64,000 bases of DNA, taken from Physcomitrium patens. Taxonomy: Eukaryota > Streptophyta > Bryopsida > Funariales > Funariaceae. Within the stretch, counting starts at the first letter, position 1; each line of letters opens with the position of its first letter. The notes under the pieces are model-generated. The model made no database searches. It was not told the DNA's origin and saw only the letters and a list, made by a program, of their open reading frames with translations. The stretch is taken from contig NC_037262.1 in assembly GCF_000002425.4 (NCBI RefSeq), positions 9,133,100 through 9,197,099 of the forward strand. The letters run 5' to 3'. Made by a program: the position numbers and the translations under genes. Shown here in pieces: positions 1 to 64,000 of the stretch.

Positions 1-830
1 GGATTTTGGGATGGCTGGCAGCAAGAACAGCAGAGCACCACAAGGGTGGTGGCACAGCCATGTGGAAAAAGAGATGAAAAAAACAGACACCCTCTCTCTC
101 AGAAAACAGACCCACATACATACAGACACACAAACAGACACCAATGTATCCATCCCTCTGCCTGTTATTGTGCTGCAGCAGTGGAAGAGTGAGTGAGTGA
201 GTGCATTGAGAGTGGGAGACCATTGCTGCCAGTGCTGGGATATCCAGGTGATGGATGGATGGGTGGAGTTTAGCCTTTTGAACGGAAATCCTGCAGTATT
301 ATTCTATTGTTTGCATCCCTCAATTTCATGCAAATGTTGGTTTATCCACTCATCTCTATCTCTATCTCTTCCTGTGTCTATTGTGGGGCATGTTGGTGAT
401 GGTGGGTTGGTACCTCCCCATGTGTTGTGTTGTGTTGTGTTGGGCATCCCCTGCAAACTGTCAGTCATTTCTGGAATGACTGTGAATGTACCCACCACCA
501 TACACGTTCAGATGGGCTTTTATCACATCAGGACATCAGGACTCTCCAGGTTGTAGGAGTTGTACCACCACCACTCTCTTTCATTGTATTGCCTGCAGGA
601 CTGTCTCTCTCTCTCTCTTTCTCTTCATTTCAATTTCATACAGATTTATGTATATATATATTTGTGTGTGTTGTTTAAGAGAGGAGATAGGGTTGTGTAT
701 GCAGTCATTGTGAAGGAGATTAGGAAAAGGGTGAAATGGTTTGCAACATTGTTAGCCCATGATCTGATTGCAAAAGTGGTTGCACCAAGGAGGTTGACTA
801 GTTAAATTTAAGATGTGAAGTTTCCACATT
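1..830. other. Unassigned gene-flank-like DNA
   Basis: This stretch is less AT-rich than the next 7 kb and has CT-, CA- and GT-rich simple sequence typical of plant UTRs or promoters. Several short open frames overlap on both strands, but none resembles a known family and none has clear exon borders. It may be the flank of a gene lying left of the window. Confidence 0.3.
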
Positions 831-1329
831 TGCAAAATGAACAATTAGTAAAAAGATTAATGTCCCACTGTTTCAAATAAATTTAAAAGAATTAAACAAA
901 TAAAACAAACAAACAAACAAACAGACATAGCAAGGGTAAGCTTTCACTCTCACTCTCATCAATGAAATAGAACCTAATGCCTCTCCTACTTGGCTCCTCT
1001 TGATCATTCAGATCCCAAGCTAACCCACACAATACTTCTGCTCTGGTGAATCTGATCACAAAAAGTGGTACACAACCCAATCATTTTTTTCAATATATGT
1101 ATATATACACATCATATTTTTTAGTATAGTGTATGAAATAATTGGAGATCTCCCAAATGAAACAAATGAGTTAGGATAAAGGAAAGGGAGAGGAAGGCAT
1201 GGTTTTGCACTCTCTTCATTGAAAGGCCTATTCATTGTGACCGCTAACTGTGCCACCCAATGAGCATGAGGGACATAGAGAGACATGGCACAATCATATA
1301 AAGATGTGCAATCCACACTATGAGTCCTT

Positions 1330-1374
1330 GACTCTCTCTCTCTCTCTCTTTATATATATATATATATATATATA
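1330..1374. repeat. Compound (TC)n(TA)n microsatellite
   Basis: A run of CT dinucleotides passes directly into a run of TA dinucleotides. Confidence 0.9.
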
Positions 1375-2340
1375 GAAAAAGAAAAGAAGGGGGTTAATTA
1401 CAATAGAAAAAACTTGCCACTGCATTGAGAAGTAAAAGCGAATAAAGAGAAGAGCATGTATTATTTGCTTCAACATCATTCCATTGCCTTATAAGAAGAA
1501 GAAGCATAAGTTAATCATGTTGAAAGCTAGAATAAGATATTGCAAAATTGTATTTGACAAAGCTTGTTGTGATCTAAGCTTGAAGAGAACTTTTGGTTTT
1601 GAATTGTGGAGTGATCAAACAGTCTACATTCATGTCCCATTCATGGCATTCTTTTTTGACAGTCAGCCAAATAGAGGCTGATTTTGATGCCTGCTGACTA
1701 TTTTGATTTAATGTCTTCCTTTGTTTGTTGATTTTGATGGCTTGACAACTTTAGCACCTTGCCCTTTTTTAGATTTTTTTAGGTTTTATTAAATTTATTA
1801 TTCTTTTAGGTTTTACAAATTTCATGTCACATCTAATTTATAAGCTTTTTTCCACTAATTTTTTCTGGTTGTTCATAGAGTTATCCAACGCCATTGTTGT
1901 AAAAGATAAAATCTCCATAAAACTCACAAGAAAATATCATATGTATAAAATTAAATATATAATGTACAGTAATGTGACTGAAGAAGAAAAGAATTTCATG
2001 CCATTTATTTATTATTGACTCATCATACATAAGCCGCCAAAAATAGAAAATGTGTTTCTTACATTGAATAATCTCAAAGGATATTATATTGATTTAAAAA
2101 TTAATGACTACAAATTTTAAGTTTGTGCAGTTTATACATTAACAATAATAAATCATAGTTGAAAACATAATGATTTTTTCATTCCATATTGGTTATGTAA
2201 TGCTAAATAATAGTTTTGTCAAGGTATGAAGACTTTTGAGCATCAAGACTTTGAACACAAATATGAACTTTTAATATTTTAATATTTTAATATTATTATA
2301 TGATTTTAACAAGTTAATTTAATTTAATTTAATGTGTTAA

Positions 2341-2387
2341 ATGTATGTATGTGTATGTATGTGTATGTATATATATATATATATATA
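2341..2387. repeat. (GTAT)n/(TA)n microsatellite
   Basis: Tetranucleotide ATGT/GTAT units run into a TA dinucleotide tract. Confidence 0.85.
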
Positions 2388-3680
2388 AACAAAATCTATA
2401 ATATATAGGTTGATAATGAAAGGGTTTCTTTATGTCTTTATTTTATACTTGAATTATTTTATATATTAGATGTATTTGGGGTATGATTCCATCCTCAATT
2501 CCATCCCAAATTCCATGTGTCACAAAATCTTTGTTGTTGACCCAAAGATAATGAGAAAGATGGAAAAGAAGAAGCATAAAAAGATGGTCGTAGATTGCAT
2601 GAATGAATGGTGACTCAAGTCAAGTCAAGTCAAGGAGAGTAAAATTATTCTTTGGTTTTGGTGTTGGGGCTTGTGTCCCCCTTGTTTGCACTATGTCCAA
2701 ACTCCACCGTCCCAATAATTCCCCTTGTTTCTTTTCCTAAATAATAACTAATTCATTTTTTATTTTTATTATTTTATTCTCTTGTTGCTAAACACTCAAA
2801 TCCACAAAGAAAGAGATAGGCACAAACAACAAATGAAACTGAATGAACGAAATGAATGAATGAATGTACAAGGAAGAAGCACTCTCACAAGATTTTTGCA
2901 CCTTGGATGAATGAAAACATGGATGCAGTTTAAGGTGGATGAATGATCCTGAAGGGTGCCTCCACCATCAGCAGCTGAACCCAATTCCAAAGCCGGGTGG
3001 AATCTCCTCCTTCAAATTCTCTTTTAAAAAATGAAACAAAAAGAATGCAAACCCTAAAATTGTAAAGAAGAGATCAATGGGGCCCTTGGCAAAGATTTTA
3101 CATGAAATCAACCAATATTCCATGGGCCTGGGGATCTCATATGCCACACATGATGTTGCTCCCAAAGACCTTTCTCTACTTCTCTTTTTCATTTTTCATC
3201 TTTTTTGTTTATTTATTTATTCTTATTTTTTTGAGAGGGTGGTGCTATTCACTTGAGGCTTCCAATGCCTCCATTTCCAAGAGTTAAAATCCCAATTTCA
3301 ATGCCCCCACATAAACATACACACACCCAAAAGGAATGAATAAACAAAGCATTCAATGTTCCCAATCATTGGTTGGAAGAAACAAAGGAAGGTGGAGCTC
3401 CTTTTCCAATAATAACAATAATAATGGGGATGAGTTGGTGCTATTTTGAATGCATGCATGCATTATGTTGAGCTCATTTGTAGCCATGCACACGTTGATG
3501 GGAAAAAATAAAAAATGAAGTAATAAGATGATAAAGGTTTAGGTGAAAGCAAAAAAGAGAAGAAGTCAATAGAACCGTAGATAAGTTGTATCTTATTTTG
3601 TTTTGTTTTTTTATTTAAGGGAAGTTGCTCCTTGCATTTGCCAATTAAATGTTTACTTTCAAGACATTAATTCATTCACA

Positions 3681-3685
<5 letters not shown>

Positions 3686-3715
<30 letters not shown>
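3686..3715. repeat. (TA)n microsatellite
   Basis: About 15 uninterrupted TA units. Confidence 0.9.
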
Positions 3716-3717
<2 letters not shown>

Positions 3718-4078
3718 TTTTATCTCTATACATTCCAAATGCAAAAAAGAGATCTATATGATATAAAAATGAGTCAATTAGTTCAAATTTTAAAATATTT
3801 TAGAACCTGAAAACTGATTTTTTAAAAATAATTCAATAATACTTATTAACCAGTGAAAATGTAACTTCTATACTAAGATTCAGGATTTAAGATTTAAAAA
3901 TAAATTTTTTGACTAACTTCAATGTTTTTAATAAACATTGTATTTTTTTTCTTTTTTCTTTTTTCTTTTTACTTTCTCATGTATAAATATAAGAAGCTAA
4001 AGTATCTATAATTACAGATTTTAAAATACTACCTTTCTTCTTTTTTGAAACTATAGTTAGAAATTTTATATATTTCAT

Positions 4079-4082
<4 letters not shown>

Positions 4083-4112
<30 letters not shown>
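4083..4112. repeat. (TA)n microsatellite
   Basis: About 15 TA units in AT-rich DNA. Confidence 0.9.
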
Positions 4113-4117
<5 letters not shown>

Positions 4118-4813
4118 AATATAATAAAGAGCCAATACGTCTGATGAAATAAAAGATATCAGTTTCTTGAATAACATTAAATCTTTAAAACTTGCAAAGT
4201 ACATACTATATATTTTTAAATAACATAATATGGATTCAAGTAAATTTGACATACCCATAAATATACACTAATCTTAATAAGATCGATAAACATAAGCATC
4301 TTGATTTTTTTCTATTGATGTATTGCTGAAAGATTAAAAACATAGCTCTCACCTAGTCCACTCTATTCAATTAGTTATTTTTTTAATTTTTCTTAGACCA
4401 TAAAATATATCCATATAAGAATAATTGAAATTATTAGTAGACATGATTTGTGTAATAACTAATTATAAAGTAAAATCAAGACCTGAAAATATATTACTTA
4501 ACTTAAAGTAATTGAGCAAATGAATATGCTTGATCCAAAAAATTAAATTTATTCAACTAATGGTGATCGTAAAAAATCTTTATAGTTAGCTTCCCTAATG
4601 CATAATAATTAACGCAAACTCAAAAAAATATAAACATTCTCTTCATAAATAAAAAAAAGAAAACTGAATTTTTTTTCAATATTTTCATGATTCTTTTTTA
4701 GTTTATTTACTGCAAAAATTTAATACATACATATGGATATAGAAAAAGTTATAAAGTGATTCAAACAAAAAAATTCTCTTTATATTGCAACTTATGCACT
4801 TAATATTTTGATA

Positions 4814-4862
<49 letters not shown>
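4814..4862. repeat. Compound (AC)n(TA)n microsatellite
   Basis: About 13 AC units are followed directly by about 11 TA units. This is the longest simple repeat in the left flank. Confidence 0.95.
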
Positions 4863-5968
4863 AGCAAGTTTATAATTTGCGTGTGGATTGTGATGGTCAA
4901 AGATGCATTGTGGAATAGGTATATTGTGATAATGATGCGTTCAAGACATATATGCTTCCTTTGATATGGTACTTCTATGCAACACCACCAAGCTTACAGC
5001 TTATAAACCAATGCTCTTTGTTTTATTTATTCAAGTAATAAACAAAACATAGTTTTGCCTAGACAGAATGCTTGTGAAACTTGACAAACTAGCTTGCCCT
5101 TTTTACGACACTAATTGCTGAATATCCAAATTCCAAAAAGAAAACAAGAAAAAAGTGAGTGTGTTCCTACAAGGGTGCTTATAAATACCTAAATTTTTTT
5201 AAATTATTGCATCTATTCTAAATTTGTAATGGTACTACAACTAATTATTAGTAGTTTCTACTATTGCATGTTTTTTCAATCTTCTTATTGTATTGACATC
5301 CTTTAATGTTGTGGCTTTTGCAAAAAATCGCATTGACAAAGTCAAATCAGCATTTGTAGTTTATTAATTTGATGAATTGATAAATACTGTTTTTATAAAA
5401 AGTAGTTCAATAACAATAAGTAAATAAGAATAGTTCAAATATTTATATATGTGTGTACTTAAAAAAGTTATACTTTAAAAAAATAATTTTGATTATGATA
5501 ATGACTTCTTATTTATTAGATGTATGATGTAGAATAAAAACTTATTTATATTTCTTCAAATCAATTAATATTAAAATATAAAATAATAAATTTAATATAT
5601 AGATTATTCTTAAAAAATTGAAAATATAGATTCTTTGGCATAATTACAACCTGAATGTTATATAATCAATCTATTGCTTCTACTTCTAATTTCATTCAAC
5701 TTTTAAAAAGAAGATATCATATTATTATATAGTACAACTTTACGTAAGAAATATATTCTTGTAAATGTTTAATTTACTATTGAAAATTTCGGAATAAAGT
5801 ATATTATTCTTTGACATCAGAAAATATATTTTAAAAACATTTTACTGTAATTATCACATCAAAAAATTATTGTGTAGAAAAATTTATATCCAGTCATTTT
5901 TTAATTCTCAAATATATGATAATATATATAGATGTTAATTGAATATTTTTAATTTTAAAAATTATTAA

Positions 5969-6265
5969 AAATTCATGGTATACTTTTAATTACATGAATT
6001 TTAGCCAATAATTAAGTGTTATTAAAGAGATTCTCTTAAACAATAAGGTTACAATCTATGGAGTGATAGAGCAATAGTGGATGCATGATAATGTGGATAT
6101 GTTTTGTGCTTTAGTACTATAGATAGAATATTACAAGATTATTTGTCAATTTAATATTACCCATGTGAATATTGTAACAAAGATTGATTACGTGTTTATG
6201 ATGTCATGGAAAAAATCTCATTTCTACTGTTTTCCACTGAAACTTCCACGAGATAAATTTTATCC

Positions 6266-6303
<38 letters not shown>

Positions 6304-6553
6304 AAAATAGAAAATCTATTCATGTCTAATAAATACATATATAAAATAAAATAAGAAAACAATTATCCATCTCTAGTATATATATATATATATAATTTAT
6401 ATATATATATATATAAAAATTATATAAAATTAATTTTCAAAATTACAATAATTTATGAAGAATCTCAAATAAATATAAATATTTTTATGGTGTAAAAAAT
6501 ATAAACTAAATTTTATTTAGAGATATAATTAATTAAAAGTATACCATGAATTT
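5969..6553. repeat. 24-bp perfect inverted repeat enclosing about 540 bp
   Basis: The 24 bases at 5969-5992 recur as their exact reverse complement at 6530-6553. The sequence between is AT-rich with no coding signal. The pair could be the ends of a non-autonomous DNA transposon, but no convincing target duplication is visible and the arms stop after 24 bp. Confidence 0.5.
6272..6299. repeat. (TA)n microsatellite
   Basis: About 14 TA units. A second, interrupted TA block follows near 6378-6414. Confidence 0.9.
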
Positions 6554-7502
6554 AATACACAATCTAAGAATCTCTCCACAAGAAACTCTTTTCAACTTGC
6601 TTCACCACACAGTCAATTTATTCACATCCATACTATGCACACACTTCAATGTTTATTTATTTTTATTTTTATTATAATTCTTACATGCACTATGATTCAG
6701 ATCACCACTAAACTACTCTATTTTTATCTTTTCACTAATTTCTTTGCCTTTGTAGCTGCATCTGTCACTTTCTAAGTTTCTCTTCTTAATTTTCTTTGCC
6801 ACACATGTTTGTGCTGATTTTGTTCCTTGTTCCTTCATAATATCACACAATCACAGATTTTTCTCACACTTACAATTTTCTGAAACCACAAATGACATTG
6901 TACTCTTGATTTTTATAACATGAACTTACAACACTTAGAGTATCATATTTCATCTCACAAATCCATCACCAGATTGGATTAAGAATCAATTATTTGTACA
7001 AGATGAGAAAAAATAATGTCAATGGTTACAAGGATGTTTAAATTTAACAAAAAATAACTAGTTTCTATAGTTTAATATATATATATATATATATATATCT
7101 ATATCTATTGATGAAATAATCAAATATTTTTTAAAAAAATAATAAGATATATAAATAATTTATAAACACTAATATATCAATTTATAGTTGTTTCTTTTAT
7201 TTTTGCTACAAAACTTCTGAAAAAATTAATAAATTAATGTAAATTTTAAATTTTAAGTTACTCTTAATTACTTCTTATAAGCAGTAATGAATGTGAAGAT
7301 ATTGATAAGAATAAAATGTTAAAAATAAATATATGCTTACAAACAATCAAGCTTCTCACTAAAAGATATTCCATCTTAAAATCATAAGTATCAATCATAT
7401 TTAAGATTAACTAATGAAATATAAAATTTCTTTCATGTATAATCTTAGAATTTATTTATTTAAAAAATTACTATATATATATATATATACACACATATAT
7501 AT

Positions 7503-7668
7503 ACGGAATTGTTGAATTGATCCAAGGCATTTACAAAATCAACCCACCTATCATCATTTTTTCATTGGATTTCAATCAATGTGGATCCAACAATGGAGAT
7601 TTTTTTTGATGATGATTAGGATGGGTAGGTCGATTTAATGAATGCCTAGGTCAACTTAAAAATTCCCT
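7503..7668. mobile_element. Small foldback (MITE-like) element
   Basis: The first about 60 bp, starting near 7505 with GGAATTGTTGAATTGATCC, match the reverse complement of the last about 65 bp, ending AATTCC at 7666, with scattered mismatches. The whole element is about 165 bp and could fold into one long imperfect hairpin. Flanks are TA-rich on both sides, compatible with a TA target. It has no coding capacity, so it would be non-autonomous. The superfamily is not assigned. Confidence 0.55.
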
Positions 7669-7839
7669 ATATAAATATATATAAATATATTATATATATT
7701 TATATTTTTTTTCTGGACCAATGTACATCATATGTTCTTATTTTTTTCATTAAATATATATATTTTTTTCCTTCTTGATACTTTTTTCATAATAGATATA
7801 TTTATATATATACATATATATATTTTCTGTAAATTGTGG

Positions 7840-8429
7840 GGCTGATTCAATAAAGTGCGCAAACTAAATGGCTGAGGTTGATGGGACTTGCACAAATTCC
7901 GGGGGTTCGTATTGCGAATGAAAAACGATGCGCTAAGTTCATCCCTTCGATGAATTCCGGGTCGCTGAGTCCAAACCAGTCGCAGAGTAAACGCATTTTG
8001 TTGTATTTGTTTTTTTTTTATTTGATTTTTTTGTATTTGGGGTTGGGCAGCAAACGTCGGTAGTAGAAGAAATCGATTGTGTCGAGAAATCCTTTTTTCA
8101 ATCGCGAATTGAAGAATTGCCAGCCCTCAATTTCTTCGTCTTCTCGGGAATTCGGATTGGATTTTGTGCTTGTCAGTTTTGTAGTTTCCTCGATTTCTTC
8201 AGTCGCCGGTAGTTTGTGCTCTGGAGCTACAAGAGTGTGTGTTAGGGTTTTTCGTCATCAGGAATCGAGGATTCTTGCTGTGGAGCTGGAGGATTCCTCG
8301 CTGCAGTAGCTTGAGTGATGTAGGATTGATGTGTTCTCGACCTCATCCGGTCTCTTTTACTGGTGAAGCTTTGTTAGGTTTTTTAGAATAAGAGCACACT
8401 TGAATCTGCGATTTTTAATAATTTGAACG
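7840..8429 (+). promoter_or_regulatory. VPS22 promoter and 5' leader
   Basis: Base composition rises sharply at about 7840, and mixed-composition DNA continues to the VPS22 start codon at 8430. Short upstream open frames are present (for example from 7878 and 8079), so the leader may contain uORFs. No unambiguous TATA box was picked among the many TA runs upstream. Confidence 0.4.
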
Positions 8430-9483
8430 ATGAGGAGGAGGCCAGGGATTTCAGGGCTGCAAGGGGCGGTTGCAGCGCGAGATCAATACCGATCATTGGG
8501 GGACAATGTTGCAAAGGTGCGCCAAGACCTCATGAAGGAGCAGTTAGAAACGTTCCGGCATCAGCTTGAAGAGTTCGCGTCTAAGCACAAGAATGACATC
8601 ACGAAAAATCCTGCCTTCAGGGCGCAATTCCATACAATGTGCGCCAAGTGTGGGGTGGATCCTCTTGCGTCGAACAAAGGATTTTGGGCTGAGCTTTTAG
8701 GAATTGGTGATTTTTACTACGAGTTAGGGGTGCAGATTGTCGACATCTGCCTCGCCACCAGGTATCTGTCTCTCTTAGATGTTGTTTACCTTCTTGAGAT
8801 ATCGAGTCGTGTGATTCGGATCACCAATTTCAGAGTTACTCACGTTCTCTCATTAATGAAAGAATGATTGGATATGTTGAGTGGCTACTCTACATGAAAC
8901 TGTGGCTGTTCGAAATCTTCATTGTCTGCAGCTGGAAAACCAGGTGGAGTGCATTTGCTAATGCCGTTGAATTTTATATCTAGCTGATTTAGGTGACAAC
9001 TTATTCTACAGATTAGGATGATGGTAATCATGGTCCTACAATTGTTCGAAAATGTTGTTCAGACCTCGAAATGGTGGCCTCATCGACATTGAGGAGCTTC
9101 GTTCATCGCTTTCAAAACGACGTCGCTCTGTGTTAATTACTGAGGACGATTGCCTACGTGCAATTGGAAAGTTGAAGAAGTTGGGAGGAGGGTACGAGGT
9201 ATTCAGCGTTGGACGTCGCAAGCTCGTACGATCGGTTCCCATGGAACTGAACAGGGACCATAACCTAATTCTTCAGATCGCACAACCTCGTGGGCATGTG
9301 ACAGTCGAAGAGGTAGAGAGAGAGCTTTCATGGCGCAGTGGACGAGCAATTGATGCACTTGAGAACCTTCTGAAGGAAGGCTTGGCAATGATAGATGACG
9401 GAGATCCTGATGGCAAGCGTCATTACTGGTTCCCTTGTGTTGGTCCTTCTGAACTGGAGACAGAATCTGGTGGCAACATGTAG
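8430..9483 (+). CDS. VPS22: VPS22/SNF8/EAP30, ESCRT-II subunit
   Basis: Vacuolar protein sorting 22 (SNF8/EAP30) is the central subunit of ESCRT-II, which with VPS25 and VPS36 sorts ubiquitinated membrane cargo into multivesicular endosomes. Two exons are inferred: 8430-8761 and 9063-9483, with a 301-bp GT-AG intron inside an Arg codon (AG|A). The product is 250 residues, the usual plant length. The N-terminus ([13 protein letters not shown]) and the charged helix with [16 protein letters not shown] match plant VPS22 closely, as does [12 protein letters not shown]. Exon 2 holds the two winged-helix domains, with [24 protein letters not shown] and the C-terminal RYWFPCV-like motif HYWFPCV. The start is the first in-frame ATG and gives the family N-terminus. 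Without splicing, exon 1 reads into a stop at 8865. The gene is convergent with the stress gene at 10253-12412. Confidence 0.95.
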
Positions 9484-10252
9484 ACATTAATAAATGTATT
9501 TCCACTCTTTATATGCTGATTTTCAATTTTCTTGGATAAGTGAATGTTCTAAAGCATGTTTGCTTGATGTTTTGCTGTTGCAAAGAACTATGTGATGTAC
9601 ATCGCATCGCACATACAGATATGGTTGAGTATTCAGTTGCTGAAACGGTTTGAATTTCACGAGGTATTCAATGAAAACATGAAATGCGTGAGTACATAAT
9701 TTAGCATGTTATATTTTCAAATGCTGTGCAATTGATAAAAGTCAAGGTGGTTGTAGCTTAAAAATTGAATGAAACTTTTGTTTACACGCATGTTATGTCA
9801 ATTATGGACAATGCATGAACAGAAACTAGGTGAAGTTAAATGAATTATCTTCACATGCATGGTGTACTTAAGCTTCCTAGCTAGGTTTAGAAGCAGTTTT
9901 AGCATCAGTAAATCTTCCAACTACTCCATATAAACACTACCAAACACTGTTCAACAACTATAACCACCTGTGTTGCTAAGCTTCACCCAAATCTACGTTT
10001 TAACTTTTGCATGCAATGATACACAACCAAACAGTACAAGCCACAAAGATTCCTAGCACTATACCACAACCTAAGATTCACATGCCTGTTTTGTGTCTCT
10101 GCTTGTAATGCATCTGTGAGATGACCTAAACACTACAAGCTTCGCATCATATCGCCTTCCAGCTCGACCACCTTAACAACACTTTACACTATTCTTTGTA
10201 CAATTCCAGTTACATGCCTACAATGTAATACCTTTTCAACAAGAAAAGGAAT
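9484..10252. other. Convergent intergenic spacer with both 3' UTRs
   Basis: About 770 bp between the stop of VPS22 (+) and the stop of the LEA-type gene (-). AATAAA-like signals just after 9483 suit VPS22 polyadenylation. No other gene was seen. Confidence 0.6.
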
Positions 10253-12412
10253 TTAGCTATTGACCCCTGGATAAACTGGTGCAGAAGAAACAGGCATCTT
10301 CTGCTGTTCGTTGACACCGTCTGCATTACAAATCCAATGAAACAAATTAGCACAACTATGAACTAAAATTAACTTAGCTCTCTTTGTTAAGTCACCTTTG
10401 TTGTCTTCCAACAGCATTTCTCCTGTCAAAGGATTTGACAAAAACCTTACCTCCGTAATTTTGATAAACGCCAGCAGCTGGCTGCTCATGATCAGACCGA
10501 GGAGTGACAGCGTTCGGTCTCCCAAAATCTGAATGTGCCGGGAATGTGTGTTGCAAATGTTCTCCAGTTTCTTTGGGGGCGGCAGCGAAGAGGGAGCTCG
10601 CAGCACCCCTGACACGATCAACAATAGGGATGCTCTGATAATTCCTAGGTGAATTCGTCTTGTTACCTCCATTCACGAGACCTAGGACTGGCAAGATCTT
10701 CTCCTTAAAGGTGCCGGGCAATGTGCTCAACGTCTGGGTCACCTGTTCAGACAGTTCCTTGTCATGGTGCGTCGGAGTGGTATGAGCTGCAAGTCGGTCT
10801 TTCGCGAAAGCTGCACGATCTGCAGCAGTGGAGGAGTACTCCCGAGTTTTTTGACTCGCCGTATTCATGTAGATTTTAGCCTTCTGTGTGAGGGGAGGAG
10901 CGTTCGGATCCCTGGGCTTGTCAAGGCCCAGAGTTGCCTTGCTCTTATTCAGAAGTGTCACTGCGTTAGGATCTCTAGGTTTGTCAAATCCGAGTGCCGA
11001 CTTCGCTTTAGTCAGCACAGAGGGTGCGTTCGGGTCAGTGGGTTTGTCCAATCCTAAAGCCATCTTCGTCTTTTGCATGATTCCGGGCGCGTTAGGGTCC
11101 CTCGGTATAAGATCTTCTTCCCTGTAGTATCCCAGTTTATCTCCGACCACAGCAGCGGCGCCAGCGACACTTTCCGTCATTTTCTCGAGTATCCCCTTAT
11201 TTGCACGATTTGGAAGGCTGGAGGAGTCCGCAGTGGCACTAGGGCGGGAGACATCGTTGTACCCTTTTTGTGTGCTCTACACAGCAAATATTACAGAAAA
11301 ATCAATTTCACAATACGAAGCATATGGTAATTGCATCCCTCACTTCACTTCATCGCATGTCAGCTAGAAGATATGGTCTATGTTGTGTATACCTCGACCA
11401 TTGAGTCAGGATATGACAATGGCGGGGAGTATTTTGCTTGAGGTTGGGAACTGAGATCACTTCGATAAGAGATATCACGAGGAGACTTTTCGTTGACACC
11501 CAAATTCTTCAATTTATCGACTGTGGTCGGGGCCAAGTTAGATCTTGGCGAGTCAGTCGGTGGAGCCAAGTTCGATCTTGGGATATCAGTTGATAACGGA
11601 GCTGGTCGCGTGGGAGGTACCCCTGGAACATAGTTTCGTGTTTCGGCGTTATGCAAAGGATTGTTATGCAAAGGCTTCAAATGTCCAGTTGATGGAGTCA
11701 TATTCGAACTTGGGGTATCAGTTGATACCGAAGCTGGTCGCGTAGTGGTGGCCATCGGAACATGATTTCGACTTTTGGCATCATATTCTGAAGGGTTGTT
11801 ATGTACAGGTATCCCGTATCCAGTAGAATCAGGGTACGACGACCTTGTGTCATGGTCCCGGTTTTGCGATGCGTTGATATTTGGATCTGATGATGCAGGA
11901 TTGGTTCTCAATGTGCTGAAGGGTGTGGATTCACCAACGTTGTACCTTGTCTCGGGACCGGGACCCTGCTACCAGCAATGCAAACGCGACGTCAAGCACA
12001 ACAAGTGAATGTCACCACAGAACCTCAAGTCAACATTGAGAGACATCTAGTTTCGAAAGATCACCATGCGATGCGAACAACCTCAAATGCAAGAATTCAA
12101 CTACAAGCTTTGTAACAAAATGCTTACCCTGGGAGAGTTGTGCGGAGAATCATCGTACTCGGAGCTATTCTCCTCATACCCATGCTCATCGCCGCCGTCT
12201 CGCTTCTTCAATCCCGGCAATCGATTCTTAATGCTCTTCACCTTACTCCCCAAATGTTGATTGGTAACTCTTGCCTTGATTTTCGACGTCAAGGACCTTC
12301 CTCCTCCGCTCTCCCCCTGAGCGGGATCTGCAGTGACAATCCATTCCGTGACAACAAGCACACCCACACACTCAGTCACACAATCACCATTGCCGCAAAC
12401 AAACCATGACAA
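10253..12412 (-). CDS. LTI65/RD29-type stress (CAP160-like) LEA protein
   Basis: Hydrophilic protein of the LTI65/LTI78 (RD29) family, known in seed plants as ABA-, cold- and drought-induced. Inferred exons on the minus strand: 12412-12128, 11965-11393, 11276-10451, 10320-10253. All have GT-AG borders, and the frame stays open to a stop at 10253, giving about 583 residues. Exon 1 has the family's basic-then-acidic N-terminal block (SKVKSIKNRLPGLKK, then EYDD). Exon 2 has two copies of an about 40-residue Pro/Asn/Thr-rich unit. Exon 3 has four 21-residue units beginning DPNAP and ending LGxDKP, after the GDKLGYYRE motif that matches ASKLGY in LTI65. The C-terminus is YGDGVNEQQKMPV. The exact start is uncertain: the first about 25 residues from 12412 look unlike the family and may be leader. 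Confidence 0.75.
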
Positions 12413-13060
12413 CCACTAACCCCACACTCTCAATCCACTGCCACCTCATTCAACTCCTACCCAACACTCTCAAACCCAAGGATCAGCCTCAGAACGCATC
12501 GCTCACATTTGCAACATCAACAATCGAAAGCACACCAACACTGTCAGCGGGAAAGAAACAAAACAAACGACACAATGGCGAAGCGTACCCATCGTATGGC
12601 AACTGTAGAGAAGAATCCAAACACACTCTCTCACTTTGAAAGTCTCGGATAACAGGAATCTAAAAAGCTCTCTGTCGACGCAACAAATGCTGGATCTCAC
12701 TCAATTGCAATATAACCTCCCTGAGCGGGATCGTGAACTTTAACACGGCAAACTGAATATTCAACATCAAGAGCGAGAGAGTGCGTCTCCATCCGCAACC
12801 GGTGGTAGAAGAAGGTGACGAAGCCTTTTGAGAATGGCCAAGTGGCAGGCGCCCCGCTGACTTAGCTTGCCACATGTCGATCACTTTCTTCACCGTCCTC
12901 CTTATTATCAGTCCGACGTCCGTCTGTGCCCACCCAACTTCGTCCGCCGGCAACTTCGTCCCATTGACGATCGACCACGTTTCGCTCTAGTACGTTCGTC
13001 ATTGACTAATTCGCAAGCTGATGATCTGAGGGTTTCGATGCACACGTATTAGCCTATCAG
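12413..13060 (-). promoter_or_regulatory. Promoter/leader of the LTI65-type gene
   Basis: Mixed-composition DNA upstream of the stress gene. It holds an ACGT-core palindrome (GACGTC at 12915-12920, within GTCCGACGTCCG) that also contains a CCGAC core. Another CCACG site lies near 12975 and an ACACGT site near 13043. ACGT (ABRE) and CCGAC (DRE/CRT) cores are established elements of RD29-type promoters; their use here is inference. An open frame at 12953-12660 (-) is probably leader rather than a gene. Confidence 0.4.
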
Positions 13061-13389
13061 TCTCTCCGAAAATATTTAATGCATGGTAGTGCTTTAGTAT
13101 GTGTGGATTTTTGGGTATCATGCATGCTTTGGATTTGGTCTTGTAAAGTGGTTTGTTGTCAACATGTGGGACTGTCTTAAGGATTTGAAAACACATAAAT
13201 TTCATTTGATTTTGTTTGCATGTACCTTTTGTTGATAGTGTAAAATTTTCTACCTTGAATGGAAATATATGGTTTTGATCAAAATAAATAACTCATTGTT
13301 ATTTGTATCTTTGCTAGAAACATTAAATACCTTCTTTTCTAGAGATATTTTTAGAAATATATAATTAAGAATTTTAAAGCCTAAGATTA

Positions 13390-13426
<37 letters not shown>

Positions 13427-15146
13427 TTTTATTATTTCTTAAATTCAATCAATTATTTATTTACTGTTTCAAGTAAAAAAATAGTTAGTTTTTGTCTTTG
13501 TCTTTGTAAATCATATTAACATTCTAAAAAAATGTATTTAATAAATATTCAATTTCAGTATTACAAGTAAATTAGAAAACATCTTAGAATAGACCTACTT
13601 GAATAAGAATAAGATGATAGTATAAGTTTGTAAAATAAGCACATGTAAAAAAATGTGAGTTGGTGCATGAATGTGAGTTGTTTGTATTTTAAGAATTGTG
13701 CCTATGAAAAAGTAATGTGTTAATATTTAAAAATTGACAATTTTGAAAAAAAATTATAGAATACATTATAAAATCATTTATTAGAATTGAATAATAATAA
13801 TAAAAATTAAATAAAAAAGACATAAAAACATAAAAATGGACTGAAGTGATATAAAAGATATGGAGAGAATAGATGGTACAAAGTGCAAGAATGAATATTA
13901 ATTATCATTACTTTAAAAATCAAATATATATAATTTTTTGAAAATATAATTATGTACTAATTGATTCTATGAAAAAATGATAAGAAAATTTGATTGGTTA
14001 AGTATTCCAAATTTTAATAATAAATAAATAAATAAATAAATCAATAAATAAAAACTCTTAAACTTTTTAAGTATGAAATATAATAAAAATATTAACTATT
14101 TCAAATACAAATCATACATAAATTTAAATATTTTTTAAGTTAACTTATTTAAGAAATATTCTGTTTTAAAATAAATAATATTCTAAAATTAAAATCCATT
14201 CTTTAAATCTAATGTGATATCTTAGAGAATTAATAACTTAAAATTTACATAGAATAATATAGAAAGGACATTTTTCTTCTTTTCTATCTTTATGATTAAG
14301 TGGCACCTTTAAAGGTAGCTTTCTAGCACTACCAAAGATTAGTCACATATCTAAAAACAAATTTTTTTCTTATAGAAATGGTATTTTATAATCTTTTTGA
14401 AGGTTTCAACAACTTTATTAATTCTTAAAGACAATAAATCTTAATAATTGGATCTTGTAAACTTGTAGTTTTTTTGGCTTTTCAACTCTTCTATTAAAAA
14501 TCTTGCAATTTAATTTTATTAAAGTATTCTTATAAGAATACATTAAAGAATAATTTGGAATCAAAGTCTATTTTGTGGTTCTATGTAGGTCTTGTAATAT
14601 CACTAATAATAAATTAGTATATTTTAATTTTTTTTTATCTTTAAAAGTTTCAAAACAAAGTTGTAATGATGTCAATTTTTTTAGTTGCTATAATTTATAA
14701 AATCTTAATAGCAAATATAATATACAAATTTCTTTCAACATTGATTTTAAAGAATATAAGCACTTGTATCAAATTTGAGGTGGTTATATCAAATATCCAC
14801 CTCTTATATCAAAAGATATTTATAATTTGTTTTTGCAATACAAGGAATCAAGTATGCGGCAAGTATTTTAATCCACAATTTTTCTTTGTTGCTTTCATTC
14901 TATTCTTCAATGGTATATACTATACTATAATTGCCCATTTTATATACCTTAAAAATTTTATCTCATCTTTGGCATAATAATTAGTCTTGAATGCATTTGT
15001 AGTCAGGTCTAATATGATACAAAGCTCAAAGTTTTGCATGCAATAAACTTGGCTTTGTGAAGTACATGGTGATAGGTGACGGAGCTTTAGTAATCTTCAG
15101 AATCATTGAAATTTGATGCTTTTATGAGACTTGGATCTTGATTTTT
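13061..15146. other. AT-rich intergenic region, no gene seen
   Basis: Very AT-rich, with short low-complexity open frames only. A long (TA)n run lies at about 13388-13424. Confidence 0.6.
13388..13424. repeat. (TA)n microsatellite
   Basis: TA run of about 37 bp with one GT interruption near its start. Confidence 0.85.
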
Positions 15147-15551
15147 TATCATGGACATCCATATTTATATTAATAATTGTCTAAATAATATAAATAGGTA
15201 GAAGTGGATTAAAATAAGTAAATTTAATAATATCTTATAAAAAAACTTCATAGAAGCTTCATAAACATGGCTTTGACTTTATACATATTTGTAGTTGATT
15301 GATAGTTTAGAAACTTAACCAATAAGTTAGCAACATATTATACATGTTAGTAGCTTATGGTATAAGCTACTATGTGGTGCACATATAGAAAATTTGCCTT
15401 GCAAGTTGAGATATGTATCTTATAAGTTAGATACATGTTGAAGGTCCTATAGAACCTTGCTTTGTAATGCCTAGTTAGATAGTAAATATGGAGGCAAGAA
15501 TGAAGCCTTTTTCATTCTTATGAATGCCTTTCTATTCTTTAGACTTGTTTC

Positions 15552-15588
<37 letters not shown>

Positions 15589-15713
15589 CTTTTTGTCTTT
15601 ATTAATAGCTATTTTAAATTAATATTATATTATTTTAAAGTAATTTTTTAATCTTGTCAAATAACATAAGGCTGTATTGATCTTTTAGTCCTCTGAGATT
15701 TATATTCTTGATA
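15147..15713 (+). repeat. A1 5' LTR
   Basis: About 567 bp aligning end to end with the A3 LTRs, including the block around GAAGGTCCTATAGAAC and the promoter palindrome near 15490-15524. A long poly-T run near 15559-15584 is an expansion specific to this copy. The terminal TG...CA has decayed to TA...TA. Confidence 0.85.
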
Positions 15714-16287
15714 TTTTGATAAGAATACTAACTCATTGTTTTTGATTTGTTTTTATAAATGAGTGGATTACCTCACTTCTATTGTTTTATTTTGAAGATT
15801 GTAGATTATCTATCTTTAAACTAATATCTTAGTTTTTTAATACTATTTTTTTTTTTTTTTAAAGAGAGTGGACTATCTCTCTTTGTGGAAATTTTCTTTA
15901 GATATTAGAAGTTATAGATTATTCTCCTCTGATTTGACTTGTGAATTTATTTGAATTGCCTATAGAAAGAAAAATTATAGATGCTACTCTTATTAGAAGT
16001 AAGAATGGATTTGCAACTATTGCATATCTTTACAAATTTGTTAACATTCTTAGAGTCAAAATTTTACATATTTCTAATATAAACCATAGAATTATTATTT
16101 TTATGCCTATAGAGAAAGTCAATAATGATATTTAGATTCTATGCCAAAAAGTTATGCAATTAAGAATAGCGAGTATATCAAGTTTACAATTGAATGCAAA
16201 AAGTCTTGGTTCTACAATTATGAGGGATGTAAGATAAAGTATGTCAAAGAATTTTAATGGAATAAGATCAAAGTTTTAAGGATTTCT
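15714..16287 (+). pseudogene. A1 leader and start of gag (decayed)
   Basis: It aligns with the A3 region 32753-33230, including the AGTGGATTAC-type leader repeats and the gag motif read in A3 as DGTRSKFRGF. Many stops. The sequence stops at TTTCT (16283-16287), the target site of A2. Confidence 0.75.
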
Positions 16288-16818
16288 TATCAAAGATATT
16301 AATCTTGAAGAATTTATGATATAATATTAAATTAGAATGGCTAAACTTGAAGAATAAAGATGATATAATATTAAACTGAAATGGGTATTGCGAAAGACAA
16401 GAAGATTAGAAAGAATTAAAACAAGATTAAAGATTAAAAAGGTATTGACAAGAATGAAGAAGGCTTCATTCTTGCCTCCATATATATTCTTTAACTAAAA
16501 GCTACATAGTAATATTCTATAGGACCTCCAAGAAGTATCTCACTTATAGGATATATGATTTAACTTACAAGGTAAGTTATCTACATATGTGCGACATAGT
16601 TATCTTTTTCTACAAGCTTTTAATATGTATGCCATGTGATTAACTTGTTGACTAAGTTTCTAGCCTATTAATTAATTATAAATATATATAAAATCAAAGT
16701 AGTGCCTATGAAGCTTTTAAGAAGATTCTTTAAAAAATATTATAAAATAAATCTATTTTTATCTACTTCTATTTAATCATATAAATAATTATTAAAATAA
16801 ATATGTATGCCAGTGCCA
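16288..16818 (-). repeat. A2 3' LTR
   Basis: Reverse-complement match to the A3 LTR, about 531 bp. A roughly 42-bp tandem duplication lies near its left end. It is followed at higher coordinates by the decayed polypurine tract and the GGAACTCG-type block that precedes the A3 3' LTR. Confidence 0.85.
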
Positions 16819-16924
16819 TTATCTCTCTTTTGAAAAACGAATTCCACAAAGAGCAGTCATTATATATTAAAAATATCTAAAATGTGACAAATTGTATTTG
16901 CAACATACCTTAATCATTGTTTTT

Positions 16925-17290
16925 TTTAAAGATGGTTGATAGGTTTTTTTAGCCATTGATAGTGTCTCATATCAAGGCGGAAAGACCATCCTATTATTTG
17001 ATTTTTGTTTAGGCCTTCATAACTCCTTTCAAATAAAACATTTAAAACATTGTCAAGAGTCCATTCTACCACTAATAAAATCACCAAATATCAAAAATCT
17101 CTTCCAAAGTTGTGATATCAAACATATTGTATCTTATCATCTATTCAAGAAAAGATATGTTGTTCTTGAGGATCTTCATCTTAATTATGTTATCTAAAAG
17201 ATTGTGACAGTTGCAATATTTCATCCAATAACTCAATAAATGATAATTCTTGAGTTGAATTTGTTGGTTGTTGATTTTCTATCTCTTTAA
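16925..17290 (-). pseudogene. A2 copy of the 3' accessory ORF (decayed)
   Basis: The reverse complement aligns along its full length with the A3 ORF at 37561-37917, from the ENQQP-like start to the stop after the WLKGPINHL-like end, with several stops. It shows that the extra ORF is an old family trait. Product unknown. Confidence 0.75.
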
Positions 17291-17379
17291 TAATTCAAAT
17301 ACACAAAAGGAACAAAGAAGATAGAATGCTTTTCTTGTATCTTATTTCTTTTATAGAAAAGATTTTCAATTCTTCATCT

Positions 17380-18790
17380 TGATTTTGATAGATGTTGTTG
17401 ATGAAAAACTAAATCTTCTTTGCTGCATTTGCAAGATTCTTTATTAGCTTCCATGTGCATTCACTAATATCATATTCATGTCAATGAATAAGATATTCCA
17501 ATCTATTTTTTCATCTTTGGCATACAATCTCGTATCTCTAAATTTTTGTAATACACGACAAACATGAAATTCATGTTTTTTGGTGTTTTTAGAATAGATT
17601 AGAATGTGGTCTAAATAATAGACAATAAAATCATCAAGATATTTACAAATTTTTTTATTTATAAGATTTTGAAAAGTAGCTAGTACGTTTAAGCGTCCAA
17701 AAGGCATGACATTATATTTGAAACGTCTATACGTAGTTTGAAAAACAATCTTCTATTTATCTTTTTTTTTAATGCAGACCAAGTTGTATGCTTATTGTAG
17801 ATCCATTTTTGTGTAGATCTTTGCTTGATTGAATTATTCAAGAAGTACTAAAATCAAAAGTTAGAAGATACCTATTCTTGACGGTGATTTTGTTAAGTCC
17901 TTGATAATCTATGCACATCTACAAAGTTCTATTTTTTTCTTTATAAATAAGATAGGAGCTCCAACTAGAGATTTCAAATGGCATATGAAGTTCTTAGCTA
18001 AATTTTTGTCAATATATTTTTTCATATAGCTAATTCATTTTGCAATAAGTTGTGGATTAATTTGAATGGTGGTTGAGCTCCTTCTTGTAAATTAATTGTA
18101 CAATCATAGAGTTGGTACTTTGAAAGAATATCTATATTTTTCTTTTCAAAAATATCTTAAAAATCTTAATACTGGCTAAAAATACTACTTGATATCTTTC
18201 CACCATCAAAAATAGGTTTGGCATATATAGCAAAAGATGATCCTTCTTTTGCGGCATGCAAGAAAGCTCTCATTGATACTAATAAAGATTTGGATTTGTA
18301 AGCATTATATATTTTTACTTGACTAAAAAGATTTTGGATTAAACTACCAAAAAAGTTAAGATTACAAGAAATCTAATCTATTTGAAGATTATATTTTTCT
18401 AACCATGATAATCCTAAAGTAATCGGATTAAAAAAAGATCTTATTATGTTTAATATTACTATGCTATTATGATCTTTAATTTCTACATCTAAAGGAATAA
18501 TTTCATAGGTAATATTTCCAATAGACAAAAAATAACCATCTATGTCTTCTATATCTACAGATTTAAGTTTTTTGATTAAAAATATTTCTTGTTTTTTGAC
18601 AAAATTGTTATCTATGAAAGAAGTTGAGGCTTTTGAATCTAATAATATAATAACTTTGTAATTTTTAGATCTTAAACATATATCTATTGTAAAACAAGGT
18701 GAGAGATTTGAAGAGAAAATAGGACCTTTATTAGGTGTTATATATGATTTGAACCACAAGATCCTTAATGTAGCATAAAAAACTCATTTT
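17380..18790 (-). pseudogene. A2 pol remnant: protease, RT part, chromodomain tail
   Basis: Protease-like sequence at 18373-18759 (LLDSKAST active-site-type motif, then LGLSWLEKYN) is followed on the minus strand by RT sequence at 17444-17707 (MPFG motif, YLDHILIYS). The catalytic YxDD is altered to YLDH. RT is fused directly to the chromodomain tail (NLANAAK-like) near 17380-17470, so RNase H, integrase and most of the chromodomain are deleted. Confidence 0.75.
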
Positions 18791-18799
18791 TTGACACAT

Positions 18800-18970
18800 T
18801 GTTTTTTTTGGCAATCATGCTCTTTATTTTGTGATTGCATTGCTTCTTTGGACAATATTGAGCAATGTACTTAGCTTCTCTATAATATAAGCACAAACCC
18901 TCTTGACAACTTTGAGTCTTTTCTTCTGCATGAGAGGATTAAAATGTACCATAATAATTTATATTGATTC
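18800..18970 (-). pseudogene. A2 gag zinc-knuckle fragment
   Basis: The reverse complement aligns with the A3 gag CCHC knuckle and the AEKTQ/EKTRRC-like block before it. The rest of gag lies beyond the insertion at about 19030-21920. Confidence 0.6.
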
Positions 18971-19029
18971 TGGCTTTGATAAATAAGTTTTTAAAAACTT
19001 AAGATCTGTAATTTTTATGTAGTAATACA

Positions 19030-21920
19030 AATGTATAGTTAAAAATAAAAATATGGATGCTATTATAGAAGAGCCCAGTAGAAAGTTGTAGTAGAAAAAT
19101 AAGGATAAAAGATAGAAAAGTAATAAAAGATTGTCTTAATATTTCTTTTTTATAGAAGAGACATCTATTTACTTTATAGAAGCATAAATGAGCCAAATCA
19201 AAGTAAATGAGGTAAGAAATTGATATAGACATATATAAGAGAGAGTTAACAATAAGATAAAATAAAAATTACCTCAAATTACTAAAAATTAATACTTAGA
19301 GAGGATCAGTTGTCAACTTGGATCAAAATCATACCTTGAGGCATAAAACTACAGTCATACGGCTACTTTAGAGTTCTTTAGTAGATTAGAGAGTGAAATT
19401 TTAGAAAAAACTTAAAGAAAGTTTTTTGGACATTGATATAATTTCAATTCAATCAATGTTGAATTTTTGAGGAATTTTTAAAGTTGAAGAAGTTCTTCGT
19501 TGGTTTAGATTTTGAAAAATAAATATATGTTTATAAATTTGAGGATTTCTTGAGTTTAGTAGTGTGTATATAGATAATTTTTGGGCAGTATGTTGGTGAT
19601 CTAGTTATGAATGTTTTTGCAAATTTTGAAGTCAATCAAATGATTAAATCGAAGTTTGAAGATTTTTGTACATTGAAATTTCAGAAATTGGAGTTTGAAG
19701 ATTAATGAATATTTCTAAGATGTTTAGCAATCTATTAATTGGATTTAAGTATTTTTTTTTATTTATAGATATTAGACTTAAATTGCAATATTTCAGGTAA
19801 AATTTGGAAGCATTCAATAGTTCAATAAGGAGATATTAGCATTGGAAGTTCAGCATTCAAGTTAGAATAAGAGGCTCCCAACACTTGATTGAATTATCTT
19901 GTATTTCTTTCAATTGGTAAGTATAATTGATTTCATCTTTCTTGTGCTTGTTCCTAATTATATTATTAAGAGTATATAATTTTGAGTTGATATCAACAAC
20001 TTGATCATTAGTTGTTGAGGTTCTATTTTTTTGTAGGAATTGATTTAGAGTTTGTATATGGTTCAGACAAGGCTTAGAAATTGGTCTAAGATTTGATTAG
20101 GATTAGGATTTTCTTGAGATTTGATTAGAATTAGGATTTTTTTGAGATTTGGTTTAAAACTTGATTAAAAATTAATTAGGATTTATACAAAATTTATCTA
20201 GAATTTAAGATATTATTAGGATTTTTTTAGGATTTGACCAAAGATTTGATTAAGTTTCAATTAGGATTTTAATTAAGGTTTGATTTAGAAATTGATTAAG
20301 ATTCAATTATGATTTTTATTTATAGTATTTATTTATGGTTTTTATTATTTCTTTAAAATTTTCTATTTTTAATATTTTAAAAAGATTATTATTATTACTT
20401 TAAAGGTTTATTATTATATTTCTTTAAAATTTTTTATTATTTTTTTGAAATTAGTTTAGGATTTTTTGTATTTCTTTTATATCTTCTTTTAAATTTATTT
20501 TTAGTTGGTCAAAATTAAATTAGATTTATTAAGGTTTACTTAAATTTTATTCAAGTTTTTATTAGATTTAATAGGAGTGTTATTACATTTCTACTTACCT
20601 TCTACACTTAGGTGCCCAATGCATTCTCAAGCAAGAATAGACGTAATATGATACTATTGTTGTATTATAATTGTTTGTAGTATATAAAAATTAATTAAAA
20701 CATATAATATATTTATAAATTTTGATGTATATTAGAGTGGTTAGAAGGTTAATTTAAAAAGAATTGATATAAGAAAATTTATTTTAAATTTTACATATTT
20801 TGATTATAATATTTAAATTATATAGGATTTAAATATTTAATATAAAATTTGAAGAGAAGATTGAAGCTCAAAGATGAAGATCCAAACCTCTAAAGAACTT
20901 ATTTAGATGGATGAAAGCAAGATATGGATGGATGAAGGTAAGTGATGAAGTTCTTCATCTCTATTAGTCGAAAGCCATGCCTAATAGGCTCTTAGGAGGT
21001 TGTCTACAACCATAATAAGGATTTTGGTGACTTCAAAAGAAACTTTTGAAAATTAAAATCAAGGATTGTAAATTTTTGGATTTGAACTATAATTTGTGTA
21101 CAAAGTTTAAAGGATTTGGAGTTAGAGTGATAAAATTATAGCCGTTTGAAGTTAACTAACTTTTTAAGATATACTATTAATCTTTTGAAAATACAAGGAG
21201 TTATAAAATACCTTTTAGAAATCAAATAGTGCAATTAAAATCATGATTTGAAGAATTATGTCTTTTGTGAAAGAATTTTTGCATTTGAAATTTTTATAAA
21301 GGAGTTATAGAACATTGAAGATAATATATATAATTCAAAGGTAGTAAGTGAGCCATTTAATTGATAGTAATGGTTCGAATCATATCTTGAGTTTTTACAC
21401 AAATTTTTGACTCAAAATTTTAAAAAAAATATGATATTATGTTAAAAATCTATATATCATAATTTTATGGTATTTAACTACTTAATTTGTGAGATATTAA
21501 GAAAATTACAAATATGTGTATATAAACAAGGATTTGAAGGTATTGTTAGGATTTTGGAAATATTTCAAAATTTGTAATGAATTTATAGATGAAATTTGTT
21601 ATGATAGTTGTTGAAAGTATATTAGTATTGCATATAAAATTTTGGTTTATTTAGACAATCTAATTATGAGATATGAGCTATTGAAGTTTACAAAGATTTC
21701 ATATTATGGATATATATAAGGTTTTAGAATGTTTTTATTATATTTTAGGTGATCTTTGGTACTTAGGACTTATGTATTGATGTAATTGCTGCTATAGAAA
21801 TAATTTTACATATAAACTTGGTATTTGTTTTTTTAATCTTATGACTTGGTTATATAATTAGTGTCAGTCATAAGCCCAATGCTTTCTTAAGGAAAATTCT
21901 CTCTATCCCAACACCCTCAT
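19030..21920 (+). mobile_element. B-related insertion inside A2
   Basis: A2 gag is interrupted here. 19200-19420 matches the end of the B interior (38850-39060), and 19765-20653 matches the B LTR, both on +. So this looks like the 3' part of a B-family element. The remainder (20654-21920) is AT-rich unknown DNA. It ends with CCCAATGC...TCTC, which loosely resembles the B LTR end, so a second related LTR is possible. Borders are approximate and no target duplication was found. Confidence 0.55.
19765..20653 (+). repeat. B-family LTR, third copy
   Basis: It matches the two B LTRs: the GGAGAGATATTAGCA block, the degenerate TTTAGGA array (about 20060-20320), and the end block CTACCTTCTAC...ATTCTCAAG. 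It is shortened relative to the other two. Confidence 0.65.
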
Positions 21921-22968
21921 TACTTAACTTGTTTGTCTTTAGTTGAATCTTTGTTCTTGATGACTTTCAAATAAATGATTGTCATGTACAATGGCTTGAA
22001 AAATAAATATTTTAAAATTTTTGCTTCCGGCACTATCAATAATAAATCTTTGATATTATCCTTCAATCCAAATCAAAATTAATTGATAAAGGCTTTATCA
22101 TTCTAATTTAAATTTCAAGCAAGGTTTTATAATTCAACAACATATATAGTAGTTAATTATAATTCTTATTATAAAGATAAGATTTTGATCTTTATTACTC
22201 TTTTTTTATCACTTTCTCCAAATGTGGCTATAAATACTTATAGAAATGAATTCAAATCACAAAGAAGTTGTGAATTTTTTTCCATCAAAGATACAAAGTA
22301 AGAAAGAACACTTAAAGATAGAAGTGTGCTTATGAATCCAACTTGAGTAAATCCATCAAGGCATTATAAGGAATGCAATCTTAGATATGACTTGGCTTAT
22401 TGTAAAAATCTTTGAAATTTTGATCTTATTCTATTAAACTTCTTAGGCATACTAAACTTTATTTCCATCATATTTGTAGAAGCAAAACTTCTTAAATCTG
22501 ATTGTAAGGTCGATCTACTTGTTTATTTTAAATACACAACTTCTTGATGTAGACTTTGAAGTTCATCTACAGGCATAGGATTAATATTTTTGTGGTTGGT
22601 ATTGGAGATGCATGAAATTTCTACCCTAAAAGTGTTGATAAGTTTGTAAAGATTTGTAATAGTTACAAATCTATTTTCACTTCTACCAAGTGTAGCATCC
22701 ATGATTTTTTTTTATTTATTTATTTCAAACAACTTGATAAATCCATAAGTTAAATTAAAAGACGATAATTTGTAATCTCTAATATCAAATGAAAATTTCC
22801 ACAAAAAAAGATAATCTACTCTCTTTAAGGAAAAAATTAGTGTTAGAAAACTAAATAGTTTGATTAAAGGTGGATAATTTGCAACCTTCAAATTACAATA
22901 ATAGAAGTGAAATAGTCCATTAACTTTTAAAATAAGACAAGAATAATAAATTAGCATTCTTATCAAAC
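21920..22968 (-). pseudogene. A2 leader and gag (decayed)
   Basis: The reverse complement aligns with A3 leader and gag, including the KFDGTRSKF-like and QVGFIS-like blocks and the downstream QAIDFAVKCDNRL-like block. Many stops. The self-primer site at 22956-22966 adjoins the LTR. Confidence 0.7.
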
Positions 22969-23505
22969 TACCAACGACATAAATCTTAAAGAATTGAAAG
23001 ATCAAAGTACTTTTGTATTATTCAAAAAGACTAGATAATTACTTAAAGATAATATAATATTAAACTAGAATAGCTATTGCCAAAGACAAAAAGATTTGAA
23101 AGTCTTAAAACAAGACTAAAGTTTAGAAAGGTATTGATAAATATGAAGAAGGCTTTACTCTCACCTCCATACAAGCTCTAATTAGGAGCTATATAGTGAT
23201 ATTCTATAGGACCTCCAATACATGTTAACTTTGATAAATACATGACTTAACTTACAAGGCAAGTTATCTATATGTGTACCATATAATTAACTGATTCCAT
23301 AAGCTATTAATACATGTATCACATGAATAACTTATTAATAAAGTTTTTAGTCTATCAATTAACTAAAAATACGTGAAAAGTCAAAATAGCATTTATGAAG
23401 CTTCTAAAAAGGTTTTCTAAAAGATATAATAAAATAAATTTATTTTTACCTACTTCTACTTAATCATATAGATAATTATTGGAATAAATATATATGTTTG
23501 TGACG
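22969..23505 (-). repeat. A2 5' LTR
   Basis: About 537 bp, reverse complement of the family LTR. Its outer end is GTGACG, a decayed complement of the TGTCAC terminus, followed directly by TTTCT. Confidence 0.88.
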
Positions 23506-25925
23506 TTTCTACAATAAGTGAAGTTCTACATAAGATTGCATCCTTTCTAATATTTTGATAAATTTATTCAAGTTGGATTCATAGGTATATTTCTATCTAG
23601 GAGTATTCTTCTTTAGTTTGCACTTAATGGAAAATAATTTATAATCCTTTTATGATCTGAATTCATTCTTAAAAGTCTTTACGACCACATTTGGAAAAAG
23701 TAATTGAAAAAAAATAGTAGATACCAAATTGTTATCTTTACAATAAGTATTATATCCAACTACTATATATGTTGCAAAATTCCAAAATCTTTCTTGTAAT
23801 ATAGATTAGAATAACAAAGGCTTTATCAATAAATTTTAATAAGAATTGAAAGATAATGTCAAATTTATTATTGACAATGTTGAGAGCAAATTCATTGAAA
23901 AAATTTAGTACTTAAGCTATTATATGCAACAAACTCTTTAAAAGACACTAAAAGTAAAGATTTGATTGAAGATGTATAAGTTAAGTCAAAGTAATAACTT
24001 TTAAGTTTTTAAAACCTTTGTAAATTAATATGGTTGAAACCTATGTAAATTAATATGGTACATTTTAAGATTCTTATAGGATTTAAAAAAAAAATCAAAA
24101 TCATCAAAAAGGATTATACTTATAATGTAAAGAAACTAAGCATACTACTTTACACTATCCAAAAAAAGCAACATAATTATAAATTAAAGGATAAAATTAC
24201 TAAAAAAGATAATGTATTAAAAAATAAGTTTCTTTAGTTACAATATGAATCATGTGGTTGAAATCTTGCATAACAGCTAATAAAGGTCATATTCTCTTCT
24301 TAGATTTTTTTACCTTCTTTTATAATAGAAGTTTATTTAGGACCAAAAAATCACAAAATCTTTTTTTTGTTAGATTTGGAAGCTTCAATTTATTTTATAG
24401 ACAAAGCCTTTGTTAAAAAATAAGAAATATCTTTAATTAAGATTAATAAATCCATGCATGTAAAAATCAAAGATGGTAATTTTTTATCCTTTGAAGATAT
24501 TATCTATAAAATTATTTTTTAAAATATATCAATTAAAGATTATAATAGCTTAATAATATTTAATATGATTAATTTTTTTCTAATTCAATTATTTTAGGAT
24601 TATTGTGGCTATAGAAGTATAATCCTCAAATAGACTAAATTTTTTTTTAACCTTGATTTTTTTCATAGTTTAGTCCAATTTTTTTTTATTCAAGTAGAAA
24701 TTCATAAATTTAATACATCCAAATATTTATTGGTAAGTGAAAGAGCTTTCATATGTGCTACAAAAAAAAGGTCGAATTTTTCTATATACACTACACTTAT
24801 TTTTGATAGAAAAAAGATTTCAAGTGGCATTCCAAATTGACTTCTTAAGATAAATTATTTCAAATGATGGCTTTATGATAGATCCTAAGAAAGTTTAGAC
24901 TATTATGGATTAAAAGATTTCAATAATAGTCAAAGATGTGCAATATTTTCTGAAATTTGTTAATTATCACTAAATCTTTATCAAGAAATTTTTTCTAATT
25001 GTAACTCCTCTTATACATTTGACCTATAAAGACAAACTTAGATAGAGTAAAGAAGTTGAAGCATCTTATAAATCCTTGAATATAACATTTATTTTTGCAC
25101 CAATCTTTTATTATGTTGAATTTTTTAAGGTATTTTTTTTTTATATAAAAATAGATGCATTAGACTTTACTTAAGATGATATATTGTTACAAATGAGAGC
25201 AGATGACAAACTCCACCGAGTAGCTTTCTATTCCAAATTTTTTTAGTAGCCTAGATCAACTATCAGATTCACAATAAAGAAATTTTTGTAATTGTAGATT
25301 AATTTCAAAAATAGCATCATTAATTAGAAGATGCTTCTAGTTTAATTATTATCACATGTAAAGAAACAATCAAGCTTTTTTTAGACAATATCTATTGCTA
25401 TTATGGATTGTTAAATGATATTATATTAGATAAAGGGATTCAATTTGTATTAAGATTTTAAAGAATCTTTTTAAAGATTCTAAAAGTAGATATAAAGCTA
25501 TCTTTGGCTTTTAAACTTTAAATTGCTATATAAATAAAGTACATAAACTAAGTCTTGAAGTAATATTTGAGGTGTACCATCAAGATAATTAGGCAAAAAT
25601 TTTATTATTATCAAATTTTACTTATAATAATACAATATATTTTTTTATATAATATTTTTTTTTTCTATTTATGATTATCATCCATAACTCGATATTTTTG
25701 ATTTTTTAAAAATTGATAATCCTATAATAGAAGTTTTGAAAAATTATTTATTTGAGCTATGTATAAGAATGAAGATATAATTAAAAGAAGCTCAAGAATA
25801 ACAAAAGACCAATGCAAATACAAAGAACAACCTCAATTCTACATTAGCAAGAAGGTATGGTTATTTCAATATAATATCAAAATTTCTAAGATTTCTTGCA
25901 CTCTATTAGTTGAATTAGAATAAAA
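23506..25925 (+). pseudogene. A1 gag-pol middle section (decayed)
   Basis: It continues A1 gag from the TTTCT site, then the protease region (about 24239-24640), a deletion that joins the start of RT to the block after the active site (near 24830), RNase H (about 25030-25330) and a shortened integrase. It ends in the GPF region before the chromodomain. Numerous stops. Here CAA is kept at one codon (24930 region) where A3 has TAA. Confidence 0.7.
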
Positions 25926-27009
25926 GTTATGTATGTAGGTAGTAGACTTATTTTTCTATGTACATGAGAAATTTGAGACCAACTTAATAATACAAAGGAG
26001 AGATATTAGCACTAGAAGATCAACATTAAGGTTGGAAAAGGAAGCCAGCCAACATCGAAGCAGATTTTAGGATTTTTCTTTTATTTGGTAAATGAAATTG
26101 TTCTCAAATTTTTTGTATTTGTTTATTACTAAGAGATTGAGAGGTGTGTAAAATTTTAAATAAGATCAAAAGTTTAATCTAAAGATATTGAGGTTCTAAA
26201 CTACCTTAGGATTTGACTTAGGGTTTAGGATTTGGTTTATGATTTAGAATATTGATAAGATTTGTTTAGGATTTAGATTAAGATTTAAGATTTGATTAGG
26301 ATTTGATTTAGGATTTAGGATTTAGGATTCGATTAGAGTTTGATTTAGGATTTAGGATTTGGTTAGAATTTGGTTAGGATTTAATTTAGAATTTGGGATT
26401 TGGTTAGGGTTTGATTTAAGATTTAGGATTTAGTTAGGATTTGCTTTAGAATTCAGGGTTTGGTAAGGATTTGGTTTAGGATTTAAAATTTGGTTAAGAT
26501 TTGGTTAATATTTGATTTAGAATTTAAGATTTGACTAGGATTTGGTTTAGGATTTAAGATTTGGATAGGATTTGATTTAGGATTAAGAATTTAATTAAGG
26601 TTTGGTTCAAGGTTTAAGATTTGTCTAAGATTTTGTTTAGGGTTTAAAATTTTTTTAAGATTTGATTGAAGTCTATTAGGGTTTCAACTAAGATTAAATG
26701 AAAACTTGGTTGAAATTTATTTAAGATATATTATGATTATTTTAATATTTTTTTAAGACTTCTTAAGGATTCTTTTAAGTTTCATTGTAGATTATCTTTC
26801 AATTTCTTTAAGATTTCATATTGTTTCTTTTGTAATTTTTTTAAGATTACTTTTTGAATTTGATTAAAGCTTGTTTGGTAATGTTAAGATTTAATTAAAG
26901 TTTAATTAGTATTATATTAGAACTAAGATATTGTTATTGTAATTTCTATTCTACCTTCTACAGATAGGTGCTTGGTGCACTCTCAAGAAACACTTTATGT
27001 ATTATGACA
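25926..27009 (+). repeat. B 5' LTR
   Basis: About 1.08 kb. It starts at the block GTAGACTTATTTTTCT, includes GGAGAGATATTAGCA, a degenerate TTTAGGA array (about 26200-26680) and ends CTACCTTCTAC...ATTATGACA. It matches 39210-40251 throughout. Confidence 0.78.
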
Positions 27010-27256
27010 TATTTAATAAACTTGACATAAAAAGCTTAAAATAGAAGATATTTGGAAAATATCTTAGGTTATTTGAATTAAGAAGAAGGAAGGTAAGAGA
27101 GTTGAAGGAGGGGCTATAGGTAGTGCTTCAATTGGAGCTTTAAATGGAGGTACTAATAGAGGATAAGGTATGTATTTTGATCATAATTTTGTAAGCATGT
27201 TTGAAGCTTTTGTCTTATTCATGAAATAGCAATAGATTAAAGAGTACAAATAGGGT

Positions 27257-27731
27257 TTGGCAAACAAAGAATTACAAGCAATTGTGGATAAGATTGATCA
27301 ATTTGAAGAGAAGAATATTATAAAGTATTTAAGGTATTATGTAAAAAAAATGGAATTGAAGTGTGCTCCAAAAAGGGAGATGGTTCAATTATTTGAATTG
27401 ACTACTACATCAAAGATAAAAAAATCATGTAAGGTCTACTATAGGATATTCTAGAGGTTTATGGAAAAAATTATCTCAAGTATAAAAGGATGAATTTTTC
27501 TTGAAAGATAGTAATTGAATTATAAAGAAATTATTTTTTGAATGGATTAAAAGGCCAAAGAAGGATCTTTTAGCAATAAAATTATTAAGAGAGTTTAAAA
27601 AGTAATATTCTTCTTTATCAAAGAAAGAAAGATAATTATTAGATCCAAGTAAAATAGAGCTCTTTTTTCAAGCAGCTGATAGACAGTTACAAGAGAAGTT
27701 AGAAATCTTGCTTGAAGATAAAAAAAAAAAA

Positions 27732-27763
<32 letters not shown>

Positions 27764-28160
27764 TGAAGAATTGACAAAAATATTGGAAGAAAGTGGAAGA
27801 GGTAGTAGGATTTGTTGGCAAAAAAAGAAAGAAGAAATGATAAAGTAGGTATTCAAAGACCATTACAAGCATCTAAGATAAAAATATCTATTATCCATTC
27901 AACATCTCTAATTCAACTTTCAATGGCTACATTAAAAAAAGAAGAAATAGGCATCGATGAAATCATACGTAGGATGAGAGATTTGCAAATAAAATTTGCA
28001 GAACTTGAAGAGAAGGGTCAATCATCATGAGTATCAAAAAGACAAAGATTAGGGCCAATAGAAGGTTTAATGTATAGGTACATGTAGTGTGATAGCACAG
28101 ATCATTCAAGAAGAAAATATGAGGATTTTACAAAGGTGCTATATAAAGGTGTTATTTTTT
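27257..28160 (+). pseudogene. B gag-like region
   Basis: Open segments at 27257-27454 (gag-like helical segment with KIDQFEEKN and KYLRYYVKKMELK) and 27812-28030, then a decayed zinc-knuckle-like block (CDSTDHSRRK, about 28085-28120). Stops break the frame. A long A-rich, Lys-coding tract lies at about 27720-27766. Family assignment is from the overall resemblance to plant Ty3/gypsy gag proteins. Confidence 0.55.
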
Positions 28161-29064
28161 AAAAGATGGCATGATATACCTAAAAGAAAGTGGAGAAAAA
28201 TTGGAGACAAATTTTGATAAAAGAAGAATGAAGATATTTGTGGGAGATGCTTTTAAAGTGCATATAATCTCAAGCAATGAAGCATCAACATATTCGATGG
28301 AAGAAAATCTTAATAAATATTTAAGTATAAATCTTGAGCTTCTAGGAAAATCTAATTCTTTGTAGAGAAGTGTAATGAATTATGCTGAAAGGAAAAAATT
28401 TACTAGAAATGATTTAAAACATATTGATAATAACATTTGACAAATTATTGAGTGAGACGATCTAGTAGATGGTTTATCTTTGCATGTTTATATTACAAGA
28501 AGTCAACATAAAGCATTAATAGAAGAAAAAAAAATAGAGAGATGAAAATAATGAAGGGCCTTCAAAAAGAACTGTAAGGAGAAAAAAAAGCACAACAACA
28601 AAAGAATCCTATATATGAAGAGATAATACAAAATATTTCTACAAAAAAAAGATTTTTTTTTTTAAAAAAAAACAAAGGCTCTTGCTTATAAATTACAATT
28701 AGATATTGAAGTTGCTACAAATTTGAAAAAGGTATTAGAGGAGCGGATTTTAAGTAGAAAGGTTGAATTTATAATTAGTGAAATTCTAGGAATTATAAAG
28801 CATGAGTTTCATAAAATTATTATTGATACAATAAAGAGAAAAAGAAAATTTATAGGAGATATTATGATATCAAATGTACAAAAAATAAGAACAACGAAAA
28901 GCAACAAAGTTGAATAAGATGAAATGCAAAATTTTGGAGGTATCTTGCAAGTAAGATTTATAGAAAGAAATGATATAATTCAAGCTTCTAGTCATTATTC
29001 TTGAAGTCATTGGGTATAGGCTACTATGGAAACTTTGATAAAATAAGAAGATTTAGAAGAATCA

Positions 29065-29350
29065 GTTATAGCATTGATTGATTATGGTTCTAAAATCAAT
29101 TTGATGTCAAAAGAATTATATAATAGGAAAAAATGGCCTATTGATACTAAACATGGGTAGATGATAAGAGCAATAAAAAATTCAAAGGGATATTTGTATA
29201 GAAATTGTCCAAATATTAAGGTGACAATAAGAGATGTTATTCATGAACAAAATTTCTTTATGCAAGACATATCTACATATCCTATTATATTGGGACAATC
29301 ATACATTATTACCACACAAATGCAAATAAAGATAATAGATGATGGTTAAG
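29065..29350 (+). pseudogene. B aspartic protease-like region
   Basis: It reads ALIDYGSKINLMS, a retropepsin-like D-x-G-S active-site motif, followed by the segment ending PIILGQSYI, which resembles the second conserved ILG-type motif. One stop interrupts the frame. Confidence 0.6.
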
Positions 29351-29672
29351 CCTATGCAAGAATAAGAAGCCAAGATGGATTGAAAGCAATTGAATTTTTA
29401 ATTGTTTATACTAATCATGAGAGAAATTGTGATAAGTTAAGAGAGAAGCTATTATCAAATGAGAAATTTGAAGACCTTGAGGTTTTTTATTGCACACCAT
29501 TGTAAGGCGAGATTGGAATGGATTAGAGAGAGAAATGCTTCTGCTAAGTTAAAAAGAAGAGATATTAACTACTGAACTTATTGGGATGATACAAGATTGT
29601 ATATTTTCTTTTAAGACTATTGAAAAGATGAAAAAGATGGATAAATGTTATATTAAAAATATTGAATAAAAT

Positions 29673-30978
29673 ATGAAAAAAAATAAAGAATTGGTTGAAA
29701 ATAAATTTATTTCAGGAGAAATTGAAGAAGTAGGTTTTGTTGATACTATGGAGGAATTAAATTATTTATTGCAATGTGGATTACAAAGAAAGAATAGAGT
29801 TATTAATGTATGTTTTAAAGAATCTTATAATAAAATTCAAGGATTCATAGAAAATTTAAGTCATAAAGACGTACGTATTGAAACTAAGTATAAATCAATA
29901 GCAAAAAAAGTCAAATCAATGGCTTTGGTACTACCATCAAATTGTGAAGAAAGGATAAGTGGAGCATCTACACAACCAAATTTAAGGGATCCAAAGAAGA
30001 TAGGGCATGAATTTATGAATGCTACATTAGATGAATTAAATATTAGATGTGATGGATTTTTGACAAAATGTGAAAAAAAATGTTGTAGGAATATGCTTTC
30101 ACGTCATCAAAAGGCTTTTATATTTGAAGCACATGAAATTGGGTGTGTTGATTCAAGTATTGTAGCATCTATGATTATTTTTACTATTTCTCATAAACCA
30201 TGGAATTTGTGATCAATTTTAGTACTAAGAGCATATTTATCCAAGTTAGTAGATTTACTCAATGAAAAGATAAAAATAAGAATTTTGGAACCATCTATTA
30301 TTCCTTATTCTAATTGATGGTTTATAATGCTGAAGAAAAATGGAACAATGAAATTTATATAAGATATGCAAACTATGAATAAAGTGACTATTAAAAATAT
30401 AGGATTCAAGCTTGATTATAGATGAATTTTTAGAAGCATTTGCTAAAAGATCAATTTATTCAATGGAAGATCTTTATTCAGGATATGATCAATTTCAATT
30501 GGCAATGCAAAGTAGAAATTTGATAACTATGAAGACACCATTAGGATTGGTTAGAATATGTACATTAACACAAGGAGCTACAAATTTTGTGGCACATATG
30601 ATGAATGGAATGGATAAGGTATTAAGAGATTTTATTCCAAAAATAAAAATACCTTTCTTAGATGATGTATCAATCAAAGGATGTGAAGAAGAAAGAAAGG
30701 ATAAGACTTTGGATTCAAAGAGATGTAAGAAGTTTGTAGTAGATTATATTGATGATTGTGAGAAGATTTTCAAAAGATTAAAAGAAGTTTGTTTAATCTT
30801 ATTGGAGGCAAAATCAATGTTTGGTATAAAACAAGTTTTGGTGGTAGAACACACGTGTAGGTCATATGGACAAAAGCCAAGTATGAAAAAAGTTGATATT
30901 ATTAAAAAGATGAAAGAATGTGTAAATACAATGGAAGTGAGAAGATTTTTAAGAGCATGTATTTTCTATCATACATAA
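29673..30978 (+). pseudogene. B reverse transcriptase region
   Basis: Long open segments at 29673-30212 and 30412-30978. The second has the RT blocks SMEDLYSGYDQFQLA, the TPLG block, LTQGATNFVAHMM and FLDDVSIKG, so the catalytic DD pair is still present. The chromovirus copies have YLDx in its place. A stop at about 30210 separates the two segments. Confidence 0.75.
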
Positions 30979-31129
30979 ATATCTCATTTTGTATATATAG
31001 CAGATCCATTGTATGAGTTGTTAAAAAAAAATAAAAAAAATTAATAGAAAGAACAACAAAGAAAAGCTATGGAAAAATTGAAAGAACTTCTTTCTTCACT
31101 TCTAACTTTGAAAAAAAATAAATTATGAA

Positions 31130-31684
31130 GATAGAAGGCTAGTGGTATTAACAAATGATGCAAGTTCAATTGAAATAGGTTGGATATTTGGATAAGATGA
31201 TGAACAAGGGAATACATATGTAGTAAGGTTTGGAGCAAAGATTTTGAATGCTAGAGAAAGGATATATACACAAATCAAAAAAAAATTATGGAGTGTAGTA
31301 ATAGCTATGAAAAATAAAAAAGAATACTTGATTAGAACATCAATAATTGTAGAAACATATTGTCTACCTTTATTGGACATGATTACAAATTGTCTAACTT
31401 CTGATGTTTTTATGTTAAGGTGGATAGCATATATCAAATCTATGAATCCAAAATTTAAAGACATTGTAGGAAAAGAAAATTCAATTGTAGATATATTATT
31501 AAGAGCAAGATTTTATGATGAAGAAGAAATGATTGATTTAAAAGATGATGTGGATACAAAATTTTGTACTAATGCATTATCAAAAGAAGGTATATATTTG
31601 AATATACTATTAAAAATATTTTTAAGAGATTTATATGAAGATGAATGGAAAGATGTTGGAAAATATTTAAACACATTAAAATGA
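31130..31684 (+). pseudogene. B RNase H region
   Basis: It begins with LTNDASSIEIGWIFG and continues with ERIYTQIKKKLWSVVIA and the KFKDIVGKENSIVDILLRA block, as in Ty3/gypsy RNase H and connection regions. One stop lies early in the block. Confidence 0.65.
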
Positions 31685-31859
31685 CAAGAAGGTTGGATAG
31701 ATTAAGAATTCAAGAAAATTTGTAAGAAAACCTATGGATATTTTTACGTGATGGATATTTATGGAAGCATCCAAAAAAAAGAGAAGAAGTATCAAAAAAG
31801 GTGATATATGGTTTAGAAGCTAAACAAAAGATTATTAAAGAATTTTATAAAAGTTTATA

Positions 31860-31995
31860 GATAGAGCATCGAGGTATCTGGACAACATTTATTAAATTGA
31901 GAGAAAAACATTGATAGAAGGATATGCACAAAGAATTAATTCTATAAAATTTGCTATATCTTTGATGCATATCCTTCTATCAATGTTTACAGAAT
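31860..31995 (+). pseudogene. B integrase zinc-finger start with inverted copy
   Basis: EHRGIWTTFIKLREKH is the integrase H-H zinc-finger start. It then runs into a long hairpin (31906-31988) in which the following integrase sequence is copied in inverted orientation. The rest of integrase is not recognisable before A3. Confidence 0.55.
31906..31988. repeat. Long perfect hairpin in B
   Basis: Arms 31906-31934 and 31959-31988 are complementary over 29 bp with a single bulged base. The loop is 24 bases. Confidence 0.9.
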
Positions 31996-32190
31996 TGATG
32001 GTACAGAATTAGAGATATCTATAATAAGTAAATAAATCAGGATATTTAAACAAAGAGATGAAGATATTTGTTTTGATAAGAAATAAAATCCAATATAAGA
32101 TATTGTAATAGAAGTAGAAAAAAAATTAAAGATGAATAATTTGAACAAGATAAAGAGCATTCTACATCAACATATTGAAAAATCATAAGT

Positions 32191-32752
32191 TGTCACGGCC
32201 ATAATCATGTAAGCTAATAATTACATATAGAAATAGGTAGAAGTAAGTAAAAGTAGGTAAAAGTAAGTTAATTCTATAATATTTAATATGGAAGCTCTCT
32301 AGAAACTTCCTAGACACTGCTTTGACTTCATAGGTGTCTTTAATTGACTTTTTGGATTAGAAACGTGGTCAACAAGTTGGCCATGTGCCACACATGTTGT
32401 TAGTTTGCAGATCAAGCTAACTATGTGGCCCACACATAGAAAAACTTGCTTTGTAAGTCAAGGCATGTGCCCTACAAAGTCAACACATATTGAAGGTCCT
32501 ATAGAACATCGCCACATAGCTCCTAGTTAGAGAGTATATATAGAGACAAGAGTGAAGGCTTCTTCACTCTTGTCAACTCCTTTCTTGCTTCTAGTCTAGT
32601 TTCAAGGGTCTTTAGTTTTCTTGTCTTTTGGCAATAGCCATTCCAGTTTCTCTTTCAATATATATACTTGTTTATATATATTTTGTTACCTCTCTTTGAG
32701 TGAAGGCTCACTTGTCTGAATTATTTTTTTCATCGAGTTCTTGTGCTTGACA
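32191..32752 (+). repeat. A3 5' LTR
   Basis: 562 bp. The 5-bp ends TGTCA/TGACA are inverted. U3 is about 32191-32565 and R-U5 about 32566-32752 if transcription starts at the predicted site. Confidence 0.97.
32535..32576 (+). promoter_or_regulatory. A3 LTR core promoter and predicted transcript start
   Basis: A TATATATA box lies at 32535-32542. It is followed by a 13-bp palindrome, GACAAGAGTGAAG at 32545-32557 and its exact complement at 32562-32574, with a 4-base spacer. The right arm contains ACTCTTGTCAA (32566-32576), about 31 bp after the start of the TATA box and so at the expected transcript start. The palindrome is recognisable in the A1 and A2 LTRs. Confidence 0.7.
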
Positions 32753-32754
32753 GA

Positions 32755-32765
32755 TTGACAAGAGT
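32755..32765 (+). promoter_or_regulatory. Primer-binding site, self-primer type
   Basis: TTGACAAGAGT begins 2 bp after the 5' LTR and is the exact reverse complement of ACTCTTGTCAA at 32566-32576, the predicted 5' end of the RNA. It does not resemble a TGG-starting tRNA-primer site. Tf1/sushi elements use an 11-base self-match of this kind. Confidence 0.65.
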
Positions 32766-32964
32766 ACACCTACAATATCAGAGCTTTGTCTAATCTTGAT
32801 TAAGAGTGGATTACCCTTTTTTCTTGATAAGATCTAAGCGTATTAGAAGTTGCGGATTACCCTCTTCTAAACTGATATTGTCCTTAGTATTTTCTTTGTC
32901 CGTAAGTCCTCTCTTCTATTTGTCTTGAGCAATATTAGACATCTTCTCTCTTCTAAGTGTTATC

Positions 32965-33970
32965 ATGGCGGAACTTCTTGAAATGAAGAGTGCAATGGCA
33001 CAAATGTAAGAGCAATTGAGGGAGTTAATGCTTGCAATGCATCAACTCAATTTACCACCACAAGGAGCAATAAGATTGGCAAGAAGTGAAGATATAGAAA
33101 TGGTTGGAGCTGCTTCAACATCTGCATCAAATCATGTCCTTTCTCTTATGGTGGAACGGCCTTTTAAATGTTAGAGAACCAAGAATTACCCTATCCGAGA
33201 AGTTTGATGGCACAAGATCCAAGTTTCGAGGATTTATCAATCAAGTGCAACTTGTGATTGAACTTCAATCCCAAAGCTATCCAACTCCAGGATCACAAGT
33301 TAGATTCATTGGTGCGCTTCTTTCAAGTTCGGCACTATCATGGTTTTCATCTTTTCTTGAACAACGAGATCCAATATTGGATAATCTAGAGGCTTTTTTG
33401 GCGGAGTTTCGATCCATGTATGGAGAATATGATGCAATTCGTGTTGCAACCAATAAGATCCGTATTTTACGACAAGACAATCGATCAGTAACGTTATATG
33501 CTTCACAATTTTGACAACTTGCAACTGATACCAAGTGGGATGATGCTGCACTTATTAGCCAATTTTTCTACGGATTACAATATGAGGTAAAAAAATTAAT
33601 GCTCAACTTACCTGATCCTCAAAAATTAAGTCAAGCAATTGACTTTGCTGTGAAGTGCGACAATCGTCTTTTTGAATTTCGATCTGAGAACCATACAAGT
33701 GGACCTCAATGTTACTATAATTCAATGGCAACACCAACACCTCTTCAACACATACATTCGGAAGTAGAAGATATACAAATTGATGCAGTACGTTTCAAAC
33801 CTCTTACTGAGTAAGAAAAGACTCGTCGTTGTCAAGAAGGATTATGTTTATATTGTGGAGAACCAAAGCACACTGCTCAACATTGTCCAAAGAAACGACG
33901 CATTTACAAAATGAAGAGTATGGCTGTAAAAGAAGATAATATGTCACAAAATGAGTTTGTCTAGCTACAA
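32965..33970 (+). pseudogene. A3 gag (nucleocapsid zinc knuckle), broken
   Basis: It starts at ATG 32965 (MAELLEMKSAM). The long open part is 33104-33514, with the retrotransposon gag block (KFDGTRSKFRGFINQVQL, then RFIGALLSSSALSWFSSFL), and it continues 33599-33814. A CCHC knuckle CLYCGEPKHTAQHC (C-x2-C-x4-H-x4-C) follows near 33848-33890. Stops at about 33004, 33513, 33812, 33961 and 33970 are each one C-to-T change from CAA, CAG or CGA. An early frameshift lies before 33180. Role: particle protein that packages element RNA. Confidence 0.8.
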
Positions 33971-33978
33971 TAGGGATC

Positions 33979-36900
33979 GTGCGGCTGGAACCTTGCACAA
34001 CTTCTAGTATAGGTCCTATTCTCTCCTCAAAGCCCTCTCCTTGTTTTACATTAAATGCTATTTTAAGACCTAAACATTACAAAGTCTCTATCTTGTTAGA
34101 TTCAGGAGTCTCAGCGTATTTTTTACATGAAGAATTTACTAAAAGACATAGCATATCTTTAGTAAAGAAAACTAAACCTATTCATGTAGAAATCATAGAT
34201 GGTCGTCCATTGTCTTCTGGAGATATTACTCATGAAACCCTTCCTATAGAAGTAATAATCAATGGTCATAATAGTTTTGTAGTATTTAATATCATTAGAT
34301 CTCCCTCTAATCCAGTCATTTTAGGTTTATCGTGGTTAGAAAAATACAACCCTCAAATAGACTGGATTTCCTGAACTCTCACTTTCTCTAAAAGTATAAC
34401 TAACAATGTAGTTAAGCAAGTAGAGAGTCATAAGTCCAGTTCAATTAAACCCGTATTTATAGGTGCAAAAGCTTTCTTGCATGTTGCTATGAAAGAATCA
34501 CCATACATTATTTATGCTACACCCATTTTTACTGGTGAAAAGACTTCAAGTGGCATTTCAAGCCAATATCAAGAATTTCAAGATGTATTTGAAAAAAAAA
34601 ATGTGGATACACTCCCGGAATATCGTTCCTATGATTGCTCAATTGACCTTCAAGAAGGAACACCACCGCCATTTGGACCAATCTATAGTTTATCACAAAA
34701 TGAGTTGGCTGAACTGAAGGAGTATATTGAAAAAAATCTAGCCAAGAATTTCATACGCCATTCTAAATCTCCGACAGGAGCTCCAATTCTATTTGTGAAG
34801 AAAAAAAATGGATCATTGCGGATGTGTGTTGATTATCGAGGACTTAATAAGATTACCATCAAAAATAGGTATCCACTACCTTTAATATCCGGACTTCTTG
34901 ATCAGCTGAATCAAGCTAAGATCTATACAAAAATAGATCTTCGGGGAGCATACAATCTAGTACGCATCAAAAAAGGAGATGAATGGAAGACTACGTTTTG
35001 AACTAGGTATGGACATTTCGAATACAACGTCATGCCTTTTGGACTTACAAATGCACCAGCAGCTTTTCAACATCTAATGAATGATGTTTTCGAGAGTTTT
35101 TGGATGATTTTGTGGTATGTTATCTAGACAATATCTTGATCTATTCTAAGAATCCAAAAGAACATGAACTTCATATTCGTCGTGTGTTACAAAAATTAAG
35201 AGATGCAGGACTCTATGCCAAGATAGAAAAGTGTGTATTCCACACTACTCAAGTCGATTTCTTAGGTTACATCATTTCAAATGATGGACTTATGATGGAT
35301 CCTAAGAAAGTTCAAACTATTATAGACTGGAAGATCCCAAAAATGGTAAGAGATGTCTAATGTTTATTGGGATTTGCCAACTACTATCGGATCTTCATCA
35401 AAGACTTCTCTCGAGTTGCAGCTCCACTTACACGTTTGACTTATAAAGACAAATTCTAATGGAATCAAGAAGCGGAAGTTGCTTTTGAATCTTTGAAGAC
35501 ATCGTTTATTTTTGCACCAATCTTGTATCGTGTTGATTTTTCCAAAGCATTCTTTATGAAAACAGATGCATCGGACTTTGCTCAGGGTGCGATTTTATCA
35601 CAAGTGGGAACAGATGACAAACTTCATCCAATAGCCTTTCATTCGAGAAAATTCTGAGCAGCAGAAATCAATTATGAGATCCACGACAAAGAACTTCTTG
35701 CAATTGTGGATTCTTTTTAAGAATGGCATCATTATCTAGAAGGCGCTTCTAGTCTAGTCACCGTATATGTGGATCACAAGAACCTCAAATATTTTATGTC
35801 AACACGCGTATTAAATCGTCGCTAAGCTCGTTGGAGCATGTCTTTATCAAGATTCGAGTTCATCATCACTTATCGGCCAAGAAAACAATAAGGTTTATCT
35901 GATGCCTTGTCTAGAAATTCTTATCTTGTACCAAAAGAAGGAGATGTAGCTTTTGAGCAACAAAGAACGATTCTCTTGAAGCCGGAGCAATTTCATCTCC
36001 AAGCAATAAAATCAACATTGACTGTTGATTTAACTTTCCTTAAGCAAGTCCAGTTAAGTATGTCTTCAGACTCTCTTGTTCATGATATCAAGAATAATTC
36101 TTCTAAATCTCATGATCCATCTAAATTTGAATTCAAGAACAACCTACTCTATTTCGAAGGACGCCTATATGTTCCAGAAGGAGAAGCACGTTTACGTGTT
36201 CTTCAAGCTCGTCACGACTTCCCAGCAGCAAGACATTTCGGATATAATAAGACTTTGGAGCTGATATCTAGGGATTTTTGGTGGCCTCAAATGTGGAAGG
36301 TAGTTAAAGATTTTGTACAATCATGTGATGTTTGCTCAAGATCAAAAACTCCTCGTCATCGATCTTTTGGACTTCTTCAGCCATTATCCATTCCAAAACA
36401 ACCATGGTCTTCTGTTTCTATGGACTTCATCACGGATCTTCAAATCTCAAGTTCTTATGACTCTATATTCGTGATAGTAGATCGTTTTATCAAGATGGCA
36501 CATTTTGTACCATGTACAAAAACTATCATAGGTGAAGAAACAGCTAAGCTCTTTCTTGACAATAGCTATCGCTATCATGGATTACCCAAGGATATTATAT
36601 CAGATAGGAGAACTCAATTTGTATCAAGATTTTGGCGGACTCTTTTCAAGATTCTTAAAGTAGATATAAAACTATCTTTGACATTCCATCCTCAAATTGA
36701 TGGATAAACGGAGCATGTTAATCAAGTTTTGGAGCAATATTTAAGATGTACCATTAATTACCAACAAGATGATTGGACAACTCTTTTGCCATTGGCAGAG
36801 GTTGCTTACAATAACACGGTACACTATTCTACAAAATAAACACCTTTCTTTATTAATTATGGTTATCATCCACGACTTGATACTTTTGACTTTTCAAAAG

Positions 36901-37441
36901 TTCATAATCCTACTGCGAAAGATTTGACAATTCATTTATCAGAGCTACATGCAACGATGAAGGCGCAGTTAAAAGAGGCTCAAGAACAACAAAAGGCCAA
37001 TGCGGATGTCTATCGAAAGGAACAACCATCATTCGTCTTGGGTGATAAGGTATGGCTACTTCGTCACAATATCAAGACCACTCGTCCTTGTGACAAATTG
37101 GACTATCGAAGGCTCGGACCATTTTCTATTTCTGCACAAATCAATCCAGTTGCATATCGTTTATATCTACCAGAGTCAATGAAAATCCATCCAATATTCC
37201 ACATGTCTCTTCTTGAACCATACAAGACAGTGGACATACCAAGAAGACGACAAGCTCCACCTCCTTCTATAGAAGTGGACAATAATGAAGAGTTTGAAGT
37301 AGAAGAAGTCTTAGATTCAAGGCGACGCCAAAATAAATTAGAATATCTTGTCCATTGGTGCAGATATGATATTAGTGAACGCACATGGGAGCCAATAAAG
37401 AATCTTGCAAATGCAGCAAAGGCGGTGGAGGCTTTTCATTG
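33979..37441 (+). pseudogene. A3 pol: PR-RT-RNaseH-IN-chromodomain, broken
   Basis: Protease 33979-34374 (LLDSGVSAYF, later LGLSWLEKYNP). RT 34477-35360: [33 protein letters not shown], and YLDNILIYS, where the second catalytic Asp is Asn. RNase H about 35560-35900 (TDASDFAQGAI). Integrase 35907-36830: H-H-C-C finger (HFGYNKTLELI...CDVCSRSK), DDE core with MDFITDL, SDRRTQFVSRFW and TEHVNQ. Then a GPF block (LGPFSISAQINPVAYRL) and a C-terminal chromodomain at about 37270-37441 (EFEVEEVLDSRRRQNKLEYL, then RTWEPIKNL). Internal stops near 34372, 34999, 35358, 35457, 35656, 35718, 35822, 35889, 36704 and 36836 fit CAA or CGA changed by C to T. One base appears to be lost near 35095. Confidence 0.9.
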
Positions 37442-37560
37442 ACGATATCTATCAAAATTAAGATGAAAACCTTCTTTATAAAAGAAACAACATCTAGGCA
37501 AGATAACATTCTACTTTCAATTCTTCTTTGTAGTTTCATTGTAGTAGTGGCACTTAGGAG

Positions 37561-37917
37561 ATGGAGAACCAACAACCAGCGGATTCAACTCAAGAGCCTT
37601 CATTTGCTGACCTATCGGATGAGACATTACGATTGTCACAACCTTCAAGACGACACAATCGAGATGAAGATCTTCAAGAACAACATGTTCTTCCTCGAAT
37701 AGATGGTGAGATACAACGCGTTTGGTATCACGATTTGGGAAGGGACTCCCAATGTTTGGTGATTTTGCTAGAGGTAGGAACAACTCCTGATGGTGTTCCA
37801 AATATTCTATTCGAAGGAAGTTACGAAGGCCTCAACAATGATCAAATAACTGGGTGGTCTTCTCGCATTGGTATGGGACACTACCGATGGTTGAAAGGCC
37901 CTATCAATCATCTTTGA
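37561..37917 (+). CDS. A3 3' accessory ORF, function unknown
   Basis: Open frame of 118 codons lying 119 bp after the pol stop and before the polypurine tract. The N-terminal half is polar and low in complexity (ENQQPADSTQEPS, RRHNRDEDLQEQ). The C-terminal half looks like a compact domain (VWYHDLGRD, LVILLEVG, ILFEGSYEGLNNDQITGW, HYRWLKGPINHL). I recognise no family. Unlike gag and pol it has no stop despite about nine Gln codons. It is recognisable in A2 (16925-17290) and, truncated, in A1 (about 40385-40685), so it is not chance. The ATG at 37561 fits the A2 alignment. It may be expressed from a spliced or subgenomic RNA; no signal for that was identified. Confidence 0.6.
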   Translation: MENQQPADSTQEPSFADLSDETLRLSQPSRRHNRDEDLQEQHVLPRIDGEIQRVWYHDLGRDSQCLVILLEVGTTPDGVPNILFEGSYEGLNNDQITGWSSRIGMGHYRWLKGPINHL

Positions 37918-38010
37918 AGAGAACAAAGATCAGAGTATGTGGCGAATATAATTCATTGCATTATAGATTTTCTCAACATATGATGACCGCTCCTTGTGGA
38001 ACTCGTCCCT

Positions 38011-38024
38011 AGAAAGGGGGGTAA
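38011..38024 (+). other. A3 polypurine tract
   Basis: AGAAAGGGGGG immediately precedes TAA and the 3' LTR. The same tract, AGAAAGGAGG, precedes the A1 3' LTR at 40774-40783. Confidence 0.85.
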
Positions 38025-38586
38025 TGTCACGGCCATAATCATGTAAGCTAATAATTACATATAGAAATAGGTAGAAGTAAGTAAAAATAGGTAAAAGTAA
38101 GTTAATTGTATAATATTTAATATAGAAGCTCCCTAGAAACTTCCTAGACACTGCTTTGACTTCATAGGTGTCTTTAATTGATTTTTTGGATTAGAAACGT
38201 GGTCAACAAGTTGGCCATGTGCCACACATGTTGTTAGCTTGAAGATCAAGCTAACTATGTGGCCCACACATAGAAAAACTTGCTTTGTAAGTCAAGGCAT
38301 GTGCCCTACTAAGTCAACACATATTGAAGGTCCTATAGAACATCGCCACATAGCTCCTAGTTAGAGAGTATATATAGAGACAAGAGTGAAGGCTTCTTCA
38401 CTCTTGTCAACTCCTTTCTTGCTTCTAGTCTAGTTTCAAGGGTCTTTAGTTTTCTTGTCTTTTGGCAATAGCCATTCCAGTTTCTCTTTCAATATATATA
38501 CTTGTTTATATATATTTTGTTACCTCTCTTTGAGTGAAGGCTCACTTGTCTGAATTGTTTTTTTCATCGAGTTCTTGTCCTTGACA
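38025..38586 (+). repeat. A3 3' LTR
   Basis: 562 bp, same length as the 5' LTR, ends TGTCAC...TTGACA, followed by TAAGT. Confidence 0.97.
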
Positions 38587-39209
38587 TAAGTGCATGCCGA
38601 AGGATGCATAGATTTAATGGAGGTAGATGTCATGATCTAACATGGCTAATATGTGAAAGAGTGAAGAAATTATTATATTATAAAAGATCTTAGTTAAAAA
38701 CATAATGGCAAATTATATTACAAATATAGATAATAGTCAAAGGGGTAGTAAAACTAAAATATATCAATATTACCTTTTACAAAATGAACTACTATTCACT
38801 TTTATAGGACCATAAAGAAAGAAAAATAAATTAAATTAGAAAATTAAATGATGTAGACATGTGTAGGAGAGAGTTAAAAGTAGATTTTAGCAAAATTTAC
38901 CTCAAAAAGCCAAGAATTGATACCTAAAGAAGATCGGTTGTCAACTTGGGTCGAAATCAGACCTTGAAGCACAAAATTAGACACCTACGGCAACTTCAGG
39001 GTTCTTTTGGAGATCAAAGAGTGGAATATGATAGTAAACTTGATAAGGTTTCTATGAGCATTGGTTTTGTGTGATTTCAGTTTTTAATGACTTTATAAGA
39101 TCCTTACAAAGTTAAGATTGTTTCAAATGATTCAAAGTTTTGTGAAATAAAAGAGGGTTGATATTTTAGGCAGTTTCAAGTATTTTGTAGCAGATCTATA
39201 AGTGAAATT
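38587..39209 (+). other. B interior, 3' end
   Basis: B sequence resuming after A3. It is non-coding as far as seen. 38850-39060 is shared with 19200-19420, supporting a family-specific 3' interior next to the LTR. Confidence 0.55.
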
Positions 39210-40251
39210 TGTCATATATGTGTGTGGATAGTAGACTTTTTTTTCTACATATATGAGAAATTTGAGACCAACTTAATAGTACAAAGGAGAGATATTAGCA
39301 TTGAAAGATCAGTATCAAGGTTGGAGAAAGAGACCAATCAACATCTAAGCAGATTTTAGGATTTTTCTTCTATTTGGTGAGTGTAATCATCTTCAAATTT
39401 ATTGTACTTGTTTTTTTATTCAAAGATTGAGAGGTGTATAAAATTTTAAATAAGATCAATAATTTGATCTAAAGATATTGAGGTTCTAAACTACCTTAAG
39501 ATTTAGTTTAGGATTTAGGATTTGTTTAGGATTTGGTTTACGATTAAAGGTTTGATTAGGATTCGATTTAGGATTTAAGATTTGATTAAAGGTTTGATTA
39601 GGATTCGATTTAGGATTTAAGATTTGATTAAGATTTTATTTAGGATTTAAGATTTGATTAGGATTTGATTTAGGATTTAGGATTTGGTTAGGATTTGATT
39701 AGGATTTGATTTAAGATTTAAGATTTGATTAGGATTTAATATTTGATTAAGATTTGATTTAAGATTTAAGATTTGCTTAGGATTTGATTTAAGATTTGTT
39801 TAAGGTCTGATTTAGGATTTAGGATTTGGTTGAAATTTGATTTAAAGTTTAAGGTTTAAGATTTGGTTAGGATTTGGTTTAGGATTTAAAATTTTATTAG
39901 CATTTGATTGAATTCTATTAGGATTTAAATTAGGATTAAATTAGAACTTAATTGAAATTTATTTAAGATATATTGTGCTCATTTTAATATTTTTTTAGAA
40001 CTTCTTAAGGATTCTTTTAAGGTTTATTGTAGATTATCTTTCAACTCTTTTAAGATTTCTTATTGTTTCTTTTGTAATTTTTTTAAGATTTCTTTTTAAA
40101 TTTGATTAAAACTTGTTTAATATAATTAAGATTTAATTAGATTTTAATTAATATTCTATTAGAATTAAGATATTATTATTGTAATTTCCATTCTACCTTC
40201 TACAATCAAGTGCTCAGTACACTCTCAAGTAACATTTCATGTATTACGACA
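39210..40251 (+). repeat. B 3' LTR
   Basis: About 1.04 kb. It begins TGTCATATATG and ends ATTACGACA, with the TTTAGGA array at about 39490-39920. Confidence 0.8.
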
Positions 40252-40786
40252 CCAAGGTCTATGAAGATTGATCAAGTATTCTACGTGTCTCTTTTTGAAC
40301 CATATAAAATAGTGAATATTTCAAGAAGAAGACAAATGCCACCTCTTCTTATTAAAGTGGATAATTCAACAAGCTGCAGTTTGAACAAGACATTGCAATT
40401 ATCACAACCTTCAAGTTGACTTAATAGAAATGAAGATATTCAAGAATGACATATTCTTCATCAAATAGATGGTGAGATATAATGCATTTGATATCAAGGC
40501 CTTAGAGACTTTCAATGTTTGGTGATTTTACTATAGGTAAAAACAACTTTTCATGATATTATAAATATTTTATTTAAAAGAAGTTACAAAGGCATAAAAA
40601 ATAATCAAATAACAAGGTGGTTTTCTTGCCTTGAAATAAGAAATTATCAATGGTTAAGAGGACCTATCAACTACCTTCAAAAGAAACAAAGATTAAAGTA
40701 TGTAAAAAATTTAAATTATTACATCTTGGACTTTATCAACATGTAATCATTGCTCTTTATGGAACTCGTTCTTAGAAAGGAGGTAA
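40252..40786 (+). pseudogene. A1 pol tail and truncated 3' accessory ORF
   Basis: It resumes A1 pol in the GPF region (S-M-K-I-D, then EPYKIVNISRRRQMPP). It then jumps by deletion from the start of the chromodomain into the 3' ORF (LQLSQPSS-like block near 40400). The rest of that ORF aligns with A3 to about 40685. It ends with the polypurine tract. Confidence 0.75.
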
Positions 40787-41325
40787 TGTCAAAAATATAA
40801 ATAATTATTCCGATAATTATTAATATGATTAAATAGAAGTAAATAAAATTAAATTAATTAAATAATATTTTATAAAAAAACTTTCTAGAAGTTTCATAGA
40901 TGTGACTTTGACTTTATACATGTTTGTAGTTGATTGATAGATTAGAAACTTAGCTAATTAGTTAGCAATGTGTAACATGTATTGATAGCTTATGGTACAA
41001 ACTTACAATATGGCGCACATATAAAAAACTTGCTTTGCAAATTAAGCCATGTGTCTTACAAGTTAGATATGTATTGGAGGTCCTATAGAACATCACTACA
41101 TAGCTCCTAGTTAGATAGTATATATGGAGGCAAGAGTGAAGCCTTCTTCACTCTTTTCAATGCCTTTTTAGTCTTTAGTCTTGTTTAAAGACTTTCTGGT
41201 CTTCTTGTCTTTAGTAATAGTTATTTTAATTTAATATTATACCATCTTTGAGTGATTTTTTAATCTTTTTGAATGACACAAGAGTATATTGATCTTTTGG
41301 TCATTTGAGATTTATGTCCTTGACA
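40787..41325 (+). repeat. A1 3' LTR
   Basis: 539 bp, TGTCAA...TTGACA, aligning end to end with the A3 LTR. Confidence 0.9.
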
Positions 41326-44100
41326 CTCTATCAAAGAATATTTTTTAAAAAGAAGTGGTGCAATTTTTTTTTTAAGCTTTTTTATTGTGGATAGCTGTAA
41401 GTAGTAGAAGAAGGGTCTAGAAAGCATAAACCTAGACTAATTTGCAGCTTCATATAAGATTAGATAAATTTTAGGTAAAATAATCTATTATTAAATTTTT
41501 ATTTTATGTATATTACATGATACACTCTGACCTTGAGGTTGTAATTTTAATATATGGTATATATATGTTGAAAGTATGATAGAAGTTCTGCTAAGAAATG
41601 ACAAATTTTGTATTTTTAATGCTTCTTATGAGACTATGTTGTTGTTTTCTTAATTGACATATATAGGAAGAATTTTTGTTTATTATTTATTATGATTTTT
41701 CATTGTTATATATCCATAAGTAGAATGATTAGAAGTGAAAGTGAGAAGATCCTTCATTAGGAGGTTTAGATCTTCTATGCTTAATTTTGGATGATAAGCA
41801 TTCTAGATCTATCAAATTAGTAATATTATTTGCAAAAAAATATTACACAATTAATTTTTGTTTAAAATATAAGTATGAAGCATTGATATAGTCACATAGA
41901 AACCTTCAAGAAACTAAAATTACTTTAGGTTTAGGCTACAAACACATCTCAAATTACTATATGCACACTTATTTTGTTTATATACACATCCAAGACCTCT
42001 AATTGGTTAATCCAAATTCTTTCTTCTTTCTCTTAGTTTAGTCCATAGGAGGTGAGAAGTAAGAATTATGTCCAAACAAAGAGAGAAGGAAGGAAGGGAT
42101 TGATATCCACGCTAGAACTAAGAAGAAAAAATAAAAAGTCTAGGTCCGTGTTGGCACAAGAAAGGAGGAATCTAAATTAGCCAATCAGAGGTCATAAGTA
42201 TGTGAATAGACACAATGGATGTACACATAGCAATTTGAAGTGTGCTTGTAGCTTGAGCAATTACTATATGGTCTTTAAGTAAGAATTTATTGACTATATA
42301 AACTCCTAGCTAAAAACTTTCATTAATCATTTTCAAAAATTGTGAACGGCAATAATAGGATACCAAATCCTTTGTCACAATCTTATTACAATTTTCTTGT
42401 ATATTTTATCCTTAAAAATACACATTTAGATTGCTATAGCATTGGAGAATTTTGAGATTATACAAAATAAAAATTAAAAAGAACAAAATGCATGTCTAAA
42501 GTAATTAAAATACAATGTTGAAAAAGTCATTGTTTATCAAATTGGTCTTGTTGGATATTGTTTTTTTGATGTAATAGAAGTAGATATGGTGAGTTGCAAA
42601 TGGATATTAATTGAACAAGACTTAGTGTGAAGAAAGTGAAAAAAGGTGGTGTAAACAAGTACAACAACAACTTTGCCAAAATAAATTGGAAGATGTAGAA
42701 GGAGAAACAAGCAAAAAATGAAATAGAATCCATCAAATATTTTCTTGTAAGTAGTTACATTCATGTTTTAAATTTAAAATATTTCAACTTTATAATTTAT
42801 AATTTAAAATATTTAAAATAAGGAGGGATATGTCAAAGCACATTAGCTATGTTCTTAAGATGATATAAACCAATCTCTCAAATGTGTATTAAATGAGGAC
42901 CATTACTAATATCAACATTGATCTAAAAAAGATAGTAGAACTTATATAATTTGGAAATTTTAAAGTTTGACTCCATATTATTTTCATATATTTAGACCTA
43001 AAGTAATAAAATTTAATTTTTCATAAAAATTTTAAAACACCATTATTTAATATAAATTTATTATTTATATCTTATACCTATTTTAATTTACTATTATATA
43101 GATTAATAAATAGAATATTCATAGACTTTGAATTATTTAATTATATATCATTTAGTTTTTTTTTTTAATCTAAAAAAAAAATAATATAGTTTAATTTTGA
43201 TTTGATTTTTAATATGATGATCTTTTAGATTTATTTGAAATATTCAAAATTAATTCTTAAACCATTATGTAATTTATGTAGTTATATAGTTAATATTATA
43301 ATAAAAAATAAAACGTGTTTTACTCCAAAAAAGCAATGGTGCTTCTATCACTATATTAATGAGTCAAAATGCCTGATAAAATAAAACAATGTATCAATTT
43401 TGATAAGGTGAGGCAAAAGCCTCTTATGGCAATGTGTAAATTAGAGATGCATGAGAAGGCACTGTCTTGGCTTCTAAGATTTGCAAGTCTGTTGGAGTTT
43501 TTTAACTTGTTTTAGATATTTTAGCCAATTCTAACATTTGAATAAATATTTGTAAGATTAAATCAGTAATAATATAATCACAACCTGATCAATAACAAGC
43601 CGTGAAACCTTTGTTGAATAGAATTTTTGAGCTTGTATAGCATGTATAAAAACAAGTAATATTTGATAAAAATCATTATTTGATGATATTATCAATAAAA
43701 TTTACAGCAATTAGACTAAGTATAATTAAAATATTATCGAACAAATCTTAGATATGAATAAAGAATTGGTGTGATTACAAAGTATATACATATAAAATTT
43801 GGCATACATAATGTGTATGCATATGATATATTGTAGAATTACTAGTTCAAAAATCAAAAATCAAAAAATCAAAAAAAAAAAAAAACACTTTAAAAAAAAA
43901 ACACTTTAAAAAATGTATTTTTTGTTTAACACATGTATTAAAGAAAAATTAAAGAACTAAAAAGTGACACTGGCAAGAAGTAAGAAAAAAAGTCTAAAAA
44001 AATGCAAAAAAACTAACAAAATCTAATGTGATCAAAGGAAGCTTCTCACCTCAAAAGTTGAAAACACTAATTGAAAGGAACATGGAAATGAGGTATCAGA
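41326..44100. other. AT-rich intergenic region, no gene seen
   Basis: AT-rich DNA outside the nest. It contains the foldback element at 41935-42252 and A/T homopolymer runs, notably near 43140-43185 and 43855-43910. Short open frames at 42527-42764 (-) are hydrophobic low-complexity and not credible genes. Confidence 0.55.
41935..42252. mobile_element. Foldback (MITE-like) element with about 85-bp inverted ends
   Basis: The left end GCTACAAACACATCTCAAAT and about 65 more bases match the reverse complement of the right end (GCTACAAGCACACTTCAAAT...), including a shared block GACCTCT-ATTGG-TAAT. The unique centre is about 150 bp and purine-rich on +. No coding capacity was seen and the target duplication is unclear, so the superfamily is open. 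Confidence 0.6.
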
Positions 44101-44909
44101 ATGAAGAACCAGAGTTCAGTGCCATCATTTAACCAAAATGCTGATGAACAAGAGAACTTACGAATGCATGAGGTAGGATACCCCTGGGGGTTGAAATGGG
44201 CCATAGTGAGGGAGTTGCATGAGGTGATCACTTGTACCACTTGGCAAATCCATGAGGTTCCTCAGGTCCTGAGTCACACCAAGTCGTCTGTTGAGCTGTC
44301 TGCTGATACGGTGAGTTTCTCGAATGGCTGGACACATTGGACACCTGTGCTGCTCAGTCAGTACCAAGCGTTACGTAAGCAATGAAACAATAAGTAAAAG
44401 AGTTAGAGTTTCGTTTCAGAACGAGAGGTAAATTATACACCCACATCTGCAAAAGTCACAGGAATACAATGCTGGTATAATGAATGATACAACATTTACA
44501 GTTCAATGTCGCATCCTGAAACTACATCTGCAAACACCGATATGCACACCTCGCTTCTTATTACGAAGGAGCCCAACTAATATACACACTTTCACTAGTG
44601 TAAGTAAATATCGCAAATGAATGACGCAAGAATACCCCGTGAGTGGGAAGCCTAGTTAATAGGAACCTCGCCCTTCCATTCTAAAACAGCAATGTGATAT
44701 ATTGGCAAAGGGCTTATCCAATCCCTGCATGACTCACGGTGCATGTATCCACCACTGCTGCTCTTGGTGAAACATCAGTTCAAGTTTTCAGCCTTGAATA
44801 ATATCTGTAGCCGTGGTCAGGCTGAGAAAATGCTTGTCATGCTTGTAAATCGTATTGAATGCCCACTCATCAAGTCATAGTAGGAGACGTGTACCAAATC
44901 AAAATCATA
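44101..44909 (-). other. Spatacsin 3' flank/3' UTR, with an unassigned open block
   Basis: Base composition returns to genic levels. 44400-44909 is most simply the spatacsin 3' UTR. 44101-44385 is open on both strands and not AT-rich. The minus reading includes HRCPMCPAIRETHR and RRLGVTQDLRNL, but I recognise no family. Confidence 0.35.
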
Positions 44910-47900
44910 CTACATAAGAGGGATGTAGGTGCCGCCATGGCCTTTTCGTAGGATTAAGGGCCCTGCAGAATCTGGCACCTTATCTAGGGCTTGCATGCCA
45001 GCATCAACAATATCAGAGAACCCAGTCGCAACGGTGGCCAGCTGAACACGCGACTTAATATCTCGGACAAGTTTTAATAAAAACCTCATGGACTTGGCCA
45101 AATATGTCGAGCCACCTGGAGGAGCTCCACCTGAAGTAAGCCATTTAGTATAATGATCCAAGTGATCTCCTCGTGCAGAGACCTCCGCACGATAGAACCG
45201 GGCCAATTCCATAAGGAGGGTGAATGGAAGGGGGAGAGACGCAACAAAGTCTGATAAATATTGATCGATACGACCTGACTGTAACATCTGATTCCATAAT
45301 ACAGGCACCCATTCTTCTGTTTGATTGAGATCATAGGCCTCGGCCACAATAAGAGCCTCTTGAAAGCGGGGCTGTTCGACCAGCCGACGCCTTGCATTTG
45401 TTTCCGACAAATTAAGCCACGTTAGCTCCGGGATTCGTAATTGAAGAGATATGAGTGACGCTTGTGCACAACACATACTGGTATTCCTGCCTGCGAACAC
45501 CGAGTCTTTAGGGTAAGTACAAGTGAGTCAGGTGAAACCAACATACTGCAATTTTTCAGTTATGCAAATGTTCGGCGCTTTAAGGACTAGTATGCATACC
45601 AGCAGAAATATTTGAAAATGCTTCCGCTGCCTCCACGTACAAGCGCATTGATTCCAGCACATCTTCACAATGTTCAGGGTCAGTATGGTCTACCCATTTC
45701 TCCACAGATTTTCGTGCCCGCATAAGTAATAAAATAGCCATTTCCTGCGGCATATTGAAATGATTGTACACCTGTATTTCACACTCGGCAGATCCATCCC
45801 ATAGTTGTTAATAAAAAGAACTTGTCAATGCGGCTTGAAAAGGAATATGTACACATGCTGCTCAAATCCACCAGAACCAAATCCATTAAAACCAGAACCC
45901 ATGCGTAATCATACTTTAAGTCCACACACCAAATACGTTAAAAAGAAACCAATATTTACAGAGGTCCTTGCCAAGCAACCACTTGTCAGATCGGGCACAC
46001 ACCTGTATCAAGGCATCCTGGTCATTGACATTAAAGCGCTTGAGGGCTGAAAGTACAGCCATACAGAATCCACGAACAGAAAGTGGTGAAGTTTCTATTG
46101 CTGGATCAAAGAATGGTTTCTTCTGAAGAAGAAGTTGCAAAGAACCATGCTCGATTAAGACATCCAGTATGAAGCGGAGTCTGTGAAAGTTGCTGATACC
46201 CGTGACAAGTCGTGCAAGAAGAGCAAATTCGCCCTCCATAACATATAAATCCACACGTGCGGAAACCAAGGAAACTAATACATCAATCCCGTCTAAGCAT
46301 GCAGATATTTCATAGTAATGATGCGCCAAGATGATAAGCTCCACCTGCACCATAATTCACCCGGCTTATGAAAATCTCGAACAATCCTTCTTCACCAATT
46401 TAACTTCAACATTGAATGTGATGAATGGCAACGTAATTTAGAACATCGATCTTTGACCAAAACTCTCCATGCCAACATTAACACATGAGGACGAGCTATT
46501 TCATGATGTGCTTGAGTAACTGAATAGGTCAGACGTTCCAGATACCTCGCACGAATGTGGGATTTCACGGCCACTGATGACCAAACGCATTAGTGCATGT
46601 CCAACTTCAGGTTCAACTGGACACAGCTGAGCCCATAATTTGAAATCAGAGGACCTCCACAGCAGCGGCGCCGGACCTTCTTCTCTGTATGAAGACTCCA
46701 TAAAACCTCCACGATGCGCTGCTAAAAGTCCCTGAAAGTCACAAAATCAAAAAGTCTATTAAGCAGCTTGCACACGTTAGAAGATTCTTCATAAAAAATC
46801 AACAAACGGGTAAAATACAGAGAATTTGGAGTTATCCAGACGTTACCTTCAAGTAGGATTCAGCTAGGATCCTTGCAATGGCTGGTGCTTGTATTACGTG
46901 AGTGTCTACCAGCAACTTAGCCTGAGGAAGTGCTTCTTTTCCCTTAAGTGAGAGTAGTTGCAGTAGTTGGGGAGGCGTCTTTGAAGTTGCTTCTGTATAG
47001 GAGAGACCCAAGAAATGTCCGATTTGAGCCACTGCAGCAATTCTTTGGCAATGACCACGTCCACAACCCTCTGGACAGGCATTTGTCAATACCTTCAACA
47101 CCTGCATTGTCACCAAAATCGAAGTCATTTAAACCTTGAGTATCAAATTCCACACCACATTAAAATCTATCGTTCATGCAAAGAGTAGAACAGCAATTAG
47201 TCGAAATGAAGGGAAGTATATACCTGCATGGAAGTAACTGAATCAGAAGTTTCAAAGATACCAGAGGAACGAAGACATTCTACCACTGTTGGATGAAGGA
47301 ATGCAGGAACAGAACCCTTTGCTGTAGGCACAGACACAGTTGCAATCTTCTGAGCAGCTTCAACAAGAAGAAGCTCCAGAGGAACATGTGTAGGAGCCAG
47401 CTTCAACTGCAACTGTCTGGCTGCAGTAATCTGGCCAACTTCCACCAGAGCTAAAACTGCTCTTTCAACTTCTCCTTCTCCAACTCGTTCTTCCCACCCT
47501 CTTGTTTCAACATCGCGCATTGGAGCATGGTCCTCTGAAAGGTTCATCTGGCCGTCGTTAATTTGTGGGTCTCTAATCCGATCTTCGTCAACTGGAAGGC
47601 TGAGATGCCTGCTAAGAATCTCTCGATCCTCGCCGCTGTTAGAGCGATTGATACTTTCACGTCGATCAAAACTATGATGACGATCAATGCTAATTCTTCG
47701 ACTTTCTTCTGGAGAGCTAGGAGAACCATCTTCCGTATTGTCCATTTGTGAACGTCTTAACTGCTTGCTTCTACGTTTCATCCTTGCAACTGACCCACCC
47801 TGCGAGCTGCTAATCTCCCCAATTTGAATGCTTCGAGAACGAGACAACGCACGATCATTCTCTTCGGCTACAATATCAGCTTGAGACCTCGTATTGAACC

Positions 47901-50900
47901 TTCTCAAATGACTGTCAACAGCTGCAACAGCGTTTGCTGTACGGTCGACAGGATTTCCAGAATCAAGTTCTCCATTCCGAAGTCCAACGGTGCTAAACAC
48001 TCCAGACCGCCCCAACAGAATAGTTTCCTGATCTCGACCAGCTTGTGCCTCCACTTCAGCTTCAACTGCAAGAAGCCATATTCGAATCTCTAGCTCATGC
48101 AACAAATGCAACGGATAGACTCTGCCAGGAAAACAGCTGCATGTAAGCATTCTTGATCATGGTTTCGGATCCCACAGAACTCAAATTTTAAAATTAGATA
48201 TCAACAATTGTGATCAAGTGAAACATCAAAGTGAAATAAGAAGCACAATACCCCACAGCTTAACAGGTATAACATTTTCATGTAACGTTCCCTCTCTCAC
48301 CTTCCAACAAGAAAAAGACAAGATGCAGAAATAAACGCATGCTCTTAAACCACATGAAGGAGAAGAAAGGAGGATATTTACGGAGAGGAATTATTGAACG
48401 AGCCACTAAGCCACTGGAGGGCTAGCAAGAGAATACTATGTAGTTCTGTGGTTGGAACCTGCCCTTCTACTGCATTCGCATGTTTCAAGTAGAACAAACC
48501 TGCCTGTGTTCACGATGCCAACCGTTTCCATCAGTTCTGATCAATGCACATCGTATGTGGAATTCAAATGCTTATAAATCATACTGAGTTTTATACTCCA
48601 AGATGTAACATTAGTGACAGTGCATGCTAAATTGATAAAGCACTAACCTGCAACGGAGGATATGAGTGCCTCATGAAAAGTGCTTGACAATGACCCCAAA
48701 GAGCAGCATGTTCCTCTGGCACATCCCACAGCAACTCTTTCCACTCCTCTACCATTGCTTCTGCCTGTCATGAGAGCAAAAATAAATCTTAAAAGCGAGC
48801 CATTGTAGTGACAGAGTACAAATGATAGTGACTTTATGAAAAAATTTAGATACAAGACAAAAGGAATTCAAGTAAACTCCACCCAGTATTTCGAGGAGCC
48901 AGAGAATGGAAGGTGCAAATTATCTACTCGATGGAATCAATACTTCAGCAGGAACATTGGGTGCGGTAAAAATGGTTCAGGAATTGTGTCCTACAAACAC
49001 AGTACCAAAATCTATTGAATATTCTGCTTTTGGTTAAGGTACTAACTTGAGTCTCAGTTACATGATGAAGAGCAGAGCTGGTGCGTTGTGAGCTGAGATC
49101 CAGCTGTCCCGCCCAACTCCGGGCTTCCTCCCACTGACCATTCTTCTCCAACTCCTGAAGCAATACATCATCCTCAAGATCCTTTGCATTAGCCAACAAG
49201 CCTGATCCAGAACGTAAATCTGGCTCTGCCAATTGCATCTTCCAATATAATTTGCGGAATCGAATGGCTGCTAAGCCACCATCCCCAAAATCTGCGGCTG
49301 AAAGTAGTTGCAAAAGGCAACGGCGCTCATACGAAGATGGGCATGCATCTAACATGGCATCTGCAGCTGCCACAGCCGCTGCTGTAATCCATACTGTGTT
49401 ACCCTTCGTATTTCTAGAATACTGGCTATGCTGCTTGCGATAATCCTCTTTAAGGCAGTGTGAGAAAGATGCCAAATGAGCCCCCGCTTCAGAAATACGC
49501 ATTTGAGCAAAAGCCTACGTTGGCCCAAAATTCACCATACGATTTGGTTAGATAGAACGTACGTGGTTATTTTACATCTCAGTACATGGTCTGCATAGAT
49601 AACCCAGTAACTCATATCACCAGACATTCTTATCATCCAATTCTCCGGAATGAATAGCAGAGAAGGGTTTCATTTTAATAAACTATTCACTTGGTTGGAT
49701 GAAACCCTTAATAAACACATGGGATGTACTAATTTCATTGTAATATGCACAGAGAGTTACGTTTGAAATCTTGAGGATGAAAAACATTTCCTCAAAAAAA
49801 AACTGATTTACTAATACATCCAGAGAAATCTTAATAAATGAACAATATTTTGAACTGACCTGTAAGAATCGAATAAATGGCAAAAGCGGTGATGTAGGTG
49901 TAAACAACTCAAACGCTCGAAGCAAGGGAACAAAACGTTGCTGCTCGCACAGAACAGCCACCATGGCTGCCAAAGACTCCTGTTCTTCAGCTGCGGTTGA
50001 CCCAAAGGAGTTGATTACCTTATCCTTCTGTCTAGCACCAACCTCATTTACCAACTTGGTAGTATGTCTAAGGGTTGCCTCCCGAGGACCTATTTCAGCA
50101 GCGGGTTTCTTGACTTCTTTCGCTGCTACTATATCATTTGATGATGACACGCAACACTGCCTCTTTGGGTTTCTCCGGTCAAATCCGACTGCGCAGGTAC
50201 TGTTTTCAAGCTGAGCATTTGTTGATTCCACAGCAGCTCCCACAGGAGCAGAAACTTGAGTGAAAACATCTTTCACCCGGATTGCAGAAGTTTCCCTGAC
50301 AGATACAATACGCGTTAAGTTTTGAATGTAGACCAACATCAATCAATCCACTCGCTCACAAAAGAAACTCCAAATAATCCAAATACTGCTGCTCATTTCA
50401 TTACAATGCATATGAGTCCCTGCTTCATGTTATGAAATACATGGAATGTTTTCAGTGGGGTTTCGAGACGGCAAAATTTCTAAAAAATAACTATAATAAT
50501 AAAATCAGATGAAGATGTAAAGAAACAAGCAAAAACTGCGCTTTTGAACAGACCTGGCAGCTGTTAATTCCAGCCATGTAGTCAGGCATGATAAGGGTGT
50601 CACATCAGTAAAACACGACGCCACAATAGCGAGCAGTGGCCATCGCAAAACTTTGGCTCTGCACAAGAGTTCTCGACCTGCTTGTTTTTTTGTCTCACAC
50701 TCTGCTAAGATGAAAAATAACTCTCGTGGCGCATCACTCTCAAAAGTAGCCAGCGTTTCACCTGCAAAACCTGCTAAAAATTTAACCTATCCAAGTCGAA
50801 TACATTCCAGGCCATTGAACAATTAAATAATGGGCAACATTTTCTAATGCTTGAAAGACACCACACTACGGAAACAAGAACATCCAAACCATCCATAGTT

Positions 50901-53900
50901 GAGAATAAGAACCCTAAGAGTGTCACATGGACCCACGTATGTTTGGACAAAAACCTGATGAAAAGTGCGAAACGTTTCCATAAGTTGTTGGTGGTTTTGG
51001 TGAAGCCGTAGGTAGGCATTTTAGCACAGTCAAGATGTGGCTGCGAAGACGCAAATCTACGAATTCTTTGGATGCCTGCCCATGATAAATGAAATAGCAA
51101 GTCGGACGCTTATGAAACAAAGATAAAAAGAAAAAAGAAAAAAAATCAGACATGGAAATCACAGATCTAAAGATTAGTCAATATAGGATTGGATCTCAGA
51201 GGCGAGGTCCATCCATCACAGAAAGAACTTAGACTATGTGAGCAAGCAAATGGATTGAAAAGCCATTTAACATTGACATGAGCCTGGCAAGTTGAAGAGA
51301 ACTTACCACATCAACAAGGATATCTAGGGGGCAACTTTCAATCTGAGCCTCTGCTAAAAATCCGACCTGTCAAACCAAAAACAATGTTACTCAGTCTCGC
51401 TCTTTTGCAATCGCTAAGCAGGTGTTACTTAAGAACAGTCCCACGCATACATGGCATGAAGAGTGTATCTCGTGAAAGGCAAGTAAAAACGTGATTACCC
51501 AATCATTGTATCTGGCTATTGTTGCCAGATAAGTTGTACTCAGAGGAAGCTGATGTCCACGACAGAAAGCTGTCACAAGACTCCACCGTGAACTCATCGA
51601 TCGTTGCACAGTTCTTAACTCAGCACCATCACCAACTCCATTCATGAGCCAAGCTCCGGCATTGCTCTCTAGCTTCTTTAGGCCATCGTGATTCAAACTA
51701 GACTTCTCAAGTAGCCGCAAAATAGCCATCAACGGCTCTCGAGGCCTTGTATTCGCCACTACTTTGCCGTTAAGTATTCCGATGCCGGCATTAGTGTACT
51801 CCTCTGCAAGCCCTTCAACTAGAGATCTCATCAAAACAGCTCTAGCATATTCATTAGCTGCAATTTCCTGCGATCCTAGATTCAGGCTACCGTCCTTATG
51901 CTCTTGGTCTCTAATGTAGAAGGATATACGACTAAGAACTGCAACATCCACTTGCAGGAGTTGTGCTGAAAGGCCACAAAGCTCTATGAAAGTTACACAA
52001 GCGGCCACCACATTGATGTTCTCAAAACTTGTGATAGCTAGAGGGAGTACCTGCGAGTATTACTTCAGGTCAGACACTAGAGAAACCACTTCTATGAAAC
52101 AAAATACGAGAATAAACCATGGCATATAGGAATCCAACATCAAGTATACGACTTCGGTAAGATGATCAACAGAATGTTGATTAGACTGAAGTTCTACTCT
52201 CCCTGTCCGGACTAAAAAGACATTAACATGCAAGATTTTATGCATATACATAAGAAGTCTAGCAATTCAATGGCATAAGGTTGCGAAAAAAAATAACGTA
52301 CCGAAGAAATAATGGATTCTTCAGTTTCCGTTAGATTTGATAAAAGGTTTTGAGGGTCATAAAAGGATTGCCGATCTAGTTGTAAGTTGAAGGAGCCTGA
52401 GTTATGCAGCCGCGTGGAAAGAAGCGAGTTGAATGCTGCAAGAGGACGACCCCTTCGAAGATGAAGCTCAGCCTCCATACCAGCCTCCTACGCGCCAAGA
52501 AAAGAAAACACCACATTAATAAGTTTTAAAAAATTATATTAATTTTGAAGAAGCTGTGCTTACACATACATCAGCTTTCAAGCGCAAAAATAGTTCTGCT
52601 CAAACTTCGACAACGAAAAAACATACGTTCGCCGTGAAGTGTCAAAAGATAACCATTTTTTATATACCTCAGCAAGGCTATAAAAAGAAACATCTTGTTT
52701 CATTGACTTGAATGCGGGACTTAGAATCCTAATAATTTGTATGAAGTAAACTTTTTCAATGACGGGGCGTTCAACCGCAAAATGTGCTACAAAATATCCA
52801 AAACTAGAACTATCAGGATATCAAAACCTTTCTTATAAGCACAACAAAGCCCAATGTTTATCAAGTTCATTATAAACCCATACAATTCGTCAAGATAAAC
52901 GCAAACTGACCTCCGGAGAAACAGCGTGTAACTCTCCCTTAATAGTCATCTGTGTAGATTCTTCCCAATTTGAAACGGTGGCTTCTTCCACCTCCATACC
53001 TACTCTTCGAGCTGCATGCTCTCTAGGGCCCGTGTCTGGCACGGATCCAAGTGTTGTATCATTTCCTTGTGAAATAGCCACATGACTTTTTCCAACAGCT
53101 CCCTGATTTCAATGGAAGAAGCAATTCATAGATAACATTTATCAGCGTGACACTACTGGTAAAGACTTTCAAAATTGCAGTAGAATTGTTATTCAAACTA
53201 AGCTTATCTAAAAATAAGCGAAATAAGGAATAGACTAAGATCACAGCGTCAGCTCAAACATTAAGAACAGAGACCTGAATAGCAAGTTGGAGGAGACGGC
53301 GGACACTTGTTGGTAGCCAACGGGGCAATAATTCTCTCAATGACGTATCGTCCGCTGCAGATCTGAACATAGATTCTCGCCATTCCAAGTAACCAGACAA
53401 ACCCTTCATACTTCTTCCTTCACGTTCATCAAATAAAGTTTGAATCAGAAGAAGAAAAGGATACAAGCTAAACTGCATGCAATCATCTCACCTCGAGGAT
53501 AAGAAATTTAGAAATAAGCAGGCAGATATGCCATCCTATGTTCTTGTGAACTTAATGACTACCATTAATTGACTGTATACCTGTTTTGGGTCCAAGAGGC
53601 CGAACAAAACTCCATGCATCGTGTCCATAACATGCAGCGAAGAGGGTGTGGTACAGAGTAGGAAATTTTTGAAGCCCAGGTTGAAGATCCACCATCAAAC
53701 ACTGCCATGGGCGGAGGTCCTCCCTGTTGACACTGTCCAATACTAAGCACTTCTGAATAGGCAAGGGTCCATACATAAAGGTTGCAACTGCAAATATTTC
53801 TCTATTCTGCAACAAACTGCTTTCCCCCATCATAGATTTTAATCCGCCGCCATCTCCTGACCCATGGCCAGAGGTTAAATCTTTTCCAGAGACAGTAAAA

Positions 53901-56900
53901 GCATTCGCAACAGAAGCATCGTACTCCCGTCCTTTCAAGCGTGAAAGAAGGAGCCACTGTGCCCAGTTGCAATTCCCCTGCACTCAAGTGGGTGCACTAT
54001 CAGATGAACATTAACTATTTTTAAAGAAAATGACATATTCTAGATGTCGTCTGCCACTTGATTGCATTTGACTAACGGGTATAAGTAAGAAAATAGAAAG
54101 TTCAAGAACATCAAGCAGAGATTGAAATTAGGGTATTACCACAACAGATTGCATATCAGCCACGGACCCTTTAACGAGAGCTAGGGAGTGGTAATTCAGA
54201 TATCGCTCCAAGAGATTGGTAAGTGAGTACTTCACACAATGCCGAACCACAAGTTCATGCAGTGCTTTAACAGTGTCTTTGTGAACAGTTTCCTTCCTAG
54301 GGACCCCAATCAAAGATGATGGTTGTTTACTAGTGGTGCCGGATGACTTTCCAGAACCACGTTGGAAAAGAAATCCGGCAGATGCTATCAACGACACAAG
54401 TTCAGAAGTTCCTTGCCAATGTGTGCGTAAGAATATCTGGCTTCTGGCAAGCTTCACTTCCATCATGTGCCATAACCAAGCACTGCACATGGACCGCATG
54501 TTGATACTCAAAATATGCACCTTAGGTATGCAGCACATTATTTCTTCACAATGTTGTGCTCTTGGTGATTGCTCATCAGATAAATCTAGATCCGGATGTT
54601 TGCATTCATCGTGCAGATATTCAACGTCCTCATCTGTATCAAGATGCACTCGTAGTTCGTCATCGTCAAGAACAGAATGAGGGATGTCGTCTAGTAAGGC
54701 CGAGACCTGGGACCAGTCGTTGTGTACAACATGGTATTCCAGCTGAGCACCCCAAGATCTATGTTCTTCAGTGACAAGTGATTGATCCAATATTACCTGC
54801 AAAAACGCCTCCCACATTCTCAGAGAAAACCCTGTGTAAAGGAAAAATGACTACGTATTAACGACATTCATTCGCCAATGATGTAACTAAGAAAATTTTA
54901 TAAAAAAGATAGTTATACAACCAACGCAGAGTGAAACCCACCAGAATGCATCTTCTGAGAAATTGAATACGCAAACTTTATAAGCATCCCAGAGCGTTCG
55001 AGCCATTTAAAAAGGAGATAACACTTACCCGGTCTACAGTCACCTCGTCCCAAGCGTGCAACCACACAGCAGCCGTTACCAGGTACCCCGCAGCTGGGTT
55101 TGCTTGATTCCCATCTGCACCATCTGAAACTTCAGGAGGAGCTGCATAATTCCACGACCCCAGGACCACTCCATCTACCTCCCCACACCGTAGGATAAAT
55201 GGGCTAACCAATCCACTGCCGCACCTTAATTGTAATGATTGATCATCGTCTTCATTTGACGAAGGCACCTCTACAGTATGGCTAGAAGATTTTATCTTCT
55301 TACTGCGGTACGAGCTGCGAAAACTGCTGATAGGATAGAGATCCTGTCAAGACAAAGGCCACTATCTTCAGCCAAGCACGTTCAACCAGATAATGGTCAG
55401 AACAAATAAATCATGCCAAAAATCTCGAAACCTTACCACTTGAACGTATAACACCTACCAACTTCGGGGCGAGACAAGAAAAATTCAATAAATTAAGAAG
55501 ATACAGCACTCTGCTACCTCTAAATATGCAACGATTTCGAGGAGTTGAGAGTCCCGAGAACCCAAACGATTAGAACTGCGCCGCAACTCTGCCCTCATTT
55601 GCTTCCGAAGACCTCGCCTAACAGTTCCGAATGCTAGCTCATAGAGAGCAACGTCAATCTCCTCACCCAGCCTTCGCAAAGCTGCCATTGCCAGAGCTGT
55701 TTTACCCTGAAACAGAAAAAGCCATAAATGAGCAATTGATGCTTCACATTGTGTAAAACAAGTCCCCAAACATGAGTAATGATGCACTATCATATGGTTT
55801 CAGGCTACTAATGACACGTTTACCTTGCACAACAACTCGTACACGATTCCTCGCCCGATTCCCTGAACATCCTGAAACACATCAATCATCTGGGGCCGCT
55901 GGGTATGAGAACCACTCAAATATTCCCTAGACCGGATTTTATGTAGCTGTACAACAGCCAGAGGAACACGTCCAGCGCGTAAAGCATCTCGTACAACAAT
56001 TTCAGCATCCACGTCCTCACTCTCCCAGCGTGCAAACATGTCCCCAGCACTTTCAGGCGCTGATCCTCGTTTAATCTTTCCATCAAAGGAACCACCAGTA
56101 GGGGCACCCCAAGAACTCCCAGAACCAACTAGTATTCCTGTCGGCACTAAAGCACCTGAAGTGACACTATCTTCAGAGGCTAGAAGCATTTTAGGTTGCT
56201 CCTCCTTATTGATAAGCACATTCTCTAGTTCAGCATTTTGCACAGCATTTTCAGGGGGGAGTTCAATGATTGGCTTTGTTTTGCTAAGCAAATCTCCTGA
56301 TGATGCAACTGCTTCATTGCTCGCATCCGCCTGTTCAAGCACAAAAACAAGCCAGCACCCTGGTTGTTGAAGAACATAGGAATCGTATTCATCAAAACAA
56401 CCGCACTAAGATAGTGTGAAGGATGAACCGTTACGAGACATTCCAAAGAGTAGTACTTTAGGTATATTGTCTCGTTATATTAACGTTTTTACAAAATCAA
56501 ATAATCTAGATACCTAATAACACACGTAATATAGGCAGTGATTAAAAGACACTTCGCAGAAGCACTTAGTTTAATATCAGAGGGTTCGTTGCACTGTTTA
56601 AGACTCAGAAACGTCCAATACTTTCGATTTCTTGCACGTTCCTAGAGCTTCAAATGACGATGAAGGAAAGAAAAGATACCTTAACGCTTCTACTTGGTCC
56701 ATTGCGTTTAGACTGTAATCGCCCCTGTACACTTCGAATCACCTCAAGCAGTCGAGAAAGTTCGTTAACATGATCTACAGGCTTGAGATTAGACAGGTTC
56801 TTGGGTGGGAATCGTGCAGACAACGCAGGAACTATTGTTTTACTAGACCTGGAGCGTTGTCGCTCCCAAACCCCATGAGATCGAATAAGCCTTGTTGAGA

Positions 56901-59900
56901 ATCTAGCTGCCAATTCAAGAAGCCTGCAATAATCACAGCTCAACTCAGCAAGCTACTTCCAGTAATTGTTAGGATAAAAAGTACTCCCAACACGGTTTGA
57001 AAAAGGTGTTAGTTTGAATGAAGCTTAAGTTGAACAATGGACCTGGCAGCCCTGAAACAGACTATCCCTTCATAAACATTACCCTTTCACAAAGAACTAA
57101 ATGCATTCCTATTTCCTTTTCAGGAAGATAGACATAGGTGGGAGGTTTATTCCATGAACTAAATTAATCCACTAGACCTCCAACAGCAAGGACACAGATT
57201 ATCTGACCAACGCAGTTTAGTTGTTAAAATAAAGAGTTAAGGATATGTAGATTGGGAGTCAGAGGAAAAGTAGAACACCTGCAGGCTTGGGCAAGCTCGT
57301 TGTCGGATCCAAAAGAATTAGCTATAAGTTCAATAGCAGCAAGTAGCACCTGTGGTATTCCCGCTTCCGCAACCCCAACCTGCACAAGAGCCTCCAACGA
57401 CCTGGATCACACATTTTGAGAACTAGTTAAGCTACTAGAGAACCGCGACTGCTCACAGACTAACGATATTCCATTGCTTACCGGGGTGAACTTACGAGAC
57501 AGCATTTCCCAGGACAGAAGACAAGAAACTCAGACTTTCTGATCAATGTAATAGAAAAGTAACAGCATCGGAGAGGTAGAACAAGAAAGTAAAGAAGAGG
57601 GGACACGCGTCAAACAGTATCAAGATGATCGGACATTTCATTTCATAGAAACTGGAATAATGAACATTTCAAAAGAGGAAGATTCTTACTCCTCTACTTC
57701 ATCCACTTGAACATAGTCCAGAGCAAGTTGCAATCTCCGAAACCTCATAAGCTGTATGCTCCATCCTACAAAACACGAACTTTGTGGTTAAAGATTCAAA
57801 AAGTTGATTCAATTAAGACCAGGTGGATCGAGGAGTATGAAAGCAGATCTCATAACGAAAAATGAGTTTCAAATGAAATTGCAAGTTCTCCCTAGTCTAG
57901 CTGGGAGTTCAAAAGTTTGCAGGGTCAGAGATCAGCTCGAGCAAAATAAGTATCCACAGAGGTAGTGAATTCATGACTTCCTAATTTGTTCACATTCTAG
58001 CCAACAGTTTTCAGCTTAGACTTGTGGTGACATCACCATTTAGTCCATCGGTGCTCCGATATTACATATTACTTGTAAATTCACAATGGAAAAGACTGTG
58101 TTCCAATAGGTCAAAATGAAACTCCTTGTATCCAATTACTTATATGCCCGCTTATAGGGATCCAACAACAATCTCAGTACAGCAGTTTCGATTAGTGTTA
58201 AAACATAAGCCTTTAAAAATGATTAGATGGAACGTGGTACAAAAGTTCTAGGTTAAATGTCCTTCCAGACTAAAACTACCTTCATTCAAAGGCTGTTGGA
58301 TTTCACACGGTGGTGGAATAAGAAGAATTAAACGAATACTACATCGAAACATGTAAACAAACCAAATGGGATTCACACAGTAATCCTAACAAGCAGTATA
58401 AAATAAACCACAATATCACAGGCTCAAGCAGCTTAGTTAGTCGTATTGAGATGCTCACCGTTCTCCAAGCACAATTGTTCTGCCTCCTTCACGCTGTTGA
58501 AGACAAGGCACCTGTCCAACACTTCTGTCTGCCACTGCCGAGGAACGGGTTTGAGGCTTTCTAGAGGCAGCAAACAGTCCCATTTCCTTGACCCATTTTT
58601 CATTCCTATTCCACTTCGCCACTTAGTACCTGGCAATTGATGTTGTTGACTTGCCACAGGAGGAAGAACTACATGTAGCCCTGTTTGAGATATAATATAT
58701 AAACACCCTTGAGAGCTGAACATCAAAACGTCGCCTAAGGAGAATTCACTTTGAAACTTAGAGAAGCCTTCATTGTCGTTCATTTGAGACTCATCTAATA
58801 GTCCATGTTTAATGCGCAATCCATGCTGAGAAAAAATGAACTTGTCGAAAGTGTTAAGTACAGCACACGTGATGCTGTATGGACTCAAAGCCATCCCAAG
58901 CAATCCCCTCGAAGGCTCGTTGGGCACGAATAACCTTCTCAGAGGCTGCGATTGTGTATGGACCAGGCCTAATCCTCGAATCTGGTATTGGGTGACACGG
59001 TCCCTGGATGTAAAACCACTTGCTCCCAGAGCACAGTTGCTAAAGCTGTTTTTCACAAAGGTAGGCAAAGACGAGTGACATGCCTCATGCTTGAAAGACG
59101 TGCCAGTGCCAGAATTTCCACCCTCAAATGACCAATTATTCCAATTTCGGTATGGAATAGCACTTCCATGATTTGCGCCACCTATATCTGATCCCGCTAC
59201 TTCATAAATGGTCAATGGCTTCGTAGCGTGGCACTCAGCACCTCGATTCCCAGGAGTTTCTGACGAAATGAACGTATCGCTTGCAAAGTAATCATCAATA
59301 GAGACTAAAGATATAATCCCATTAGCATCACTAATTGCTAACAATGAAGAGTCAGCAGTTACCGTAACTTGGTAGAACCGGTTCTTGGCTCCAACATCAG
59401 AACCTCCAACAGTTGTCGTTAAACCCTCGAGAGTCTCTTGAGGTGCAACGCCCTCACTCGTGGCATGCTTAAATTCATGGTCTTCGCCAAATGGCGTCTC
59501 AAAAGACTTCTTCCCGTGTTCGATCTTTAAATCTACTCTACAGAATTGCGGGATATCAATTTTCGTAATAAAAGTTCCTGCAAATAAATTCCACAAAAAA
59601 ACCATTCCATCTTCTTTCAAGGCTACAAAAACACTGTCGGATAGCTGAAAATCTGTCCATGGTACATTTCTCGTGAGCCCTGCTCTTGTGTCATGGGAAA
59701 GGATGCGCGAAAGGACCTTCAATTCCTGACAATAAACCCCTGTAATCACAGCACTAAAATCATCAAGAGATTTGAATTCCCTCGTTGTTGATCCAACTGT
59801 AAGTTTTTCCCCTGCCACTATTTCGTCTTCTGGAACATGCACTGCAGACTTCTCCACCAGTATAAGTGCTACAAGGTTCTGGATAGGACTGGACAGCAAC

Positions 59901-61186
59901 CTTACAATCTGTAAATCCTGCTCTGGTGTATTACAGCCAGACTCTCCTGGAACCTGTGCACTTTGGGTGGTTGCTTGTGCAAACTTACTAAGGAGTGAAA
60001 AGGAAGGAGATGAATAGGACATGGAGAATGAGATACACTCGGCTAATGCAGGCCAAGGTTGATGTTTGAGAAACTCCATATGCAACTCGTCCTTCAAAGG
60101 CTCGAGTTGCCCATTTACGATGAAGGACTGAAATGAAGACCCGCCAACTATGCCAACGCTCGGTACCACTCCTTCGCTGCTTAAATCATCTGTATTAGTA
60201 TTGTTATCGTCTCGAAAGCATAGTTTTCTTTTGCCACGATCATCAACAGAGTCTTTGATTTCTTCCTGCTCTTTCCAATTCCGCCATTTACCCTTCTTGT
60301 CACCATCTTCAGTCTCCCTCGAGTCCAGTCGCAATTGTCCACCATTATCTGATGTGTGGTCCACCGTGCTAACTCCCTCACCATCATAATTGCGGAAAGC
60401 ATGAAGTACCAAACCATCTCTCCCTGCTGTAAAAAGTATGTCGTTGAAGGGTCTAGCTTCTAAATTCGCAGCAGACTCGTCCCCGCAGCATGCCCATGCG
60501 AAGCAGTCAATACCATCAATTATACTAAAAGAAGAAGATAGCTTAGTTGCTCCGTTGGACTTCACAACAAAGCTTGGCGCTGAGGCCTGTTGTAACGACG
60601 TCGGGGAGGAAGTACAAAGAGGAGTGGAAGCAGATGGAGTGAAGTAAGGAGTGGCTGGATGAGGTTGGACAACGGAGTTTCCATGAAATGTACTGGACAG
60701 GCGCCTGGGAACAAATGCAGGAGTTCCATAGGGTGTGAATTGTGGTCCTAAAGAAAACCGAAACTCGGAAGACGGAGTGGTCCTTGATTCATGGCTCTCG
60801 GAACGCAATGAATGATGGGGAGTGGAAGGAGCTTCGATCTGTGCCCCTGCAGAATAAACTTCAGAGGATCCAATGGATGTGGATGCTGGGGATGCCAAGC
60901 TGCGCAGCGGTGAGGAAACCAAAGATTCTGAGCACGTCGCAGCTTCTTCATGTTTTCTGGGAACGAGAGGTACAATTACAGCCTGCTGTTTGTGGGAGAG
61001 AAGAGCAAGGCGTGCTCGGGAGGATGAAAGAGCACCAAAATTGAAGAGGGAAATAGGAAGAGGTGTACTGGCCCAGTTATGAAGTCTAAGCAAGGCCACA
61101 GGACCTCCCTCCTCTTGTTGCATTCCATCTAACTGACCCATTGGCACACCAAGGTGTGGGATCGATGGAATCACACTGACATCCAA
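44910..61186 (-). CDS. Spatacsin (SPG11-like), complete 26-exon gene
   Basis: Plant spatacsin homologue. In animals spatacsin works with spastizin and AP-5 in late-endosome/lysosome recycling; the plant role is little known. Exons on minus: 61186-58459, 57765-57690, 57401-57279, 56923-56680, 56330-55824, 55706-55518, 55343-55029, 54796-54140, 53977-53581, 53417-53275, 53102-52911, 52487-52302, 52050-51499, 51366-51307, 51075-50955, 50761-50554, 50295-49860, 49514-49047, 48764-48648, 48503-48382, 48136-47224, 47101-46847, 46731-46546, 46344-46003, 45771-45600, 45490-44910. They sum to 10,290 bp in one frame (about 3,429 residues; Arabidopsis about 3,200). All borders are GT-AG; 53417 is the least certain. 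The first exon is the N-terminal propeller-like part. LFGTVRRxLR-like FGTVRRGLRK, QLPLSTTYLATIAR and LRTVQRSMSSRW are in the middle. The Spatacsin_C domain (DGAELR, GLLAAHRGGFM, EEGPAPLLWR, GHALMRLVISGREIPHSCE, LNLSETNARR, FYRAEVSARGD, LATVATGFSDIVDA) is in the last third. Exon 48136-47224 adds a long Ser/Arg/Asp-rich, probably disordered insert. Confidence 0.93.
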
Positions 61187-62250
61187 GTCGGACTGTCAAT
61201 TTCCTGAACATAGGAATGCTGTGAGAGAATAAAACAGTCCCATATACGCCGTCTGTCATCAACTCCTACAATCTGAAAGCCACATTCGGCATACAAAGCA
61301 AGCGTCAGAAACTATTTGAGGTAAATGGCAATCTCCATTTGTAAAAGGAGTCGCACCTTGCAGAAATAGATTACTTAATTGACGCACTCGCGAACCTAGT
61401 ACTCGAAAAGAGCATTGAAAATGTCTATATACTCATATCAGTCCAGGGTAACTTGTTTGAGGAAGGGAACAGGAACACAAGCATGATTACAAACTTTTTC
61501 ACTCATTCAATTCTCCTACTATCAAGGTACGAAAATTACAAGTGATCAAAAGGAAAAAGTATTTGTCAGAATCATTATATTCGCGATTATTTTCATCATT
61601 GACAATTTGCAGATGGTCGCAACTCCTAAACCAAGGCCTTATCTCCAAAACCCTATTATCCTTATTCCCTTCTCTAGACACCGAAAGACACATGTTAACG
61701 CGTACTAACGTTACCTGCCACAACCGAGACGCTGACAAGAAAACTAGTAAACTAGACTCCGAGGAGAATCCCTCAGATCTCTAGGCGCCCTACACGCTTA
61801 ATCACATGTTAATAGAACGCAAAGGAAGTGAGATTCGGGACCCTCAAGATACGCCAGGTTACACGGGTTTGCCCTCAAATCTCAAATCCCTTGTGTTTTA
61901 TGTAGGCTCAGGCACGTTTCACGAAGATAAGCTACTCGAATTCCCATGATCTACACCTCCCGAAAAGAGATGCGAGACAGAAAAAGAAAAAGACCGTCTC
62001 ATCGTCAGCAAGGTGAAAACAATCAAATGACTGCGTTTGTACATGAAGTCGACTGTTTCTCCCCAGCTACACTCTCCAACAAACCGAGATCAGAATGAAA
62101 TCCTCTGGCAAGAAGCGACAAGACTCACCTCCGCAAACTAAAACACCATCACAAAAACCCAGCGACGAAAATCCAATAGTAATCCAGGCCGAACTAATCG
62201 CTTCCCCTCACGCTCGCCAATACAAAAATTTCTAGGCGTGCCAGTAATCT
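61187..62250 (-). promoter_or_regulatory. Spatacsin 5' leader with probable intron
   Basis: An acceptor-like GAAATTGACAG lies about 10 bp before the start codon. A strong donor, GTGAGT (complement of 62123-62128), lies upstream, which suggests a leader intron of about 930 bp and a 5' UTR exon ending at 62129. Transcription would begin near or beyond 62200. Confidence 0.45.
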
Positions 62251-62719
62251 GTAGTGAGCTCTCTTTGTCCAGCACCACTCGAATTTTTCGCAGTTTGCGT
62301 AAAGCATCCGTTCCGAGTTGTCGATCAGCAATTCACCCCACTGATACCGTGGGAACTGGGCACATGAACCGCGCCCTTAGTCACAGACCATGCGATAATA
62401 TTCATCTGGTTCTACAGGCCCAGTTCACTTCCCCGAAGCATATCATTTTTGCATTGGATTTCCGAGCTTCTCCGGGGTTCCAGCACCTACAAGCCCTAAA
62501 TCTGCCCCAACTGACAACTCACACTGACTGAGATGAAGGAGCTAGCCATGTTGGATGACACGTAACGAACACTGAGGTAACCTTATTCACCCTCCAGTTG
62601 TGGCCTGGTAGCCCCCCCCCCCCCCCCCCCCCCCCACATACTTTATAGTCCCAACGTCTTTCTGCTGTCCATCTCTCTCTTGCTGCCTTCGCTGCACCCT
62701 TTCTTCGTCAACACCGAAG
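62251..62719. promoter_or_regulatory. Divergent promoter of spatacsin (-) and H2A (+)
   Basis: The spatacsin leader on minus and the H2A leader on plus point away from this interval. On + a CT-rich segment after 62641 and a donor GTGCGT at 62720 suggest the H2A 5' UTR exon ends at 62719. An open frame at 62238-62531 (+) has no recognisable similarity. Confidence 0.45.
62612..62635. repeat. 24-base poly-C (poly-G on minus) run
   Basis: Uninterrupted run of 24 C after GGTAG and before ACATACTT. It lies between the two divergent promoters. The length may be affected by sequencing error. Confidence 0.85.
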
Positions 62720-63472
62720 GTGCGTCCTCCCATTTACCTTTCCCATTTCGAATCTTTTGTGTTGTTTATGTTAGTTTCGTGGTGTCAGAGACAATGATTT
62801 TGATATGACTTAATAGGATTTGCAGCTCTTGGATTTCCTTCTGGAGGTGTGTCCTGCCAGCCCGTCTCAGTTTTTTTTGTGTTTGTTTTGAAGTAAATTG
62901 TTTCTCGATCAATTTTGGGGAGTTGTTTTCGAAGAGCTCATTCTAACAAGTGCATGGTCCGAGATCTCTGTTGTCATTGATGTGTGGAAATCTATTGTGG
63001 CTGGTTTGAATTGGGTTTAGGGTAGTGCAATTGTTTTTTTGTGGGGATGAATTTGCATGTGTGAATGCGAAGAGTCGGTTCTTGTTATACGTGTGTGTTT
63101 GATAAGGTATGTTGGAGGATGATGCATAGTTCGCACGGCCTGGTGCCTGCCGTCAGTACTAGCTTCCTGTTCATGCTGGAAGTGAGTGTTAGTTTCTGTG
63201 AAATGTCTGTGAGCTTGTGGCGTGGAATAGTAAAAAATCACTTACATTTCTTGGAACTGGCATTCTTTCGCTGCCTGAGAACCTCACACGTAATAAGCTT
63301 TCCGTTTCCCTTTGATTGGTGCCTCAGATGTCGTTTATGCCCTGTCTGGTTAGCATATCTCATGGTCTGATTGAAGACGAGCAGTATGTCGTGCTTTTCT
63401 TGTGATCGAAGTGGGTTGACTAAGTTGCATAGCATTGTTGTACTAATTTTTGAACCGGATTGTCTTGAGCAG
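62720..63472 (+). other. Probable 5' UTR intron of H2A
   Basis: Donor AAG|GTGCGT at 62720 and acceptor TTGAGCAG at 63465-63472 bracket T-rich DNA without coding similarity. The following 55 bp lead to the H2A ATG. Confidence 0.5.
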
Positions 63473-63527
63473 AGAGGCGCCTTCAAATATATTTGTCCGT
63501 GAAAGTGTGTGGGTGCCATTTGCAACC

Positions 63528-64000
63528 ATGAGTTCTCCAGCTGCAACCGCCGGAGGCCGCGGGAAGTCTAAGGCCTCGAAATCTACTTCTCGGTCACAGA
63601 AGGCCGGTCTTCAATTTCCGGTAGGAAGAATTGCTAGGTTTTTGAAGGCTGGTAAATACGCCGAACGTGTGGGAGCTGGTGCACCTGTCTACCTAGCCGC
63701 AGTGCTGGAATATTTAGCGGCCGAGGTGATCATTCTTTTTCAATTCTGGACTTGCACCATTCCCATTAGCGTTTTGTAGAATATGTCCATCTTGTACAGT
63801 CTTATTTACTTTCATCATGACAGACAAACGAAACAAGTGCACGATCGTTTAACGGTAACTACGGGTGGGATTTGGAGCACTTGTTGCGCTGAGTGTCGCT
63901 GTTACGTCTTTGCGATATATTCACATTGAACGATGTTTCTGCACTTACGTTGCTGTTATAAGATCTTTGATTCCTCGATGACACTATGTCAACTACAATG
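63528..64000 (+). CDS. Histone H2A (H2A/H2A.X type), first coding exon; gene cut by window edge
   Basis: Core nucleosome histone. The coding exon is 63528-63725, 66 residues starting [18 protein letters not shown] and running through [37 protein letters not shown] to AAE. There a GTGATC donor (63726) interrupts the usual AAEVLELAGNAARDN sequence. The rest of the fold and the C-terminal tail are not present before 64000, so the intron runs past the edge. The start is the ATG giving the family N-terminus; an in-frame upstream ATG at 63450 lies in the leader. The sequence up to the break suits plant H2A or H2A.X, and the SQ(E/D) tail that would decide is outside the window. GC-rich codons contrast with the nearby leader. 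Confidence 0.9.

Follow-up and report, generated by a model that had tools for sequence, protein, structure and literature searches.

The retrotransposon Tf1 of S. pombe uses the 11-base 5' end of its own RNA as the primer of reverse transcription, and for Tcn1 of Cryptococcus neoformans self-priming as in Tf1/sushi elements has been proposed (PMC7175516); the structure of the Tf1 leader has likewise been described (PMC10085805). Tcn1-type elements have been reported from Physcomitrium patens (PMC3350952, PMC3729371), in which RLG1, a gypsy family with a chromodomain, is described as very abundant (PMC7466625). According to Neumann et al. (2019), chromoviruses of the plant Tcn1 clade from moss and club-moss mostly lack a tRNA PBS and are predicted to be self-primed (PMC6317226), while the description of SM-Tcn1 from Selaginella moellendorffii reports a chromodomain and neither a tRNA PBS nor a self-priming match (PMC2864245). 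Self-priming in plants is therefore not news, as it was predicted before for the plant Tcn1 clade. What is added here, on the basis of sequence comparison, are matched changes between two lineages and a U3/R hairpin whose 3' arm is formed by the putative primer.

The element under study, element B, occupies positions 32191-38586 on the forward strand of the window, i.e. of the whole 64,000-nucleotide stretch of moss DNA that was analysed. It is flanked by the target-site duplication TAAGT, read at both element ends (32186-32190 and 38587-38591), and is bounded by 562-bp LTRs (32191-32752 and 38025-38586) of 98.2% identity, the 5' LTR terminating in TTGACA at 32752. The coding order is gag, protease, reverse transcriptase, integrase, SH3_Tf2-1 and chromodomain, disrupted by stops and frame changes: stop-interrupted gag pieces lie at 33098-33811 (Pfam DUF4939 and Retrotrans_gag on 33104-33511), a protease piece at 33955-34371 (RVP_2 on 33979-34371), reverse transcriptase pieces in differing frames at 34375-34998 and 35085-35357 (RVT_1 on 34477-34998) and an integrase piece at 35892-36704 (Integrase_H2C2, with rve under its cut-off, and homologues). 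The integrase C-terminal piece at 36840-37439 carries SH3_Tf2-1 and Chromo (36924-37439) and thus provides the arrangement typical of chromoviruses, integrase followed by a chromodomain. Of the aromatic cage of group I chromodomains (Y24, W45, Y48), B has the W and the second Y, with F at the first place, as visual inspection of alignments with solved chromodomains suggests. A polypurine tract (38011-38021) ends 3 nt upstream of the 3' LTR. Among the integrase homologues listed (120 of 648) a chytrid and a frog are named as organisms, and in a second homologue list (120 of 7722) a fern; in a scan of viral contigs four stretches matched the pattern and no relative was found. We take B for a recent copy, since interrupted, of a Ty3/gypsy retrotransposon with a chromodomain that is abundant in the moss. 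Abundance, chromodomain and moss host suggest that the family may be RLG1 of Physcomitrium patens; among 21 relatives of a host protein, the single one with a named organism belongs to the moss Ceratodon. An ORF of 118 amino acids between chromodomain and polypurine tract (37561-37917) has no Pfam match, and the family-A copy adjoining copy C (see below) contains a match to its DNA. Elsewhere in the window, degenerate tandem arrays of TTTAGGATTTG-like units at 26206-26667 and 39496-39969 lie within longer related segments (25928-27009 and 39217-40251) that are 81% identical.

A putative TATA box, TATATATA, is read at 32535-32542 of the 5' LTR. The 11-mer ACTCTTGTCAA (32566-32576), which would form nucleotides 1-11 of the RNA if transcription starts where predicted, begins at TATA+31, at the A of a CA. 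Its exact complement, TTGACAAGAGT at 32755-32765, is separated from the LTR by the 2-nt spacer GA (32753-32754) and is, in the light of the family comparisons, the predicted PBS for a self-primer. Both the positions of the two 11-mers and the spacing of about 31 bp from the TATA box agree with those given in an earlier sequence-only reading of this DNA, which had proposed Tf1-like self-priming. The match is exactly 11 nt long: R base 12 finds no partner in the spacer, nor does the base preceding 32566 pair with the one following the PBS. Dinucleotide shuffling of the LTR produced a complement of at least 11 nt to a stretch starting no more than 6 bases past the LTR in 49 of 20,000 cases and such a complement within an 85-nt stretch in 11 of 20,000, and of about 5,240 mock PBSs placed at internal positions two had a complement of at least 11 nt. 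The single match in B is unlikely but not overwhelming, and the case therefore rests on the family data.

The 11-mer takes part in a second pairing, which the sequence-only reading had missed. It belongs to the 3' arm of a hairpin of 12-13 bp, in which a U3 arm (32545-32557) faces an R-side arm (32562-32574) that overlaps the first 9 nt of the putative primer; PBS and U3 arm have 9 bases in common. The copy of the primer sequence in the 3' LTR (38400-38410) lies inside the same hairpin. The outermost pair fails in 23 of 49 distinct rows of the alignment of family copies described below.

Copies were sought in a genome of 470 Mb in 101 contigs. For family B, 42 matches to B were listed, 40 of 8562 candidates were scored and 26 were compared as sibling copies; the R 11-mer was changed in three of these and the PBS in one. 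When B itself and two copies from one blind stretch are included, R and PBS pair without mismatch in 25 of 29 copies and with one mismatch in the other four. A pattern with fixed flanks and a free PBS matched 621 sites, versus none in the reversed control, and 62 of the 100 of these sites that were listed had the exact PBS (counted by eye). Matched substitutions among family copies, proposed earlier as a check, did not appear within this young family: 20 copies were picked for a PBS changed to TTGACAAGAAT (14) or TTGATAAGAGT (6), and 18 of them had no matching change in R, against two that did. The expectation was borne out at a deeper level, between B and A on the one side and lineage D on the other.

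Family A was queried with the LTR of copy C (40786-41325, forward strand). Of 13839 candidates 40 were scored and 43 matches were listed; when C itself is set aside, 42 places remain, of which 40 were retrieved. Fifteen of these 40 were chosen by eye for an internal leader past the LTR, a choice biased toward readable PBSs; the remainder resemble 3' or solo LTRs, L088 being unclear. Together with the window copies A1 and A2 (n=17), 0, 1, 2, 3 and 4 R:PBS mismatches occur in 2, 7, 2, 4 and 2 rows, respectively. Identity between B and A is 0.869 for the R 11-mer and 0.866 for the PBS, as it is within A (0.872 and 0.866), versus 0.235 in the spacer, 0.287 in the 10 nt past the PBS and 0.518 in the 15 nt past the R 11-mer; conservation falls off at the PBS-side limits of the 11-mer and beyond R+11. 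Because the two 11-mers are as similar between the families as they are within A, with a drop at their limits, B and A have one common R/PBS pair, which has decayed in the A copies. The pairs pointed out earlier in A1 (15514-15524 with 15716-15726, forward strand, 10 of 11 paired) and A2 (23144-23134 with 22966-22956, reverse strand, 9 of 11) are found at these positions. Their use as independent support had to be rejected, since they are decayed forms of B's own pair, differ from it mostly by C>T and G>A and add no covariation. Family-A LTRs also occur in inverted pairs, for example 15152-15714 with 16355-16812 in the window, and contig C15 has two such places (1186303-1187366 and 1194234-1195297), separated by 8 kb, where the LTRs are arranged tail to tail with about 27 bp between them.

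Lineage D was found in blind 10-kb stretches by a fuzzy search for the hairpin of B that allowed 8 substitutions, a limit at which the stretch L039 matched. L039 was also recovered by scans asking just for TATA box, start and downstream complement, or for those plus the hairpin. Its PBS was located through its similarity to that of B (3 mismatches) and complements the R of L039 exactly. Compared with the 11-mer pair of B, 3 of 11 positions differ, and all three are compensated in the PBS. A genome search for D listed 40 matches, scored 40 of 4009 candidates and led to 20 retrieved copies, in which R:PBS pairing is perfect (14/20) or has a single mismatch (6/20); the copies of B and D were drawn from the best matches to queries containing the PBS. 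B and D align over the core (73.5%) and over the LTR end and leader (68.8%), the rest of the LTR giving short weak matches only, and a short stretch at the start of their gag proteins has 11 of 22 residues in common.

Pairs were counted on 50 rows: B plus 19 of the 26 sibling copies, 10 of the 17 rows of family A, and L039 plus 19 of the 20 D copies (L115 was omitted for its resemblance to L112). R and PBS are paired in 97.6% of cells versus 33-43% when slid against each other, and U3 arm and R in 93.9% versus 40-52%. Lineage D differs in three pairs of either helix, each with both partners changed, and the R positions involved, +2, +6 and +8, are identical in the two helices. Double-change cells and covariation score exceed all 500 shuffles; the counts of changed pairs (4 pairs, 241/500; 5 pairs, 246/500) and of pair types (245/500 and 389/500) do not lie above shuffles. 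All of the covariation goes back to a single split between lineages that involves three sites, and does not reflect a series of events. A crude model that assumes 31% divergence gives values of about 6e-5 (PBS) and 6e-6 (U3 arm). A scan of the window and 20 blind stretches for the structure with zero mismatches returned six rows, all of B type or D, and one low-complexity row in the reversed control; with up to 2 mismatches the same scan was uninformative (37 rows versus 44 in the control). What the compared sequences show directly is the complementarity, with its sharp limits, and, from one lineage to the other, a compensated change of both PBS and hairpin.

Start site and folds are predictions. 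In the leader folded from 32566 the 11-mer is predicted to pair with the PBS in both MFE and centroid structures (-48.1 kcal/mol, z -2.1, 6/200 shuffles as low), with pair probabilities of 0.83-1.0 in B and 0.51-0.86 in D. In RNAs starting at 32548 or earlier the 11-mer is predicted to be buried in the hairpin, with a mean primer:PBS probability of at most 0.002, and in those starting from 32551 onward it is freed and pairs with a probability of at least 0.80; the dependence on the start is similar in D. Four local folds of the 3' LTR predict that nucleotides 1-8 of its primer copy are unpaired with a probability of at most 0.01 and that the last two are open, the latter a point against the scheme proposed below. 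The hairpins (-21.3 kcal/mol in B; -19.4) are predicted to be more stable than the primer:PBS duplexes (-14.4 and -16.2). In the literature searched, which comprised papers and text outside subscription papers and supplements, a U3/R hairpin containing the primer was not found described. A leader motif like GTGGATTACCC is repeated and followed by CTAAACTGATA in both B (32796-32890) and D (L039, 8570-8790).

We consider it highly probable that element B primes itself, the first 11 nt of its own RNA, and not a tRNA, starting reverse transcription. To this extent the sequence-only reading is well supported by the sharp 11-nt block, the predicted fold and the compensation between lineages. The RNA would begin at or beside 32566, at R and so within the hairpin; its 5' 11-mer, free of the U3 arm, would pair with the PBS 2 nt past the LTR, be cut off and then prime minus-strand DNA, as in Tf1. 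The hairpin would hide the primer sequence in the 3' LTR or in RNA started upstream, so that just the true 5' end could pair with the PBS. Cleavage, priming and masking are the inferred parts of this scheme. As a tentative extension, which we put somewhat below an even chance, the primer may double as hairpin arm in order to check the 5' end: the 3'-LTR copy and upstream-started RNAs would stay folded and unable to prime, and R, PBS and U3 arm would evolve as a three-stranded set.

The match between R and PBS might also result from rewriting alone, if the copying of a retained self-primer renewed the PBS from R in each round and pairing were not selected. We regard this as a serious possibility, approaching an even one. 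The primer of Tf1 is reportedly not removed (Atwood-Moore 2006), which fits such rewriting. The explanation presupposes self-priming, however, and is a refinement of it more than an opponent. Moreover, while rewriting alone could keep R and PBS matched, it cannot account for the matched change in the U3 arm, and selection on the hairpin is therefore likely.

Whether it is an RNA hairpin that was selected is a separate question, since the inverted repeat of U3 and R could act in DNA, as a palindromic promoter site around the transcription start, and not as an RNA structure masking the primer. It sits between TATA box and start, conservation between families B and A extends over the whole core (TATA to R+11), and a DNA palindrome would covary too; this reading is doubtful but deserves real weight. 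A DNA palindrome, however, gains nothing from G-U pairs, and the hairpin retains them at two of its pairs, at the one in 19 rows of the D type, out of 49 distinct rows, and at the other in 9 of the A type, which favours RNA. The stability of the RNA hairpins, unequalled in 500 mononucleotide shuffles (0/500 as low), likewise speaks against a site in DNA.

Priming of B by a tRNA is very unlikely. It would require ATATCAGAGCT (32775-32785), about 22 nt past the LTR in B, to serve as an initiator-tRNA PBS in displaced or degenerate form, with the 11-mer match being secondary. The motif, which resembles an initiator-tRNA PBS without its TGG, stands at a similar place in B and D, and of the 12 bases of the usual plant initiator-tRNA PBS 9 are those of TATCAGAGC. 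Yet TGG, with which the CCA end of the tRNA would pair, is missing, the rows of family A lack the motif, and priming at this site would add more than 20 extra nt beyond the LTR end. Its conservation downstream of the self-priming PBS in the leaders of B and D (L109-L128) may mark a relic of tRNA priming or a part of the leader structure. TGG is absent from the 40 nt past the LTR in B and likewise in D, in keeping with the earlier statement that no TGG-starting tRNA site adjoins the LTR; the contrast drawn there with tRNA-primed plant elements overlooked the self-priming published as a prediction for the plant Tcn1 clade (PMC6317226). That the 11-base match arose by chance, as in the few shuffled LTRs equalling it, or as an inverted-repeat by-product of the bases common to PBS and U3 arm, is exceedingly improbable in view of the sharply limited conservation in B and A and the compensated re-creation in D.

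Self-priming in a land-plant element thereby moves from PBS-based prediction to support by compensated change between two abundant moss lineages, in a host, apparently a model species, in which RNA ends are readily mappable. The hairpin raises a question that concerns any self-primed element: why does the second primer copy, which the RNA carries at its 3' end, not compete for the PBS?

Among the described systems, Tf1 resembles B in that the first 11 RNA bases (with the start predicted in B) complement a PBS next to the 5' LTR and in that both have a chromodomain. The central duplex of a Tf1-type three-duplex leader is predicted in B and D. A difference from Tf1 lies in its two side duplexes, which are no better than shuffles in B (83/500 each in one run, 192 and 101/500 in another), whereas in D one beats shuffles (2/500) and the other does not (476/500). 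Like the plant Tcn1-clade elements, B is a chromodomain gypsy element of a non-seed plant with predicted self-priming; no difference from them is established, and the family of B may already be in the element list of Neumann et al. Tcn1 of Cryptococcus neoformans resembles B in that Tf1/sushi-like self-priming is proposed for it. SM-Tcn1 is likewise a plant chromodomain element without a tRNA PBS and differs in having no self-priming match, where B has one. The fungal GalEa Copia elements with their Conserved Hairpin Site share with B the lack of a classical PBS and a conserved hairpin near the priming region. The GalEa hairpin, however, lies past the 5' LTR, and no complement to the RNA start was found in these elements, whereas the hairpin of B spans U3 and R and contains the putative primer itself.
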